Below the pieces are notes generated by a model. It saw only the letters and a program-made list of their open reading frames with translations. It was not told where the DNA came from and did no database searches. 64,000 bases of DNA from Rhizobium sp. SL42 (GTDB lineage Bacteria > Pseudomonadota > Alphaproteobacteria > Rhizobiales > Rhizobiaceae): positions 3,858,001-3,922,000 of the forward strand of contig NZ_CP063397.1 of NCBI RefSeq assembly GCF_021729845.1, read 5' to 3'. A program made the position numbers and the translations under genes. Shown piece after piece: positions 1 through 64,000 of this stretch; the stretch's first letter is position 1; each line of letters starts with the position of its first letter.

Positions 1-1
1 A

Positions 2-460
2 ATCGTCACGGCCGTGGCGCTGTTGATCGTCTTCTCCCGGATCAAGGTCTGGACCGGCTATTCCGGCCTCGGCTACCTGATCGCAGCGCATACCGCGTTT
101 TGCATTCCATTCGCCTATCTGCCGATAAGGGCGCGGCTGGAGAGCATGGACCTGACGCTGGAGCGGGCAGCCGCAGACCTCTACGCCACCCCCTGGATGG
201 CGTTCCGCCATGTGACCTTCCCGCTGCTGCGCCCCGCCCTGATCGCCGGTTTCATGCTGGCCTTCGTCATTTCGCTCGATGACGTCGTCATCACTGAATT
301 TGTCAAATCCGGCGGGCAGGACACCCTGCCGACTTACATGCTGGGTCAGCTGCGGCGCGAGACCACGCCCGAAATCAACGCGATTGCCACGGTCTTCCTG
401 GCGCTGTCGACAGCGCTTGTGATCATCGTCTTCATCGTCAACAGGCGAAAGCAACAGTAA
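2..460 (+). CDS. ABC transporter permease, PotC/PotI type (5'-truncated)
   Basis: The reading frame is already open at the window edge and runs 152 codons to a TAA, so only the C-terminal part of an inner-membrane permease is present. Visible are hydrophobic segments and the cytoplasmic EAA loop (LERAAADLYATPWMAF, then a FPLLRPALIAG stretch) that docks the ATPase in binding-protein-dependent transporters. The ISLDDVVITEF segment is typical of the spermidine/putrescine PotC/PotI branch. The periplasmic binding protein follows 32 bp downstream, which supports an operon of the usual permease-binding protein layout. The substrate may be a polyamine or a related cation; this cannot be settled from the fragment. 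The true start lies left of the window. Confidence 0.85.
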   Translation: MVTAVALLIVFSRIKVWTGYSGLGYLIAAHTAFCIPFAYLPIRARLESMDLTLERAAADLYATPWMAFRHVTFPLLRPALIAGFMLAFVISLDDVVITEFVKSGGQDTLPTYMLGQLRRETTPEINAIATVFLALSTALVIIVFIVNRRKQQ

Positions 461-492
461 TTCGACGTCATAACAACAGAGAGGAACGAAGA

Positions 493-1533
493 ATGACAAT
501 GAAATGGATGACGACAACCGCAACAGCGCTGATCGCGACGCTTGCCTTCGCCGGTGCGGCTTCTGCTGCCGGCGAACTCAACATCTACAACTGGGGTGAC
601 TATACCAGCCCCGAATTGATCAAGAAGTTCGAACAGCAATTCGACGTCAAGGTGACGGTCACCGACTACGATTCCAACGATACGGCGCTGGCCAAGGTAC
701 GCGCCGGCGGCCACGGCTTCGACATCGTCGTGCCCTCGGCGAACTACGTGCCGATCTGGGTCAAGGAAGGCCTGCTTGTCGAAGCGCGTCCCGACCAGAT
801 GGAAAACTTCAAGAATGTCGATCCGCGCTGGATCGACGTCGCCTGGGACCCGGGCCGTCACTACACTGTTCCGTGGCAGTGGGGCCTGACCGGCATCGGC
901 GTCAACACCTCGGTCTATAAGGGTGACATCAACACCTCGGCAATCTTCCTCGATCCGCCGGCGGAACTGGCCGGCAAGATCAATGTCGCACCGGAAATGA
1001 ACGACGTGCTCTTCGCCACGATCAAGTACTTCGGCGGTGACTGGTGCACGATGGACAAGGACGTGCTGCGCAAGACGCGCGACAAGCTTGTCGAAGCAAA
1101 AGCGAAGTGGCTGGCCATGGACTACAGCGTCACCGAGAAGCTACCCGCCGGCGACTATTCGGCCGTCTACTACTGGAACGGCGCCATCATGCGCTCGCGC
1201 GCCAAGAACGCCGACATCAAGTTCGGCTACCCGAAGGAGGGCTTCCCCTTCTTCATGGACAGCGTTGCCATCCTGAAGGATGCAAAAAACCCGGAAAATG
1301 CCAAGCTGTTCATGAACTTCATCATGGATCCGGAAAATGCCGCGATGATTTCCGCCTTCGCGAAATACGCCAACGGCATCAAGGGCTCGGAGAAATTCCT
1401 GCCGGCTGACATGCAGACGGCACCGGAACTGGTGGTCCCAACTGAATTCGAAGCAGCAGGCGAGTTCCTCATCGCTTGCGACCCGGAAGTCCAGCAACTC
1501 TACTCCAAGATCTGGACCGAAGTGCAGAAGTAA
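493..1533 (+). CDS. Extracellular solute-binding protein, PotD/PotF family
   Basis: A 346-residue periplasmic binding protein of the spermidine/putrescine class. Residues 1-25 form a signal peptide (basic start, hydrophobic core, AASA cleavage region). The mature protein opens with GELNIYNWGDY, the usual first strand of PotD/PotF proteins. A DIVVPSANYV segment and a PWQWGLTGIGVN segment line the expected ligand cleft. The start ATG is preceded by a purine-rich GAGAGGAACGAAGA. It lies directly after the permease and before a serine hydrolase and two amidohydrolases. The ligand may therefore be an acylated or amide-linked amine rather than free putrescine; that part is inference from context. 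Confidence 0.88.
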   Translation: MTMKWMTTTATALIATLAFAGAASAAGELNIYNWGDYTSPELIKKFEQQFDVKVTVTDYDSNDTALAKVRAGGHGFDIVVPSANYVPIWVKEGLLVEARPDQMENFKNVDPRWIDVAWDPGRHYTVPWQWGLTGIGVNTSVYKGDINTSAIFLDPPAELAGKINVAPEMNDVLFATIKYFGGDWCTMDKDVLRKTRDKLVEAKAKWLAMDYSVTEKLPAGDYSAVYYWNGAIMRSRAKNADIKFGYPKEGFPFFMDSVAILKDAKNPENAKLFMNFIMDPENAAMISAFAKYANGIKGSEKFLPADMQTAPELVVPTEFEAAGEFLIACDPEVQQLYSKIWTEVQK

Positions 1534-1567
1534 GCCGGTCCGACACTCAACTGACGACAATGACCAG

Positions 1568-1591
1568 CGGGAGCGCCGCACGGCGCTCCCG
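1568..1591 (+). terminator. GC-rich hairpin after the binding-protein gene
   Basis: A perfect 10-bp inverted repeat (CGGGAGCGCC / GGCGCTCCCG) with a 4-nt loop sits 34 bp after the stop codon of the binding-protein gene and just before the ribosome-binding site of the next gene. There is no U-tract after it, so it may attenuate transcription or stabilise the upstream mRNA, as often seen after binding-protein genes, rather than stop transcription outright. Confidence 0.5.
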
Positions 1592-1608
1592 TCTGGAGGA
1601 GCATTTCC

Positions 1609-2790
1609 ATGACCACCGATTTTGCCAGGGCGCACGGCTTTGAACGCAGCGCCGTGTCCCTTGCCAACTGGCGCACGGCCCCGTTCAGCCGCTGGAGCTT
1701 TGCCCATGCGGCCGAAGTGGTGCCGAGTGCAGCAATCCACGCCGCAGCCGAGCAGCCGGAAACGGCATTGCACCAGTCACCTTTGCTCGACCGTCCGATG
1801 GACACCGGCCTCGCCGGCCATGGCACGGCCCGCGACTTTCTCGCCTATGCCCACACGGATGCCTTCGTCATGATGCGCAGCGGACAGGTGATTGCCGAGC
1901 ACTATGCGCCGCATGCCGAGGTCAACCAGCCGCATATCGTCTTTTCGGTGAGCAAGTCGCTGACCGCGCTCTTGATGGCAAACCTTGAAGCCGATGGACT
2001 GATCGATCCGGACAAGCCGGTGACCAGCCTTCTGCCCGAAGCGGAGGGCTCCGCCTATGGCGACTGCACGATCCGCGACGTGCTCGACATGCGCGTCAGC
2101 CTGGCATTCGACGAAGCCTATCTCAACACCGATGGCGCCTATGCCCGCTATCGCCGCGCGACGCTGTGGAACCCCGCCGATCCGGAAACGCCGACCGAGA
2201 CGCTGCTTGCCTTTCTGCTCACCCTGAAAAAGGCGGATCATGCCCATGGCGGCGCGCATTTCTACGCATCGCCGAATTCCGACCTGCTCGGCATCCTGGT
2301 CGAGCGCGCCACCGGCAAGCGTTATGCCGAGGTTTTTTCCGAGCGCCTGTGGAAACCGCTCGGCGCGAAGAACCACGCCAGCGTGACCGTGGATACCGAA
2401 GGTTCGGCCCGCGCAGCCGGCGGTGTCTCGGTGACCGCACGCGATCTCGCCCGCGTCGGCGAAATGGTGCGCAACAATGGTCTGGTCGATGGCCAGCAGG
2501 TGGTGCCGCAAGCCTGGGTCGCCGACATGCTGCAAGCCGGGGACCATCAATCCTGGGTGGACGGCAAGCCCAACCTTTTGCCGAACGGACGCTACCGAAG
2601 CCAGTGGTACCAGAGTGGCGAGGCGGATGGCGCCTTCTGCGCCATCGGTATCCATGGCCAGTGGCTCTATGTCGATCCGTCCACCGAGACAGTGATCGTC
2701 AAGCTCTCGTCCCAGCCCAACCCGCTGGATGACGAGTTGAAGCAGGACAATTTCGCCTTTTTCCGCGCCCTCAGCGGCCTGAACGCCTGA
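1609..2790 (+). CDS. Serine hydrolase, beta-lactamase fold (NylB-like)
   Basis: A 393-residue protein of the class C beta-lactamase/penicillin-binding-like serine hydrolase family. The catalytic SxxK motif is S113-V-S-K116, within a VFSVSKSLTALL segment. The second motif tyrosine is Y219 in FYASPNSD. A GIHGQ segment near the C-terminus replaces the KTG/HTG box, as in 6-aminohexanoate-dimer hydrolases (NylB) and esterases. No signal peptide is evident, so a cytoplasmic amidase or esterase role fits better than cell-wall or antibiotic hydrolysis. The start ATG has GGAGGA about 8 nt upstream. It lies between a polyamine-type binding protein and two amidohydrolases, which suggests cleavage of an imported amide or ester. 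The exact substrate is unknown. Confidence 0.82.
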   Translation: MTTDFARAHGFERSAVSLANWRTAPFSRWSFAHAAEVVPSAAIHAAAEQPETALHQSPLLDRPMDTGLAGHGTARDFLAYAHTDAFVMMRSGQVIAEHYAPHAEVNQPHIVFSVSKSLTALLMANLEADGLIDPDKPVTSLLPEAEGSAYGDCTIRDVLDMRVSLAFDEAYLNTDGAYARYRRATLWNPADPETPTETLLAFLLTLKKADHAHGGAHFYASPNSDLLGILVERATGKRYAEVFSERLWKPLGAKNHASVTVDTEGSARAAGGVSVTARDLARVGEMVRNNGLVDGQQVVPQAWVADMLQAGDHQSWVDGKPNLLPNGRYRSQWYQSGEADGAFCAIGIHGQWLYVDPSTETVIVKLSSQPNPLDDELKQDNFAFFRALSGLNA

Positions 2791-2831
2791 GAAACGCCTG
2801 ACCCGAATTATTGACAACCGGAATGACCGCC

Positions 2832-4502
2832 ATGTCCCAGACCGCCGACCTGATCATCACCAATGCCCGCGTGCTGACGATGGACCCAGCCAAACCGCGC
2901 GCTGAAGCGATTGCACTTCTCGGAAACCGGATCCTGGCGGTCGGTTCCGCACCCGAGATCGACGCACTTGCCGATGCAGCAACCCGCGTCATCGATGCCA
3001 ATGGCGCAACGGTCCTGCCCGGCTTCAACGAAGCGCATATGCATATTTTCCCGGGCTCCGTGTCGCTGCGCCAACTCAACCTGCACGGCATCCAGGGTAT
3101 CGACCAGATGAAGACCGCAATCCTTGACTATGCGGCCGCCAATCCCGATGAACCGCTGCTGATGGGCTTTTCCGCCGACTATTCGATCATCGGCCTCGGT
3201 GAACCGGTAACCCGCCAGCATCTCGACTCCATCCTGCCCGACCGCCCCTTCATGATGTTCGCACCCGACCACCATACGGCATGGGCCAACACCAAGGCTC
3301 TGCAGCAGGCAGGCCTTCTGTACGGCAAGGATGTCGGCATCGGCAACGAAGTTGTCATGGGGGCCGACGGCCTGGCCAGCGGCGAATTGCGAGAAGGCAA
3401 TGCCTTCGGCCCGGTCGCGGCACTCGCCTCGACCGGTGGCCGCGAGGAACTGGGCATGGTCACCGGCATGGACCCGGAAACAGTGACCCCGGAGCAATAC
3501 GCACTCGACCGGTCAATCCTCAAGGCGGGGCTGAACTACTGCGCATCCTGGGGCGTCACCTCGATCCAGAATTTCGATGGCAATCACTACCAGTTGCGCC
3601 TGATGCGCGATCTGGAACAGGCCGGCGAGTTGCCCTGCCGGATCCGCATCCCCTTCCACATGAAAAACTTCATGGACCTTGGCGAACTCGACAAGGCCGC
3701 CGAATGGAAGAAGGAATTCGCCACCGACATGGTGCGCGGCGACTTCGTCAAGGTGTTCATGGATGGCGTGCTCGACAGCCAGACCGCCTATATGCTCGGC
3801 GGCTATGGCGATCGCCCCGACTATGACTACGAACCACTGTTCTCCCCACACGCCTTCAACGCGATTGCCACAAGGGCCGATGCCCTCGGCCTACAGGTCG
3901 CCGTGCATGCCATTGGCAGCGCCGCCATCCGCCAGACCCTCGACGGCTACGAGGCCGCGCTCGCGGCAAATGGCAAACAGGACAACCGCCACCGCATCGA
4001 GCATATCGAGATCATTCACCCGGACGACATTCCGCGCTTTGCCACCCTTGGCATCGTCGCCTCGATGCAGCCGGTGCACTATCCGGGCGGCACCTGCTTC
4101 CCGGCAGAACCCACCACCGCAAAGATCGGCGAAGACCGTTGGCAATATGCCTATGCCTGGCGGACGATGAAGGAGGTAGGCGCCCCGGTCGTCTTTGCCT
4201 CCGACTGGCCGGTCTCGCCGGTTTCGCCCTTCCAGTGCATCCAGGATGCCCTGACCCGCAAACCCTGGAAGGACGGCTTGCCCGACCAGCGCTTCTCGCT
4301 CGAGGAATCGCTTGAGGCCTATACGGCGATCGGCGCCTGGGTCGAATTCATGGAAGACCGAAAGGGCAGGCTGAAACCCGGCTTTCTCGCCGATGTCGTG
4401 GTCCTGTCGACCGATATCGAAACCGTCGCACCCAACGAGATCATGGCAAAAGTCCGCGCCGCGATCACCATCTGCGATGGACGGATCACCTATCAAGCCT
4501 GA
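2832..4502 (+). CDS. Amidohydrolase, YtcJ type (first of a tandem pair)
   Basis: A 556-residue metal-dependent hydrolase of the amidohydrolase superfamily (Amidohydro_3/YtcJ branch). Metal-site signatures are visible: H69-M-H71 in GFNEAHMH, a lysine that could be carbamylated at K307 in VKVFMDG, H359 in VAVHAIG, H391 in HRIEHIEIIH, and D458 in FASDWPVSP. The start is taken as the ATG with a GGA 9 nt upstream, since it aligns with the start of the downstream paralogue; an in-frame ATG lies 9 bp earlier and a TTG 21 bp earlier. It follows the serine hydrolase closely and is followed 30 bp later by its paralogue. Family members act on N-acyl or cyclic amides; the substrate here is unknown. Confidence 0.85.
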   Translation: MSQTADLIITNARVLTMDPAKPRAEAIALLGNRILAVGSAPEIDALADAATRVIDANGATVLPGFNEAHMHIFPGSVSLRQLNLHGIQGIDQMKTAILDYAAANPDEPLLMGFSADYSIIGLGEPVTRQHLDSILPDRPFMMFAPDHHTAWANTKALQQAGLLYGKDVGIGNEVVMGADGLASGELREGNAFGPVAALASTGGREELGMVTGMDPETVTPEQYALDRSILKAGLNYCASWGVTSIQNFDGNHYQLRLMRDLEQAGELPCRIRIPFHMKNFMDLGELDKAAEWKKEFATDMVRGDFVKVFMDGVLDSQTAYMLGGYGDRPDYDYEPLFSPHAFNAIATRADALGLQVAVHAIGSAAIRQTLDGYEAALAANGKQDNRHRIEHIEIIHPDDIPRFATLGIVASMQPVHYPGGTCFPAEPTTAKIGEDRWQYAYAWRTMKEVGAPVVFASDWPVSPVSPFQCIQDALTRKPWKDGLPDQRFSLEESLEAYTAIGAWVEFMEDRKGRLKPGFLADVVVLSTDIETVAPNEIMAKVRAAITICDGRITYQA

Positions 4503-4532
4503 TTGAGCGCAGCGAGCGAAAGTAACAGCATC

Positions 4533-6206
4533 ATGAGCATCCCTGCCGATATCATCATTCACAATGCACGCGTCCTGACCATGGACGACGCCATGCCGAA
4601 GGCGCAGGCGATTGCCCTCGCCGGAAACCGCATTCTGGCCGTGGGCACCGATGCCGAGATCATGACCCATTGCGCGCCCGCCACCCGGATGATCGATGCT
4701 GGTGGCGCATCGGTCCTGCCCGGCTTCAACGAAGCGCATATGCACATTTTCGGCGGCTCGGTCGGCCTCAGCCAGCTGTCGCTGATGGGCGTTAAGGGTT
4801 TTGATGCGCTTAAGGATGCCATTCGCGCCTATGCCGAGCAAAATCCCGACAAGCCCCTGCTTGAAGGACTTTATGCCGACTATACGATCCTGTCGGAGGA
4901 CGAGCGCGTCACCCGCCACCATCTCGATGCGATCATCCCCGATCGGCCCTTCGTGATGATGGCGCCGGATCGCCACACCGCCTGGGCCAACACCGCTGCG
5001 CTGAAAAAGGCCGGCATCCTGGAGGGCCGCGACGTCGGCATCGGCAACGAGATCGTGATGGGGCCCGACGGACTTGCCGCCGGCGAATTGCGCGAGACCA
5101 ATGCTTTCAGCCCCGTGATGGCACTCAGTGAAACCGGCGGACGCGAAATGCTCGGCAGCGCGACCGGCGGCGACCCGGCGCATGTAACGCCGGAGGAGCG
5201 GGCAACGGACATCGCGGTTCTGAAAAAGGGCCTCGCCTATTGCGCATCGCAAGGCATTACCTCGATCCAGAACATGGACGGCAGCCTCTACCAGCTGGAA
5301 ATGCTGCAGGAGATCGAGGATACCGAGGGCCTTCCGGTCCGCGTCCGCATGCCCTACCACATGAAGAACTTCATGCCACTCAGCGATCTGGCTGACAAGG
5401 CAGCGCTCTGGCGCGCACGCTTCAACTCAGACAAGCTGCGCTGCAACTTCGTCAAGATGTTTATGGATGGCGTGACCGAAGGCGAGACGGCGGTCTTTGT
5501 CGACGATTACAGCCACAAGCCCGGCTGGAAGGGAGAACCACTGTTTTCAGCCGAACACTTCAACGCCATTGCCGTCGAAGCTGACCGGCTCGGCCTGCCG
5601 GTCACCGTGCATGCCATCGGTGACGGCGCGGTACGCATGGTGCTCGACGGCTACGAGGCGGCGATCAACGCCAATGGCCGGCGCGACAGCCGCAACCGGG
5701 TCGAACATATCGAGGTGGTGCATCCCGACGACGTGCCACGCTTCGCGAAACTCGGCACCGTCGCCTCGATGCAACCGACCCATCCACCCGGCTCGGCCGG
5801 CCTGCCGTTGGAACCTTACCTGACCTATATCGGTGAGGATCGCTGGCAATATGCCTTCGCCTGGAAGCTTCTGGTCGATGCCGGCGCGACCATCGTCTTT
5901 GCCACCGACTGGCCGGTTTCGCCGCTCCCGCCGCTCAGTTGCATCACCGACGCGATGATCCGTGCACCCTGGCGTGACGACATGCCGGATCACCGGCTGA
6001 CTTTGGCCCAGACGCTTGCCGCCTATACGCGCACCAGCGCCTGGGTGGAGTTTATGGAAGACCGGAAAGGCCTGCTGAAAGCCGGCTATTATGCCGACAT
6101 TGTCATGCTGTCAGGTGATATCGAAATGCGACCCGTTGCCGAGATAGTCAATCTCACTCCGGTTGTTACCATCTGCGACGGCCGCATCACCTACGAGGCA
6201 CGATAG
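4533..6206 (+). CDS. Amidohydrolase, YtcJ type (second of a tandem pair)
   Basis: A 557-residue paralogue of the preceding gene, similar along its whole length, with the same signatures: HxH at 69-71, VKMFMDG, VTVHAIGDGAV, RVEHIEVVHPDD and FATDWPVSP. The ATG chosen gives MSIPADIIIHNARV, matching the start of the first copy; a TTG 30 bp upstream is less likely. The two genes look like an in-place duplication that has since diverged. The lid and substrate region after VKMFMDGV differs most (EGETAVFVDDYS against DSQTAYMLGGYG), so the two enzymes may act on different but related substrates. A TetR regulator starts 7 bp after the stop codon. Confidence 0.85.
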   Translation: MSIPADIIIHNARVLTMDDAMPKAQAIALAGNRILAVGTDAEIMTHCAPATRMIDAGGASVLPGFNEAHMHIFGGSVGLSQLSLMGVKGFDALKDAIRAYAEQNPDKPLLEGLYADYTILSEDERVTRHHLDAIIPDRPFVMMAPDRHTAWANTAALKKAGILEGRDVGIGNEIVMGPDGLAAGELRETNAFSPVMALSETGGREMLGSATGGDPAHVTPEERATDIAVLKKGLAYCASQGITSIQNMDGSLYQLEMLQEIEDTEGLPVRVRMPYHMKNFMPLSDLADKAALWRARFNSDKLRCNFVKMFMDGVTEGETAVFVDDYSHKPGWKGEPLFSAEHFNAIAVEADRLGLPVTVHAIGDGAVRMVLDGYEAAINANGRRDSRNRVEHIEVVHPDDVPRFAKLGTVASMQPTHPPGSAGLPLEPYLTYIGEDRWQYAFAWKLLVDAGATIVFATDWPVSPLPPLSCITDAMIRAPWRDDMPDHRLTLAQTLAAYTRTSAWVEFMEDRKGLLKAGYYADIVMLSGDIEMRPVAEIVNLTPVVTICDGRITYEAR

Positions 6207-6213
6207 GACACTC

Positions 6214-6921
6214 ATGAGCAGCAGGCCGCCGGACGAGGACGAGACCGCAACCAAACTGCCGCGCGGCGACGAAAGCCAGCGCGGCCGGCCGGCTGGCGCG
6301 ACCCGCAAGGGCCTTGAGACGCGTGCGCGGATCATCAAGGGCGCAATGGATGCCCTGGAGGACGGCGGCATGGGCGCGCTCACCACCCGTCGCATCGCAG
6401 AAAGCGCCGGCGTCAAGCTCGCCACCTTGCACTATTATTTCGACAGCAAGGAAAGCCTGCTGCTGGCCGTGCTCGAAGACCTGATTGCCGACATGGACAA
6501 TGCCTATCAGCGGGATGAACCCTTGCCGGAAAATCCCGAAGACCGGGTCGAGGCGCTGATCCGCGCCAGCTGGCGCTACATCCAGCACACGCGCTCCAAG
6601 CAGATCGCCCAGACGGAACTGACCCTCTATGCGCTTAGGACAAAAGGCTCCGAATGGCTCGCGGCGCGCCAGTACAATGCCTATATCGATTTTTACGGCC
6701 ATCTTGTCTTTGCCGACAACGACCAGCTCACCGGCGAGCGCTGGCGCATCGGCCGTGCCGTCGCCCGCCAGATCCTGATCGGTATCGATGGCATCATCCT
6801 GCAGAGCTACGCCCTGCAGGATCAGTCTGCCTCCAATGACGATGTCGAGGCGTTGATCATCGCCATGCGCGGCTACCTGCGCCGCATGATGGCCGACAGC
6901 AGCATGGCTGGAGAAGGCTAG
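6214..6921 (+). CDS. TetR-family transcriptional regulator
   Basis: A 235-residue TetR protein. The N-terminal helix-turn-helix is clear (ALTTRRIAESAGVKLATL followed by HYYFDSKESLL, residues about 50-80), preceded by a flexible basic RGRPAGATRKG segment. The C-terminal ligand domain is not recognised further. The ATG at this position has AGGA 5 nt upstream; a longer frame overlapping the previous gene is unlikely. It is the last gene of the transporter-hydrolase-amidohydrolase run and most likely controls that run in response to an imported compound or its product. It converges on the next gene with a 4-bp overlap of the stop codons. Confidence 0.88.
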   Translation: MSSRPPDEDETATKLPRGDESQRGRPAGATRKGLETRARIIKGAMDALEDGGMGALTTRRIAESAGVKLATLHYYFDSKESLLLAVLEDLIADMDNAYQRDEPLPENPEDRVEALIRASWRYIQHTRSKQIAQTELTLYALRTKGSEWLAARQYNAYIDFYGHLVFADNDQLTGERWRIGRAVARQILIGIDGIILQSYALQDQSASNDDVEALIIAMRGYLRRMMADSSMAGEG

Positions 6922-7757
6922 GAAAGCCTCCACAAGCGCTTCGCATTGTCGGCAAACAACGCCTGCCTGTCCTCGAGACTGACGCCGGACAACAGCGCCT
7001 GCGTCGTTGCGACCCAGGTGGAAAGCCCGCCGCCCAGCGTGCACACCGGCCAATCCGAACCCCAGACCGCGCGATCGAAACCGAAGGCTGCGATGACATG
7101 CTCGAAATAGGGCTTCATGTCATCGAGCGTCCAGTTTTCCAGATCGCCATAGGCCGGGATGCCTGAAATCTTGACGCGGACATTGTCACGCCTGGCGATC
7201 TCGCTAATGCCATCTTTCCAGACGTCATAGCCATTGCCCTTGATATCAGGAACCCCGCAATGATCGAGGATGAATGTCACGTCCGGAGCGAGATCGACCA
7301 GTGCCTTTGCCTTGTCGATCTGATGCGGCAACATGCAGAGGTCGAAGGTCAGTCCCGTGCCGGACAGGCGCTTGATGTTTTCACGAAACAGAGCGCCTTC
7401 GGAGACATCGTCAGGCACGACATGCAGCACGCGGCGGAAACCCTTGACGAAGCGATTGCCGCGCTGCTGCTCCAGATAGGCGGGGAAATCCTCCTCCTCC
7501 GGCCGGCAGGCGGCAATCACGCCCCGGATCATGTTGCCGGGCTTGTGCGAGATCGACTGTACCATCTCCGTCTCGGCTGCCATGTCGACGGCATCGACAT
7601 CGACCTCCATGTGAAGCACCGCGCTGATGCCGAGTCGGCGGGCCTCGCGCGCATAACGCTCATAGGTAAAGTCCGCGTCGAGCGCCGGCACGTCCTTCAG
7701 CCACGGATAGCGCAACCAGTCGCGATAGATCAGATGCAGATGGGTATCGATGATCAT
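6918..7757 (-). CDS. Amidohydrolase_2-family hydrolase (sugar-lactonase-like)
   Basis: A 279-residue TIM-barrel metal hydrolase. It begins MIIDTHLHLIYRDW, giving the HxH motif at residues 6-8, and has ILDHCGVPD and VWGSDWPVC segments typical of the amidohydrolase_2 family that includes L-fuconolactonase and L-rhamnono-lactonase. The ATG is preceded by GGAGGAGG with 5-nt spacing; a longer frame to 7790 has no support. Together with the SDR and the FAH-family hydrolase on the other side of the IclR gene, a lactonase role in an acid sugar pathway is plausible. This is an inference; decarboxylases also exist in this family. Confidence 0.8.
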   Translation of the reverse strand: MIIDTHLHLIYRDWLRYPWLKDVPALDADFTYERYAREARRLGISAVLHMEVDVDAVDMAAETEMVQSISHKPGNMIRGVIAACRPEEEDFPAYLEQQRGNRFVKGFRRVLHVVPDDVSEGALFRENIKRLSGTGLTFDLCMLPHQIDKAKALVDLAPDVTFILDHCGVPDIKGNGYDVWKDGISEIARRDNVRVKISGIPAYGDLENWTLDDMKPYFEHVIAAFGFDRAVWGSDWPVCTLGGGLSTWVATTQALLSGVSLEDRQALFADNAKRLWRLS

Positions 7758-7829
7758 GGGTGCCTCCTCCAAAGCGCCGACTGGCCACACGTAAACTGCC
7801 CACTGGTAAACGGCAAATTCCGCGGTGAA

Positions 7830-8666
7830 CTACTCTTGGCTCGATATGCCGGCTCCGGCAAGATCAGAAAGCCGCTTTGCGGTGGCGAGCAGGAGCTGGA
7901 TCGTGTTGGTGATATCCGGCGCACCGGGCGTGTTGATCAGGGTGATATAGGGCACCGTCAATGCGGCAATGGCCGTTCCATCGGCAATCACGATCGGTGC
8001 CGTCAGGTTGATGACGCCCGCGGTCTGGGCGCTTGGCATCATTTCGTAGCCACGCGCCACCACCTGGTTCAGCCGCGCCTCGAATGCCGGCGTCATGCGA
8101 TCGCCTTCGCCGCCGCTGCCGACATGTTCGGACACCATCATCGCCCGCGCATCCTTGCTGCGAAAGGCAAGCAGGACGTGACCGGAACCGGTGTCGAACA
8201 AGCCGACTCGGGAGCCGATCCGGATGGAAATCCCCCAGTATCCGGGCGCTTCCTGCTGGGCAATGACCACCGGGTTGCCGCGGTCATAGACGACGAGATG
8301 GTTGGCCTGGCGTGACGTCTCGCCGAGTTCACGCATCAACGGCATGGCAAACGAGGCCAGCCGGCGCGTCGGCACATGCATCTGGGCAAGGCCGAACAAC
8401 TTCAGCGTCAGTGCAAACCGATCACCGTCGAGCCGCGCCACGTAGCCACGGCGCACGAGGCGATCGAGCATGCGATAGAACTCGTTCGGACTGCGGTCCA
8501 GCCGCTTGGCGATCTCCGCCTGGGTCAAGCCGCCGTCGACACCCGCCAGCAGCTCGACGATATCGAGCCCCTTGTCGAGAGCGGGCGCCCGGTAGCGGTC
8601 TTGTTCATGCTCGGCCTCAGTCAACCCTGCCCCCTTGCAGCACTCTGCGTCTGCCATGCGATTCAT
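7830..8666 (-). CDS. IclR-family transcriptional regulator
   Basis: A 278-residue IclR regulator. The winged helix is at residues about 30-90 (LDIVELLAGVDGGLTQAEIAKRL, then a YRMLDRLVRRGYV recognition region), and the IclR effector domain follows (SRQANHLVVYDRG, then RIGSRVGLFDTGSGHVLLAF). Two ATGs lie 9 bp apart at the N-terminus and neither has a good Shine-Dalgarno sequence; the first is used here. It is divergent from the SDR gene and lies just upstream of the lactonase-like gene on the same strand, so it most likely controls both. The effector may be an acid sugar or its breakdown product. Confidence 0.87.
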   Translation of the reverse strand: MNRMADAECCKGAGLTEAEHEQDRYRAPALDKGLDIVELLAGVDGGLTQAEIAKRLDRSPNEFYRMLDRLVRRGYVARLDGDRFALTLKLFGLAQMHVPTRRLASFAMPLMRELGETSRQANHLVVYDRGNPVVIAQQEAPGYWGISIRIGSRVGLFDTGSGHVLLAFRSKDARAMMVSEHVGSGGEGDRMTPAFEARLNQVVARGYEMMPSAQTAGVINLTAPIVIADGTAIAALTVPYITLINTPGAPDITNTIQLLLATAKRLSDLAGAGISSQE

Positions 8667-8720
8667 GAATAGGTGCTTTGTCTGTGAATTAGGCTCGCAT
8701 TGGCGATCGTTTTATGCAAC

Positions 8721-8739
8721 CCATATGAACGCATATTGG
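8721..8739. promoter_or_regulatory. Candidate IclR operator (imperfect palindrome)
   Basis: In the 227-bp gap between the divergent iclR and SDR genes there is an imperfect palindrome, CCATATG-aacg-CATATTGG. It lies about 55 bp upstream of the iclR start and 155 bp upstream of the SDR start. Divergent local regulators commonly bind such a site. No other strong signal was seen in this gap. Confidence 0.35.
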
Positions 8740-8893
8740 GAGCGGCCCCGTGTTTTGCGCAGCACTGATCGAGCGGTGTGCAGGGCGGGGCGCAGGAGTG
8801 GTCGAAGGCTGGAGCCCGGAGGGGAGCGCGGGGCGGCAAGGGAGCCGCAGCTGCGTAAAATGGTTCGACCACAAGCGAGAGGACGCAAGGAAG

Positions 8894-9628
8894 ATGAGAC
8901 TACCCCTGCAGGACAAACGCGTTTTGATCACGGCCGCCGGCCAGGGCATCGGCCGCGCCAGCGCTCTGGCTTTCGCTGAGGCCGGCGCCAGTGTCGTTGC
9001 CACGGATATCAATGCCGACGCCCTGAAAAGCCTCGATGGCGAAAGGGGAATTGAGACCAGGGTTCTCGACGTGCTGAAGGATGACGCGGTGAACGCCGTC
9101 ATCGCGGCCTCCGGCCCATTCGATATCCTGTTCAACTGCGCCGGTTTCGTCCATTCGGGTTCGGTGCTCGACATGGCCGACAAGGACCTCGACTTTGCCT
9201 TCGACCTCAATGTCCGCGCCATGATCCGCACCATCCGCGCCGTCTTGCCGTCTATGCTCGAGCGGGGCGGTGGCTCGATCATCAACATGGCCTCGGTCGC
9301 AAGCTCGATCAAGGGCGTGCCGAACCGCTGCGCCTATACCGTCACCAAGGCCGCCGTCATCGGCCTGACCAAATCCGTCGCCGCCGACTATGTCACGCAG
9401 GGCATCCGCTGCAACGCCATCTGCCCGGGCACGGTCGAGAGCCCGTCGCTGCAGGATCGCATGAAGGCACAGGGCAACTACGACGAAGCGCGCGCCGCCT
9501 TCATCGCCCGCCAGCCGATGGGCCGCCTCGGCACGCCGGAAGAAATCGCCGACCTGGCCGTCTATCTCGCCGGCGCCACCTATACTTCAGGCCAGGCCTA
9601 TTCGATCGACGGCGGCTGGGGCATCTGA
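8894..9628 (+). CDS. Short-chain dehydrogenase/reductase (acid-sugar SDR)
   Basis: A 244-residue classical SDR with the NAD(P) fingerprint TAAGQGIGRA at about residues 13-22, an NCAG motif, and the catalytic S...YxxxK set (S near MASVASS, then YTVTK). The CPGTVESPSLQDRM stretch after the active site is characteristic of the DHRS6/BDH2-like group, which also includes 2-keto-3-deoxy-L-fuconate dehydrogenases. The ATG is preceded by a purine-rich GAGGACGCAAGGAAG; a much longer frame upstream is not supported. With the FAH hydrolase 96 bp downstream it fits oxidation of a 2-keto-3-deoxy acid sugar to the 2,4-diketo acid. The specific substrate is inferred from context. Confidence 0.85.
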   Translation: MRLPLQDKRVLITAAGQGIGRASALAFAEAGASVVATDINADALKSLDGERGIETRVLDVLKDDAVNAVIAASGPFDILFNCAGFVHSGSVLDMADKDLDFAFDLNVRAMIRTIRAVLPSMLERGGGSIINMASVASSIKGVPNRCAYTVTKAAVIGLTKSVAADYVTQGIRCNAICPGTVESPSLQDRMKAQGNYDEARAAFIARQPMGRLGTPEEIADLAVYLAGATYTSGQAYSIDGGWGI

Positions 9629-9724
9629 CAAAAACCCGAATGATGTGGCAGGTTTTGCGACCGCGCGACAATAAAGCAGAGGGCGCCGCACGCGCTCCAC
9701 TCAGCAGGAAAGGAACCCAGACAA

Positions 9725-10567
9725 ATGAAACTCATGCGCGTCGGCCCACTCGGCCAGGAAAAGCCGGCCCTCCAGGACAAAAACGGCAAGATCCGCGATC
9801 TCTCCGGCCATGTCGCCGACATCGGCGGCAGCGCCATCTCGCCGGAAGGCCTCGCCAGGATCGCCGCCCTTGATCCGGCAAGCCTGCCGGAAATCAGTGC
9901 CGAGCGCATAGGCGCCTGTGTCGCCGGCACGGGAAAATTCATCTGCATCGGCCTCAACTATTCCGACCATGCCGCCGAGACCGGCGCGCAGGTTCCGCCT
10001 GAACCCGTGATCTTCATGAAGGCGACCTCCGCCATCTGCGGCCCGAACGACGACGTGCTGATCCCGCGCGGCTCTGAGAAGACCGACTGGGAAGTCGAAC
10101 TCGGCGTCGTCATCAGCAAGACGGCGAAATATGTCTCGGAAGCCGAAGCCATGGACTATGTCGCCGGCTACTGCGTGTCCCACGACGTATCGGAACGCGC
10201 CTTCCAGACCGAGCGCGCCGGTCAGTGGACCAAGGGCAAGTCCTGCGACACCTTCGGCCCGATCGGCCCATGGCTGGTGACGAAGGACGAAATTGCCGAT
10301 CCGCAGGCCCTCGGCATGTGGCTCAAGGTCAATGGCCAGACCATGCAGAACGGCTCGTCGAAGACCATGGTATACGGCGTCGCCCACCTGGTCTCCTATC
10401 TCAGCCAGTTCATGTCCCTGCATCCCGGCGACGTCATCTCGACCGGCACGCCCCCCGGCGTCGGTCTCGGCATGAAGCCGCAACGCTTCCTGAAAGCCGG
10501 CGATGTCGTCGAACTCGGCATCGAAGGTCTGGGCAGCCAGAAACAGACGTTCAAGGCAGATGTCTGA
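9725..10567 (+). CDS. Fumarylacetoacetate hydrolase family protein
   Basis: A 280-residue FAH-family enzyme. The family core is clear: FICIGLNYSDHAAE, then PVIFMKATSAICGPND, a metal-site W-E-V-E-L (DWEVELGVVI), the VAGYCVSHDVSER region, and the GDVISTGTPPGVGLGM loop. The N-terminal MKLMRVGPLGQEKPAL matches the subgroup often labelled ureidoglycolate lyase, whose characterised members include 2,4-diketo-3-deoxy-L-fuconate hydrolase. It is downstream of the SDR on the same strand, so a step cleaving a 2,4-diketo acid sugar to pyruvate plus a two- or three-carbon acid is likely. It is followed by a strong terminator. Confidence 0.85.
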   Translation: MKLMRVGPLGQEKPALQDKNGKIRDLSGHVADIGGSAISPEGLARIAALDPASLPEISAERIGACVAGTGKFICIGLNYSDHAAETGAQVPPEPVIFMKATSAICGPNDDVLIPRGSEKTDWEVELGVVISKTAKYVSEAEAMDYVAGYCVSHDVSERAFQTERAGQWTKGKSCDTFGPIGPWLVTKDEIADPQALGMWLKVNGQTMQNGSSKTMVYGVAHLVSYLSQFMSLHPGDVISTGTPPGVGLGMKPQRFLKAGDVVELGIEGLGSQKQTFKADV

Positions 10568-10633
10568 CGTACCGGCTTCCTGCGGCCAAAACTGCTGGCT
10601 CCTTTGACGTCAGGGTAGACAGGTACAAAAAGA

Positions 10634-10659
10634 AAAGCCGGGCCTCGCAGCCCGGCTTT
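10634..10659. terminator. Bidirectional Rho-independent terminator
   Basis: A perfect 10-bp inverted repeat (AAAGCCGGGC / GCCCGGCTTT) with a 6-nt loop, with A-rich sequence on the left and TTT on the right. It lies between the convergent FAH hydrolase and pntB genes, so it can end transcripts from both sides. Confidence 0.8.
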
Positions 10660-10683
10660 GTACATTTCGAAGTAAGCCGAAGT

Positions 10684-12123
10684 TTACTTGATCATCGGTA
10701 GCAACTCGCTCACCGACTTCTTCGCGTCGCCATAGAACATCCGCGTGTTGTCCTTGTAAAACAGCGGATTCTCGATGCCGGAATAGCCTGTGCCTTGGCC
10801 GCGTTTGGAAACGAAGACCTGCTTGGCCTTCCACACCTGCAGCACGGGCATGCCGGCGATCGGGCTGTTCGGGTCTTCCTCGGCCGCCGGATTGACGATG
10901 TCGTTGGAGCCGATGACGATGACGACGTCTGTCGTCGGGAAGTCGTCGTTGATCTCGTCCATTTCCATGACGATATCATAGGGCACCTTGGCTTCGGCGA
11001 GCAGCACGTTCATGTGGCCCGGCAGACGCCCGGCCACCGGATGGATGGCGAAGCGCACGGTCTTGCCGGCGGCCCGCAACTTGCGGGTCAGCTCCGACAC
11101 GGCCTGCTGCGCCTGGGCAACCGCCATGCCATAGCCCGGCACGATGATGACACTGTCGGCATCGTTCAGTGCGTTGGCGACGCCTTCCGCATCGATGGCG
11201 ATCTGTTCGCCCTCGATCTCCATCGCCGGCCCTGTCGTGCCGCCGAAGCCGCCGAGAATGACCGAGACAAACGAGCGGTTCATCGCCTTGCACATGATAT
11301 AGGACAGGATCGCACCGGAAGAGCCGACCAGCGCGCCGGTGACGATCAGGAGATCGTTGCCGAGCGAAAAGCCGATGGCAGCCGCGGCCCAGCCGGAATA
11401 GCTGTTGAGCATCGACACGACGACAGGCATGTCGGCGCCGCCGATGCCCATGATCAGATGATAGCCGATGAAGAAGGCAAGAAGCGTCATCAGCACCAGC
11501 GTCCAGATGCCCGCGCCGTTGAAGAACATCACCAGCAGGATGATCGACCCGAGAGCCGCGCCTGCATTGAGGAAATGCCCGCCCGGCAGCTTCTTCGCCT
11601 TGCCGTCCACCTTGCCGGCAAGCTTGCCGAAGGCGATGACCGAACCGGTGAAGGTGACCGCGCCGATGAACACGCCGAGGAAGACCTCGACCTTGAGAAT
11701 GGCGATTTCCACCATGTCCTTGTGTGCGAGCTTTTCGGCAAAGCCGGCCAGCGTCGACAGGTCGCCGCCCGCCGCCTTCAGCGCCAGCACCGTGCTGAGT
11801 TCCAGTTCGGCATTATAGCCGATGAACACGGCGGCTAGGCCGACGAAAGAGTGCAGCGCCGCAACCAGCTGCGGCATTTCCGTCATCTGCACGCGGGCAG
11901 CGACGTAGTATCCCATGACCGAACCACCGGCGATCATCACAAGGATGATGAACCAGTTGCCGACACCCGGGCCGAAAACCGTGGCGATGACGGCGAGCCC
12001 CATGCCGACAATGCCGTACCAGACGGCGCGCTTGGCGCTTTCCTGGCCGGACAGACCGCCGAGAGAAAGGATGAAGAGAACAGCAGCGGCAATATAGGCC
12101 GCAGAAACGATACCGATTGTCAT
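10684..12123 (-). CDS. pntB: NAD(P) transhydrogenase subunit beta
   Basis: A 479-residue inner-membrane protein. The N-terminal two thirds are hydrophobic segments (the proton-conducting dII domain). The C-terminal dIII domain carries the NADP(H) site: [44 protein letters not shown] and the [17 protein letters not shown] loop. With PntA it uses the proton gradient to reduce NADP+ with NADH. It lies 19 bp downstream of pntA on the same strand and has a GGGGAGGGG Shine-Dalgarno region. Length and domain order match the E. coli protein. Confidence 0.96.
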
Positions 12124-12142
12124 AGTCTTTTCCCCTCCCCGA

Positions 12143-13720
12143 TCACGACTTCTGGAACATGGCGAGCATGCGCCGTGTCACGAGGAAGCCGCCGACGATA
12201 TTGATCGTCGCGATCAGCACCGACAAAGCCGCCAGGATCACCACCAGCCAATTGCTGGAGCCGACCTGCAGCAGCGCACCCAGGATGACGATGCCGGAAA
12301 TGGCATTGGTCACCGCCATCAGCGGCGTGTGCAGGGAGTGGCTGACATTCCAGATCACCGAGAAGCCGATGAAGCAGGACAGGACAAAGACGATGAAGTG
12401 GGACATGAAGCTTTCCGGCGCGTAGGCACCGACGACAAGCAGCAGCGCCGTGGCAAGCACCAGCAGCCCGACCTGATTGCGGGTCTGCGTCTTGAACGCC
12501 GCAATTTCCTTGGCCCGCTTCTCCTCCGGCGTCAGCTCCTTGATCTTCTCCTTCGGCTTTGCAGCCGCGATCGCCTGGATCTTCGGTGGCGGCGGGGGAT
12601 AAGTGATCCCACCCTGGAAGGCAACGGTCGCGCCGCGAATGACGTCGTCTTCCATGTTGTGAACGACCGCACCATCCTTGGCCGGGGTCAGGTCGGTCAT
12701 CATGTGGCGGATATTGGTCGCATAAAGCGTCGAGGCCTGGGCCGCCATGCGGCTTGGGAAATCGGTATAGCCGACGATCGTGACGCCATTGTCCGAGACG
12801 ATCTTCTGGTCGGCAACCGTCAGGTCGCAATTGCCGCCACGCTCGGCGGCAAGATCGATCACGACCGAACCGGGCTTCATCGCCGCAACCATGTCGGCCA
12901 GCCAGAGCTTGGGCGCGTCACGGCCGGGGATCAGCGCCGTGGTAATGACGATGTCCATGTCGGGCGCAAGCTCGCGGAACTTGGCAAGCTGCTTTTCGCG
13001 GAATTCCGGCGACGAAGGTGCCGCATAGCCGCCGGTCGCGGCACCGTCCTGGCTGTCTTCGAACGCCAGATAGACGAACTGCGCACCCATCGATTCGATC
13101 TGCTCGGCCACTTCCGGACGCACGTCGAAGGCATAGGTGATCGCACCGAGCGAGGTCGCCGTACCGATCGCGGCAAGACCGGCGACGCCGGCGCCGATGA
13201 CCAGGACCTTGGCCGGCGGCACCTTGCCGGCAGCCGTTACCTGGCCGGTGAAGAACCGGCCGAAATTGTTGCCCGCCTCGATCACCGCGCGGTAACCGGC
13301 GATATTGGCCATCGAAGACAGCGCGTCCATCTTCTGGGCGCGCGAAATACGCGGCACCATGTCCATGGCGATCACATTGGCACCGGTCGATTTCGACTGC
13401 TCGAGCAGATCGGCGTTCTGAGCCGGGTAGAAGAACGAGATCAGCGTCTTTCCGGCAGACAGTCGATTGACCTCTGCCGTCTCCGGCGGACGAACCTTGG
13501 CGATCACATCGGATGCCGAATAGAGCGCCTCGGCGCCTTCAACGACGGTGACGCCGGCGGCACGATAGGCCTCGTCCGAAAAGCCGGCTGCCTTGCCGGC
13601 GCCGGTCTCGATCAAACATTCGTAACCGAGCTTTTGCAGCTGGACGGCACTATCCGGCGTCATCGCGACGCGCGCCTCTCCCCCGTAAATTTCCCTAGGC
13701 GAACCGATCTTCAAACCCAT
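12143..13720 (-). CDS. pntA: NAD(P) transhydrogenase subunit alpha (unsplit)
   Basis: A 525-residue protein with the soluble dI domain first: [20 protein letters not shown], the [11 protein letters not shown] and [12 protein letters not shown] segments, and a Rossmann motif [12 protein letters not shown] for NAD(H). A short proline-rich linker (YPPPPPK, then basic and acidic residues) follows, and then about four hydrophobic segments at residues 425-515. This is the fused E. coli-type architecture. Several alphaproteobacteria, such as Rhodospirillum rubrum, instead split it into PntAA and PntAB. No break in the frame is visible. It is the first gene of the pntAB operon, and no specific regulator site was recognised upstream. 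Confidence 0.95.
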
Positions 13721-13914
13721 CTCCCTCTCGAACCTCGCTCCATCAAGCCCAATCCCTCCACCAAAAGTCGCAGGGACTCTTCACGGCGGAAACGATCAGA
13801 TGCACGCGCGGCTGTCTAGTACGCTTGGCGGCGCAAGTGTCGGTTTTTGTCGCATTGGGAATAGCTTAAAACGATTTTTGTTGCGCCGCACAATTCAGCG
13901 GCCGGCGCGAAAAT

Positions 13915-13939
13915 GGAACAATTGCGGCACCTGTCGGTT
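13915..13939 (+). promoter_or_regulatory. Candidate EcfG promoter for DUF1328 gene A
   Basis: GGAAC, a 16-nt spacer, then GGTT. This matches the alphaproteobacterial EcfG (sigma-EcfG/RpoE2) consensus GGAAC-N16/17-cGTT, except that the first base of the -10 is G rather than C. The start codon of the small DUF1328 gene lies 33 bp downstream, with a CGGAG ribosome-binding site. Confidence 0.65.
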
Positions 13940-13971
13940 ACCTGTTCGAATTTAATCAAACGGAGATGACC

Positions 13972-14136
13972 ATGCTGCACTGGATCCTGATCTTGCTTCT
14001 GATTGCCGCCGTTGCGAGCCTTCTCGGTTTTCGCGGCGTGGCCGGAGCCTCTGCCGGAATTGCCAAGATTCTGATTTTCATCGTTCTGGTGATCCTGATC
14101 ATCGCTCTGTTTACCGGCGTGCTCATCGTCGCCTGA
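13972..14136 (+). CDS. DUF1328/UPF0391 small membrane protein (copy A)
   Basis: A 54-residue, almost wholly hydrophobic protein with two membrane-spanning segments around a central [15 protein letters not shown] motif, the signature of the UPF0391 (YtjA-like) family. CGGAG lies 7 nt before the ATG. Its function is not known. Members in alphaproteobacteria are often under general stress control, which agrees with the EcfG-type promoter just upstream. A second copy of similar length is found 2.4 kb further on. A long inverted repeat follows the stop codon. Confidence 0.85.
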   Translation: MLHWILILLLIAAVASLLGFRGVAGASAGIAKILIFIVLVILIIALFTGVLIVA

Positions 14137-14159
14137 TAAGGCAAACCGTGCGACCAGAC

Positions 14160-14193
14160 GAAATCGGCCGGCTCCAACGAGCCGGCCGATTTC
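14160..14193. terminator. Inverted repeat between convergent genes
   Basis: A perfect 15-bp inverted repeat (GAAATCGGCCGGCTC / GAGCCGGCCGATTTC) with loop CAAC, between the DUF1328 gene and the convergent Crp/Fnr gene. The U-tract is short, but the stem is strong and the A/T bases at its foot allow termination in either direction. Confidence 0.65.
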
Positions 14194-14233
14194 ATGTGCA
14201 CCATCTATCTATCTGTCCAGGCCGCATCTCGCA

Positions 14234-14989
14234 TCAGATGAAAGGCCGCATCCGGGGATCGCCCGGCGTCCAGCGCGCGGTCGCCTGCAGCCCCTCCGGA
14301 TCCAGAACTTCGCAGCCTCTGTCACGCCACAGGATATAGCCGCGATCGGACAGCTTTTTCAGCGTCTTGTTGGTATGAACGATGGACAGCCCGAGCGTGT
14401 CGGCAAAGTGTGTCTGGGTGATGGGAATATGGCGGCGAACGTCATCGAGCAGACCGGCGATGCGTCCCCGTTCGAACAGGAACGCCAACAGGTAAGACGC
14501 ACGTTCGATCGCCGAGCGCCGACCGATGCTCAGCAGATGCTCATCGAGGATTGTCTCCTCCCGTGACGCGAGCCATGTCAGATCGAAACCAAGGCCGGGA
14601 TGGCGCTCAAACAGGCTGAACAGACGACTGCGCTCGAACACACACAGCTTCATCGGCGTCATCGCCTCGACGGAATGCTGCATTTCGGCCATCACCGCCC
14701 CCTGCAACCCGATCATGTCGCCAGGCACCACGTAGTTGAGGATCTGCCGACGGCCGTCCTCAAGGATCTTGTAGCGGAAGCCCCAGCCGGACAGGACGGT
14801 GTAGAGATGCGCACTGCGGGCGCCTTCGACCAGAACCGTTGTTCCCGGATCGGCCATCAGTTCGCCGCGCTTGAACTGCGCGACGAATTCCAGCTCGTCC
14901 TCCGTAAAGGTTCGAAAATGCGGCATGCGCCGCAAGGGACATTCGTAACAGCTGACGCGAACCGGATTCAGGCGAGTTTCCCCGGCCAT
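14234..14989 (-). CDS. Crp/Fnr-family transcriptional regulator
   Basis: A 251-residue regulator. The N-terminal cyclic-nucleotide-binding-like barrel is at residues about 30-150 (GTTVLVEGARSAHLYTVLSG, then NYVVPGDMIGLQG). The C-terminal helix-turn-helix is at about 185-225 (PITQTHFADTLGLSIVHTNK). A CYECPL pair of cysteines occurs near residue 14, but the full four-cysteine set of an oxygen-sensing FNR is absent, so it is probably not an Fe-S sensor. GAGGT lies about 6 nt before the ATG. It is next to the general stress genes but has no EcfG promoter that I could see. The target genes are unknown. Confidence 0.87.
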   Translation of the reverse strand: MAGETRLNPVRVSCYECPLRRMPHFRTFTEDELEFVAQFKRGELMADPGTTVLVEGARSAHLYTVLSGWGFRYKILEDGRRQILNYVVPGDMIGLQGAVMAEMQHSVEAMTPMKLCVFERSRLFSLFERHPGLGFDLTWLASREETILDEHLLSIGRRSAIERASYLLAFLFERGRIAGLLDDVRRHIPITQTHFADTLGLSIVHTNKTLKKLSDRGYILWRDRGCEVLDPEGLQATARWTPGDPRMRPFI

Positions 14990-15046
14990 GGGATTACCTC
15001 GTTTGTTTGCCAGTTTGTTCCCTCACAGGAACACAACCAACGCCGC

Positions 15047-15072
15047 ACATGTCTTTTTTAAATGACGATGGA
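15047..15072 (+). repeat. 26-bp element, left copy
   Basis: A 26-bp stretch beginning ACATGTC, then a T-run and TGACGATGGA, located 42 bp upstream of the receiver gene. It matches a stretch at 16317-16342 at 23 of 26 positions in the same orientation. The two copies flank the receiver-ecfG-nepR block. Its function is unknown; an A/T-rich UP-type element or a binding site for a shared regulator is possible. Confidence 0.55.
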
Positions 15073-15113
15073 GAAGCCCGGCACCATAAGCGGTTCTGGA
15101 AAAAGGATTAGTC

Positions 15114-15512
15114 ATGCAAAACCCGTCGCTTCGCGTTCTCATTGCCGAGAACCAATATCTGATTGCGATGGAGGTCGAAAGGATCCTCGCTGAAACGCTG
15201 GCCTGCGAGGTGACGATCGTCCCTCTCACACGGCTTGAAAGCGAACTCTCGAGAAGCCCCTTCGATGTCGTCATTCTGGACGCAGCCCCCAACGACAACC
15301 TCAATACTGTGCGTGGCCGCATGATCGAGGCGGCCGGTGCCAACCCTGTCTTCCTGTCCTCCTATGACCAGTTCCCGCAGAGCGGCACAAGCCGGACAGA
15401 CTACCCGTTCGTCACCAAGCCGCCGCAGCCTGAGGCACTGGCAGACGCAGTGACCCAGGCAAAGCGGCAAGGCGCATCGTCAAAGGGCGAAGGCTTTCTT
15501 GGTGACCGCTGA
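15114..15512 (+). CDS. Stand-alone receiver-domain protein
   Basis: A 132-residue single-domain response regulator. The expected receiver features are present but slightly altered: the acidic pair is E12-N13 (AENQYL), the phosphorylation aspartate is D56 (VVILDAA), S82/S83 occupy the Thr/Ser position, and the conserved lysine is K102 (FVTKPP). There is no output domain. It converges on ecfG with a 33-bp overlap of coding ends. Single-domain receivers beside PhyR-NepR-EcfG modules often act as phosphate sinks or modulators of HWE/HisKA_2 kinases; that role is inferred from its place. AAAAAGGA precedes the ATG. Confidence 0.75.
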   Translation: MQNPSLRVLIAENQYLIAMEVERILAETLACEVTIVPLTRLESELSRSPFDVVILDAAPNDNLNTVRGRMIEAAGANPVFLSSYDQFPQSGTSRTDYPFVTKPPQPEALADAVTQAKRQGASSKGEGFLGDR

Positions 15513-16046
15513 ACTGTGTGCATCGGGGCCGTAGTCCCCTTCCCCGCTGACACCGAGAATTTCCTGCAGCTTGTTGCGCGCACGGTTGATGCGGCTTTTG
15601 ATGGTGCCGACAGCACAGCCGCAGATTTCGGCTGCTTCCTCATAGGCAAAACCGGAAGCACCAACCAGGATGATCGCCTCGCGCTGGTCGCTGGGCAACT
15701 GGTCAAGCGCCCGCTTGAAATCCTGCAGGTCCAGCGAACCGTATTGTTGCGGGTGCGTGGACAGTTGCGAAGTAAAGATGCCGTCGGTATCGGACACTTC
15801 GCGGCCACGCTTGCGCATCTGCGAATAGAACTCGTTGCGCAGGATGGTGAACAGCCAGGCTTTCATGTTGCTGCCGGGCTCGAAATGGTCCTGCTTGGCC
15901 CATGCCTTCATGATGGTGTCCTGCACCAGATCATCGGCCACGTGATGACGCCCTGTCAGTGACACCGCGAACGCACGCAGGTTTGGCAGGGCGGCGAGAA
16001 GGTCGCGCTTGAAAGCGCGCTGGTTCGCTTCATCGTCAGCAGTCAT
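15480..16046 (-). CDS. ecfG: General stress response ECF sigma factor EcfG
   Basis: A 188-residue ECF sigma factor. Region 2 is at about residues 20-85 (DDLVQDTIMKAW, then MKAWLFTILRNEFYSQ), and region 4 at about 110-165 (LPSDQREAIILVGASGFAYE, then CAVGTIKSRINRAR). The DLVQDT and F/Y-SQ-RKRGRE segments and the adjacent nepR gene identify the EcfG (ECF15) group, called RpoE2 in Sinorhizobium. Its start overlaps the nepR stop as ATGA, so the two are translationally coupled. The EcfG-type promoter ahead of nepR implies autoregulation. Its 3' end overlaps the convergent receiver gene. Confidence 0.94.
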   Translation of the reverse strand: MTADDEANQRAFKRDLLAALPNLRAFAVSLTGRHHVADDLVQDTIMKAWAKQDHFEPGSNMKAWLFTILRNEFYSQMRKRGREVSDTDGIFTSQLSTHPQQYGSLDLQDFKRALDQLPSDQREAIILVGASGFAYEEAAEICGCAVGTIKSRINRARNKLQEILGVSGEGDYGPDAHSSAVTKKAFAL

Positions 16047-16252
16047 TGGGTGGTATCCTTGATCCGATGGCCATCGCCGGCCTGTCGTTCAGCCATGTCC
16101 AGACGTTCGAGCAGGTTCAGAAAACGCTCCGGAATGCCCTCCTCCTGCACCGACTGATAATACTCACGCAATTGCGCCGATACGCCGGGGTGAACGGCGC
16201 TCACGCCGGGCAACCCGTTCGCCACCGGCGGTTTCTTTGAGTCATGTGTCAT
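16043..16252 (-). CDS. nepR: Anti-sigma factor NepR (first copy)
   Basis: A 69-residue NepR-family anti-sigma factor. The conserved helix pair is visible as LREYYQSVQEEGIPERFLNL followed by LLERLDMAE. It binds EcfG and is removed when phosphorylated PhyR mimics the sigma factor. The ATG at 16252 is chosen because an upstream in-frame TTG at 16288 lies inside the -10 element of the promoter and so cannot be in the main transcript. It overlaps ecfG by 4 bp. A second NepR-like gene is found next to phyR. Confidence 0.9.
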   Translation of the reverse strand: MTHDSKKPPVANGLPGVSAVHPGVSAQLREYYQSVQEEGIPERFLNLLERLDMAERQAGDGHRIKDTTQ

Positions 16253-16286
16253 GTGTTCCAACGGCTCTGTTTCTTTGTTGGCGGAC

Positions 16287-16311
16287 AACGGCTACGAAGC
16301 CAATAGGTTCC
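16287..16311 (-). promoter_or_regulatory. EcfG promoter of nepR-ecfG
   Basis: Read on the minus strand: GGAAC, 16 nt, CGTT, an exact match to the EcfG consensus. The -10 ends about 35 bp before the nepR ATG. This gives the usual positive autoregulation of the nepR-ecfG operon. Confidence 0.88.
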
Positions 16312-16316
16312 GCCTG

Positions 16317-16342
16317 ACATGTCTTTTTTTAGTGACGGTGGA
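16317..16342 (+). repeat. 26-bp element, right copy
   Basis: Second copy of the ACATGTC, T-run, TGACGGTGGA element (23 of 26 positions shared with 15047-15072). It sits between the two divergent EcfG promoters of nepR and DUF1328 copy B. Seen from the minus strand it places an A-tract immediately upstream of the nepR -35 element, where an UP element would lie. Confidence 0.55.
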
Positions 16343-16370
16343 ATTTAGGTGGGTTGTCGGCGACCTGAAT

Positions 16371-16395
16371 GGAACAAAGCCGCGTCCATGACGTT
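16371..16395 (+). promoter_or_regulatory. EcfG promoter of DUF1328 gene B
   Basis: GGAAC, 16 nt, CGTT: an exact EcfG consensus match ending 28 bp before the start codon of the small DUF1328 gene. It is divergent from the nepR promoter. Confidence 0.88.
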
Positions 16396-16423
16396 TTTCC
16401 GCCACCAGAACAGGAGAAACATC

Positions 16424-16588
16424 ATGCTTTACTACGCTCTCGTCTTCCTCGTCGTTGCATTGATCGCCGGCGTTCTCGGCTTTGGTGGCATTGCTGGTGC
16501 ATCCGCCGGTATCGCCAAGATCCTTTTCACGATCTTCATCATCCTCTTCCTGATCTCTCTTGCAATGCGCCTGTTTCGACAGGCGTAA
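16424..16588 (+). CDS. DUF1328/UPF0391 small membrane protein (copy B)
   Basis: A 54-residue protein with two hydrophobic segments around [15 protein letters not shown], the same central motif as the copy at 13972. It ends with a basic MRLFRQA tail. AGGAG lies about 8 nt before the ATG, and an exact EcfG promoter lies upstream, so it belongs to the general stress regulon. The biochemical function is unknown. A strong bidirectional terminator follows. Confidence 0.88.
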
Positions 16589-16606
16589 TATCAGAAACCG
16601 GGATAT

Positions 16607-16641
16607 AAAAAGGGGCCTCGCGCGACGCGAGGCCCCTTTTT
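16607..16641. terminator. Bidirectional Rho-independent terminator
   Basis: An 11-bp perfect stem (GGGGCCTCGCG / CGCGAGGCCCC) with a 3-nt loop, flanked by AAAAA on the left and TTTTT on the right. It separates the convergent DUF1328 gene and the 65-residue membrane protein gene. Confidence 0.9.
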
Positions 16642-16657
16642 ACTTTGCATGCAAGTT

Positions 16658-16855
16658 TTATCGAATGATCCAGAATAGCGCGGCGAGCAGTGCGATCAGG
16701 ATGCCGACCATGACGGCAACCGTAAATGTGCCGTAACGCGGCGGGACTTTGGAGCCGAGGTCGGCATCAAGCCCCGCGCGTTGCGCCATATCGAGTGTCT
16801 GACGATCGACTGCAACGTTTGGCGGATAGTCAGGATTTCGAGCCGGGTCTGTCAT
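16658..16855 (-). CDS. Small single-span membrane protein
   Basis: A 65-residue protein with a hydrophilic, proline-containing N-terminal half and one hydrophobic segment near residues 44-64 that ends in WIIR. No family was recognised. It overlaps the upstream gene on the same strand by 4 bp, so the two are probably one operon driven by the EcfG promoter at 17230-17254. A short stress-linked inner-membrane protein is the most that can be said. Confidence 0.65.
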   Translation of the reverse strand: MTDPARNPDYPPNVAVDRQTLDMAQRAGLDADLGSKVPPRYGTFTVAVMVGILIALLAALFWIIR

Positions 16856-17202
16856 CGGACCTCCTGGAAACGCTCAAGCGGAATGGGAATACGGACGGGA
16901 ACCTGCGGCATCATGGCCTGCGCCTCGACCGTCGGCGCATCTGTGGGCTTTTCGAGGCTGGCAAGCTTGGCCGGATCAATCGAACGATGGATGTCCCGCC
17001 CAGCGACAAGCTCGGCATCAACAGGAATGCAGTCACCGTAGACGACGCCGGCAAGACGTTCTGCCTTCCGCATTTGCTGCGGCAGCGCGACCCGGCAAGC
17101 CTGGCCGGTTTCGTAGGAAATAACCGCCACTGGCTCTTCCAGACAGGAAGTGTCTTGTGCGTGGCAAGCAACGATTACCATCAAAGCAGCCAGGGTGTTC
17201 AT
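16852..17202 (-). CDS. Small exported protein of unknown function, possible lipoprotein
   Basis: A 116-residue protein with a short N-terminal hydrophobic segment (MNTLAALMVIVACHAQ). The sequence IVAC13 fits a lipobox, so lipidation at C13 is possible; otherwise signal peptidase I could cut after HAQ. The mature part has cysteines C20, C36 and C58 that could form disulfides, and a C-terminus rich in proline and charged residues. The ATG at 17202 has GGAG 7 nt upstream; the preceding GTG is less likely. The exact EcfG promoter upstream suggests an envelope stress role. No family was recognised. Confidence 0.65.
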   Translation of the reverse strand: MNTLAALMVIVACHAQDTSCLEEPVAVISYETGQACRVALPQQMRKAERLAGVVYGDCIPVDAELVAGRDIHRSIDPAKLASLEKPTDAPTVEAQAMMPQVPVRIPIPLERFQEVR

Positions 17203-17229
17203 CACTGATCTCCGCGTTATTTAAATGTT

Positions 17230-17254
17230 AACGCGGGAAAAACCCCGAAGTTCC
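17230..17254 (-). promoter_or_regulatory. EcfG promoter of the exported-protein operon
   Basis: On the minus strand: GGAAC, 16 nt, CGTT, an exact consensus match. The -10 ends 28 bp before the start of the 116-residue exported protein. The -35 lies within the terminator hairpin of the upstream metallopeptidase gene, and the -10 falls in one arm of an 8-bp inverted repeat (17212-17219 with 17229-17236). Confidence 0.83.
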
Positions 17255-17259
17255 GGGGT
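17238..17259 (-). terminator. Rho-independent terminator of the metallopeptidase gene
   Basis: On the minus strand: a 6-bp stem ACCCCG / CGGGGT with loop GAACTT, followed directly by TTTTT. It lies 28 bp after the stop codon of the zinc-ribbon metallopeptidase gene and ends the phyR-kinase-metallopeptidase run. Confidence 0.75.
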
Positions 17260-17286
17260 CTTTGGCATTTAGACGTCAGCCGTCTT

Positions 17287-18360
17287 TCAGGACATCCGAC
17301 CCGAGCGGATCAGTTGATGAATGTATCTGAGCTTTTCGAAAACCGGCTCGGACAGGATGAAGGGATAAAGGTCGTGTTGGCCCATGCTGCGGTTGATGCT
17401 GTTGATCGCAAGCGTCAGTGGTACCCAGGCGCGGATCAACGCCTCGGAGCTGCCGCTGCGATAGCTGTCGAACGTCTTGCTCAGCGTCAGCCCCGATACG
17501 TCCGTATCGGCTTCAGGACTGGTTCTGAGACCAAACGCATCGGCCGTGTCGAGCGCATCTACGATATGGAAATAGTGGGCAAACGTTTCGGCGAAATCCT
17601 CCCAGGGGTGGCTTGCCGCATAGGCGGTAATGTAGCTCAGTTCCCAGCCGATCATCGGACCTTCGGCATAGTGCCGCTTGAGGGCCTCACCATAGTCGAC
17701 CCTCTCGTCGCCAAAGGCTGCGCGAAACGCATCATATTCGCCCCGGTCGCGCACCAGAACATTCCAGTAGTAGTGCCCGACCTCATGACGGAAATGGCCA
17801 AGCAGAGTACGGAACGGTTCACCCAGTGCAACTCTCCGGGCTTCGCGCTCGACATCCGAAGCTTCGGCGATGTTGAGGGTGATCAAGCCGTCCTCATGGC
17901 CGGTCAGCACAGGCCCCTCCTCGGTCGCGATGACCTCGTCGGCAAGAAACTTGAAGCCGAGCCCCTGCGCGGGATCTTCGGCGCGGGTCGTCATCGGCAG
18001 ATCGAAGCGCAGCAGGGAATAGAACAGGTTGCGCTTGGCGAGCTCGATTTTCTGCCAGTTGGCGATGTTCTCGGGAATCGAGATATCCGGAATGGTCATA
18101 TTGTGCCGGCAGGCGACACAAAAGCCCGAGACGTCATTGTCATCGACCAGCCAGTTGCATCCGCCGATATCGGCATTCGCACAGGGATGAGCCGCCCAGC
18201 CGCTTTCTGCAGGATCGCTGAGAACGGCGCTACCGTCCGGCCGCAAGGCAACCATGTCCAGCGCACTTGGCCTGAAGGCCAGGCGCGAGCCGCATGTGAC
18301 GCAGCCATTGTTTTCGAAATGAACGACGTTCGAACAGTTGGAACAACTGAACAGGCGCAT
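17287..18360 (-). CDS. Zinc-ribbon putative metallopeptidase
   Basis: A 357-residue protein. The N-terminus holds two zinc-ribbon-like cysteine sets (C6/C9/C20/C23 and C60/C68/C81/C84). A zincin motif H192-E-V-G-H196 lies in HFRHEVGHYYW, and a downstream WEDFAETFAHYFH segment could supply the third ligand, as in gluzincin-type proteins. This matches the family called putative zinc-binding metallopeptidase (Peptidase_Mx-like). No signal peptide is seen, so it is cytoplasmic. It lies 58 bp downstream of the stress histidine kinase on the same strand and ends at a terminator, so it is probably co-transcribed with phyR and the kinase. The substrate is unknown. Confidence 0.8.
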   Translation of the reverse strand: MRLFSCSNCSNVVHFENNGCVTCGSRLAFRPSALDMVALRPDGSAVLSDPAESGWAAHPCANADIGGCNWLVDDNDVSGFCVACRHNMTIPDISIPENIANWQKIELAKRNLFYSLLRFDLPMTTRAEDPAQGLGFKFLADEVIATEEGPVLTGHEDGLITLNIAEASDVEREARRVALGEPFRTLLGHFRHEVGHYYWNVLVRDRGEYDAFRAAFGDERVDYGEALKRHYAEGPMIGWELSYITAYAASHPWEDFAETFAHYFHIVDALDTADAFGLRTSPEADTDVSGLTLSKTFDSYRSGSSEALIRAWVPLTLAINSINRSMGQHDLYPFILSEPVFEKLRYIHQLIRSGRMS

Positions 18361-18418
18361 GATCAATCACCATTGTCTGGAGAGTGTGGAAGGCCGCCCC
18401 CGGATGAATTCATCGCAA

Positions 18419-19417
18419 CTAGTCGAAGATCTCAAGCGGGAAGGTCAGCTCGTAGCGGATTTCTGCCTGCCCGAATTCGTGCGTTGCCGTTCCGTTGACA
18501 GACGACGGCACCACCCGTTCAAGAACGGTACTGCCAAACCTGTTGGTCTTGACTGCCTTGATGTCTTCGGCATTCGCCATCCCGAAGGGCTCGACCCAGA
18601 GAATACGTACCATGGGACCTTCAGGCGTATCCAGCCGCGTGCAGGTGACCTCGATGGACCGGCGGCGCTGCAGGAAGTCGCCGTGGCTGACCGCATTGAC
18701 GACCAGTTCGTGCAGGGCAAGCCCGATATGCAGCGAAGCGTTCGGCGTGAGAAGCACATCGTCGCCCGAAACATGCACCAGATCCGCATTTTCCTGAACG
18801 TAGCGGTCTACCTGCTGCTTCAGCAGATCTCGAAAATAAGCGCCCCGCCAACTGCTGTCGGTGATCAGATCCTGCGATTGCGACAGCGCATGCAATCGAC
18901 CGCGGAATTTGCCGAGAAACATGTCCAGCGTTCCGGCATAGCGGGCCGTTTGCGACGCTATGCTCTGGATGATCGCCAGCAGATTTTTTGACCGATGACT
19001 GACCTCGCGCAGCAAGGCCCGCAGCAGCCGTTCGCGACGGCGATCCTCGGTGCGATCGATGACAACGGTGATCAGGTGCAGCTCGGCATCGGCCATTTCG
19101 ACCAGCCGGCAGCGAAACTCGAAGAAGCTGTCGTCACCGGCCTCGATCTCGAGGTCGGCCCGGTCGCCCGCCTTGACCAGGGTCGATTTCAACTCTGTCA
19201 GCCGTTCGCCGATATCCGGCCCGAAGATGGAAACGTCCGTCGGCCGCGCACCGGCTTCCAGGCGCCACTGGGGCGGAAGCGCGGTGATGCAGACATAGGT
19301 TCCATCCTTGTCCTGCAGGATCAGGCTGGCACCCATATCGATAAGAGCGGTTATGAAGAACTCGCGCAATTGCTCCTCGCCGCGCTGAGGTTCAAACCAT
19401 GTCAATCGATGTACCAA
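18419..19417 (-). CDS. Soluble HWE/HisKA_2-type sensor histidine kinase
   Basis: A 332-residue kinase without membrane segments. A PAS-like domain occupies about residues 20-120 (LILQDKDGTYVCITALPPQW). The dimerisation box is LREVSHRSKNLLAII with phospho-acceptor H141. The ATP domain has an ALHELVVNAVSHGD N-box (E237, N241) and an NRFGSTVLERVVP G-box, typical of the HWE/HisKA_2 kinases that feed PhyR. It lies about 100 bp downstream of phyR in the same direction. The first codon is TTG with GGAGCAGGA just upstream, and no ATG is available before residue 28. It most likely phosphorylates PhyR in response to a cytoplasmic cue. Confidence 0.87.
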   Translation of the reverse strand: MVHRLTWFEPQRGEEQLREFFITALIDMGASLILQDKDGTYVCITALPPQWRLEAGARPTDVSIFGPDIGERLTELKSTLVKAGDRADLEIEAGDDSFFEFRCRLVEMADAELHLITVVIDRTEDRRRERLLRALLREVSHRSKNLLAIIQSIASQTARYAGTLDMFLGKFRGRLHALSQSQDLITDSSWRGAYFRDLLKQQVDRYVQENADLVHVSGDDVLLTPNASLHIGLALHELVVNAVSHGDFLQRRRSIEVTCTRLDTPEGPMVRILWVEPFGMANAEDIKAVKTNRFGSTVLERVVPSSVNGTATHEFGQAEIRYELTFPLEIFD

Positions 19418-19518
19418 CTGTCCTGCTCCGCCGTTGCTCGGCCCTTCGGATCAGCGCCGGCGCTCCATGCGCCAGCACTTGATCCAAAGCCCCTGACTTT
19501 ATTGCATTTGTCCGCGTG

Positions 19519-20313
19519 TCACGCCTGTTCAGCGACCTGTTCATTGAAGAACAGGGCTTGGCTGATCAGAGCCTTGACCATGTCCGGGTTGAATGGCTTC
19601 GTGACCAGGAAGGCGGGTTCCGGTCGTTCGCCGGTCAGCAGACGCTCGGGGAAAGCCGTGATGAAGATCACCGGAATGGTGTCCACCTTCAGGATATCGT
19701 TAACCGCATCGATACCTGAACTTCCGTCGGCAAGCTGGATGTCCGCCAGCACCATCTTCGGGCTGGTGCGCTTGTAGAGCTCGACCGCCTCGCTATGCGT
19801 CCGGGCGATGCCCGTCACGCGGTGACCGAGATCTTCCACCATCTGCTCGATGTCGAGCGCGATCAGCGGTTCATCCTCGATGATCATGATGTCGGTTGCG
19901 ACCTGGCGCGAAATCTCGGCCGACGCCTCGTTGAAGAAGGTGTTGAATTCGCCCTCGCTCACACCGAGAACGGCCGACGCTTCAGCGGTTGTGAAGCCCT
20001 CGACCGTGACAAGCAGGAAGGCGTGGCGTGCACGGGTCGGAACGGCCGCAAGATTGGCAGCGGCGCGCTTTTCCCAGGCGAAGGGGGAGGTGATGGGCGG
20101 CAGCTCGACCGTGGTTGAATCATAGATCGACACAAACAGGTTATAGAGCGCCACTCGATCATCGCCCTTGTCGGGGAAAATCGATATGTCGGCAATCAGC
20201 GCTTCCAGAACAGCGGCGACATAGGCATCGCCTGACGTCTGTGAACCGGTAACGGCGCGTGCATACCGCCTCAGATAGGGAAGATGTACGGCGACGCGGG
20301 CAGTAAGGGACAT
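19519..20313 (-). CDS. phyR: General stress response regulator PhyR
   Basis: A 264-residue protein with the inverted architecture unique to PhyR: an N-terminal sigma-factor-like domain (residues about 1-135, with AVPTRARHAFLLVTVEGFTT in place of region 4) and a C-terminal receiver. The receiver has E146/D147, phospho-acceptor D191 (VLADIQL), T219 and K239 (LVTKPF). When phosphorylated it binds NepR and frees EcfG. The ATG at 20313 is chosen over one 18 bp upstream because GGAG sits 6 nt before it. An exact EcfG promoter lies upstream. It is divergent from the second nepR-like gene. Confidence 0.95.
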   Translation of the reverse strand: MSLTARVAVHLPYLRRYARAVTGSQTSGDAYVAAVLEALIADISIFPDKGDDRVALYNLFVSIYDSTTVELPPITSPFAWEKRAAANLAAVPTRARHAFLLVTVEGFTTAEASAVLGVSEGEFNTFFNEASAEISRQVATDIMIIEDEPLIALDIEQMVEDLGHRVTGIARTHSEAVELYKRTSPKMVLADIQLADGSSGIDAVNDILKVDTIPVIFITAFPERLLTGERPEPAFLVTKPFNPDMVKALISQALFFNEQVAEQA

Positions 20314-20360
20314 GCATTTCTCCAATCGCATATGGAAATACGGGTGCGGACTCGGCTGAA

Positions 20361-20385
20361 AACGTTCGGCTCAAAAAATAGTTCC
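20361..20385 (-). promoter_or_regulatory. EcfG promoter of phyR
   Basis: On the minus strand: GGAAC, 16 nt, CGTT, an exact match. The -10 ends 47 bp before the phyR ATG. Its -35 is back to back with the -35 of the divergent promoter for the second nepR-like gene, with only 8 bp between them. Confidence 0.88.
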
Positions 20386-20393
20386 ATCGCAGC

Positions 20394-20418
20394 GGAACTT
20401 TTTTGCATCAAAAAGGTT
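20394..20418 (+). promoter_or_regulatory. Candidate EcfG promoter of the second nepR-like gene
   Basis: GGAAC, 16 nt, GGTT, followed 47 bp later by the start codon of the NepR-like gene. As with the DUF1328 copy A promoter, the first -10 base is G. The pairing with the phyR promoter gives a compact divergent control region. Confidence 0.68.
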
Positions 20419-20465
20419 ATCAGGCTATTCGCTCCTGCCTAGTGAACTGACGGAATTGGACAAAG

Positions 20466-20684
20466 ATGGCCAAGAGCCCCCAAGACAAGCCCGAAAAAAG
20501 CAAATCTGCCAATACCAAGGGCCAGAATTCCAAGGGCCAGAATTCCAACGCCCAGAATTCCAATGCATTGATCGCCTCGAAACTGCGCGGATATTACGAC
20601 ACCATTATCGATGAAGGCACCCCGTCGCATCTGATCGACCTGCTCGAACGGCTTCATGAAGCCGAGATCAAGGCGAAGAAGTAA
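20466..20684 (+). CDS. Second NepR-like anti-sigma factor
   Basis: A 72-residue protein whose C-terminal half follows the NepR pattern: LRGYYDTIIDEGTPSHLIDL then LERLHEAEIKAKK, aligned with LREYYQSVQEEGIPERFLNL of the first copy. The N-terminal part is low-complexity, polar and lysine-rich, with five-residue units (KGQNS, KGQNS, NAQNS) encoded by a 15-bp tandem repeat. The I-P-x-R-F core of the first copy is replaced by T-P-S-H-L, so affinity for EcfG or PhyR may differ. It is divergent from phyR with its own EcfG-like promoter. Sinorhizobium meliloti is known to have two such anti-sigma proteins (RsiA1, RsiA2). Confidence 0.85.
   Translation: MAKSPQDKPEKSKSANTKGQNSKGQNSNAQNSNALIASKLRGYYDTIIDEGTPSHLIDLLERLHEAEIKAKK
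20517..20561 (+). repeat. Three 15-bp tandem units inside the second nepR-like gene
   Basis: Three consecutive in-frame copies of AAGGGCCAGAATTCC; the first two are identical and the third differs at two positions. They encode repeated five-residue units in the disordered N-terminal tail. A unit length that is a multiple of three would let copy number vary without a frameshift. Confidence 0.85.
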
Positions 20685-20778
20685 CGACCATCTTCAATGG
20701 CCAGCCCGGGATATCGCCAGGCGGCATATCAAGATCCGGATCGTCAAGATCTTCAATGCCGAAGCTCTCAATCGTCAT
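20668..20778 (-). CDS. Possible 36-residue acidic peptide
   Basis: A short open frame directly after the holin-like gene: the ATG lies within the last codons of that gene, out of frame, with GAGGT 5 nt upstream, so translational coupling is possible. The product begins MTIESFGIEDLDD, is acidic, and contains a DIPGWPLKM segment. Its end overlaps the 3' end of the convergent NepR-like gene by 17 bp. No family was recognised, and it could be a chance frame; the Shine-Dalgarno position and acidic composition are the only support. Confidence 0.35.
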   Translation of the reverse strand: MTIESFGIEDLDDPDLDMPPGDIPGWPLKMVVTSSP

Positions 20779-21220
20779 CTGACCTCGATGAGCCCGCCCC
20801 CTGGCTTTTGGCCATGGCAAAGACAACCGCAGCAATGGCCAGGGTGGCAAACAGCGATTTCCCGCGCATCATCGTCGGAAGCCCCGCAAGGATCTGCAGC
20901 GTCACCGGATCCGGCAATTGTGCCCGTGCAGCCCTCTGCCGCGCCAGAAGCCGTCGCTCCGACCGCCGATTGAGCCCGGAAATTACCCCGACCACAACAA
21001 GAGCGGCGAATGCCGTAACTGCTGCAATGATCAAGGCGGCCGTCACCGGATCATAGGCCCGCGACAGGTAAATGCCGAGCGCCAGAAACAGCGCGATATA
21101 GGCGGTCAATCCGAAGATGCCCGCGACCACGGCCCCAATCAGGGACCGTGCCATGCGCCTCGCCGTCGGCCGCACCTTGCCGAAGACCAGAACACCGAGG
21201 TGTTGCATTAATTGCAGCAT
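20768..21220 (-). CDS. Holin-like small membrane protein (phage holin family/DUF1469-like)
   Basis: A 150-residue protein with two clear membrane segments (about residues 28-50 and 58-82), a basic loop rich in arginine after them (NRRSERRLLARQRAAR), and a third weaker hydrophobic stretch near 120-138. This layout is that of the so-called phage holin family proteins (Holin-X/YqjE-like) that commonly accompany DUF883/YqjD proteins; no phage genes are nearby. The ATG lies 2 bp after the stop codon of the DUF883 gene, so they form an operon under the EcfG promoter at 21665-21689. A role in envelope stress is inferred. Confidence 0.72.
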   Translation of the reverse strand: MLQLMQHLGVLVFGKVRPTARRMARSLIGAVVAGIFGLTAYIALFLALGIYLSRAYDPVTAALIIAAVTAFAALVVVGVISGLNRRSERRLLARQRAARAQLPDPVTLQILAGLPTMMRGKSLFATLAIAAVVFAMAKSQGAGSSRSDDD

Positions 21221-21222
21221 GA

Positions 21223-21606
21223 TCAACGCCGGCTGAGCAACGCGAAGAAATAGCCGATGCCGGCCGCAATCGCGAGCGACTGGAACGGATGGGCCTGCAC
21301 CTGCGCTTTCAGATCCTGCTCCACGCCGACCAGCGTATCACGTGCCGCTTCGACGTACTGCGTCGAGGTTTCGGCGGCATCGGCACCCAACTGGCTAGCC
21401 ACGCTGCCGGCTTCCCGGATCTTGCCGCTGCCGAAGGACGCAACCGTCTTGGTCAACGACGCCAGATCCCGACGAAGGTTATCGAGTTCGGCCTGGATAT
21501 CGGCGGGCGTTGCCGATGCATCGGTCGAAGCAAGCGCCTCGATGCGATCGGCAATATCATTTGCCGTGTCCTCGATCTTCCGTTTGCTGGTGGTCGATAG
21601 CGCCAT
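21223..21606 (-). CDS. DUF883 (ElaB/YqjD-like) protein
   Basis: A 127-residue protein with a long amphipathic, coiled-coil-prone region (ADIQAELDNLRRDLASLTKT) and a C-terminal hydrophobic anchor ending FFALLSRR, the standard form of the YqjD/ElaB family. In E. coli, YqjD is a membrane-anchored, ribosome-associated protein under RpoS control; here an exact EcfG promoter replaces that control. GGAGG precedes the ATG. It is followed closely by the holin-like gene, mirroring the E. coli yqjD-yqjE order. Confidence 0.83.
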   Translation of the reverse strand: MALSTTSKRKIEDTANDIADRIEALASTDASATPADIQAELDNLRRDLASLTKTVASFGSGKIREAGSVASQLGADAAETSTQYVEAARDTLVGVEQDLKAQVQAHPFQSLAIAAGIGYFFALLSRR

Positions 21607-21664
21607 GTCCGGAGCCTCCTTCGAGCGTCTTGAGCGATCACAACGATCCTGTGTTCCGGACGAC

Positions 21665-21689
21665 AACGCGGGAAAGCCGTTTCGGTTCC
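21665..21689 (-). promoter_or_regulatory. EcfG promoter of the DUF883 operon
   Basis: On the minus strand: GGAAC, 16 nt, CGTT, an exact match ending 58 bp before the DUF883 start codon. It is divergent from the csbD promoter. Confidence 0.85.
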
Positions 21690-21723
21690 CTCGCCGAACG
21701 CTCTTTCTTCGGTTGCCAAAACC

Positions 21724-21748
21724 GGAACTTCCGAGACGCCGGCACGTT
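21724..21748 (+). promoter_or_regulatory. EcfG promoter of csbD
   Basis: GGAAC, 16 nt, CGTT, an exact match ending 54 bp before the CsbD-like start codon. Confidence 0.87.
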
Positions 21749-21802
21749 GTAGATGTCGAGGACACGAGCCTCTCATCAAACACAAGACACGGGAGATTTC
21801 CG

Positions 21803-22000
21803 ATGAATTGGAATCAGGTTGAAGGCAATTGGGAACAGTTCAAGGGCAAGGCCCAGGTTCAGTGGGGCAAGCTCACCGGCGATGATCTCGATGTGGTCGC
21901 CGGCAAGCGCAAGGAACTGTCCGGCAAGATCCAAGCCGCTTATGGCAAGACCCAGGAAGAGGCCGATCGCGAAATCGACGACTGGATGAGCAAGAACTAA
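21803..22000 (+). CDS. CsbD-family stress protein
   Basis: A 65-residue hydrophilic protein beginning MNWNQVEGNWEQFKGKAQ, followed by WGKLTGDDLDVVAGKRKEL, the hallmark of the CsbD/YjbJ family. These are abundant small proteins made under general stress; their molecular job is not established. GGGAG precedes the ATG, an exact EcfG promoter lies upstream, and a perfect terminator hairpin follows, so it is a single-gene unit. Confidence 0.93.
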   Translation: MNWNQVEGNWEQFKGKAQVQWGKLTGDDLDVVAGKRKELSGKIQAAYGKTQEEADREIDDWMSKN

Positions 22001-22026
22001 GCTCGACCGGATCATCTATCGGAATG

Positions 22027-22056
22027 GCCCGGAGGCAACCGCCTCCGGGCTTTTTC
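22027..22056 (+). terminator. Rho-independent terminator of csbD
   Basis: A perfect 10-bp stem (GCCCGGAGGC / GCCTCCGGGC) with loop AACC, followed by TTTTTCTTT. It lies 26 bp after the csbD stop codon and 13 bp before the end of the convergent oxygenase gene. Confidence 0.92.
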
Positions 22057-22062
22057 TTTGGC

Positions 22063-22920
22063 TTATGCCGCCGTCGTTGCGCCGTAGGTGACGCCCTTTT
22101 CCTTCAGCCAGCGCCGATAGGCGATCGACGAGGCATCCGCCCGTGTCGGGATTTCCTTGCGCGGTTCAAGCGGCAGGAGAACCGGCCTCTGGTTTTCCAG
22201 AATGATCCGGTCCTGCAGGAAGATGAGCTGCTGGAAATGCACCAGTTCCGTCGTCGTCGAAACATCGTCGATCAGATACATGATCGGATGGGCCCGGCAG
22301 CGGTCCGGATCGAGCGGCTGCACGAACAGTCCGATGACATCCCAGCGCGTGTCCGAGTTCGGGCAGGTTTTGTAGAGAATGGTCGTGAATGGCGTCATCA
22401 CCCGGTACATGTACTGGGTGGTAATGCCGTCGGTTGCCGAAAATGCCGCCTGCGGCTGGAAGAACTTGCAATTCGTCGCCCAGACCTCATCGGCGTCCCG
22501 ACGGATCTCGACATCATATTGCTCGACCTCGGTGTAAGGCTCCGCGCCGAGAACATCCGTGTGCACGAAGGGAAAATGCGCCATGTCGAGAAAGTTCTCG
22601 ACGATGCGGAGACCCGACGCCTTCACCGTCACCACGCCGCACGCCACGTAGCGACGATCCGGCTCGTCGGCCTCCGGCAGCGGAAAGATCTCGCGTTCCG
22701 GATTTCCGAGCGTGGTCCAGAGGAAGCCGAAACGATGGCGCAAAGCCAGCGCCTCGGCGCGCCCCTCGGCAAACACCGCGATCGCTCCGGTCTCCTCCTT
22801 GACCACAGTCAAATCCGTGCCCAGCAGGCGATTGGACGAGCGGCCAACCGGAATGACCGCTTCGGTGTCGATCACGTACCACTGGTCGAGTGATGCTCGA
22901 TCGATTTCGCCTGCTGCCAT
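22063..22920 (-). CDS. Rieske-type oxygenase catalytic subunit lacking the Rieske core
   Basis: A 285-residue protein with the mononuclear-iron domain of Rieske oxygenases: N109-F-L-D112-M-A-H115-F-P-F-V-H120 gives the bridging Asp and two His ligands, and D237 in FLQDRIILENQRP the third. The N-terminus (LDQWYVIDTEAVIPVG, then NRLLGTDLTVVKEETGAIAVF) is that of a normal full-length enzyme. However, the CxH...CxxH cluster region is missing: VF is followed by about 13 unrelated residues and then RFGFLWTTLGNP, which normally follows the cluster domain. It therefore cannot carry its own 2Fe-2S centre. The neighbouring divergent gene encodes just that centre. The substrate is unknown. Confidence 0.82.
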   Translation of the reverse strand: MAAGEIDRASLDQWYVIDTEAVIPVGRSSNRLLGTDLTVVKEETGAIAVFAEGRAEALALRHRFGFLWTTLGNPEREIFPLPEADEPDRRYVACGVVTVKASGLRIVENFLDMAHFPFVHTDVLGAEPYTEVEQYDVEIRRDADEVWATNCKFFQPQAAFSATDGITTQYMYRVMTPFTTILYKTCPNSDTRWDVIGLFVQPLDPDRCRAHPIMYLIDDVSTTTELVHFQQLIFLQDRIILENQRPVLLPLEPRKEIPTRADASSIAYRRWLKEKGVTYGATTAA

Positions 22921-23093
22921 TCTCGTGTTCCTTCATCTGGGGAACGCGCAAATTCCGCTTGAACCCCGCTGCAACCCGCCGCTAGATTGCCCAAAAAATA
23001 GAGCGCGTACAATTGTCAGGCAACAACATTCCCCAGCCCAGCGACCGGAAAAGCAATCGCACAACCAGCGATTTCGTCTTTCGCGGGGCGATC

Positions 23094-23300
23094 ATGTCGG
23101 ACAGTTTCCTGGGTTTTGCCAGACACCGCGCCGCCCGTCTGGACCTCGCGCTGACGATCAGGACCTGCGATGCCGCCGCTTGCGAATTGACCGTCAGCGG
23201 CCCTGACCCGCTGATCGACGCCTTTGAGATGGCCGTCAGCCTCGGGCCTTACGATTGCATCATTCTCGATATTGAACGGAGGGATCATGCCCATGGCTGA
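23094..23300 (+). CDS. Small protein resembling the C-terminal half of acylphosphatase
   Basis: A 68-residue protein. The segment CELTVSGPDPLIDAFEMAVS followed by LGPYDCIILDIE resembles the last strand-helix-strand of acylphosphatases, but the catalytic VQGVGFR phosphate loop is absent, so enzymatic activity is unlikely. It overlaps the start of the Rieske protein gene by 14 bp, which implies coupled translation and a role linked to the oxygenase. The ATG was chosen over an upstream TTG because the family-like part begins there. Identity is tentative. Confidence 0.5.
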   Translation: MSDSFLGFARHRAARLDLALTIRTCDAAACELTVSGPDPLIDAFEMAVSLGPYDCIILDIERRDHAHG

Positions 23301-24000
23301 TCCGGAGATCTTTCAGATGACAGATACCACCCCTTGGGTTCCAGTCGCCCTGTCAACCTCCATCGAGCCCGCGACGTCCGCCGGCACGAGGATCGACGGC
23401 GTGGAATATGTCGTCTGGCGCGACGACGAAGGCAAGCCGCATGTCTGGGAGGATCGCTGTCCGCACCGCGGCATGCGCCTCAGCTTCGGCTTCGTGCGCG
23501 GCGACCAGATTGCCTGCCTCTATCACGGATGGCGCTACGACAGCGCCGGCCAGTGTCGCCATATTCCCGCGCATCCGGATCTCGATGTGCCCAAGACGAT
23601 CAAGGTGCCGACCTTCGCCGTTGCCGAAGCGGGTGGACTGATCTGGATGGCGCCGTCGGAAAGCGCAGACCAGCTTTCCCTGCCTGCTCTGCCCAACGAC
23701 CTTCTGTCCGTGCGCAGCCTCTATGTCGATGCCTCCCTCGAGTTCTGCCGCGATCAACTCGCCACGAATTGTCCGCCGCACATGGCCGAAATCGAAATCA
23801 GCGTGCTTTCTCCGTTCTGTCTGCAGCTCGACGCCGGGGACAAGGTCCTGGTGATCGCCCTTCAGCCGGTCGCCACCGACAGGACGGCCCTGCATGTCCT
23901 GGCCTCCGGACAGGTCTCGACGGAGGCCCGAGTCGAGCTCGCCATCTGGACGGCCGGCCTGCGCTTCATGCTCGAACACTCCTTTGCCAAGGCCGCCTGA
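23287..24000 (+). CDS. Stand-alone Rieske 2Fe-2S protein
   Basis: A 237-residue protein with a full Rieske cluster motif: C58-P-H60-R-G and C77-L-Y-H80-G-W-R-Y-D, within EDRCPHRGMRLSFGFV and CLYHGWRYDSAGQ, the oxygenase-type spacing. After residue 120 it keeps about 115 residues resembling a shrunken catalytic domain but without the N-x-x-D-x-x-H-x4-H iron site. It is best read as the electron-carrying partner of the cluster-less subunit at 22063. GGAGG lies 4 nt before this ATG and 10 nt before a second ATG. It overlaps the small gene upstream and is joined to the GST gene downstream by TGATG. Confidence 0.85.
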   Translation: MPMADPEIFQMTDTTPWVPVALSTSIEPATSAGTRIDGVEYVVWRDDEGKPHVWEDRCPHRGMRLSFGFVRGDQIACLYHGWRYDSAGQCRHIPAHPDLDVPKTIKVPTFAVAEAGGLIWMAPSESADQLSLPALPNDLLSVRSLYVDASLEFCRDQLATNCPPHMAEIEISVLSPFCLQLDAGDKVLVIALQPVATDRTALHVLASGQVSTEARVELAIWTAGLRFMLEHSFAKAA

Positions 24001-24632
24001 TGTCCTCCCTCACGCTCTATAACTACGACCTCGACGACAGCTGCTATCGCGTTCGTCTCCTGCTGTCGCTGCTCGGCCTCGAATACAAGACCATCGCCGT
24101 CGACATGCAGCCGGGCCGCGAGCAGGAACAGCCGCATATGCTGGCGATCAATCCCGCCGGCACCTTGCCGATCCTCGTCGACGGTGACCTGACGCTGTCG
24201 GGAACGGAAGCGATCCTGGCCTATCTCGCCCATGCCCATGATGCCTCCCGCCAATGGCTACCCACGCAACCCGCAGCGTTCGGTCAGGTCCAGCAATGGC
24301 TGGGATTTGCCGGCCAGCAGTTGCGGGCCGCGATCATCGCCCGCCAACAATCGCTGTTCACCCCGCAGGGTGCCGAGCCCAGGTCCGTGGCCGACGCCCG
24401 TCACGCCTTCCGCATCATGGACGACCACATGACGCTGCAGCAGATCCGCGGCCTCGAGTTCTTCGTCGCCGACAGGCCGAGCATTGCCGATGTGGCGCTG
24501 ATCGCAAGCTTTGCCCTGTCGCGCGACTTCGGTCAGGACCATGACGAGTTTCCGGCCTTGCGCCGCTGGCTGCGCCATGTCCGCAAGCTCGACGGCTTCA
24601 TCACCATGCCGGGTATCCCGGACTATCACTGA
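24000..24632 (+). CDS. Glutathione S-transferase family protein
   Basis: A 210-residue GST. The thioredoxin-like N-terminal domain is plain (MSSLTLYNYDLDDSCYRVRL, then AINPAGTLPILVDGDLTLSG with the cis-proline and the glutathione-contact SG-T-E), and the all-helical domain follows (ADRPSIADVALIASFALS). The start ATG overlaps the stop codon of the Rieske gene as TGATG, so translation is coupled. A maleylacetoacetate-isomerase-like or detoxifying role for the product of the oxygenase is possible; no specific activity can be assigned. Confidence 0.87.
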   Translation: MSSLTLYNYDLDDSCYRVRLLLSLLGLEYKTIAVDMQPGREQEQPHMLAINPAGTLPILVDGDLTLSGTEAILAYLAHAHDASRQWLPTQPAAFGQVQQWLGFAGQQLRAAIIARQQSLFTPQGAEPRSVADARHAFRIMDDHMTLQQIRGLEFFVADRPSIADVALIASFALSRDFGQDHDEFPALRRWLRHVRKLDGFITMPGIPDYH

Positions 24633-24690
24633 GGCCCGCCCGCCGGCGTGTCCGGCCCGGCGCCGCATCGCATTCCCAGGAGGCCACGCC

Positions 24691-25647
24691 ATGACCCGCA
24701 TCGTCTTTCTCGACCGCGACACGCTTTCGCCGGAAACTCTGCTGCGGTCGCCGGCCTTTGCCCACGAGATGGTCATCCACGACCGGACGCGTCCCGATCA
24801 GGTCGCCGAGCGCATCAGGGATGCCGATATCGTCATCACCAACAAGGCGCCGGTCAAAGCCGAAGCCCTGGCCGTGGCCAGCCGCCTGAAACTGGTCGCG
24901 GTCGCCGCGACCGGCACCGACGTCATCGACCTTGCCGCAGCGAAAGGTGCCGGCGTCGCAGTCTGCAACATCCGCAACTATGCAAGACATACCGTGCCCG
25001 AGCATACCTTCGCGCTGCTGCTCGCCCTGCGCCGCTCGATCCTCGCCTATCGCCAATCCGTCCTCGACGGCCGCTGGCAGGAGGCCGCACAATTCTGCTT
25101 CTTCGATCATCCAATCGCCGATCTCGGCGGCTCGACGCTCGGCATCATCGGCCACGGCACGTTGGGCCAATCCGTCGGCCGCATCGCCGAGGCCTTTGGC
25201 ATGACGGTCCTTGTTGCCGGCCGGCGCGGTTCGGATGCACTGAAACCCGGCCAGACCGCCTTCGACGATGTCATGCGCCGCGCCGATGCTATTACCCTGC
25301 ATTGCCCGCTCAACGCCGAGACGCGCGGCATCATCGGCGCGCGCGAATTTGCCCTGATGCAGAAGAAGCCGCTGATCATCAACACCGGCCGCGGCGGCCT
25401 CGTCGATGAAACGGCGCTGGAACAAGCCCTCGACAAGGGCCAGATCGCCGGCGCCGGCTTCGACGTCACCGATGGTGAACCACCGGCGGCAGACAGTCCG
25501 ATGATGCGCATTGCCAGCCGCTCCAACGTCATCCTGACGCCGCATGTCGCCTGGGCGAGCCGCGAGGCGATCCAGGCGCTGGCAGACCAGCTGATCGAGA
25601 ATATCGAACTCTTCATCGCCGGCACCCCGTGCCATCTCGTCGGGTAA
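24691..25647 (+). CDS. D-2-hydroxyacid dehydrogenase (HprA-like)
   Basis: A 318-residue NAD-dependent 2-hydroxyacid dehydrogenase. The substrate domain has AVAATGTDVIDLAAAKGAGV, the Rossmann motif is GIIGHGTLGQSV, and the catalytic Arg-Glu-His set is visible in NTGRGGLVDE, GAGFDVTDGEPP and LTPHVAWAS. The closest described forms are glycerate/hydroxypyruvate reductases. CAGGAGG lies 7 nt before the ATG. It is 58 bp after the GST gene and probably ends the Rieske-GST operon, so it may handle a 2-keto or 2-hydroxy acid formed downstream of the oxygenase. Confidence 0.87.
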   Translation: MTRIVFLDRDTLSPETLLRSPAFAHEMVIHDRTRPDQVAERIRDADIVITNKAPVKAEALAVASRLKLVAVAATGTDVIDLAAAKGAGVAVCNIRNYARHTVPEHTFALLLALRRSILAYRQSVLDGRWQEAAQFCFFDHPIADLGGSTLGIIGHGTLGQSVGRIAEAFGMTVLVAGRRGSDALKPGQTAFDDVMRRADAITLHCPLNAETRGIIGAREFALMQKKPLIINTGRGGLVDETALEQALDKGQIAGAGFDVTDGEPPAADSPMMRIASRSNVILTPHVAWASREAIQALADQLIENIELFIAGTPCHLVG

Positions 25648-25720
25648 GCACGACCATCGCCGCACTTGCTCTTGAGCGACGACGCATGTCTAACTCTCTG
25701 GAAAGACAAGGGAGGATGGC

Positions 25721-26824
25721 ATGCGGTATCTGGAGGCGAACTATCAGGGCAACGAGATCCTGACGGCGAGGAAGGGCGCGCTCGGCCTGATCGCGCTCAA
25801 CAGGCCGCGGGTGCTCAACAGTCTTTCCCACGATATGGTGATCGACTTCGGCAAGGCACTCGACGCGTTCGAGAGCGATCCGCAGGTGGTGGCGGTGCTT
25901 GTCACCGGTGAAGGCGACCGGGGCCTGTGCGCCGGCGGCGACATTCGCATGTTCCATGACAGCGGCAAGGCCGGCGACGGCAAGGCTTCGGATTTCCTCA
26001 AGGCCGAATACCGGCTGAATGCCCGCATCGCATCCTTCCCGAAACCCTATATCGTCGTCATGGACGGCATCACCATGGGCGGCGGCGTCGGCGTTTCCAG
26101 CCATGGCAGCCATCGCATCGTCACGGGCAGCACGAGGCTCGCCATGCCCGAAACCGGCATCGGCTTTTTCCCGGACATCGGCGCAAGCTGGCTCCTGTCT
26201 CGCGCCCCCGGAGAACTCGGCACCTGGATGGGCCTGACAGGCGAGGCCATCAACGGCGCCGACGCGATCACAGCCGGCTTAGCCGACTGGTTCGTTTCGC
26301 AGGACCGTGTGGCGGAACTCCTGGAGACCATTGCCGCCCTCCCCGCCCCAACCCTTGGTCAGACCATATCCTCGACGATCCGCGACTACACGGTGGACGG
26401 TCCGGTCGGCCTTTTTTGCGAGGGCCGGAACCTGATCGATCGTTGCTTCGCCTTCGATACGGTGGAGGAGATCGTCGCGGCACTCGAAAAGGACACAAGC
26501 GACCTGGTCGCCAAGACCCTGGTCGCCCAAACCCTCCCTGCCCAAACCTTGGCCGCCATGCACGCCAAGTCTCCGACCAGCCTGAAGGTGACGCTCCGCA
26601 TGCTGCGCGAGGCCCGCCGCTCGAAGGACCTCCAAACCTGTCTCGAACGCGAATTCGCCGGCACCTTGCATGTGGTGAAGGTACCCGATTTCTACGAAGG
26701 CATCAGGGCGGCGATCATCGACAAGGACAGGAACCCGAAATGGTATCCGGCGACGCTGGCGGATGTGGCGCCGGAGAGTGTCGAGGCGTTCTTTGCGGCG
26801 GGGGATGCGCGGCTGTTCGGCTGA
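25721..26824 (+). CDS. 3-hydroxyisobutyryl-CoA hydrolase (crotonase fold)
   Basis: A 367-residue crotonase-family protein. The CoA oxyanion-hole regions are GLCAGGDIRMFHD and MGGGVGVSSHGSHR, and the PETGIGFFPDIGASW motif with its extended C-terminal part distinguishes HIBYL-CoA hydrolases from ordinary enoyl-CoA hydratases. It acts in valine breakdown, which yields propionyl-CoA, and its position beside scfR and the propionyl-CoA carboxylase genes agrees. GGAGG precedes the ATG. It converges on scfR with a 21-bp gap. Confidence 0.87.
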   Translation: MRYLEANYQGNEILTARKGALGLIALNRPRVLNSLSHDMVIDFGKALDAFESDPQVVAVLVTGEGDRGLCAGGDIRMFHDSGKAGDGKASDFLKAEYRLNARIASFPKPYIVVMDGITMGGGVGVSSHGSHRIVTGSTRLAMPETGIGFFPDIGASWLLSRAPGELGTWMGLTGEAINGADAITAGLADWFVSQDRVAELLETIAALPAPTLGQTISSTIRDYTVDGPVGLFCEGRNLIDRCFAFDTVEEIVAALEKDTSDLVAKTLVAQTLPAQTLAAMHAKSPTSLKVTLRMLREARRSKDLQTCLEREFAGTLHVVKVPDFYEGIRAAIIDKDRNPKWYPATLADVAPESVEAFFAAGDARLFG

Positions 26825-26845
26825 CGAACCCGACTTAAGGGCGCC

Positions 26846-28255
26846 TCACTCGATCTCATACGGCATCGGGTTGCGCACCCGGTGATCCACCACCAGCTTC
26901 CGCTTCAGCGGCGGCACGGCGCGGCTGGTGCATGTGACCCGTTCGCAGATCCGGCAGGAGATGCCGATCGGATCATAGGCAGCGCGGTTCGAAAGATCGA
27001 GATCGTCGGCATAGACGAACTGGTCGGCATAGGAAATCTCGCAGCCGAACGCCAAGGCGTAGCGCGGCTGGGCGGCGCGAAATCCGGCTGAGCCTTTCGA
27101 CACCTGGGTGGCAATGCAAAGATAACGCACGCCGTCCGGCGTCTCGGCAAGCTGGCGATTGATCCGGCCAGGCGTCTCGAAGGCCTGGTGCGCATTCCAC
27201 AGCGGACAGGCGGCACCGAACCGGGCAAACTGCAGCCGCGCCGCGCTGTGGCGCTTGGTGATATTGCCGGCCCGGTCGATACGGGCGAAGAAGATCGGCA
27301 CGCCCTTCAGCCCCGGCCGCTGCAGCGTCGACAGCCGGTGACAGACCTGCTCCAGCGAGGCGCCGAACCGTGCGGCGATCAGCTCGATATCGTGGCGCAA
27401 TTCGCGGGCCGCCTGATGGAAGTTGCGATAGGGCAGGATCAGGGCGCCGGCGAAGTAGTTGTGCAGGCCCATGCGACAGATCTCGATCGCTTCATCGGAT
27501 CGAAAACTTGCCTGCTTCAACACGGCGTCAATCTTTTCGGCAGCGTGCAGCTGGGCAATCTGGACGGCAATATGGAAATCGCGGGTCGGCGCCGACGCGT
27601 AGCGGCTGACCGTCAGGATGCGCCCGACCGGATCAAACCGGCGGATCGCCTCGTCGCCCGCCTCGCCGCGCACCACGCGCACGCCATGCCGGCTTTCGAG
27701 ACAGCCGTTCAGCGCCGCATGGTTTTCCCCCTCGCCCAGCTTCAATTCGATCGCCAGCGCTTCGGCGGCCAGGTCGAGCTCGTGAATGTAGTTGTCGACG
27801 AAATGGAAGAAGTCGCGCACTTCGTCATAGGGTGTGGCTTCCTGGGCCGGCGCCGATCCCAGCCGGTCGTCGAAACTCGCCAGCTGCTCGTTGCCACGGC
27901 GATAGGCCTGATGCGCCGCGATCAGGGCATGCGCCATGCCCGGCGCATTCTGCGTCACCAGCTTCAGCTCCTGCAGGCTGGGCGCATAGGTCTCGAACAG
28001 GGGATCGGACAACGCCTCGGTCAAGGCGGACAGCAGCCGGTCGTTCTGGCCGGAGGAGAGTTCCGTGATGTCGATGCCGAACTTTTCCGCCAGTGCCAGA
28101 AGCACCGCGGCCGATACCGGCCGCTGGTTGTTTTCGATCTGATTGAGATAGCTTGTCGAAATGCCGATCATGTCGGCAAACTGCGCCTGCGTGGCGCTGC
28201 TTGTCTGGCGGATTTCGCGGACCTTGCGGCCGATGAAGAGTTTTCCTATGGCCAT
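26846..28255 (-). CDS. Short-chain fatty acyl transcriptional regulator (ScfR/PccR family)
   Basis: A 469-residue XRE-type regulator. The helix-turn-helix is at residues about 10-65 (KVREIRQTSSATQAQFADMI, then GISTSYLNQIENNQRPVS). The central region has the IrrE/DUF955-like domain, and the C-terminus carries conserved cysteines (SCRICERVTC), as in the ScfR family. In Rhodobacter sphaeroides the homologue PccR activates propionyl-CoA carboxylase genes. Here it is divergent from pccB, and repeats resembling the known TTTGCAAA site lie between them. The ATG giving MAIGKLFIGRK was chosen over one 15 bp upstream that would lie within the repeats. Confidence 0.9.
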   Translation of the reverse strand: MAIGKLFIGRKVREIRQTSSATQAQFADMIGISTSYLNQIENNQRPVSAAVLLALAEKFGIDITELSSGQNDRLLSALTEALSDPLFETYAPSLQELKLVTQNAPGMAHALIAAHQAYRRGNEQLASFDDRLGSAPAQEATPYDEVRDFFHFVDNYIHELDLAAEALAIELKLGEGENHAALNGCLESRHGVRVVRGEAGDEAIRRFDPVGRILTVSRYASAPTRDFHIAVQIAQLHAAEKIDAVLKQASFRSDEAIEICRMGLHNYFAGALILPYRNFHQAARELRHDIELIAARFGASLEQVCHRLSTLQRPGLKGVPIFFARIDRAGNITKRHSAARLQFARFGAACPLWNAHQAFETPGRINRQLAETPDGVRYLCIATQVSKGSAGFRAAQPRYALAFGCEISYADQFVYADDLDLSNRAAYDPIGISCRICERVTCTSRAVPPLKRKLVVDHRVRNPMPYEIE

Positions 28256-28301
28256 TTCGCAAATTCGCAATATTCAGTTTGCAAATTCATAAATCCGCAA
28301 T
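28256..28301. promoter_or_regulatory. ScfR operator array between scfR and pccB
   Basis: Four related 8-mers lie within 46 bp: TTCGCAAA (28256), TTCGCAAT (28264), TTTGCAAA (28278) and TCCGCAAT (28294). TTTGCAAA is the half-site reported for PccR of Rhodobacter sphaeroides. The array begins immediately at the scfR start codon and ends 108 bp before pccB, so one regulator could control both directions, with autoregulation by occlusion of its own ribosome-binding region. Confidence 0.7.
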
Positions 28302-28408
28302 TGCACCTGTTCAATCATTTTCTTTGCCAGCAATGCAGTTTAAGGCTCAGATATCAGGCGCAAAGCCAGCCTTCTTCACCGGGGGGCGTTCTTCAATCGG
28401 GGGGATAG

Positions 28409-29941
<1,533 letters not shown>

Positions 29942-30104
29942 GGTGACCGAATGCCGATGGTCGTCAAACACAGGTCGCTGAATAAAATTGAACGATGATT
30001 GAAAAGCGATATCTGCCGAGGCAAACCGAATTTCAGGTTCTATATATGCCTGCCATGTGCGCGTCATCCCGCATGCGCATCGACGAAACCAAGGACCGTA
30101 TTTC

Positions 30105-31025
30105 ATGACCGAGAAATCCCCCGCCGACAATTTCCCCGCAGGCTATGTGCCCCCGAAGGTCTGGACCTGGGACAAGGGCAATGGTGGCGCCTTTGCCAGC
30201 ATCAATCGCCCGACCGCAGGCGCGCAGGTCGAGAAGGAACTGCCAATCGGCAAGCACCCGCTGCAGCTCTATTCACTGGCCACGCCGAACGGCCAGAAAG
30301 TCACGATCCTGCTCGAGGAACTTTTGGCCGCCGGCCACACAGGCGCGGAATATGACGCCTGGCTGATCAAGATCGGCGATGGCGACCAGTTCGGCTCAGG
30401 CTTTGTCGAGGTCAATCCGAACTCCAAGATCCCCGCCCTGATGGACCATGCCCCGAAGGATGGCGGCAAACCGATCCGCCTGTTCGAATCCGCCTCAATC
30501 ATGACTTACCTGGCGGAAAAGTTCGGCGCCTTCCTGCCGACGGACGTGCGCGCCCGCGCCGAGACGTTGAACTGGCTATTCTGGCAGATGGGCTCCGCCC
30601 CCTTCCTCGGCGGCGGCTTCGGCCATTTCTATGCCTATGCGCCGATCAAGATCCAGTACGCGATCGACCGTTATGCCATGGAAGTGAAACGCCAGCTCGA
30701 CGTGCTCGACCGCCATCTCGCCGACAACCAGTTCATGGCAGGCTCTGACTATACGATCGCCGACATGGCGATCTGGCCCTGGTACGGCAAGATCGCACTC
30801 GGCCAGGCCTATGGCGATGCCGGCACCTTCCTCGACGCCGCAAGCTACGAGAACGTGCTGCGCTGGACCAACGAAATTGCCGCCCGCCCGGCCGTCAAGC
30901 GCGGCAGCATCGTCAACAAGACGTCCGGTGAACTGGCCGAACAGCTGCATGAGCGCCACGACGCCTCCGACTTCGATACGAAGACACAAGACAAGATCGC
31001 CCAGCCTACCCAGAAGACGGCGTAA
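30105..31025 (+). CDS. yghU: Glutathione-dependent disulfide-bond oxidoreductase, YghU type
   Basis: A 306-residue Nu-class glutathione transferase. The N-terminal KVWTWDKGNGGAFASINRP and the KHPLQLYSLATPNGQKVTIL stretch match YghU closely, including the TPNGQKV active-site segment that binds two glutathiones. An ESASIMTYLAEKFG helix and a C-terminal helical domain follow. The ATG giving MTEKSPADNFP is preferred to one 48 bp upstream. It acts as a disulfide reductase in the cytosol. It sits inside the pcc cluster without an obvious metabolic link. Confidence 0.9.
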   Translation: MTEKSPADNFPAGYVPPKVWTWDKGNGGAFASINRPTAGAQVEKELPIGKHPLQLYSLATPNGQKVTILLEELLAAGHTGAEYDAWLIKIGDGDQFGSGFVEVNPNSKIPALMDHAPKDGGKPIRLFESASIMTYLAEKFGAFLPTDVRARAETLNWLFWQMGSAPFLGGGFGHFYAYAPIKIQYAIDRYAMEVKRQLDVLDRHLADNQFMAGSDYTIADMAIWPWYGKIALGQAYGDAGTFLDAASYENVLRWTNEIAARPAVKRGSIVNKTSGELAEQLHERHDASDFDTKTQDKIAQPTQKTA

Positions 31026-31036
31026 AGGAGACCAGG

Positions 31037-31414
31037 ATGGCCAGACCACCCGAAATGACCAAGCACAGGGGCTTTCCCTCCGGCCTGCCGGGCCATGGCC
31101 ATCACTTCACCATTCGCCGTGCCAACGAGAAAGGAGCAACGCCGCTCAAGGCGTTGCAACGTCTCGCCCGTCCGAACACCATCGAGCAGAAGGTTGACGC
31201 CGCCTTCCTGCATGCGCTCTGGCATCATTTCGGTGACCAGCCCTTCATGCGTGGCAATCTCGATGCCGGCCGGTTGAACCTGCTGTTCGGCCGCGAGGTC
31301 GTGCCGGCGGAAACGCCTTTCGATCCGACATCCTACGAAGCCCTGTTGCGGATCGACGAAAAGGTCGGCCGCAAGAGTTTTCCGGATGCCTTTGAAGACG
31401 TGTTCGAGGTTTGA
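31037..31414 (+). CDS. Unknown protein, first of two tandem paralogues
   Basis: A 125-residue soluble protein of no family that I recognise. It shares with the next gene the pattern KHxGFPxGLPG, T-x-RR-x-N, HALWxxFGxxPFxRGNLD, RLxxLFGREV, FDPxSY, and RKxFPxAF near the C-terminus. No signal peptide or membrane segment is seen. AAAGGAG lies 8 nt before the ATG, and the gene begins 11 bp after yghU. It lies between pccB and pccA in the same direction, so it is transcribed with the propionyl-CoA genes. Confidence 0.75.
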   Translation: MARPPEMTKHRGFPSGLPGHGHHFTIRRANEKGATPLKALQRLARPNTIEQKVDAAFLHALWHHFGDQPFMRGNLDAGRLNLLFGREVVPAETPFDPTSYEALLRIDEKVGRKSFPDAFEDVFEV

Positions 31415-31418
31415 CCCC

Positions 31419-31832
31419 ATGGCCAAAGAACCGCTTATGCCCAAACATCAGGGGTTTCCGCCGGGCCTGCCCGGAACGCAGTGGCAATACACGCTGCGCC
31501 GGCCGAACCCCAAGGTGACGCCGCTGACCAACTGGCCGCGTCACCGGACCATGGACCAGTCCGTGGCGCTCGCCGATCTCGGCTTCGTCCATGCGCTCTG
31601 GCAGTATTTCGGCACGGAACCCTTCGAGCGCGGCAATCTCGACGGCGAACGCCTCTGCCGCCTCTTCGGCCGCGAAGTGATCGCCGCCGAGCGCGGCTTC
31701 GATCCGCAATCCTATTTTGCCAAGCTGAAGCTGAACGAACCGCTCGCGCGGAAGAATTTCCCCGAAGCGTTCGGGGACGTGAAGGACGAGAAGAGCGTGG
31801 CCAAGGGTTTGAAGAAGAAGGTCAGGGAATAG
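31419..31832 (+). CDS. Unknown protein, second of two tandem paralogues
   Basis: A 137-residue paralogue of the preceding gene, starting only 4 bp after its stop codon. The shared core is HQGFPPGLPG, HALWQYFGTEPFERGNLDGE, CRLFGREVIAAE and ARKNFPEAF. It has an extra lysine-rich tail (KGLKKKVRE). The ATG at 31419 is favoured because it aligns with the start of the first copy. The duplication is probably old, since the middle parts differ clearly. Function is unknown; the conserved Trp, His and Arg suggest a binding or enzymatic core rather than a structural role. Confidence 0.75.
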   Translation: MAKEPLMPKHQGFPPGLPGTQWQYTLRRPNPKVTPLTNWPRHRTMDQSVALADLGFVHALWQYFGTEPFERGNLDGERLCRLFGREVIAAERGFDPQSYFAKLKLNEPLARKNFPEAFGDVKDEKSVAKGLKKKVRE

Positions 31833-31868
31833 CGGGCGGCGGAATTTGGGGCCGGGAGGAGGCATGGA

Positions 31869-32153
31869 ATGACCACTTTGGACATTGACGAGCGACAGTT
31901 GCAGATCCGCTCCGTGGACGTCACGGACGACAGCATCATCTTCGACATGATGGATGGGCGCAGGATCGAGGCGCCGCTCTGGTGGTATCCGCGCCTCGCC
32001 AAGGCCTCTCCCGAGCAGCGTGCTAAGGGTAAAATGCTCCCCTTTGGTGACGCCGTCGGCTGGGAAGAGATCGACGAATACATCAGCGCCAAGGCGCTCA
32101 TCATCGGAGGAGCCGCTCCCGGCGCCGTCCCACCTGCTCAAGCTGCCGAGTGA
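31869..32153 (+). CDS. DUF2442 domain protein
   Basis: A 94-residue protein. The segments VDVTDDSIIFDMMDGRRIEA, PLWWYPRLAKASPEQRA and GWEEIDEYISAKALI follow the DUF2442 pattern. In many genomes DUF2442 is paired with a DUF4160 protein as a putative toxin-antitoxin pair, but no DUF4160 gene lies here. GGGAGGA precedes the ATG. It ends 5 bp before the pccA start codon chosen here, so it is co-translated with pccA. Its role in this cluster is unknown. Confidence 0.8.
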   Translation: MTTLDIDERQLQIRSVDVTDDSIIFDMMDGRRIEAPLWWYPRLAKASPEQRAKGKMLPFGDAVGWEEIDEYISAKALIIGGAAPGAVPPAQAAE

Positions 32154-32158
32154 CAACA

Positions 32159-34168
<2,010 letters not shown>

Positions 34169-34271
34169 GGGAGCGGGCAGGCTGGCGCCGACGGCGTGCC
34201 TAAGGGGGTACCTCGACGCCACAGGAAAATCAGATCGGCCCGCAGTCCGTGCGGAGCAGGGAGAAAACCGG

Positions 34272-36407
34272 ATGACCAAGAAAACCATCGCCGACTGGCA
34301 GGCGCTTGCCGAGAAGGAATTGAAGCGTCCGGCGGAAAGCCTCGTCTGGAATACGCCCGAGGGCATTCCGGTGAAGCCGCTCTATACGGCTGATGACCTT
34401 GACGGCATCGGCCATCTCGACAGCCTGCCGGGCTTTGCCCCCTTCACCCGTGGACCGCGCGCTACCATGTATGCCGGTCGCCCCTGGACGATCCGGCAAT
34501 ATGCCGGTTTCTCGACGGCGGAGGAGAGCAATGCCTTCTACCGCAAGGCGCTCTTGGCCGGACAGCAGGGTGTCTCCGTTGCCTTCGATCTCGCCACCCA
34601 TCGCGGTTACGACAGTGACCATCCGCGCGTCGAGGGCGATGTCGGCAAGGCGGGTGTGGCGATCGACTCAGTCGAGGACATGAAGATCCTGTTCGACGGC
34701 ATTCCGCTTGAGGACATCTCCGTCTCAATGACCATGAACGGCGCGGTGATCCCGATCCTTGCGAGTTTCATCGTCACCGGCGAGGAACAGGGTGTCTCCC
34801 GCGACAAGCTCTCCGGCACCATCCAGAACGATATCCTCAAGGAGTTCATGGTCCGCAACACCTATATCTATCCGCCCGAACCCTCGATGCGGATCATCGC
34901 CGACATCATCGAATACACCGCGCGTGAGATGCCGAAGTTCAACTCGATCTCGATCTCCGGCTATCACATGCAGGAGGCCGGCGCGACGCTGGTGCAGGAG
35001 CTTGCCTTCACGCTGGCCGACGGACGCGAATATGTGCGCGCCGCCATTGCCAAGGGACTGAACGTCGACGATTTCGCCGGCCGCCTCTCCTTCTTCTTCG
35101 CCATCGGCATGAACTTCTTCATGGAGGCAGCCAAGCTCCGCGCCGCCCGCCTGCTCTGGACCCGCATCATGCAGGAATTCGAGCCGAAAAAGGCATCGAG
35201 CCTGATGCTGCGCACCCATTGCCAGACCTCGGGCGTGTCGCTCGCCGAACAGGATCCCTACAACAACATCGTGCGCACCGCCTTCGAGGCGATGTCGGCC
35301 GCCCTTGGCGGCACGCAGTCGCTGCACACCAATTCCTTTGACGAAGCCATTGCGCTGCCGACGGAATTCTCCGCCCGCATCGCCCGCAATACGCAGCTGA
35401 TCCTGCAGAACGAAACCGGCGTCACCAAGGTCGTCGATCCGCTCGCCGGCTCCTACTATGTCGAGAGCCTGACCAACGAGATGGCGGAAAAAGCCTGGGC
35501 CTTGATCGAAGAGGTTGAAAGTCTTGGCGGCATGACCAAGGCCGTCGATGACGGCCTGCCGAAGCGCCTGATCGAGGAAGCCGCCACCCGCCGCCAGGCC
35601 GCTGTCGACCGCGGCGAGGAGGTGATCGTCGGGGTCAACAAGTTCCGCCTGGAGAACGAACAAGCCATCGACATTCTTGAGATCGACAACACCGCCGTGC
35701 GCCTGTCGCAGGTCAAGCGCATCGAGCAGACGCGCCGCCAGCGCGATCCGAAGCGGGTCACTGAAACCCTCGCCCGCCTGACCGAGTTCGCTCGCACAGG
35801 CACCGGCAACCTGCTGGAAGCCGCCGTTGAGGCTGCCCGTGCCCGCGCCACCGTAGGCGAAATTTCGGATGCCATGCGCGCCGTCTTCGGCGACCATGCC
35901 GCGACGCCCGAGGTGGTGCACGACATCTATGGCAAGGCCTATGAGGGCGATCCGGAGATGGAGACGCTGAGCAATCGGCTGAAGGACTATGGCAAGGCCG
36001 CCGCCAAGCCGCATATCCTGATCGCCAAGCTCGGCCAGGATGGCCATGACCGCGGCGCCAAGGTGATTGCGTCTGCCTTCGGCGATATCGGCTTCGATGT
36101 TGTGGCAGGGCCCTTGTTCCAGACGCCGGAGGAAGCGGCCGACCTCGCCATCGCGGAAAAGGTCCATGTCGTTGGCATGTCCTCGCTGGCGGCCGGTCAC
36201 AAGACACTCGCCCCGCAACTGGTCGAGGCGTTGAAGGCGAAAGGCGCCGACCACATCATCGTCGTGGTCGGCGGCGTAATTCCGCGTCAGGATTATGACT
36301 TCCTCATCGAACATGGCGTCTCCGCCGTCTTCGGTCCCGGCACCAATGTCATGGATGCCGCCCGCGCTGTTCTTGATCTGCTGGAAGGCAAGCTCAAGAA
36401 CAGCTGA
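34272..36407 (+). CDS. scpA: Methylmalonyl-CoA mutase
   Basis: A 711-residue adenosylcobalamin-dependent mutase in single-chain form. The N-terminal TIM barrel includes [39 protein letters not shown] and [11 protein letters not shown]. The C-terminal B12-binding domain has the DxHxxG motif in [14 protein letters not shown]. It converts methylmalonyl-CoA to succinyl-CoA and completes the propionyl-CoA route with pccA and pccB; the gene order pccB-pccA-mutase is known in Sinorhizobium (bhbA). It ends 11 bp before the convergent transporter gene. Whether an epimerase gene is nearby cannot be seen in this window. Confidence 0.95.
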
Positions 36408-36418
36408 TCCGACTGCGC

Positions 36419-37219
36419 CTACTTGTCGTCGGCAGCATTCGCTCCAAGCAGCTTCGGCAGGTCGCCGAAGCGGGCCACCAGACCGAAGATTAGCGCGGCC
36501 ATCAAGACGAACAGGACCGTCACCGAGGCCATGACCGGCGTATAACCGTAGCGCAGGGCGTTGAAGATCTTGATCGGCAGCGTCTCCATGGTGAAGCCGA
36601 CGGTCATGTAGGCAACGATATATTCGTTGAGCGACAGGACGAAGGCGAAGGCATAGCCGGAGACAAGGTAGGGCATGATGAGCGGCAACACGACCGTGCG
36701 GAAGATCGTCCTGTCATCGGCGCCCATCGTCGAGGCAGCCTCGACCAGCGAGCGGTCGATCGCCGAGAACCCGAGCGACAGCGTCACCAGCGGCAGGGTG
36801 ACAAAGAAGATCGCGTGACTGATGACCGCGGTCCACGGCTGGCCATAGAAACCGGTGGTCGCCCAAAACGTCAACAGTCCGAGCGCGGTGATGACCGGCG
36901 GCAGCGTGAAGGGCGCGATACCGAGCAGCTGGAAGATCTGCGCCCAGGGTGCCAGCCTGCGCCACAGGAACCAGGCGAGTGGAAGCGCGATGGCAACCGC
37001 GAGGGCTGCCGCCGTCAGCGCCAGGATCAGCGATGCAAACAGGGCAGAACGCCAGCCGGCATCGGTGAAGATTGCCCCGTACCAGGCAAGCGAGAAACCC
37101 TGTGGCGGAAAGTTCAGGCTTTGCTTCTCGTTGACCGAGACGCCGGCGACGACGACGATCGGCGCGGCCAGGAAGATCGCGATCAGGGTAAAATAGATCC
37201 GGGTGAGAACCTTGTTCAT
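36419..37219 (-). CDS. ABC transporter permease, PotC-like
   Basis: A 266-residue inner-membrane permease with about six hydrophobic segments and the EAA loop LVEAASTMGADDRTIFRTVV then LPLIMPYLVSG. The VLSLNEYIVAYMTVGF segment is typical of PotC/PotI and related proteins. It overlaps the preceding permease by 4 bp and is the last gene of a four-gene transporter run. It ends 11 bp from the convergent mutase gene. Confidence 0.9.
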   Translation of the reverse strand: MNKVLTRIYFTLIAIFLAAPIVVVAGVSVNEKQSLNFPPQGFSLAWYGAIFTDAGWRSALFASLILALTAAALAVAIALPLAWFLWRRLAPWAQIFQLLGIAPFTLPPVITALGLLTFWATTGFYGQPWTAVISHAIFFVTLPLVTLSLGFSAIDRSLVEAASTMGADDRTIFRTVVLPLIMPYLVSGYAFAFVLSLNEYIVAYMTVGFTMETLPIKIFNALRYGYTPVMASVTVLFVLMAALIFGLVARFGDLPKLLGANAADDK

Positions 37220-38070
37220 GCGGCTTCTCCCTTGCGACCGATAAGCAGCGTCAGCGCCACCATGCCAAGTGTTACCAGTACGAGGAAGACGGCCATGGCT
37301 GCGGCAAACGGCATGTTGGACTGGTAGATCGCCTGGTCGGTGATCAACACCGACAGCGTCCAGTGCGAGGGCCGGCCGAGGATCTGCGGCAGAAGATAGG
37401 AGCCGAGCGCGAAGATGAAGACCATGATCAACGTGGCGATCAGCGTATTGCGCAAGGCCGGCACCACGACGGTGAAGAAGGCCTTGATCGGCGAGGCCCC
37501 GAGCGTGCGGGCCGCTTCCGTCAGCGTCGGGTCAAGCCGGACGAGCGCGGGATAGAGGACCAGCACGGTATAGGGCAGCGCCTGATAGACCATGCCGGTG
37601 AGCACCGCGCCGAAATTCGGCATCAGGGCGACAGGCTTTTCCATCAGCCCGATTATCACCAGCAGATTGGTGATGCCGGCCGTTCGCGAAAACAGCGTCG
37701 ACCAGGCGAAGCCGATAATGACTTCCGAGAGCGAAAGAATGGAGAGCAGCGCCACCAGCCACACGACCTGCGCTTTGCGCGACATGCGGGCCAGGAGATA
37801 GGTAAACGGCAGCCCCAGCGAGACGCAGACGACGGCGACCGCAATTGCCAGCATCAGCGAGAAACCGAGCACACCAGCAAAGAAGGTTGAGATGAAGCGG
37901 GCATAATTGTCGAAGACGAAGGCGGTGGAATAGAAGCCGGCAGGGTCCCGCTTGAAGAAGGACACGGCAATCATCGTCGCAAACGGCACGACGAAGAACA
38001 GGATCAGCATGCCCGCCGGAAAGGCGAGCGGCGCGTAGTCGAGCGCTGTCTTGGGCGGTTCGCGTCTCAT
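37216..38070 (-). CDS. ABC transporter permease, PotB-like
   Basis: A 284-residue permease with a charged N-terminus (MRREPPKTALDY) and about six membrane segments. The EAA loop is LTEAARTLGASPIKAFFTVV, and LLPQILGRPSH is typical of PotB. It overlaps the ATPase gene upstream and the PotC-like gene downstream by 4 bp each. It forms the channel with the second permease for the ligand delivered by the Tat-type binding protein at 39356. Confidence 0.9.
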   Translation of the reverse strand: MRREPPKTALDYAPLAFPAGMLILFFVVPFATMIAVSFFKRDPAGFYSTAFVFDNYARFISTFFAGVLGFSLMLAIAVAVVCVSLGLPFTYLLARMSRKAQVVWLVALLSILSLSEVIIGFAWSTLFSRTAGITNLLVIIGLMEKPVALMPNFGAVLTGMVYQALPYTVLVLYPALVRLDPTLTEAARTLGASPIKAFFTVVVPALRNTLIATLIMVFIFALGSYLLPQILGRPSHWTLSVLITDQAIYQSNMPFAAAMAVFLVLVTLGMVALTLLIGRKGEAA

Positions 38071-39104
38071 GATGCAAGTACCACGGCGGTTTCGGGATCG
38101 ATCACCAAGCCGACGTCCTGACCAACGGACACTACCGGCCGTTCGCGCGGCGTCGAAACCGCGACAACCTCGGTGCCGGCCACGTCAAGAAAGGTTTCGA
38201 TCGTGCCGCCAAGGTCGCGGATGAAGGTGACCCTTCCGGTCAACCGGCCTTCGCCGGGCGCCGAAAGCCTGATGTCCTCCGGCCGCACCGACAGGCTGCA
38301 GGACGACTGGCCTGCGGGCGGCGCAATGCCGGAAACCGGCTGACCGAGCACCAGCGTCTGGCTGCCCTGCACGCTGAGAGGCATCAGATTGGTCGAGCCG
38401 ATGAAGTCGGCAACGAACCGGTCTGCCGGCTTGCGATAGATCTCGATCGGGCTTGCCGCCTGGCGGATCTTGCCGCCATTCATGACAACGACGGTGTCGG
38501 CCATGGTCATCGCCTCGCGTTGGTCATGGGTGACGACGATGGTTGTAATGCCGAGCTGCTGCTGCAGCTTGCGCAACTCGACCTGCATGGCTTCGCGCAG
38601 CTTGGCATCAAGCGCCGAAAGCGGTTCGTCGAGCAGGAAGAGTTTCGGCGAAATGGCAAGCGCGCGGGCAATCGCCACGCGCTGGCGCTGGCCACCCGAC
38701 AGCTTGTTCACCGGACGGTCGGCATAGCCCGGCAGATGGATCATGGCGAGCAGGTCCTGGACGCGCTTGACCTGCTCCTCGCGCCCGACACCGCGGATAC
38801 GCAGCGGATAGGCGATGTTTTCACCCACGGTCAGATGCGGAAACAGCGCCAGCGACTGGAAGACCATACCGAGATTGCGCTTGTGGGTCGGCATGCGGGT
38901 GATGTCTTGCCCGTCAAGCACGATTTCACCACCGGTCGGCAGGTCGAGCCCGGCGATCATTCGGAGAAGCGTGGTCTTGCCGCAGCCGGAAGGCCCGAGC
39001 ATGCAGACGAAGGTGCCATGCGGCACGGTCAGTTGCACCTGATCGACGGCGGTGAAGGGGCCGAATTGCTTGGTGACGGAATTGAGGACGAGGCCGGACA
39101 TCAT
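38067..39104 (-). CDS. ABC transporter ATP-binding protein, PotA-like
   Basis: A 345-residue ATPase with Walker A GPSGCGKTT, the signature LSGGQRQRV, Walker B LFLLDEPLSALDAKLR, and the switch histidine in TIVVTHDQREA. A C-terminal TOBE-like regulatory domain (residues about 250-345, with SLSVRPEDIRLSAPGEGRL) fits the spermidine/putrescine and Fe3+ families. Two ATGs are adjacent at the start. It is the first gene after a 250-bp gap containing palindromic repeats, so it may have reduced or separate transcription relative to the binding-protein gene. Confidence 0.93.
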   Translation of the reverse strand: MMSGLVLNSVTKQFGPFTAVDQVQLTVPHGTFVCMLGPSGCGKTTLLRMIAGLDLPTGGEIVLDGQDITRMPTHKRNLGMVFQSLALFPHLTVGENIAYPLRIRGVGREEQVKRVQDLLAMIHLPGYADRPVNKLSGGQRQRVAIARALAISPKLFLLDEPLSALDAKLREAMQVELRKLQQQLGITTIVVTHDQREAMTMADTVVVMNGGKIRQAASPIEIYRKPADRFVADFIGSTNLMPLSVQGSQTLVLGQPVSGIAPPAGQSSCSLSVRPEDIRLSAPGEGRLTGRVTFIRDLGGTIETFLDVAGTEVVAVSTPRERPVVSVGQDVGLVIDPETAVVLAS

Positions 39105-39232
39105 GTCTCCGAAATCAATTGGTGTGGGCTCAGAGCCCTATGGCGCCACAATAGCATTGTGCGCTTGAATTGCCTTGCAAAGAACTCAAAGGAAGCTGCG
39201 CTTCCCACAGCTCCTCGCCGCCCTGCCGGGCA

Positions 39233-39322
39233 CCTTCTCCCCACGAGCGGGGAGAAGGGAATATGCGGTACGCTCGTCGCCAGCCTCCCGCTCCCTGCCT
39301 GCGGGGAGAGAGGGTCAGGGTG
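39233..39322. repeat. RIME-like palindromic intergenic elements
   Basis: In the 251-bp gap between the binding-protein and ATPase genes is a perfect hairpin, CCTTCTCCCC-acgagc-GGGGAGAAGG (39233-39258). A second, imperfect one lies near 39290-39320 (CTCCCTGCCTGCGGGGAGAG, then GGTCAGGGTGAGG). This form and sequence are typical of the short palindromic repeats scattered through Rhizobium and Agrobacterium genomes (RIME family). No gene was seen in the gap. Confidence 0.7.
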
Positions 39323-39355
39323 AGGAACGGCTACCTGAACCGTCCTGACCTCTGA

Positions 39356-40444
39356 TCAGCCGACGATCAGCTCGGTCCACTTCTGGTTCAGCCAATCCGA
39401 CTTGGTCTGGTAGAGATCGTAACGCGGGGTGATCGGCTCGATGTCGGACGAAACGGACGCAAATTCCGCCTCGGTCAGGTCGAGCAATTCGCGCTTGACG
39501 GTGGGTGCGGTTCCGACCTTGCGCGACAGCGTCGCCTGGATCGCCGGCTGGCACATGTAGTCGATGAAGATATGCGCCTCTTCGGTCTTGGTCGAAGCGC
39601 GCGACAGGGCCCAGCAACCCGAATCCTGGATGCCGCCCTCTTTCGGGAAGGTCGAACGAACCGGCTGGCCATCGGCGGCGGCAAGGCCCGTGACGTCGTG
39701 ATAGTACTGACCCATCGGGATTTCTCCCGACTTCAGCGACTGCTCGAACTGAGCTTCGTCGCGATACCAGAGGCGGACATTCGGCTTCACTTCGGCAAGC
39801 TTTTCGAAGGCCTTCAGGATGCCCTCTTCCGTGTCGAGCGCATTGGTGCCGCCGAAATGGGTTTTGGCCGTCACTTCGAGCAGGAAGGAATTCGACACCA
39901 GGGCAAGCAGGCCGAGCTTGTCGGCATTGGCCGGATCCCACAGCGCTTCCCAGGAGGTCGGAGCCTCCTTGAAGACATCTGTATTGGTCACTAGCGTGAT
40001 GTACCAGGCAACGGCGCCGACGCCGGCAACGCGGCCGTCCGGATACTTGTTGACGAAACGGTCGATCAGGCCGGAGGCATTCTTGAGCTTTGCCATGTCG
40101 ATCGGCGCCCACAGCTCGGTCGCCTGGCCCTTGAGCATCGACACCTGCGACATCATCGAGAGGTCGGCCGGAGCCTGGCCGGCCTTGGCTGCCTGTTCGA
40201 GCTGCACGAGCCAGGCTTCGCCAGTCGGCTCGGCGATCGATTCAACCGCGATCCCGGTCGCCTTGGTGAAGTCCGGAAAGATGTTCTTGTCGAACGAATC
40301 CTTGAAGTAGCCACCATAGACGCCGACCTTCAGCGACTTGTCCTGCGCCCGCAGGATGGACGGCATTGCAAGCGTTCCGGCTGCAACCAGCGATCCGGCC
40401 AGCACGCCGCGGCGGCTGATGGAAGCGTTGATGAGATCCTTCAT
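39356..40444 (-). CDS. Extracellular solute-binding protein, polyamine/Fe type, Tat-like signal
   Basis: A 362-residue periplasmic binding protein. The N-terminus has a twin-arginine pattern (SISRRGVLAGSLVAAGTLA) and a cleavage region before QDKSLKVG, suggesting export in folded form. The mature part follows the PotD/AfuA-like class (LKVGVYGGYFKDSFDKNIF, then DSGCWALSRASTK near the C-terminus). It is upstream of and co-oriented with the ATPase and permease genes, though separated by repeats. The ligand is unassigned; it shows little resemblance to the binding protein at 493. Confidence 0.88.
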   Translation of the reverse strand: MKDLINASISRRGVLAGSLVAAGTLAMPSILRAQDKSLKVGVYGGYFKDSFDKNIFPDFTKATGIAVESIAEPTGEAWLVQLEQAAKAGQAPADLSMMSQVSMLKGQATELWAPIDMAKLKNASGLIDRFVNKYPDGRVAGVGAVAWYITLVTNTDVFKEAPTSWEALWDPANADKLGLLALVSNSFLLEVTAKTHFGGTNALDTEEGILKAFEKLAEVKPNVRLWYRDEAQFEQSLKSGEIPMGQYYHDVTGLAAADGQPVRSTFPKEGGIQDSGCWALSRASTKTEEAHIFIDYMCQPAIQATLSRKVGTAPTVKRELLDLTEAEFASVSSDIEPITPRYDLYQTKSDWLNQKWTELIVG

Positions 40445-40508
40445 TATGTGTCTCCTTGTTTTTTGGCCTTTGGCCTGTTCCCGTTTTTAGAAGAAGCGCG
40501 TGCCGACG

Positions 40509-41159
40509 TCATCCGTATCTGGCGGCACGGAGTTCAAGTGCCCGCGCGTACCGCGTCAGCGGAAAACACAGGGCAAAATAGATCAATGCGACCATGCCAT
40601 AAACCTTGAATGGTTCGAAGGTTGCATTGTTGATCGCGTTCGAGGTCCGAACCAGTTCCTCAAACCCGATGATCGAGGTCAGCGCGGTATTCTTGATCAG
40701 TTGCACCAGAAACCCAACGGTCGGTGCCCGGGTGATCGAGAACGCCTGCGGCAGCACGATCAGTCGCAATTGCGCGACATAGTGCAGCCCGAGGCTGCTT
40801 CCGGCATCCCATTGCCCGAGCGGCAATGCCTCGACACCGCCGCGCCAGATTTCGGCAAGATAGGCGCTGGCGCAAAGAGTGAGACCGAGAACGGCGGCCG
40901 TCCATGCCTCGATGCGGATGCCAATCAGCGGCAGGCCGAAGAACAGCAGGAAAAGCTGCATCAGAAGCGGCGTGCCCTGGAACAGGCCGATGTAGTATTC
41001 CGCAAACCGCCTGAATGCGCGACGCTTTGAAATCCGCATCAGCAGGATCAACACGCCGACCACAGTGCCGCCGATAAAGGCAACGACCGACAGGAGGATT
41101 GTCCAGCGTGCTGCGAGCAAAAGATTGCGAACGATGTCCCAGAAGGTGAATTCGATCAC
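40509..41159 (-). CDS. Polar amino acid ABC transporter permease (HisM/GlnP type)
   Basis: A 216-residue permease with about five membrane segments. YIGLFQGTPLLMQLFLLFFG is the standard region of the polar amino acid (His/Glu/Arg) family, and the EAA-type loop is GGVEALPLGQWDAGSSLGL. It overlaps the other permease gene by 4 bp. Together they form the heteromeric channel of a transporter for which no ATPase gene occurs in this cluster. Confidence 0.9.
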   Translation of the reverse strand: MIEFTFWDIVRNLLLAARWTILLSVVAFIGGTVVGVLILLMRISKRRAFRRFAEYYIGLFQGTPLLMQLFLLFFGLPLIGIRIEAWTAAVLGLTLCASAYLAEIWRGGVEALPLGQWDAGSSLGLHYVAQLRLIVLPQAFSITRAPTVGFLVQLIKNTALTSIIGFEELVRTSNAINNATFEPFKVYGMVALIYFALCFPLTRYARALELRAARYG

Positions 41160-41824
41160 GTGACACCTCCCGCCAGCATCCGGTTGCCCCCGGCGACAAG
41201 CAGGCGACGCAGGCCGATGCTCAAAGCCAGATAGACCAGGGTCACGACGAAATAGGTCTCGAAGGCGCGAAAGGTCCGTGCCTGCAGCATATCCGCCTCA
41301 TAGGTCAGCTCGCGCACGGCGATCTGCGAGACGACGGCCGATTCCAGCATCATGATGACGATCTGGCTCGTCAGCGCCGGAAAGATGACTTTCAGCCCTT
41401 GCGGCAGTACGATCTTGAAGAAGACCTGACGCGGGCGGAGCCCGAGCGACAAGGCCGCTTCCTTCTGCCCCTTCGGCACGGCATCGAGACCGGCACCCAC
41501 AATCTCGGTCGTGTATGCCGTCATGTTCAGCGTCATAGCGAGGATTGCCGCGACCACTGGGTCGAGGCGAATTCCAAGGCTTGGAAGACCGAAGAAGATG
41601 AAGAACAACTGCACCAGAAACGGCGTATTGCGAATCAGCTCGACATAGGCGCCGATCATCCGGCGCAGCACCGCATACCGGCTGCGCCGGGCGGCCGCGC
41701 CCAGCACGCTGAGAACGATGCCGGCAACCGCCGACACCGCAATCAGGAAGATCGTCATGGCTGCACCCTGCGCGATCAGGTGGATCGCGTCGGTAAGCCA
41801 GCCGAAATCGAGCTGATAGCCCAA
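41156..41824 (-). CDS. Polar amino acid ABC transporter permease (HisQ/GlnP type)
   Basis: A 222-residue permease of the same family: MIGAYVELIRNTPFLVQLFF, an AGLDAVPKGQKEAALSLGL loop, and a C-terminal helix ending GNRMLAGG. It lies between the binding-protein gene (4 bp gap) and the second permease. Arginine, agmatine or another guanidino compound is a reasonable ligand because the next gene upstream is a ureohydrolase. Confidence 0.9.
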   Translation of the reverse strand: MGYQLDFGWLTDAIHLIAQGAAMTIFLIAVSAVAGIVLSVLGAAARRSRYAVLRRMIGAYVELIRNTPFLVQLFFIFFGLPSLGIRLDPVVAAILAMTLNMTAYTTEIVGAGLDAVPKGQKEAALSLGLRPRQVFFKIVLPQGLKVIFPALTSQIVIMMLESAVVSQIAVRELTYEADMLQARTFRAFETYFVVTLVYLALSIGLRRLLVAGGNRMLAGGVT

Positions 41825-41828
41825 AGGA

Positions 41829-42635
41829 TCAATCCTTCAGGTTTTCAGGATTGAGCGGCGTCTTCAGCCACATTTCCGAGCTTTCGTTCAGCTTGCCGTC
41901 GGCCAGCATCTTGGCAACCGCATCGTTGATCGCCGTCTTCAGACGCTCCTCGCCCTTGTTGAGGGCAATATGCGATGGCGAGGTCAGAAGCTGGAACTTC
42001 TGCTCCGGCTTCAGGGCTTCCTGGCGGGCCAGGACCTGCGCACCAACGTCATTGCCGACCACCATCAGATCGGTCTGGCCGGAGATGAAGGCCTGGATGA
42101 CGGAATTGTAGTTGTCGAAACGCTTGATGTCGGCAGATTTGGGTGCCGCTTCGGTCAGCGAGGTGTCTTCCAGCGTGCCACGATTGACGGCAATGCTCTT
42201 GTCGGCGAGGTCTTCCTTGCCTTTCACTTCCATTGCGGCCGGGCCGATGACGGCGATGTAATACGGCGCATAAGCGGCGGCAAAGTCGATAACCTCGGCG
42301 CGCTCCTTGCTGTAGCCGACGCTCACCAGCATATCGACACGCTTTTCAGTCAGGTAGGGAATGCGATTCTGGCCGGTAATCGGCACCGGAACAAGCTTCA
42401 CCTTGAGCGCGTCGGCAATGTACTGCGCGACATCGATATCATAACCCTTGAGGCTCATGTCGGCGCTCGCCGAGGAAAACGGCGGGAAATCAGCAAAGAC
42501 GCCGACATTGAGCACGCCGGCCTTGGTGATGTCGTCGATCGCGTCCGCATTGGCTGAAGACGCGAAGCCAAGAACGGCACCGCCCAGCATGAGCATGGCG
42601 GCGACGGTCGATTTCACTGCGAAGTTGGTTTTCAT
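41829..42635 (-). CDS. Amino acid ABC transporter binding protein
   Basis: A 268-residue periplasmic binding protein with signal peptide 1-27 (MKTNFAVKSTVAAMLMLGG, cleavage near SANA). The mature domain is of the HisJ/ArtJ type (GVLNVGVFADFPPFSSASAD, KGYDIDVAQYIADAL, VGYSKERAEVIDFAAAYAPY). The ATG with AACAAGAG just upstream is preferred to one 45 bp earlier. It lies 90 bp downstream of the ureohydrolase gene on the same strand and supplies the substrate specificity of the two-permease system. Confidence 0.9.
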   Translation of the reverse strand: MKTNFAVKSTVAAMLMLGGAVLGFASSANADAIDDITKAGVLNVGVFADFPPFSSASADMSLKGYDIDVAQYIADALKVKLVPVPITGQNRIPYLTEKRVDMLVSVGYSKERAEVIDFAAAYAPYYIAVIGPAAMEVKGKEDLADKSIAVNRGTLEDTSLTEAAPKSADIKRFDNYNSVIQAFISGQTDLMVVGNDVGAQVLARQEALKPEQKFQLLTSPSHIALNKGEERLKTAINDAVAKMLADGKLNESSEMWLKTPLNPENLKD

Positions 42636-42725
42636 CTCTTGTTCCCCTTTTTCGGACATTGCGTTGGGTGATGCGGGCAATCCGGCCGCCAGCCGCCGAC
42701 CTTTTCGGTCAGCGGTAATGCTATG

Positions 42726-43781
42726 TCAGCGCGCGCCCTTAAGATGCGGGCTGAAGACCATCAGGCTCAGGATTTCAAACAGCACCTGCGCGCCGGCATG
42801 GGCGGTATTCGCTGTTGCGTCATACTGGGGTGCGACTTCCACGACGTCGCCGCCGACGAGATTGATGCCCTTCAGGCCGCGCAGCAGTTCCAGCACCTCG
42901 CGCGTGGTGAGACCGCCCACTTCCGGCGTGCCCGTCCCCGGCGCGAAGCTCGGATCCAGGCTGTCGATGTCGAAAGACAGATAGGTCGGACCATCGCCGA
43001 CGATCGCCCTGGCCTTCTCGATGATCGCCGGCATGCCGAGCCCCGTCACTTCTTCGGCATGGATCACGGTCATGCCGGATTCGTAGGTGAACTCCCAAAG
43101 ATATTCGGCCGAACCGCGGATGCCGATCTGGATCGTCCGCGTCGGGTCGAGAACGCCGTCGAGCACCGCCTGGCGGAACGGTCCGCCGTGATGGAATTTG
43201 GTATCCTCGAACGGCGCGCTGGTATCGCAATGCGCATCGATATGGATGAGGCCGACGGGCGCTTGCTTGCCCACTGCCTTCAGGATGGAATAGGTGATCG
43301 AGTGATCGCCCCCGACCGCCAGCGGCGTCACACCGGCATCGACGATCTGGTTGAAGCGGCGCTCGATATCCTCATGTGCGGTTTCCAGCCGGTAGCGGCT
43401 GCGCAACGGCACATCTCCGATATCGGCGACCTTGAGTTCATGAACCGGCGCACAGCCGAGAACATGGTTGTAGGGGCCGATCCGGTCGATCGCTCGCAGC
43501 GCACGCGGTCCGAACCGGGAGCCGGGGCGATTGGTCACGCCCAGATCCATCGGAACACCGGTGATCGCCACCTGCAGATCACCGAAATCGGGATCTTGCG
43601 CAGTCACCTCGCGATAGGGGGCGGAAAGAAAAGTCGGCAAGCCGGCAAAGGGTGCCGCACGCGTGCCCTTGGAGAAGATCTTGTCGCCAACCTTGCTGAA
43701 GTCGGCATCGAAAATCTCGCCATTGCGGCTTTCACCGTATTTTGCCCGCAATGCCGCAAGCTTTTCCGCGTCGAATGCCAT
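42726..43781 (-). CDS. Ureohydrolase, agmatinase/guanidino-acid hydrolase family
   Basis: A 351-residue member of the arginase/agmatinase family. The dimanganese ligands are visible in VGGDHSIT, HIDAHCDT and FDIDSLDPSFAPGTGTPE. The length and N-terminal extension suit agmatinase, guanidinobutyrase or guanidinopropionase, which cannot be separated by eye. The product would be urea plus an amine or amino acid. The ATG giving MAFDAEKLAAL is preferred to one 99 bp upstream. It is the first gene of the transporter operon and is divergent from a LysR gene that probably controls it. Confidence 0.88.
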   Translation of the reverse strand: MAFDAEKLAALRAKYGESRNGEIFDADFSKVGDKIFSKGTRAAPFAGLPTFLSAPYREVTAQDPDFGDLQVAITGVPMDLGVTNRPGSRFGPRALRAIDRIGPYNHVLGCAPVHELKVADIGDVPLRSRYRLETAHEDIERRFNQIVDAGVTPLAVGGDHSITYSILKAVGKQAPVGLIHIDAHCDTSAPFEDTKFHHGGPFRQAVLDGVLDPTRTIQIGIRGSAEYLWEFTYESGMTVIHAEEVTGLGMPAIIEKARAIVGDGPTYLSFDIDSLDPSFAPGTGTPEVGGLTTREVLELLRGLKGINLVGGDVVEVAPQYDATANTAHAGAQVLFEILSLMVFSPHLKGAR

Positions 43782-43895
43782 GAACCTGTTCCCTGCTTTG
43801 GAGTGGCGAAAGACACCGCCACCTAGGCTGTTTTTACGGCAGCTGTTTTCGCTGCCTTTATTGTGAGCATTAATCCGCAAGCCTCTTGGAAAATC

Positions 43896-43939
43896 AATTC
43901 ACGATGTTATAGCATTCTATATGAGAAAAATTCACAATG
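43896..43939. promoter_or_regulatory. Direct repeats in the ureohydrolase-lysR gap
   Basis: Two 11-bp direct repeats, AATTCACGATG (43896) and AATTCACAATG (43929), differ at one base and are 33 bp apart, about three helical turns. They lie in the A/T-rich part of the divergent region close to the lysR start, and are candidates for the LysR binding site. Confidence 0.4.
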
Positions 43940-43949
43940 AATGGGCATC

Positions 43950-44936
43950 ATGGCCAACCGCCTGCCACCTCTGAATCCCTTGCGCGCCTTCGAGGCAGCT
44001 GCACGTCGTGGTTCGATTTCGGCTGCGGCGCGCGAGCTCAATGTAACACACGGCGCCATCTCGCATCAGATCAAGAGCCTTGAAGAGACGCTGAAGACTA
44101 CGCTTTTCGAGCGGGGCGGCAAACGCCTGAAACTGACCCCGCAAGGCGCGCTGTTGCTGCCCGCCGTCAGCCAGGCATTCGACGGCATTGCGGCGGCGAC
44201 CGCCTTGCTCGACCGCCCCTCCACGAGCGGCAACCTGCGCATCAGCTGCGTGCCGGCTCTGATGGCCTTGTGGCTGGTGCCGCGCATGGGCTCGTTCACC
44301 GAGCGCTATCCGGAAATCAGCCTGACGCTGACCTCCAGCAACGATGCCGACCTGATCTACTCGCCGGAAATCGACATCGCCATCCTCTATGGTGCCGGCG
44401 GCTGGCGCGATTGCTGGACGAGGCTGTGGAGCACGTTCGACCTGTTTCCGGTCGTCAGCCCGACGCTGCTGAACACCAGATCTCTGCGCTCGGTGCGCGA
44501 CCTGCAGGATCATGTGCTGCTGCATGGCGATGATGGCCGCGAATGGCGCAGCTGGCTCGCCGCCGCCGACCAGTTGGACATGCCGCATCCGCGCGAACAT
44601 TTCATGGGCGATGCGCGACTGTCGACCGAGGCTGCACGCCATGGCCAGGGAGTTGCCCTCGGGGACAGCATCACCGCTTCCAGCCTGATTGCCGCCGGCG
44701 AGTTGATCATTCCATTCGACCTGGCTGTCCCTGCAGCCGACGCATTTTATGTTGCTGCCCGCAACGAAGTCCGCGGCGCACCGATCGCCAAGGTCTTCAT
44801 CGACTGGCTCTTCGACACCATCGAAACGGAACGGGCGGTCCAGCCAAGACCGATCGCCCGCCAGACCACCCGCACCATCGTCCCGACACCACGCCGCCGC
44901 GCAACCAGCCCCCAGTCCGTTGAAGACGGGGAATGA
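43950..44936 (+). CDS. LysR-family regulator (GcvA-like)
   Basis: A 328-residue LysR regulator. The helix-turn-helix is at residues about 18-40 (RRGSISAAARELNVTHGAIS), preceded by NRLPPLNPLRAFEAAA, which is the GcvA-type N-terminus. The effector domain follows from about residue 90. An ATG 9 bp upstream is also possible; neither has a strong Shine-Dalgarno sequence. It is divergent from the ureohydrolase-transporter operon and 19 bp upstream of an aminotransferase gene, so it probably controls both. Confidence 0.88.
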   Translation: MANRLPPLNPLRAFEAAARRGSISAAARELNVTHGAISHQIKSLEETLKTTLFERGGKRLKLTPQGALLLPAVSQAFDGIAAATALLDRPSTSGNLRISCVPALMALWLVPRMGSFTERYPEISLTLTSSNDADLIYSPEIDIAILYGAGGWRDCWTRLWSTFDLFPVVSPTLLNTRSLRSVRDLQDHVLLHGDDGREWRSWLAAADQLDMPHPREHFMGDARLSTEAARHGQGVALGDSITASSLIAAGELIIPFDLAVPAADAFYVAARNEVRGAPIAKVFIDWLFDTIETERAVQPRPIARQTTRTIVPTPRRRATSPQSVEDGE

Positions 44937-44955
44937 CCGCATAAGGATCGACCCA

Positions 44956-46131
44956 ATGCCCGCTGCCTCCTTCAATCCACTCGTCTCCAAGCTTTCGCCT
45001 CCGCCCGTACCATCGGTCTTTGCCTGGGGCCGCGCCTATAATGGCGCGTGCGGACCGCTGATCGACCTCTCGCAGGCCGTCCCCGGCTATCCGCCGCATC
45101 CGGACATGCTGGCTTGGCTTGCCGAATCGGCCGGATCCCGCGCCTATGCCGGCTATGGCCCGATCGAGGGCGAGACCGAATTGCGGACCGCCTATGCCAC
45201 CGAACAACAAGCGATCTATGGCGCGAACGTCACCGCCGACAACATCCACATCACCGCCGGCTGCAATCAGGCCTTCATAGCCGCCGCCATGGCACTCGCC
45301 GGCAATGGCGATAGTATAGGTCTCACGGAGCCTTTCTATTTCAATCAGGAAACGACGCTCGGCATGCTGGGCATCCGTCGCCAACTCCTGCCCCTGGCAC
45401 CGGAAACCGGTTTCGTTCCGACAATCGAGGGCGTCCGGACCGTCCTTTCAAGAGGCGTGAAGGCGATTGCACTTGTCTCGCCCAATAACCCCACCGGCGC
45501 AATCTATCCGGCAGAACTGCTGCGCGACATCTTCGAGGCTTGCCGCAGCGCCGGCGCCTTCCTCATTCTCGACGAGACCTATCGCGACTTTCTGCCGGGC
45601 CACGAACACCCGCACGACCTCCTGTCCGTCCCCGGTTGGGAAGACAATCTGATCCTGCTATATTCCTTCTCCAAGTCCTTCTGCATTCCTGGCCATCGCC
45701 TTGGCGCGATCACGGCCGGCCCACGCGCCGTCGCCGAAATTGCCAAGGTCATGGACAATCTGCAGATCTGCGCTCCACGCGCGCCGCAGGCAGCCGTTGC
45801 CAGGGCCATCCCGGCACTGCGCGACTGGCGCGAGGTCAACCGCGCCGAAATCCTCACCCGGGCAGATACCCTGAAAAGCGTGATGGCCGAGCTGCCGGCA
45901 TGGAAGATGGACTCGCTCGGCGCCTATTTCGCCTTCATCCGCCATCCTTTCGAAGGTCAGCCTTCGGCAGTGGTCGCGGAGCAACTGGCAAAACGCGCCG
46001 GCATTCTCTGCATTCCCGGCGCCTATTTCGGCGAAGGCCAGGAGGCCTATCTGCGCTTTGCCTTTGCCAATGCCGACAGCGAAACGATCCGTGGCCTGAC
46101 CGCGCGCCTCTCCAATTTCACCCTCGACTGA
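44956..46131 (+). CDS. PLP-dependent aminotransferase, class I/II
   Basis: A 391-residue fold-type I aminotransferase. Motifs seen are GYGPIEGETELRTAYA, the SPNNPTGAIYP loop, LDETYRDFLPG, and the PLP lysine in YSFSKSFCIPGHRLG. The start at 44956 follows the lysR gene by 19 bp; a longer frame lies inside lysR and is not credible. Transamination of an amino or guanidino compound would suit the neighbouring ureohydrolase, but the substrate cannot be read from the sequence. Confidence 0.88.
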   Translation: MPAASFNPLVSKLSPPPVPSVFAWGRAYNGACGPLIDLSQAVPGYPPHPDMLAWLAESAGSRAYAGYGPIEGETELRTAYATEQQAIYGANVTADNIHITAGCNQAFIAAAMALAGNGDSIGLTEPFYFNQETTLGMLGIRRQLLPLAPETGFVPTIEGVRTVLSRGVKAIALVSPNNPTGAIYPAELLRDIFEACRSAGAFLILDETYRDFLPGHEHPHDLLSVPGWEDNLILLYSFSKSFCIPGHRLGAITAGPRAVAEIAKVMDNLQICAPRAPQAAVARAIPALRDWREVNRAEILTRADTLKSVMAELPAWKMDSLGAYFAFIRHPFEGQPSAVVAEQLAKRAGILCIPGAYFGEGQEAYLRFAFANADSETIRGLTARLSNFTLD

Positions 46132-46139
46132 GATCCAGC

Positions 46140-47351
46140 ATGAGCAAGCGGCAGATCGCAATTGTCGGTGGCGGGCCGGCGGGTTTGATGGCAGCGGAAA
46201 CGCTGAGCCGAAAAGGCCATGCCGTGACCGTCTACGATGCCATGCCGACGGTCGCGCGCAAGTTTCTGCTCGCCGGAAAATCCGGGCTCAACATCACTCA
46301 TGCCGAAGACTATACTCGCTTCGTCACCCGCTTTGGCGCGGCCAACGATTGGCTGAGAAGCGCGCTGGACCTGATGACACCGGAGGATATCCGCATCTGG
46401 GCAGCGGAACTCGGCACGGAAACCTTCGTCGGCACCTCCGGACGCGTTTTCCCGAAGGCCATGAAAGCCTCGCCATTGCTGCGCGCCTGGCTGAAGCGGC
46501 TGGAAGCGCAAGGCATTCGCATTCTGACCCGCCATCGCTGGACCGGCTTTGCCGGCCGGGCCCTGACATTCGAAACGCCGGATGGCCCTGCCCAGATCGA
46601 GCCCGACGCGACGCTGTTCGCGCTTGGCGGAGCGAGCTGGCCGAGGCTGGGATCGGATGCAGCCTGGGTGGCACTCCTGCGCGGACAGGGCGTCGCCATC
46701 CGCGATCTCCTGCCGGCAAACTGCGGCTTTGACTGCGATTTCAGCGCAATGTTCGATGCCCGGTTTTCGGGTACGCCGGTCAAATCCGTCAAGGCCACAT
46801 CGACAGCCGGAACCACGCAAGGCGAATTCGTCATCAGCCGTGGCGGCATCGAGGGTAGCTTGATTTATGCCCATGCAGCCGCGCTACGGGATGCGCTGAT
46901 CGACACCGGGCAAGCCGCTCTGTCGCTCGATCTGGCACCCGGTCGTGAGCAGGCCCGCCTTGCCCTCGATCTGGAGAGGCAGGATGCCAAGGCAAGTTTT
47001 GCGACGCGATTGAAAAAAGCAACCGGCCTCGACGGCGTCAAGGCGGCATTGCTGCGTGAGGTTGACCCCGATGCCAACCGATTGCCGGCAGATGCCCTGG
47101 CAAGCTTGATCAAGACCCTGCCGCTGCGGGTCACCCGGCCACGGCCAATTGCCGAGGCGATTTCATCTGCCGGCGGCGTGACCCTGGACGCCGTCGATCC
47201 GCATTTCATGCTGAAGGCGCTGCCCGGCATATTTGTCGCTGGCGAGATGCTCGATTGGGAAGCCCCGACCGGAGGCTATCTGCTGACTGCGTGTTTTGCC
47301 ACCGGCAAGGCGGCGGCAAGCGGCATCAACGCTTGGCTCGCCGCCAACTGA
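46140..47351 (+). CDS. FAD-dependent oxidoreductase, BaiN/HI0933 family
   Basis: A 403-residue flavoprotein beginning MSKRQIAIVGGGPAGLMAAE (the FAD Rossmann motif GGGPAG). KFLLAGKSGLNITHAEDY and GRVFPKAMKASPLLRAWL are typical of the HI0933/BaiN family, and it ends with the second FAD motif GEMLDWEAPTGGYLLT. It starts 8 bp after the aminotransferase gene, so they are probably one operon. Members reduce C=C bonds in some cases, but the function in rhizobia is not established. Confidence 0.87.
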   Translation: MSKRQIAIVGGGPAGLMAAETLSRKGHAVTVYDAMPTVARKFLLAGKSGLNITHAEDYTRFVTRFGAANDWLRSALDLMTPEDIRIWAAELGTETFVGTSGRVFPKAMKASPLLRAWLKRLEAQGIRILTRHRWTGFAGRALTFETPDGPAQIEPDATLFALGGASWPRLGSDAAWVALLRGQGVAIRDLLPANCGFDCDFSAMFDARFSGTPVKSVKATSTAGTTQGEFVISRGGIEGSLIYAHAAALRDALIDTGQAALSLDLAPGREQARLALDLERQDAKASFATRLKKATGLDGVKAALLREVDPDANRLPADALASLIKTLPLRVTRPRPIAEAISSAGGVTLDAVDPHFMLKALPGIFVAGEMLDWEAPTGGYLLTACFATGKAAASGINAWLAAN

Positions 47352-47382
47352 GCGGCATCCAGAAAACTCAGTTCCATATCGG

Positions 47383-47898
47383 CTATTTCTTCAGACCCGG
47401 CTTGCGAAACTCGACCGTGGTCTTGGCGACTGGGAAGCCGAATTTGGTCACAAGCGCGGTATTCAGCACCGTGCCGTCTTCGCGCAAGACCATCTTGTCG
47501 TAGAAATGCACCTTGTTCGCCTGCTTGGCGGAATCCAGATAGACCAGATAGTTGAACTTCGCCACCGGCCCGTTCAGCGTCACCTTGGTCTCGCCGATCA
47601 CATCCTCTCGCGTGCCGGAATAGGTCGAAGGCCCGGTCTTGACGAAGCGCCAAGTCTTGCGATCCTTCGTACCGTCATCGAAAACGAAATCCTCGCGCAA
47701 CGTCAATGTTCGTCCATCCCACTTGCCGGTCAGGTCGACGGTGAAGCTGCGCTTGACGCCGTTGATCGCCCGGAACGATCCCACCGCTTCCGTCCGTCCG
47801 GTGAAATAGTCCTCGAAGGTGAAGGCGTCCGCGGCATGGCCTGCGGACGACATCAAACTCAGTGCTAAACCGAAAAGGGCAAATCCGACCTTGGACAT
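47383..47898 (-). CDS. DUF3833-family exported protein
   Basis: A 171-residue protein with a signal peptide (MSKVGFALFGLALSLMSSAG, cleavage after AHA or GHA near residue 22-24) and a lipocalin-like beta-rich body (FEDYFTGRTEAVGSFRAING, then GKWDGRTLTLREDFVFDDG), the DUF3833 pattern. It is periplasmic or outer-membrane associated; function is unknown. The ATG at 47898 is chosen as it begins the signal peptide. It is convergent with the BaiN-like gene and downstream of iolB with a 103-bp gap. Confidence 0.8.
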   Translation of the reverse strand: MSKVGFALFGLALSLMSSAGHAADAFTFEDYFTGRTEAVGSFRAINGVKRSFTVDLTGKWDGRTLTLREDFVFDDGTKDRKTWRFVKTGPSTYSGTREDVIGETKVTLNGPVAKFNYLVYLDSAKQANKVHFYDKMVLREDGTVLNTALVTKFGFPVAKTTVEFRKPGLKK

Positions 47899-48001
47899 TT
47901 CGCGTCTCCATGACTGGTGCAATGTGCATCCAGTACGCAGACCGACATCGTCCGGTTTGTCGTGACGCGATCAAAATATCATCGCGCCGACTGGTCGCCT
48001 G

Positions 48002-48817
48002 TCAGGACGGCGGATTGTCGCGCTGATAGATCCAGTCGTGGTCCGGGTGGTTCTGGAAGCGCCACTTGCGCAAGGGACCTGCCATGACGTTGAGATAATA
48101 CATCTCGTAGCCATAGGGCGCGCCGCAGGGATGATGGCCCTTCGGCACCAGAACCACGTCGCCATCCGACACCGCCATGGTCTCGTCCAGCGAACCGTCC
48201 TCGGTGAACACGCGCTGGAAGCCGAAGCCCTGGGCGGGGTTCAGCCGGTGATAATAAGTCTCCTCAAGATAGGTCATCTCGGGATAATTGTCCTCGTCAT
48301 GCCGGTGCGGCGGATAGGACGACCAGTTACCGGACGGGGTGAACACTTCCGTCACCAGCAGGCTGTCGGCCACGTCACGGTCCTCCATGGCGATCGGATA
48401 GATGTAACGGGTATTGGCATCCTTGCCGCGCTGGACATAGGCAATGCCCTCCGGCCCGATCTTCTGGGCTTCGCGGCCGGGCATGGCGGGCGCCGTGCAG
48501 ATGGCGAGTACGCAGTCGGTGGTCGCGGTCGCCGACCAGTCGGAACCGGCCGGGACATAGACGCAATGCGGCGGCTTCTTTTCGAAGACATTCATGCGGT
48601 CGCCGAGTTCGCCAAAATCCTTGCCCCCGCCGGACACCGTCGCCTTGCCTTCGACGAGAACGAGAATGACTTCTGTCTCGCCGGTCACTTCAGATGCGCT
48701 TTCACCGGGCCGCAGGTGATAGAGCCCGAAGCCGACATAGCCCCAATTGGCGCTGGCCGGCGTGATATCATGGACTTTACCGGTCTTGGCCACCGGTTTG
48801 CGGAGCAGGCCCGTCAT
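48002..48817 (-). CDS. iolB: 5-deoxy-glucuronate isomerase
   Basis: A 271-residue IolB with a bicupin fold. Metal-binding histidines are in SSYPPHRHDEDNYPEMTYLE and in PKGHHPCGAPYGYEMYYLNV. It isomerises 5-deoxy-D-glucuronate to 2-deoxy-5-keto-D-gluconate in myo-inositol breakdown. The second of two close ATGs is used because GGGAG lies 6 nt before it, while it directly abuts the first. Its 5' end overlaps the small membrane-protein gene by 41 bp. It closes the iolC-D-E-B run. Confidence 0.94.
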   Translation of the reverse strand: MTGLLRKPVAKTGKVHDITPASANWGYVGFGLYHLRPGESASEVTGETEVILVLVEGKATVSGGGKDFGELGDRMNVFEKKPPHCVYVPAGSDWSATATTDCVLAICTAPAMPGREAQKIGPEGIAYVQRGKDANTRYIYPIAMEDRDVADSLLVTEVFTPSGNWSSYPPHRHDEDNYPEMTYLEETYYHRLNPAQGFGFQRVFTEDGSLDETMAVSDGDVVLVPKGHHPCGAPYGYEMYYLNVMAGPLRKWRFQNHPDHDWIYQRDNPPS

Positions 48818-49064
48818 CGTCATCTCCCTCGTCTTCCTGTCGGGCCTTCGCAGCCTCCTCGGCAGCCTTGGCCTTCGCTATTGTGTGGCCGTACATGAAC
48901 AGCAATTCGTATGCCGCAAAAGCAGAAGCGCCGAGGAACACGACGGCCCAGCCCATGGCATTGTTATAAAGCTCAACACCGCCCCAGGCTGCCGGCAGAA
49001 GAACGGTCAGAATGCGCCGCCAGAGAGGTTTGAAAAACGGATGCTTCGGGTCGAGGATCTGCAC
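48777..49064 (-). CDS. Small membrane protein in the iol operon
   Basis: A 95-residue protein beginning MQILDPKHPFFKPLWRRILT, followed by one or two hydrophobic segments (about residues 20-65) and a highly acidic C-terminal tail rich in Asp and Glu. The N-terminus resembles small rhizobial membrane proteins of the DUF3329 kind. It lies between iolE and iolB and overlaps iolB by 41 bp in another frame, so both must be made from one message with coupled or competing initiation. The function is unknown. Confidence 0.65.
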   Translation of the reverse strand: MQILDPKHPFFKPLWRRILTVLLPAAWGGVELYNNAMGWAVVFLGASAFAAYELLFMYGHTIAKAKAAEEAAKARQEDEGDDDDGPAPQTGGQDR

Positions 49065-49165
49065 GGCTGCTCCTGAAAGTCGCGGAAAACTGATCTGCAG
49101 TTATTCCGCAAACCTGCAGTGTGTCAAAGGCGAAGGCCATCCCGCAGGCGGCCTTCGCCATGGCT

Positions 49166-50059
49166 TCAGTTGAGACCGGCTTCCTTGGCCATGGCCTTCA
49201 GCGACTTGAGGCCGAGGCTCTGGTATTCGAACGGATTGCGCACATCCGGGTCCTGTTCGGCTTCGATGACGATCCAGCCCTGATAGCCGTTCTCTGCCGC
49301 AAGCTTCAGCACCGGCGGGAAATCGACGCCGCCTTCGCTATCGCCGGGAACCGTGAACACGCCACGACGCACGCCTTCGAGGAAGGAGAGATTTTCGTCA
49401 CGCACCTGTTTGGCGATGACCGGTCGGACATTTTTCGCGTGGATATGACCAACGCGGTTCATGTACTTTTTCGCAAGCGCTTCCGGATTGCCGCCGCCGA
49501 ACAGGCAGTGGCCGGTATCGAGCAGCAGCTTGGCATGCGGCCCGGTATTGGCCATCAGCTTGTCGATCTCTTCCGGGCTTTCGACGATCGTGCCCATGTG
49601 ATGATGGTAGACCAGGGCAATGCCCTGGGCGGCGGCATATTCGGCCAGCGCCTCGACGCCGGCGCCGAACGCCTTCCAGTCAGCATCAGCGAGCTTCGGG
49701 CGATTGTTGACCGCCGTGTCGTCAGCGCCGTGAATGGCGTTGGATGTTTCGCAGACGATGATGACCTTCGAACCCATGGCCTTGAGCAGATCGAGAGCCG
49801 GCTGCATCGCCGCCTTCTCTTCCTCGATCGACTGGGTCAGCAGGTTGAGTGAGTGCCAGCCGGACACATAACGCAGGCCACGCGGCTCAAGAACCGCCTT
49901 GAGGCCGGCCGGATCCTGCGGGAACTTGTGACCCTTCTCGATGCCGTCGAAACCGATCTTGGCCGTCTCGTCGAGGCACTGGTCGAGGCTGATATGGGCG
50001 CCGAGCGAGCGATCATCGTCATTCGTCCAGGCAATCGGATTGGTACCAAACAGGATCAT
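49166..50059 (-). CDS. iolE: Myo-inosose-2 dehydratase
   Basis: A 297-residue TIM-barrel enzyme of the sugar isomerase/endonuclease IV-like fold. It begins [20 protein letters not shown] and has [18 protein letters not shown] and [19 protein letters not shown], as in IolE. It dehydrates scyllo-inosose (2-keto-myo-inositol) to the diketone that IolD hydrolyses. It follows iolD by only 2 bp. Confidence 0.95.
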
Positions 50060-50061
50060 GA

Positions 50062-51882
50062 TTACGTTCTTTCCTTGAGCGCTGCTTCATAGGCCGCGCG
50101 AGCCTTGTTGACTTCCTGGCGCGCCGAGACTTCCGGCACGGCGACATCCCACCAGTAACCACCGGCACCGGTCGTCGGATAAGGGTCGGTGTCGATGACG
50201 ATCACCGTGGTTGCCGTGCTGTCTCGCGCTACATCGAGCGCCCTTTCCAGTTCGGCGATCGAAGAAACCTTGTGCGACACCGCCCCCATCGAGGCCGCAT
50301 GACCGGCAAAATCGATGGCAATCGGATTGACGTTGGTGTGGGCGTAGAGATTGTTGAATTCGGCGCCGCCGGTGCCCATCTGCAGCCGGTTGATGCAGCC
50401 GTAGCCACGGTTGTCGGTGATCACCAGCGTGATCTTCAACCCCATGCCGACGGCCGTCGCCAGTTCCGAGTTCATCATCATGTAGGAGCCGTCGCCAACC
50501 ATGACGATAACGTCGCGATCGGGCTCTGCCATCTTGATGCCGAGACCGCCCGCCACTTCATAACCCATGCAGGAGAAGCCGTATTCCATGTGATAGGACA
50601 GCGGCAGCTTGGCCTTCCACAGCTGATGCAACTCGCCCGGCATGGTGCCGGCCGCGCACATGACCACGGTATTGTCGCGCGAGGCACGCTGGACGGCCCC
50701 GATCACCTGCATGTCGGTCGGCAGCGCGTTGCCATCCTTCGGTGCGGCGGTCACCGCATCGGCCTTGGCAAACCACTGTGCCTTGAGACCGCTATCCGGC
50801 GCACCGTAACGATGATCGCCAAGCGCCTTGCTGAGCTTTTCAAGCCCGACCTTGGCATCGGCCGTCAACGGGGTCGCCTCGTGCTTGGCACTGTCATAGG
50901 GTTGGACGTTGAGGGCCAGAATCCTGCGGTTCGGGTTCTTGAACAGCGCCCAGGAACCGGTGGTGAAATCCTGGAAGCGCGTGCCGACGCCGATCACCAG
51001 ATCGGCCTTCTCGGAAACCACATTGGCACTTTCCGCACCGGTCACCCCGACCGGGCCGAAGTTGAGGCTGTGATCCCAGGACAGTGCAGACTTGCCAGCC
51101 TGCGTCTCGACGACCGGGATCTGGTGCTTTTCGACAAAAGCCTTCAGCGTCTCGGTCGCGCCGGAAAAGTGCACGCCGCCGCCAGCGACGACGATCGGGT
51201 TCTTCGCCGCCTTCAGGGCTGCGATCGCCGCCTCGAATTCCTGCGCATCCGGCTCCGGGCGCCGCTGATGCCAGACCTTCCTGGCAAAGAAGCTTTCCGG
51301 ATAATCATAGGCTTCCGCCTGCACGTCCTGGCAGAAGGCAAGCGTGACAGGTCCGCAATCGGCAGGATCGGTCATCGTGCGGAAGGCACGCGGCAGCGCC
51401 GTCAGCAATTGTTCCGGACGCGTGATGCGGTCGAAATAACGGCTGACAGGCTTGAAGCAGTCATTGGCCGACATCGTGCCGTCGCCGAAATCCTCGATCT
51501 GCTGCAGCACCGGATCCGGCCCGCGATTGGCGAACACATCGCCGGGGATGAACAGGACCGGCAGGCGATTGACATGGGCGAGTGCTGCTGCCGTCACCAT
51601 GTTCAGCGCGCCCGGACCGATCGACGACGTCACCGCCATCGCCCGGCGACGGCCGATCTGCTTGGAATAGGCAATCGCGGCATGGGCCATCGACTGTTCG
51701 TTCTGGCCGCGATAGGTCTGCAGCTCGTCGCGAATGCCATGCAGCGCTTCGCCGAGGCCGGCGACATTGCCATGGCCGAAGATCGCCCAGACACCGGCGA
51801 TATAGGCCTCGCCATGCTCGTTATATTGGTTGGCGAGATAGCGCACCAGCGCCTGTGCCGCCGTCAGTCTTACCGTTTTCAT
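50062..51882 (-). CDS. iolD: 3D-(3,5/4)-trihydroxycyclohexane-1,2-dione hydrolase
   Basis: A 606-residue thiamine diphosphate enzyme. Visible are the N-terminal [20 protein letters not shown], the ring-facing [13 protein letters not shown] segment, a middle domain with [17 protein letters not shown], and the ThDP motif [20 protein letters not shown] ending in ITDNRGYG. It opens the cyclohexanedione ring in myo-inositol breakdown. The ATG giving [13 protein letters not shown] overlaps the iolC stop codon by 4 bp; a longer frame is not supported. Confidence 0.95.
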
Positions 51883-53819
51883 GCCTTCTCTCCCTTGGCA
51901 GCGCCTACCCCGCTGCCGGCCCCTTCGCGGGCCTTGTCCCAGACCGCACAGAGATTGCGATAACGCCTCACCATATCCTCCACGGCCTCCTGGTCGCTGA
52001 TCGCGCCCGAAAGCCACTTGCGCGCCGCATCGCCGAAGATCGTTCGGCCGACAGCAAATCCCTTGACCAGGTCGAACCCGGCGGCAAGCGCGAAACTTTC
52101 CTCAAGTTCGGCTTGCGGTGCATCGAGGCCAAGCACGACGATGCCGCGCGTATAGGCGTCATTGCGCTCGACAGCGGCGCAGGCATTGGCCCATGACGCC
52201 CTGGTCTTCATCGGCTCGAGTTTCCACCAGTCCGGATAAACGCCGATTTCATAGAAACGCTCGATGATCTTGGCAGCCGTATGGTCATCGACCGGACCAA
52301 CCTTCGATGGAATGATCTCGAGCAGGAATTCGAGATTGTTGCGGCGCGCCGCATGAAACAGCCGGACAACCGTCTCTTCCTGCTCGGCCTTCATCTCGGC
52401 CGTATCGTCCGGATGGTAGAAGCACAGAACCTTGACGACGTTTTCGACCGGCCATTCGTTGAGGCCACCGAAATCCGGGCCGATCTCCGGCTCCAGCGTC
52501 AGGGGCCGCGACCCTGGCCATTCGACCGGACGGCCGATCCACAGTCCTGAACCGCTCGCGGCATAAAGCGCGTCGCGGCCAACGCGGCTGTCGCAGAGAA
52601 TGCCGTAGCCGGCCTGTCCATCCGCAACGCTGAGCACAGCATTCAGGCAAAGCGTCTTGAACGCGCCGATACGGCTATCGGCGACGCCCGCCTCCTTGGC
52701 CATGGCCTCGAGCTGCATGCGATGATCGAAGGCAAAGACCCGCATCGTCGACCAGTCGCCCTTGCGATTGGTCGACCAATGCACCTGCTCCAGCGCCTTG
52801 TCCTTGCGCAATGCCTTGTTCTGGATGCCGGTCCTGAAGAAATACTGCAGCTCTTCCCAGCTCGGATAGGCGGGTGTGCAGCCGTGGCGGGAGACGGCGA
52901 AAGCGCCGCAGGCATTGGCAAATTTCAGTGAGGTCGGCCAGTCCTCACCGGTCAGCCAGCCCTTCAAAAGACCAGACATGAAGCCGTCACCAGCCCCGAG
53001 CACGTTGAAGACCTCGATCGGGAAGCCTTCGCCGGTCTGCCCCTCGTCGAGACTGTCCGGGATGGCATCCTCGAACACGACCGCGCCCATCGGCCCACGC
53101 TTGCAGACCAGCGTCGCGGGAGACACCTGGCGAACGGCCCTGAGCGCCTCGATCGTGTCGGTCGAGCCGCCGGCGATGTGGAATTCTTCCTCAGTGCCGA
53201 CGATCAGGTTGAACAGATGCAGTGTCGACTGCAGCTTGGCGGTCACCTTGGCGGATTCGATGAAGCGGCTTTCGCCATCGCCATGGCCGGCAAGGCCCCA
53301 GAGATTGGGGCGATAATCGATGTCGAGCGCCGTCAGGCCGCCATGCTGGCGCGAGATTTCCAGCGCCTTGAGCACGGCTTGTTCGGTGCGCGGATTGGAC
53401 AGATGCGTGCCCGTGACACAGACGCAGCGCGCCTCGGAGACGAAATCCACATCGATATCGTCTTCGCAGAGCGCCATGTCGGCACAGTTTTCACGGTAGA
53501 AGATCAGCGGGAACTGGTGTTCGTCGCGAATGCCAAGAAGAACCAGTGCCGTCAGGCGCTGCGGATCGGTGACCACGCCGCGGACATCGACCCCTTCCCG
53601 CACCAGCTGTTCGCGGATGAAGCGCCCCATGTGCTCGTTGCCGACCCGGGTGATCAGACCCGATTTCAGGCCGAGCCGCGCGGTGCCGGCGGCGATATTG
53701 GTCGGCGACCCGCCGATATATTTGTTGAAGGAAGCCATATCTTCCAGACGACCGCCCACCTGGGCGCCGTACAAATCCACGGATGATCGGCCGATCGTGA
53801 TGAGATCGAGTGCTGCCAC
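51879..53819 (-). CDS. iolC: 5-dehydro-2-deoxygluconokinase fused to DUF2090 domain
   Basis: A 646-residue two-part protein. Residues 1-330 are a PfkB sugar kinase (DLITIGRSSVDLYGAQVGGR, FNKYIGGSPTNIAAGTARLG, and the catalytic FNVLGAGDGFMSGLLKGW). Residues about 345-630 are a DUF2090 domain (MRVFAFDHRMQLEAMAKEAG, then PDWWKLEPMKTRASWANAC), which resembles class I aldolases and may cleave the phosphorylated product in place of IolJ. The start is a GTG with AGGGAG 8 nt upstream, which gives the normal kinase N-terminus. It is the first gene of the iolCDEB operon. Confidence 0.93.
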   Translation of the reverse strand: MAALDLITIGRSSVDLYGAQVGGRLEDMASFNKYIGGSPTNIAAGTARLGLKSGLITRVGNEHMGRFIREQLVREGVDVRGVVTDPQRLTALVLLGIRDEHQFPLIFYRENCADMALCEDDIDVDFVSEARCVCVTGTHLSNPRTEQAVLKALEISRQHGGLTALDIDYRPNLWGLAGHGDGESRFIESAKVTAKLQSTLHLFNLIVGTEEEFHIAGGSTDTIEALRAVRQVSPATLVCKRGPMGAVVFEDAIPDSLDEGQTGEGFPIEVFNVLGAGDGFMSGLLKGWLTGEDWPTSLKFANACGAFAVSRHGCTPAYPSWEELQYFFRTGIQNKALRKDKALEQVHWSTNRKGDWSTMRVFAFDHRMQLEAMAKEAGVADSRIGAFKTLCLNAVLSVADGQAGYGILCDSRVGRDALYAASGSGLWIGRPVEWPGSRPLTLEPEIGPDFGGLNEWPVENVVKVLCFYHPDDTAEMKAEQEETVVRLFHAARRNNLEFLLEIIPSKVGPVDDHTAAKIIERFYEIGVYPDWWKLEPMKTRASWANACAAVERNDAYTRGIVVLGLDAPQAELEESFALAAGFDLVKGFAVGRTIFGDAARKWLSGAISDQEAVEDMVRRYRNLCAVWDKAREGAGSGVGAAKGEKA

Positions 53820-53955
53820 GCTGAAAACTCCCTGACGGTCGCGGGGTCTCAATGCCTCGCCAGCCGTTGCCGATCGCATTCGAATGGAATGCCGATCAAA
53901 TTCCTCTTCCGAAATGGACTATAAATTCTATTTTTAGAACTTTCAACACAAATAT

Positions 53956-54774
53956 TCAGCCATCCTGTCGGGCAGTCCCAACCGCAACCGACAGCGTGAT
54001 CGCCAGGCAAAGTGTCGCCGAGAGTGACCGAAAGGCTCCGAAATCAACCTCGGAAACCGAGAGCGCAATTGCATCGAAGCGGCGCAGCGGACTGACCGCC
54101 GTGTCGGTCACCGCCACGACCGGAATGCCGCGAGCTGACGCCTGCTCGACCAGATCGATCGTCTCTGTCGAATAGGGCGCAAAGGTGATCGCCAAAAGGG
54201 CATCGCCATCTCGGATAGCATGATGATTTTCCAGCCGCCCGACCACGCTGTGCAACATGGCGGGCACACCCATCTTTTCGAATGCGTAGGCCATGTAGCT
54301 TGCCACCGGGAAAGATCTCCGAAGGCCAACGATATGGATCATATGCGCCGAGGAAAGCGTTTCCACCGCCTTGTCCAGCGCCTGCGGATCAACGGTTTTC
54401 ACGAGATTTTCCAGCGACAGACGGCCCGCCTCGACGAATTCGGCGAGCAGTGCCGAAGGGCTGTCCTCGGCCTTTTCGCGCAGGCGGTCGAGCCGCGTCG
54501 AATAGTCCGGCCAGCCACCGACGAAGCTGTCGCGAAACAGCCGCTGCATTTCGGAAAACCCGGAAAAACCCATGATCTGGCAAAACCGCATGAAGGCCGA
54601 CGGCTGAACGCCCGCCCCTTCCGCCATCTCGGCCACAGTGGAAACGGCAATGCGATCCTGATTGGCCGCGACAAAATCTGCGCATTGGCGAAGCCGTTTT
54701 GGCAAGCTGCCGGAGACCTCCAGCAACCGCTCCTCGAACGCCTTCACCGTTGCCGGCCCACCGATCTCTTCCAT
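53956..54774 (-). CDS. RpiR-family regulator (IolR-like)
   Basis: A 272-residue protein with an N-terminal RpiR helix-turn-helix (about residues 30-75: RIAVSTVAEMAEGAGVQPSA, then FMRFCQIMGFSGFSEMQRLF) and a C-terminal SIS sugar-phosphate-binding domain (HIVGLRRSFPVASYMAYAFE, then DALLAITFAPYSTETIDLVE). In Sinorhizobium meliloti an RpiR-type IolR represses inositol genes. Here it sits between iolC and the divergent iolG, in keeping with that role. The effector is probably the phosphorylated product of IolC. Confidence 0.9.
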   Translation of the reverse strand: MEEIGGPATVKAFEERLLEVSGSLPKRLRQCADFVAANQDRIAVSTVAEMAEGAGVQPSAFMRFCQIMGFSGFSEMQRLFRDSFVGGWPDYSTRLDRLREKAEDSPSALLAEFVEAGRLSLENLVKTVDPQALDKAVETLSSAHMIHIVGLRRSFPVASYMAYAFEKMGVPAMLHSVVGRLENHHAIRDGDALLAITFAPYSTETIDLVEQASARGIPVVAVTDTAVSPLRRFDAIALSVSEVDFGAFRSLSATLCLAITLSVAVGTARQDG

Positions 54775-54839
54775 TCACGCCCTTTCCACGAACCACGCTT
54801 GACACGAACCATATCACAATCTAGCAAAATAGAACGTAT

Positions 54840-54861
54840 ATTCCAAATGCGGATCTGGAAT
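54840..54861. promoter_or_regulatory. Candidate IolR operator upstream of iolG
   Basis: A perfect 6-bp inverted repeat, ATTCCA-N10-TGGAAT, lies in the A/T-rich gap between the rpiR gene and iolG. A related GGAAT-N9-ATTCC occurs at 53886-53904 upstream of iolC. Both use TTCC/GGAA half-sites, like those reported for IolR of Sinorhizobium meliloti, but with different order or spacing. Confidence 0.45.
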
Positions 54862-54985
54862 AATCATCGAGGAGATGGATGTCGGGACCAGTCACGAGGC
54901 TGGCTCCTGCCGAAAGTCGGGTCCGCCACAGCAACAACGCCGCCGCCGATGGACCTCGGCAGAGCGTGCAAGGGAGGAAATGAAC

Positions 54986-55981
54986 ATGGTCACGAGATTG
55001 GCACTTCTGGGCGCCGGCCGCATCGGCAAGGTACATGCGAAAGCCATCGCGGAAGACAAGCGCGCCAAGCTGGTGGCGGTCGCCGACGCCTTTGCCGAGG
55101 CTGCAAACGCCATCGCCGCCCAGACCGGCTGCGCGGTGAAAACGATCGAGGAGATCGAGGCCGACAAGGATATCGACGCCGTCATCATCTGCACGCCGAC
55201 CAATACCCATGCGGACCTGATCGAGCGTTTCGCCAAGGCCGGCAAGGCGATCTTCTGCGAAAAGCCGATCGATCTTGATGTTGCCCGAGCTAAGGCCTGC
55301 CTGGAAACAGTGCGCGCTGTCGGCGGCAAGGTCATGCTCGGCTTCAACCGACGCTTCGACCCGCATTTCCAGGCCGTGCGCAAGGAAATCGACAAGGGCT
55401 CGATCGGCGAGGTCGAGATGGTGACGATTACCAGCCGCGATCCGGGCGCACCGCCGGCGGAATATATCAAGGTTTCCGGCGGCATTTTCCGCGACATGAC
55501 CATCCATGACTTCGACATGGCACGCTTCCTGCTCGGCGAGGAAATCGAGACCGTGATGGCCTCGGGCGCTGTGCTCGTCGACCCGAAGATCGGTGAACTC
55601 GGCGATTTCGACAGCGCCTCGCTGATCCTGACCACCAAGAGCGGCCGCCAGGCGATCATCTCGAATTCGCGTCGCGCCTCCTACGGCTACGACCAGCGCA
55701 TCGAGGTGCACGGCTCGCTGGGCTCCGTCTCGGCCGAAAACCAGCGCCCGGTCTCCATCGAGGTCGCCAACAAGGACGGCTACACCCGCCCGCCGCTGCA
55801 TGACTTCTTCATGACCCGCTACACCGCCGCCTATGCGGCCGAAATCTCGGCCTTCATCGACAGCCTGGAACAGGGAACCGCCATGTCGCCGTCGGCGGAA
55901 GACGGCCTGATCGCGCTCGCGCTGGCCGACGCTGCCATCAAGGCCGCCAAGGAAAAGACCGCAGTGAAGGTTGCCTACTGA
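54986..55981 (+). CDS. iolG: Inositol 2-dehydrogenase
   Basis: A 331-residue Gfo/Idh/MocA oxidoreductase. The N-terminal NAD motif is LLGAGRIGKVHAKA, the catalytic EKP is in IFCEKPIDLD, and the D-x3-H motif is IHDFDMARFLLG. It oxidises myo-inositol to scyllo-inosose, the first step of the pathway. The second of two ATGs is used, as GGAGG is 8 nt before it and only 2 nt before the first. It is divergent from the regulator gene and ends at a strong terminator. Confidence 0.93.
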   Translation: MVTRLALLGAGRIGKVHAKAIAEDKRAKLVAVADAFAEAANAIAAQTGCAVKTIEEIEADKDIDAVIICTPTNTHADLIERFAKAGKAIFCEKPIDLDVARAKACLETVRAVGGKVMLGFNRRFDPHFQAVRKEIDKGSIGEVEMVTITSRDPGAPPAEYIKVSGGIFRDMTIHDFDMARFLLGEEIETVMASGAVLVDPKIGELGDFDSASLILTTKSGRQAIISNSRRASYGYDQRIEVHGSLGSVSAENQRPVSIEVANKDGYTRPPLHDFFMTRYTAAYAAEISAFIDSLEQGTAMSPSAEDGLIALALADAAIKAAKEKTAVKVAY

Positions 55982-56035
55982 TCTCGAGTGACCAGTATTT
56001 TGGCGCGGTCACTTTTTGACTGCACCAAACAGAAG

Positions 56036-56070
56036 CGCCGCCCGAACCTCCTCGGGCGGCGTTTTGTTTT
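56036..56070 (+). terminator. Rho-independent terminator of iolG
   Basis: A 10-bp perfect stem (CGCCGCCCGA / TCGGGCGGCG) with a 6-nt loop, followed by TTTTGTTTTT. It lies 54 bp after the iolG stop codon and also separates it from the convergent thuB gene. Confidence 0.92.
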
Positions 56071-56088
56071 TGGGCCGGCCAGGGCCGC

Positions 56089-57147
56089 TCAGACCGCCAT
56101 TTCCCGTCTTTCAACTTCCGTCAGCATAGCCAGATCGAGGATCTTCTGCAGATTGGCGGCATGGCGAAAGCCGGGCTCCTGGGCAATATTGCCCGCCTGA
56201 ATAGCCGTGATGAATTTCTGGTAGTTGGTCTCGACCGGATCGACCTCCAACTCGCGCCAGACCGCCTTTTCCACATCGTCCTGCAGGCAGGCCCGCAGCG
56301 AGGAGTCTTCCGGCGTGTGGATCACCTCCAGCGCACCCTTGTCGCCATGCACCCTGAGCCGCAATTCGTTCAGATGCCCGGTTGCCCAACGGCTGGCGTG
56401 AATCACGCCCATTGCACCATTGGTGAATTCGGTTGTCATGGTGAAGCTGTCATTGGCGTCGAGGTCATATTCGCCGATCTTGTTGCCGGGGGCCTTGTCG
56501 AAGGTTTTCAGCCGGGCAAAGACATGATCGATATCGGTCGCGGCGCCATATCCCGCGAAGTCGAGGATGTGAATGCCGACATCGCCAAGCACGCCGTTGG
56601 AGCCATGCTTGGTCGACAGACGCCAGAGCCATTGGCTCTCCGTCGCCCAGTCGCCCCAAGCCTTGGAGACCAGCCAGCTCTGCAGATAGGAGGCCTCGAT
56701 GTGGCGCACCCGTCCGATCTCGCCGCCGATCACCATCTGCCGTGCCTTCTGCACCTGCGCGACATTCCGATAGGTCAGGTTGACCATGTTGACCAGGCCG
56801 GACTTCTCTGCCGCGACCGCCATTTCATCGGCCTTGGCATAGTTTTCGGCAAGCGGTTTTTCACACATGACATGCTTGCCCGCCGCCAAAAGCTGCAACG
56901 TCGTCGGATAGTGGATGCGGTCGGGCGTGACATTGGTGACCGCATCGAACTCGCCCCAGGCGATCGCCTCCTCGAGGGACGTGAATGTGTTGGGAATGCC
57001 GTGTCGCGTGGCGAATGCGCGCACCGTGGCGATATCGACATCCACCGCGGCAACGATTTGAACATCGCTGATCGTGGAAAAATGCATCACATGGGTATTG
57101 GCCATGCCACCGGTGCCGAGCACGAGCAGACGGATCGACTTCATCAT
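56089..57147 (-). CDS. thuB: Gfo/Idh/MocA oxidoreductase, ThuB-like
   Basis: A 352-residue NAD(P)-dependent sugar oxidoreductase: [38 protein letters not shown], and [14 protein letters not shown]. It overlaps the ThuA-like gene by 4 bp (ATGATGA), and this thuA-thuB pairing is known from Sinorhizobium and Agrobacterium, where the pair is needed for trehalose/maltitol utilisation through a 3-keto intermediate. The transporter genes thuEFGK of that system are not in this window. The family role is therefore clear but the actual sugar is inferred. Confidence 0.85.
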
Positions 57148-57929
57148 TTGTAACCTTCCTCGCCAGCCTGATGCAGGCGCGGGCCACGCTCTGTAATCGG
57201 CTCCAGCGCTGCTTCCACAGGAACATTCGGCGCATCATGCACCGCTCCATAGCGCGGCATCGGATTATAGGCCCATTTCACCCCGTTGCGGATCACCTGC
57301 TGCGCGTTCGCGTCGTGATAGGTCGGATAGGTCTCATGACCCGGGCGGAAATAGAAGATATTGCCCGCCCCGCGCCGCCAGGTCAGGCCCGACCGGAAGA
57401 CTTCGCCGCCGGCGAACCAGGAAATGAACACGGTTTCAAGCGGCTCCGGCACCGAGAAGAATTCGCCGTACATCTCCTCGTTTTCGAGCACGAAGTTTTC
57501 CGGAATGCCGGCCGCGATCGGATGGCCAGGATTGACGGTCCAGAGACGCTCCCGCTCGCCCGCCTCCCGCCATTTCAAGGCGCAGGGCGTTCCCATCAAC
57601 CGCTTGAACGGCTTGGAGAAATGTCCTGAATGCAGAACGAGCAAGCCCATTCCCTCCCAGACGCGGCGGGCAACCCGCTCGACAATCTCGTCGGAGACAT
57701 CGCCATGAGCCTTGTGTCCCCACCAGACCAGTACATCCGTCTTGGCCAGCCGATCGACCGGCAGACCGTGCTCCGGTTCCTGCAACGTCGCGGTCGTGGC
57801 CTCGATCTCACCATCGACATTGAGTGCAGCCGCAATCGTCGCATGCATGCCATCGGGATAAATGCCGCGAACGACAGCATTCTCCAGCTCATGAATGTTT
57901 TCTCCCCAGACAACGGTTCTGATTGGCAC
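57144..57929 (-). CDS. thuA: Trehalose utilization protein ThuA
   Basis: A 261-residue ThuA-family protein: [59 protein letters not shown], and [17 protein letters not shown]. The fold is glutamine-amidotransferase-like. The start is GTG with AAGGAG 7 nt upstream. It is the first gene of thuAB and faces a LacI gene, with LacI-type operators in the shared gap. In described rhizobia it works with ThuB on keto derivatives of disaccharides. Confidence 0.9.
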
Positions 57930-58242
57930 GTAAACTCTCCTTTTTCACACGCCACATCCCTGCGGCACTGACTGGCCTCTACAATGTATGATCACCCGAA
58001 CGGATCCATGCACACATTGAATTGAAACCGCTTTGGCTACGATAAACTGGCAAAATACCAGGTCTTTGTCAAAAAACATTCTGTTAAAAAATAGCCACTA
58101 TTGAGACAAATAGGGACACGACAATTCTCGTTTGAACAAACGCATGTCGAATTTTATTGAAAGCGCTTTCGCCCTTTTATCTTCTTGCTCCTCCAGCAAA
58201 ACCTTGCCATTCATGCTGCAGGAATTTCCACCCGTTGAAGCG
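57930..58242. promoter_or_regulatory. Divergent thuA / lacI control region with two LacI-type operators
   Basis: This 313-bp gap holds no gene that I can support; a frame open from 58132 lacks a credible start. It contains two LacI-family operators: GAAACCGCTTTG (58024-58035, imperfect), nearer thuA, and GAAAGCGCTTTC (58159-58170, a perfect 12-bp palindrome), nearer lacI. Their centres are 135 bp apart, allowing a DNA loop. The region around 58020-58130 is A/T-rich and likely contains the promoters. Confidence 0.75.
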
Positions 58243-59283
58243 ATGAACAAGGCAATGAAGCTCAAGGAATTCGCCCTGAAGATCGGCCTGTCCCAAACCA
58301 CGATCAGTCGTGCATTGAGTGGCTATCCGGAGGTCAGCGAAGCAACGCGCACACGCGTCATGGACGAGGCCAACCGTCTTGGATATCGGCCGAACATCAA
58401 TGCGGTACGCCTGGCGACAGGGCGCGCCGGTGCCATCGGCGTGGCGATGAGCCAAGCTGGGGAATACCAATTCTCCGAATTCATGGGCGGCATGGCGGAA
58501 CGACTGGGCCGCGAAGACATCGACATTCTGGTTTCGCCCATGGCCGAGCAGGACAGCCGCGACGAGCTTCAGATCTACAAACGCCTGGCTGAAAGCCGCA
58601 GGGTCGACGCCATGGTGATCCACTCCCCGCGCCCGAACGATCCGCGCATCGCCCTGCTGCACCGGTTGAAGATACCCTTCATCGTTCACGGTCGCTCGCA
58701 AACCGATGTTCCGCATGCGTGGCTCGACATCGACAACGAAGGCGCCATACGCCGTGCCACCGACCATTTGCTGGATCTAGGCCACCGGCGGATCGCCCTG
58801 ATCAATGGAAACGAAGGCCTGACCTTCACCCGACATCGCGATCTTGGTTATCGTTCGGCGCTGCAGGCAAGGGATATTCCTTACGATGCCGGCATTGTCG
58901 GCCATGGCAACTTCACCGATGAAGTCGGTTTTCGGCTTGCCCGCGCGGCGCTCGCCATGCAGCCACGGCCGACAGCCTTTGTTGCCGGCTCAATGATGAC
59001 GACCCTGGGCGTCTACCGGGCGGCACGCTCGATGAACCTTGGCATCGGCACGGACATCTCGGTAATCGCCCATGACGACGTCTTTCCCTACCTGACCGCA
59101 GAGAACATGGCCCCGTCCCTGTCGACCACACGCTCGTCGATCCGCGCCGCGGGCAGCCGCATTGCGGACCTGCTGCTGCAAATTCTGGCGGGCCGCGACC
59201 CCGTCGAGATTCGCGAACTGTGGCCGGTCGAACTGATCCTCAGAGACTCCAGCAAGCCTGCTCCACTGGATCTACCTGCATGA
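58243..59283 (+). CDS. LacI-family transcriptional regulator
   Basis: A 346-residue LacI/GalR regulator. The helix-turn-helix and hinge are at residues about 5-60 (MKLKEFALKIGLSQTTISRA, LSGYPEVSEATRTRV, NRLGYRPNINAVRLATG), followed by a periplasmic-binding-protein-like effector domain (AWLDIDNEGAIRRATDHLLD). Either of two ATGs 12 bp apart may be used; an upstream frame would translate through the operator. Its stop codon overlaps the sugar kinase start (ATGA). It probably represses both thuAB and itself through the palindromes upstream, like ThuR. Confidence 0.88.
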   Translation: MNKAMKLKEFALKIGLSQTTISRALSGYPEVSEATRTRVMDEANRLGYRPNINAVRLATGRAGAIGVAMSQAGEYQFSEFMGGMAERLGREDIDILVSPMAEQDSRDELQIYKRLAESRRVDAMVIHSPRPNDPRIALLHRLKIPFIVHGRSQTDVPHAWLDIDNEGAIRRATDHLLDLGHRRIALINGNEGLTFTRHRDLGYRSALQARDIPYDAGIVGHGNFTDEVGFRLARAALAMQPRPTAFVAGSMMTTLGVYRAARSMNLGIGTDISVIAHDDVFPYLTAENMAPSLSTTRSSIRAAGSRIADLLLQILAGRDPVEIRELWPVELILRDSSKPAPLDLPA

Positions 59284-60128
59284 CCGACACCAAGACCGGC
59301 AAGACCGTCATCGTTATCGGTCACATCAACCACGACAGGATCTGGCACCTGACCGAGCCATTGCGCGCCGGCGGGCGAATTGCCTGGCGCTCCCGCGAGG
59401 CGCGACTGGGTGGTGGCGGCTATTTCACGGCCCGCCGCCTGCTTGATTTCGGCCACCATGTTCGCATCCTGTCCAACCTGATGAGCGACAGCCATGGCCA
59501 GGAAGCGATTGCTGCGCTTGCCGAGCAAGGCTTCGACACCGGCCTGATCACGCAACGTCAGGGTGAAACGGATTTTGCCGACATCCTTCTCGACCCGACC
59601 GGAGAACGCACCATCCTCTCCAACGAACGGCGTCTCGCCCGCACATTCGCGCTGGCAGAGCCGGTCACGGCGGATGCCTTCTACATCAACGGTCCGCATC
59701 TTTGCGAAACCATCCGCCAGTCGCTGAGCACCGCCCCGCTGGTCGTCTCGCAATTGCCGCTGCGCAACGGCGAACCGCGCCCTGCCGATGTCATCGTCGG
59801 CTCCAAGGCCGACATGCCCGGCAGGTCAATCGAGGCCATCTGGCGGGACGCACAGGCGCTTGCCGGTGCTAGGCTTCGCCATCTCGTCATGACGGACGGT
59901 CCGGAGCCGACCTCCATTTTCGATGGCGACAGCGAGAGCAGGATCCCGGTCCCCCTCCATGTCACAGTGCGCGACACAATCGGCGCCGGAGACACATTCA
60001 GCGGCGCCCTGATAAACGGTCTGCTGAATGGCGCAAAAATCACCGATGCAGCCTTGCATGCCAGCCGCACCACGGCGGAGTGGCTCGCGGAACGCGAGGC
60101 GATGTTCACAGAAAAATCAAATAAATAG
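59280..60128 (+). CDS. PfkB-family carbohydrate kinase
   Basis: A 282-residue ribokinase-like protein: VIVIGHINHDRIWHLTEPLR, EARLGGGGYFTARRLLDFGH (sugar-binding glycines), FADILLDPTGERTILSNERR, and the catalytic DTIGAGDTFSGALINGLL. It is translationally coupled to the LacI regulator. The substrate is not known; a sugar released by the thuAB route, or another sugar controlled by the same repressor, is possible. Confidence 0.87.
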   Translation: MTDTKTGKTVIVIGHINHDRIWHLTEPLRAGGRIAWRSREARLGGGGYFTARRLLDFGHHVRILSNLMSDSHGQEAIAALAEQGFDTGLITQRQGETDFADILLDPTGERTILSNERRLARTFALAEPVTADAFYINGPHLCETIRQSLSTAPLVVSQLPLRNGEPRPADVIVGSKADMPGRSIEAIWRDAQALAGARLRHLVMTDGPEPTSIFDGDSESRIPVPLHVTVRDTIGAGDTFSGALINGLLNGAKITDAALHASRTTAEWLAEREAMFTEKSNK

Positions 60129-60201
60129 CAAGTTTATTTGCGCCCTTGCCGGGAACTTCCATGCCATCTCGCGAGTTCGTGGGATCGAAATGGAGGACTG
60201 C

Positions 60202-60501
60202 ATGACCGAAGCGAATATCGCATGGACTATTCCCGTCGAACTGGATCTGCACTGCGGCCTGACAAGACGATTTTGCAATGTCTATGACGCGCTCGATTTT
60301 CTCGAGGCGGAATGGCCGACGCGAAGGGGCATCGCCTATCAACGTGCCGTTCTTCTCTGCCGAAACGCGCTGCGCAGCCCACGCGCCAGTGAACTGGCAC
60401 GCGCAGCCTTTATCGCAGCCGCCGACGAGACGGGCATGCCCCAATGCACCGACCCGTCACGCCTGATCAGCTTTCGGCCAAACCGGAAGGCCGTGGCTTG
60501 A
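60202..60501 (+). CDS. DUF982 protein
   Basis: A 99-residue protein of the DUF982 family, which is expanded in rhizobia: a conserved VYDALDFLEAEWPTRRGIAY segment and a C-terminal ARAAFIAAADETGM. GGAGG lies 5 nt before the ATG. The function is unknown. It follows the kinase gene by 73 bp and precedes an inverted repeat between convergent genes. Confidence 0.85.
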   Translation: MTEANIAWTIPVELDLHCGLTRRFCNVYDALDFLEAEWPTRRGIAYQRAVLLCRNALRSPRASELARAAFIAAADETGMPQCTDPSRLISFRPNRKAVA

Positions 60502-60510
60502 GGTCAAAGT

Positions 60511-60550
60511 GCCGGAGGTCACGCCGCCAACGCGGCTTCTGATCTCCGGC
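60511..60550. terminator. Hairpin between convergent genes
   Basis: GCCGGAG (60511-60517) pairs with CTCCGGC (60544-60550), with an inner GCCGC / GCGGC pairing. There is no clear U-tract. It lies between the DUF982 gene and the end of the flavoprotein gene, so a terminator role is likely but not certain. Confidence 0.45.
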
Positions 60551-60567
60551 TCCGTGTCCAGCACCAA

Positions 60568-63009
60568 TCAAGCCTTGATCCGGGCCATAGATGGATCGAA
60601 CATCGGGCCGAGGTGAACCTGCGCCGGCACCCTGTCCATCGCGACCACAAGTTCATACGTCGCTTCTGTCAGGTAGTCATCCGAGACCCCATCGGCATGG
60701 CGGACGTAGCCATAACCAATTGCCTTGCCGAGCGTATATCCGTAGCCGCCGCTGGTCAGATAGCCGACCGGCTCCCCATTGCGCAGGATCGTCTCGCGTC
60801 CGAGCAGGACCACATCCGCTCCGGCGGTAAATCCAACCATTCGCTTTTTCAACGGTTGGCCGGCGACTGCAGCCAATGCCGAACGCCCGATGAAATTGGC
60901 ATCGCTCTTCATCTTGACCGCAAAGCCAAGGCCCGCTTCCAGCGGTGTATCGTTCGGCGTGATATCCGATCCCCAGGCACGATAGCCTTTCTCCAGCCGC
61001 AGGGATTCCAGCGCCCGGTAGCCGATCGGCTTTATTCCATGCGCAGCACCGGCTGCCATCAACACGTCGAAAACCTCTCCGATCGCGGCGATAGGCACAT
61101 GCAACTCCCAACCGAGTTCGCCGACATAAGTGATACGCAATGCCCGGACAGGACTGCCGGCGATTTCTATGTCTCGCACCTGCGCGAATGGAAATGCACC
61201 ATTCGACACATCCGCCTTTGTCACCTGTGAAAGCACATTACGCGCCCGCGGCCCCATCAGCGACAACGTCCCCCATTCCTCGGTGACATCGGTGAAGCTG
61301 ACCTTGGCATCGGACGGGATATGATCGGCGATCCAGCCGAAGTCATGCGTGCGAAAACCGGTACCGGTCACGATGTAAAATTTGTCCTCCGCAATCCGGG
61401 CCACCGTCAGATCCGCTTCGATGCCACCGCGCGTGTTGAGCAATTGCGTATAGCTCAACCGCCCGACCGGCTTCGTCACGTCATTGGCGCAGATAAGATC
61501 AAGAACCGTGGCCGCGTCCGGACCGCTCATCTCGTATTTGGCAAACGAGGACTGATCGAATATGCCGACCGCCTCGCGCACGTGGTGATGCTCCTGGCCG
61601 ACAGCATCGAACCAGTTCTGCCGCCCCATGGAATAGACATCCCGGCCTTCGGTGCCGGCAGGCGCAAACCAGTTCGGTCGCTCCCAGCCGAGCTTCGAGC
61701 CAAACACGGCACCGTGTCCTTTCAGCCGATCATAGAGCGGCGAGACCAGCCGCGGCCGACCACTCTGGTATTCTTCATGCGGGAACCCGATCGTGTAGTG
61801 CTTGCCATAGGCTTCGAGCGTGCGGTCGAGCACCCATTGGCGATCCCGGTGCATGCCGGCGAAGCGACGGATATCGACCACCCAGAGATCAAGCGGCGCC
61901 TCGCCATCGACCACCCACTGCGCCAGCACCCAACCCGCGCCGCCGCCGGATGCGATACCGAAGGCGTTGAACCCGGCGCCGACGAACATGTTCTTGCACT
62001 CGGGCGCCACGCCGAGAATGAAATTGCCATCGGGTGTAAAGCTCTCAGGCCCGTTGATCATCTGCTTGACCCCAGCCTTTTCCAGCGCCGGGATACGCTC
62101 GATCGCCTGCACCATATGCTGCTCGAAATGATCGAAGTCATCGTCGAACAGCCGGAACGCCCATTCGTCCGGCACGTCGCCCGTCGTCCAGGGCTGCGGG
62201 TTCGGCTCGTAACCGCCCATCACGAGGCCGCCAACCTCCTCCTTGAAATAGGTCAGCCGATCCGGATCGCGGATCGTCGGCGCATCCGTCGACAGGCCAT
62301 CCAGCTTCTCGGTGATGATATATTGATGCTTGACCGGTTGCAGCGGCACATTGATGCCCGCCATCGCCCCGACCTGGCGAGCCCATTGGCCCGCGCAATT
62401 GACCACCTTTTCACAGGCGATGTCGCCAAGCGTCGTCTTGACCTTGAGAATGCGGCCATCATGCATTTCGAAACCGGTGACCCGGACATTCTCGACGATC
62501 TTCGCGCCATGCATGCGTGCGCCCTTGGCGAGCGACTGCGTGATATCGGACGGGCTCGCCTGCCCGTCGGTCGGCAGCCAGCTTGCGCCGACGAGATCGT
62601 CGACATTCAACAGCGGCCACATCTGCTTGACCTCTTCCGGCGAGATCAGGTGCATGTCCATGCCGAAACTGCCGGCGGTCGTGGCAAGCCGGCGGAATTC
62701 CTTCCAGCGGTCCTGATTGGTTGCCAGACGCAGGCAACCGGTCATCTTCCAACCGGTGGCAAGTCCCGTCTCCGCCTCCAGCCCCTTGTAGAGGTCGACG
62801 GAATATTTCAGCACCCGCGTGATCGAGGCCGACGAGCGCAACTGACCGACCAGGCCCGCTGCATGCCAGGTCGAACCGGACGTCAGCGTGCCCTGTTCCA
62901 GAAGAACGACGTCCGCCTTGTGATCTCGCGCCAGGTGATAGGCGGTCGAGCAGCCGATGATGCCGCCGCCGATGACGACGATCTGGGCATGGGAGGGAAG
63001 CGTGGTCAT
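60568..63009 (-). CDS. Dimethylglycine/sarcosine dehydrogenase-type flavoprotein
   Basis: An 813-residue protein with an FAD-dependent oxidase half (VVIGGGIIGCSTAYHLARDH; SGSTWHAAGLVGQL with H49, the position of the covalent flavin histidine in dimethylglycine dehydrogenase) and a C-terminal GcvT-like folate-binding half (residues about 430-813: SFAKYEMSGPDAATVLDLIC, TYVGELGWELHVPIAAIGEV, ESLRLEKGYRAWGSDITPND). It would oxidatively demethylate an N-methyl amino acid and pass the one-carbon unit to tetrahydrofolate. The start overlaps the upstream kinase-like gene by 4 bp. Confidence 0.9.
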   Translation of the reverse strand: MTTLPSHAQIVVIGGGIIGCSTAYHLARDHKADVVLLEQGTLTSGSTWHAAGLVGQLRSSASITRVLKYSVDLYKGLEAETGLATGWKMTGCLRLATNQDRWKEFRRLATTAGSFGMDMHLISPEEVKQMWPLLNVDDLVGASWLPTDGQASPSDITQSLAKGARMHGAKIVENVRVTGFEMHDGRILKVKTTLGDIACEKVVNCAGQWARQVGAMAGINVPLQPVKHQYIITEKLDGLSTDAPTIRDPDRLTYFKEEVGGLVMGGYEPNPQPWTTGDVPDEWAFRLFDDDFDHFEQHMVQAIERIPALEKAGVKQMINGPESFTPDGNFILGVAPECKNMFVGAGFNAFGIASGGGAGWVLAQWVVDGEAPLDLWVVDIRRFAGMHRDRQWVLDRTLEAYGKHYTIGFPHEEYQSGRPRLVSPLYDRLKGHGAVFGSKLGWERPNWFAPAGTEGRDVYSMGRQNWFDAVGQEHHHVREAVGIFDQSSFAKYEMSGPDAATVLDLICANDVTKPVGRLSYTQLLNTRGGIEADLTVARIAEDKFYIVTGTGFRTHDFGWIADHIPSDAKVSFTDVTEEWGTLSLMGPRARNVLSQVTKADVSNGAFPFAQVRDIEIAGSPVRALRITYVGELGWELHVPIAAIGEVFDVLMAAGAAHGIKPIGYRALESLRLEKGYRAWGSDITPNDTPLEAGLGFAVKMKSDANFIGRSALAAVAGQPLKKRMVGFTAGADVVLLGRETILRNGEPVGYLTSGGYGYTLGKAIGYGYVRHADGVSDDYLTEATYELVVAMDRVPAQVHLGPMFDPSMARIKA

Positions 63010-63935
63010 GCGGATGTCTTTCCATAGAGAGAACGATAGCGGTCGAGAGCCACCTGAAGGCGAAGGAGATTTTCAGCGGTGTAGGTGACGTAGTCGGCAC
63101 CGGGTGCATTCAGATGAAGCTCGGAAACCATGCTCCACATGGCTTCACGCAGCAGGGACGCACATTGCATGGCGGCAAACGCCTTGAGGAAATCCGGGTC
63201 GGGCGTCCGGCCAAGGTAGTGGGCAAGAAATTCAAGGCTGGCATCGTCGGAAAAGCCGGAATTCGACGTTGCGCCCGCCAGATCGAACATTGCGGTGGAA
63301 TAGCCGGCATACTCGAAATCGATCAGCCAGAGCCTTTCGCCATCATCGAGTATATTGGCTGGCAGCAGGTCATTGTGGCCAAAGACGATCGGCAGCGGCA
63401 CCTGCGCCTGCTCCAGCGTTTCGGCCAGATCAAGGTAGCCGGGCAGCTGCAGGACCATCCGGCTTCCGCCGGCGGCGAGCGTCCGCGCATAGTCCCGCAC
63501 AACGTGAAAAGGCCAGAACAGATAGGCACTGCCGCTGACATAGCGGGCCATTGTTTCATGAAAACGTTTTAACAGCCGGGCAACAGCCTCCGCATTGGCG
63601 ACAACATCTTCGGCACCATAGGTCTTGGCACCCAGAAACGCCGTCACCATCACGCCGGGTTCGGCATACCGGACTTCCGGCCCAAAACCCGCCGCATGCG
63701 CACTTTGCGCCACCATCAATTCGCGCTTCCGGGATACATGATGAAACGGATAATCCTGACCGAAACGCACGACATGGCGGTCGACCGCATCGGTGACAAC
63801 GTAACTCTCATTGCTGATGCCGCCCTTGAGGAGGGCGATTTCGATCGGGCCTTTCCAGCAGGGCAAGTGCCGGATGCGATCCCTGTTTGCACTGGCCTTA
63901 CCAACCTCGCCGGTCGCAACGTCCGTCACGCTCAT
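63006..63935 (-). CDS. Choline kinase-like aminoglycoside phosphotransferase family protein
   Basis: A 309-residue protein kinase-like fold enzyme. The P-loop region is LKGGISNESYVV, the catalytic motif is FGHNDLLPANIL, and the metal-binding motif is WLIDFEYAGYS, as in choline/ethanolamine kinases. The start chosen gives MSVTDVATGEVGKAS; ATG codons up to 33 bp upstream, one with GGGAGG close to it, are alternatives. It is coupled to the dimethylglycine dehydrogenase-type gene by a 4-bp overlap, which links it to choline/betaine-derived methylamine metabolism. The substrate is inferred. Confidence 0.83.
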   Translation of the reverse strand: MSVTDVATGEVGKASANRDRIRHLPCWKGPIEIALLKGGISNESYVVTDAVDRHVVRFGQDYPFHHVSRKRELMVAQSAHAAGFGPEVRYAEPGVMVTAFLGAKTYGAEDVVANAEAVARLLKRFHETMARYVSGSAYLFWPFHVVRDYARTLAAGGSRMVLQLPGYLDLAETLEQAQVPLPIVFGHNDLLPANILDDGERLWLIDFEYAGYSTAMFDLAGATSNSGFSDDASLEFLAHYLGRTPDPDFLKAFAAMQCASLLREAMWSMVSELHLNAPGADYVTYTAENLLRLQVALDRYRSLYGKTSA

Positions 63936-64000
63936 CGGCGCGACGCCTTGTTCGCATAAAGCACGCATGACCTCCCAGCGGTTCAACAAATGCAGTCCAA

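Follow-up and report, generated by a model that had tools for sequence, protein, structure and literature searches.

Two neighbouring genes of Rhizobium sp. SL42 probably encode the two subunits of a single Rieske oxygenase of the NdmCDE kind, with the catalytic iron on one chain and the iron–sulfur cluster on the other, in a putative complex. They occur in a 64,000-nucleotide stretch of contig NZ_CP063397.1 (hereafter the window; Table 1). Neither protein A (the catalytic half) nor protein B (the electron half) has both metal sites, unlike the alpha subunit of an ordinary Rieske oxygenase. The initial annotation regarded them as complementary halves of one enzyme, and this is well supported, since A and B co-occur completely in the genomes sampled, their respective metal sites are conserved, and each is predicted, in single-chain models, to fold as an alpha subunit.

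Table 1. Genes and intergenic stretch of the A/B locus (window coordinates)
Feature	Positions	Strand	Length	Remark
Protein A gene, catalytic half	22063..22920	-	285 aa	
Stretch separating the divergent A gene and small gene	22921..23093			
Small gene, acylphosphatase-like product	23094..23300	+	68 aa as written	
Protein B gene, electron half	23287..24000	+	237 aa	227 aa if the start is at 23317
GST-family protein gene	24000..24632	+	210 aa	
D-2-hydroxyacid dehydrogenase gene	24691..25647	+	318 aa	3′ of the GST gene

The 3′ end of the small gene overlaps the start of B, and the GST gene shares one base with the stop codon of B. Divergent promoters presumably lie in the stretch between A and the small gene. 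The frame of B measures 261 aa from stop to stop; the ATG at 23287 is preceded by GGAGGG, and the ATG at 23317 corresponds to the start position in most aligned relatives. The start of the small gene is also uncertain, with relatives extending further upstream. Elsewhere in the window, positions 26846–29941 encode a protein of the short-chain fatty acyl-CoA regulator type (PF09856 above its cut-off, the RamB model below), and the gene facing it has a product that we take to be a carboxyl-transferase subunit. The short protein at 21803–22000 presumably resembles the CsbD stress family, and the product of a gene at 30057–31025 is, by our assumption, a second GST-resembling protein.

In protein A, the Rieske cluster block is absent between VF (residues 49–50) and RFGFLW (residues 63–68), as first described, and the iron-site residues named at that time, N109, D112, H115, H120 and D237, show no variation across 52 aligned sequences, that of the window among them. 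In Pfam, A matches VanA_C (PF19112), with KshA_C just below its cut-off. The predicted model contains a degenerate Rieske base domain (strands about 15–69) without the cluster-binding part, followed by a complete mononuclear-iron domain. In the fetched loci, 146 frames match A above 151 bits (126 loci and 132 distinct cores, some genomes having been fetched twice), and every one lacks the CxH-(12-22)-CxxH block while keeping NxxDxxHxxxxH; CxH and CxxH are present somewhere, with a spacing that is not that of Rieske proteins, in six of them. The 11 frames matching A at 61–151 bits contain the block, and all are full-length oxygenases. The loss of the Fe–S block in A is old and common to its relatives. 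A sequencing or assembly deletion in SL42 is ruled out, with virtually no probability left to it, by the presence of the same gap in relatives from many separate assemblies. By sequence and by fold, the best solved match for A, as for B, is SxtT/GxtA, in which a single chain carries both metal sites, unlike A or B. The PDB sequence matches of A include NdmA and NdmB.

In protein B, the pattern C58-x-H60, 16 residues, C77-x-x-H80 is conserved without exception across 35 aligned sequences, again counting that of the window, in agreement with the oxygenase-type CxH-N16-CxxH cluster assigned initially. B matches only Rieske (PF00355) in Pfam. Its predicted model has a complete Rieske domain and a shortened catalytic-type domain (about 135–237) without iron ligands, in line with the earlier description of a shrunken second domain with no iron site. 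In the PDB, the sequences closest to B are those of the oxygenases SxtT, GxtA and NdmA (92 to 67 bits), and the best ferredoxin match reaches 27.5 bits. The Rieske-type ferredoxins matched in the PDB are single-domain proteins of 103–115 aa, whereas B has 237 aa and a second predicted domain. The C-terminal part of B aligns weakly with A and the full-length rows together (hhalign probability 2.2, P 0.021) and with the full-length rows alone (probability 0.1, P 0.49), so that its homology to the catalytic domain rests on the predicted model, which may itself lean towards folds familiar to the predictor. Among 34 relatives, identity to the window B is 40–92% in the Rieske half and 18–57% (with one exception, 79%) in the C-terminal half.

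The survey of the family covered 151 genomes, that of SL42 included, with a requested completeness of at least 90. Relatives of A (E 1e-25 or better) are present in 29 genomes and relatives of B (E 4e-25 or better) in the identical 29, which span 24 genera; in all 29, A and B occur on one contig and at most 9 kb apart. Independent occurrence of A or B is not seen in this set, and the next B match (E 7e-20) is to a frame of 375 aa, as long as ordinary oxygenases are. The Rieske half occurs in two forms: free, with a frame of 216–269 aa (19 of the 29), and fused as in NdmD, with a frame of 591–853 aa (10 of the 29). Of the 19 genomes with the free form, six have two A-type genes and one such B. 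From the phylum, 398 genomes were drawn; 23 of these match A, 15 with split-type proteins and eight with full-length oxygenases, and a B partner is found in the fetched stretch for all 15. Among the 126 loci with split-type A, B is present in 87 and was not found in 39 within the fetched stretch, mostly 6 kb on either side, which speaks against the pairing.

A split Rieske oxygenase is an already known kind, since two such systems are on record, NdmCDE and the two-chain chlorophyllide a oxygenase of Micromonas pusilla; the initial opinion that the architecture was undescribed cannot be kept (PMC4408171; PMC9615114). The 2015 review presents NdmC of Pseudomonas putida CBB5 as a non-heme iron oxygenase that lacks the Rieske cluster, with the cluster sitting on NdmD, where it is fused to the reductase, and with the GST-like NdmE required and postulated to have a structural role; it also notes NdmCDE-homologous clusters in Sinorhizobium and Mesorhizobium (PMC4408171). 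According to a 2026 note, no structure of the complex has been solved (PMC13237722). The SL42 locus shares with NdmCDE, a caffeine-degrading 7-methylxanthine N7-demethylase complex, the cluster-less catalytic subunit, the Rieske cluster on another protein and the GST-like partner. In addition, A falls in one clade with the NdmC-like protein of Paraburkholderia caffeinilytica (NdmC, NdmD and NdmE labels being assigned in that species from organism and gene order). On the other hand, the Rieske protein of SL42 is free (237 aa) while that of NdmD is fused to a reductase, A and B are divergent, and the SL42 locus has the acylphosphatase-like small gene.

The chlorophyllide a oxygenase of M. pusilla consists of two polypeptide chains, for which a heterodimer or a trimer of dimers has been suggested, and it is active with the foreign reductase VanB (PMC9615114). 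This enzyme is algal, acts on chlorophyllide, and is likened to A/B by description. One of its chains reportedly holds the cluster and the other the iron, an assignment said to come from Kunugi in 2013, and the enzyme is not known to have a GST partner. Full-length oxygenases of another proteobacterial family (L093–L099) are 36–46% identical to both halves over the matched parts and combine the two sites in a single chain; their 10-kb stretches gave no GST match.

The GST gene located 3′ of B, which the initial annotation leaves unmentioned together with the small gene, is the clearest pointer to NdmCDE; by family and position, it is the putative counterpart of NdmE. A GST gene stands beside B in all loci with enough flank, 46/46 free-type and 17/17 fused-type (45/45 and 17/17 after removal of identical B cores). 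The small gene is found beside B in 43/46 free-type loci (42/45 after the same removal; the exceptions are L092, L113 and L130) and was not found beside the reductase-fused forms in the 17 loci with enough flank, before or after that removal. This acylphosphatase-like gene, coding for 68–97 aa, marks the free-Rieske class (in the window and in L081–L083, L104 and L107). When 15 of the small proteins are combined in a profile, its best matches are acylphosphatases (2fhm, E 5e-4); taken singly, seven of the 15 hit PF00708 with E values up to 1 (4e-4 at best), and the small protein of the window has no Pfam match. Judged by eye, other residues occupy the position of the catalytic arginine of the acylphosphatase motif.

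The window contains no match to the reductase part of NdmD. Three NdmD-type matches occur in the SL42 genome, all far from the window, and the earlier remark that no reductase is nearby holds for reductases of this type. One match is GbcB-like (below the cut-off of that model) and lies beside a Rieske-containing frame, another is BenC (above cut-off), and the last is a 704-aa flavohemoprotein-like frame (below cut-off). No NdmD-type reductase dedicated to A/B was found in the SL42 genome. Two other loci, L092 and L058, have a separate gene for an NdmD-type reductase and show the kind of reductase with which the free form can occur. In L092 (about 6051–9073), the free Rieske half, the catalytic half, the GST and the separate NdmD-type reductase follow one another in a row, and the catalytic half has little N-terminal domain; this row is possibly an unfused counterpart of ndmCDE.

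In quick trees with just 7–10 full-length rows, the split-type catalytic halves form one clade against those rows (SH-aLRT 97 and 99), and the Rieske halves also form one clade (support 97). For the A trees, frames open at a stretch end were dropped, the 156 frames were thinned to 106 at 90% identity, and 29 rows whose loci show no B gene were left out. In the first A tree (77 rows), the fused forms are one clade (88) and the free forms require two changes. In the second (74 rows, without the full-length rows L100, L084 and L101), the free forms are one clade (92) and the fused forms require two changes, but a constraint that unites the fused forms passes the AU test (p-AU 0.655). In the B tree, built from 62 rows and 120 columns, the free forms join with a support of just 50, and the fused forms as one clade are again not rejected (p-AU 0.753). 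Judging from these trees, a single change between free and fused forms would suffice, with the two A trees differing as to which form is one clade.

The predicted models make a duplication with reciprocal loss likelier than the simple cutting of one gene in two, because part of the other domain can still be recognized in the model of each half (in B, the evidence for such a remnant from sequence alone is weak). In five of the 10 family genomes with the fused form, the match to B extends to residue 204–224, thus over most of the second domain; from the extent of this match, the additional Rieske part of NdmD would seem to be an iron-less alpha subunit. Tentatively, and with more doubt than for the pairing of A with B, a wider history may be sketched: after duplication of an alpha subunit, each copy would have lost a different one of the two metal sites, so that one became the catalytic alpha and the other an electron-delivering, shared alpha′ serving one or two different catalytic subunits; the free form, together with an acylphosphatase-like helper, would be parallel or ancestral to NdmD; and, in rhizobia, purine bases, perhaps methylated guanine, would be fed into guanine/8-oxoguanine deaminases.

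In the relatives, A often adjoins a guanine deaminase or an 8-oxoguanine-deaminase-like gene, with a BMP-type ABC importer. The guanine deaminase model TIGR02967 is above its cut-off in L081, and the 8-oxoguanine deaminase model NF006055 is above in L012 and below in L082 (365 vs. 532). At least one deaminase or importer gene is matched in 96 of the 126 split-type A loci and none in 30 (duplicates exist among the loci). None of the deaminase or importer queries used finds a match in the window, and the subgroup to which the window belongs (16 loci, including the window and its copy L086) has no purine genes in the stretch; there, the D-2-hydroxyacid dehydrogenase follows the GST in their place. 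The best guanine deaminase match in the SL42 genome is only 36% identical, and both observations count against a purine substrate. The window A is 81–82% identical to A proteins that adjoin guanine deaminase (L011 and L018), so that the SL42 enzyme likely has a substrate similar to theirs. The full-length oxygenases L093–L099 adjoin BMP-type ABC importer genes, which are present in seven of the eight stretches with full-length relatives; the link to the importer thus predates or parallels the split. In eight loci (L081, L107, L108, L115, L116, L122, L126 and L132), a conserved block consists of a LysR regulator, a GMC oxidoreductase, an amidohydrolase and two halves of a TPP enzyme that resemble sulfopyruvate decarboxylase with scores below cut-offs; except in L081, it ends in a second A-type gene.

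In the proposed mechanism, A and B would both descend from an SxtT-like alpha subunit, A having lost the iron–sulfur part and retained the catalytic iron, B having retained the cluster, lost the iron site and undergone shrinkage of the catalytic domain. The cluster of B would dock at the position of the neighbouring-subunit cluster in an ordinary alpha3 ring, and electrons would pass from this cluster through the conserved Asp112 of A, presumably a bridging residue as in other members of the family, to the iron of A. Two subunit types cannot alternate evenly in a ring of three. The GST protein would hold the A–B pair together, as postulated for NdmE, and a reductase encoded elsewhere would supply the electrons. 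Transfer between subunits, from B to A, is plausible and would be normal for the family, since in ordinary Rieske oxygenases each cluster already passes its electrons to the iron of a different subunit (PMC12445004). As substrate, a purine base is most likely; it would be oxidatively N-demethylated (a methylated guanine, for instance) or hydroxylated on the ring, in a reaction that would stand upstream of guanine or 8-oxoguanine deaminase.

Between the N-demethylation of a methylated purine and the hydroxylation of a ring carbon, both of which fit, we make no firm choice. With the same two-subunit enzyme, hydroxylation (e.g., guanine to 8-oxoguanine) is a serious possibility, though short of an even chance: it would agree with the 8-oxoguanine-deaminase-like genes adjoining A in several clusters and with the importers beside the full-length relatives, but NdmC, the nearest characterized relative by architecture, is an N-demethylase, A has PDB matches to NdmA and NdmB, and 27 of the 126 loci have, within limited stretches, a guanine deaminase without an 8-oxoguanine-deaminase-like gene. 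Our searches of the open-licence literature found no Rieske methylguanine demethylase.

It is rather unlikely that B is instead a diffusing Rieske-type carrier for A, and perhaps for other oxygenases, outside any stable alpha/alpha′ assembly and with its C-terminal domain a stabilizing remnant. A separate small protein, with a C-terminal half that evolves fast compared with its Rieske half and lying with two A-type genes in some free-type genomes, would suit such a role; yet B is predicted to keep the whole alpha-subunit fold, its PDB matches to oxygenases exceed the best one to a ferredoxin, and a GST gene stands beside it wherever the flank is long enough to tell. That A and B are leftovers of a decaying oxygenase, with no joint function, is very improbable: each has lost one metal site, but the frames are open, the ligands of the remaining sites are invariant, and the co-occurrence across the 29 genomes is complete.

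The pairing of A and B in an NdmCDE-like enzyme remains our preferred reading, and we did not find the free-type pair described in the open-licence literature. As far as our searches of that literature go, what is new is the free Rieske half as an apparent, model-based, iron-less alpha subunit, with a constant GST and a nearly constant acylphosphatase-like companion; new as well are the genomes in which a single Rieske half accompanies two catalytic ones, and the connection of related clusters with the breakdown of guanine. The guanine deaminases beside A suggest a pathway by which root bacteria use purines, of which the same searches gave no description. The small free Rieske half, present in many rhizobia, offers a simpler system for following the transfer of electrons from cluster to iron between subunits.
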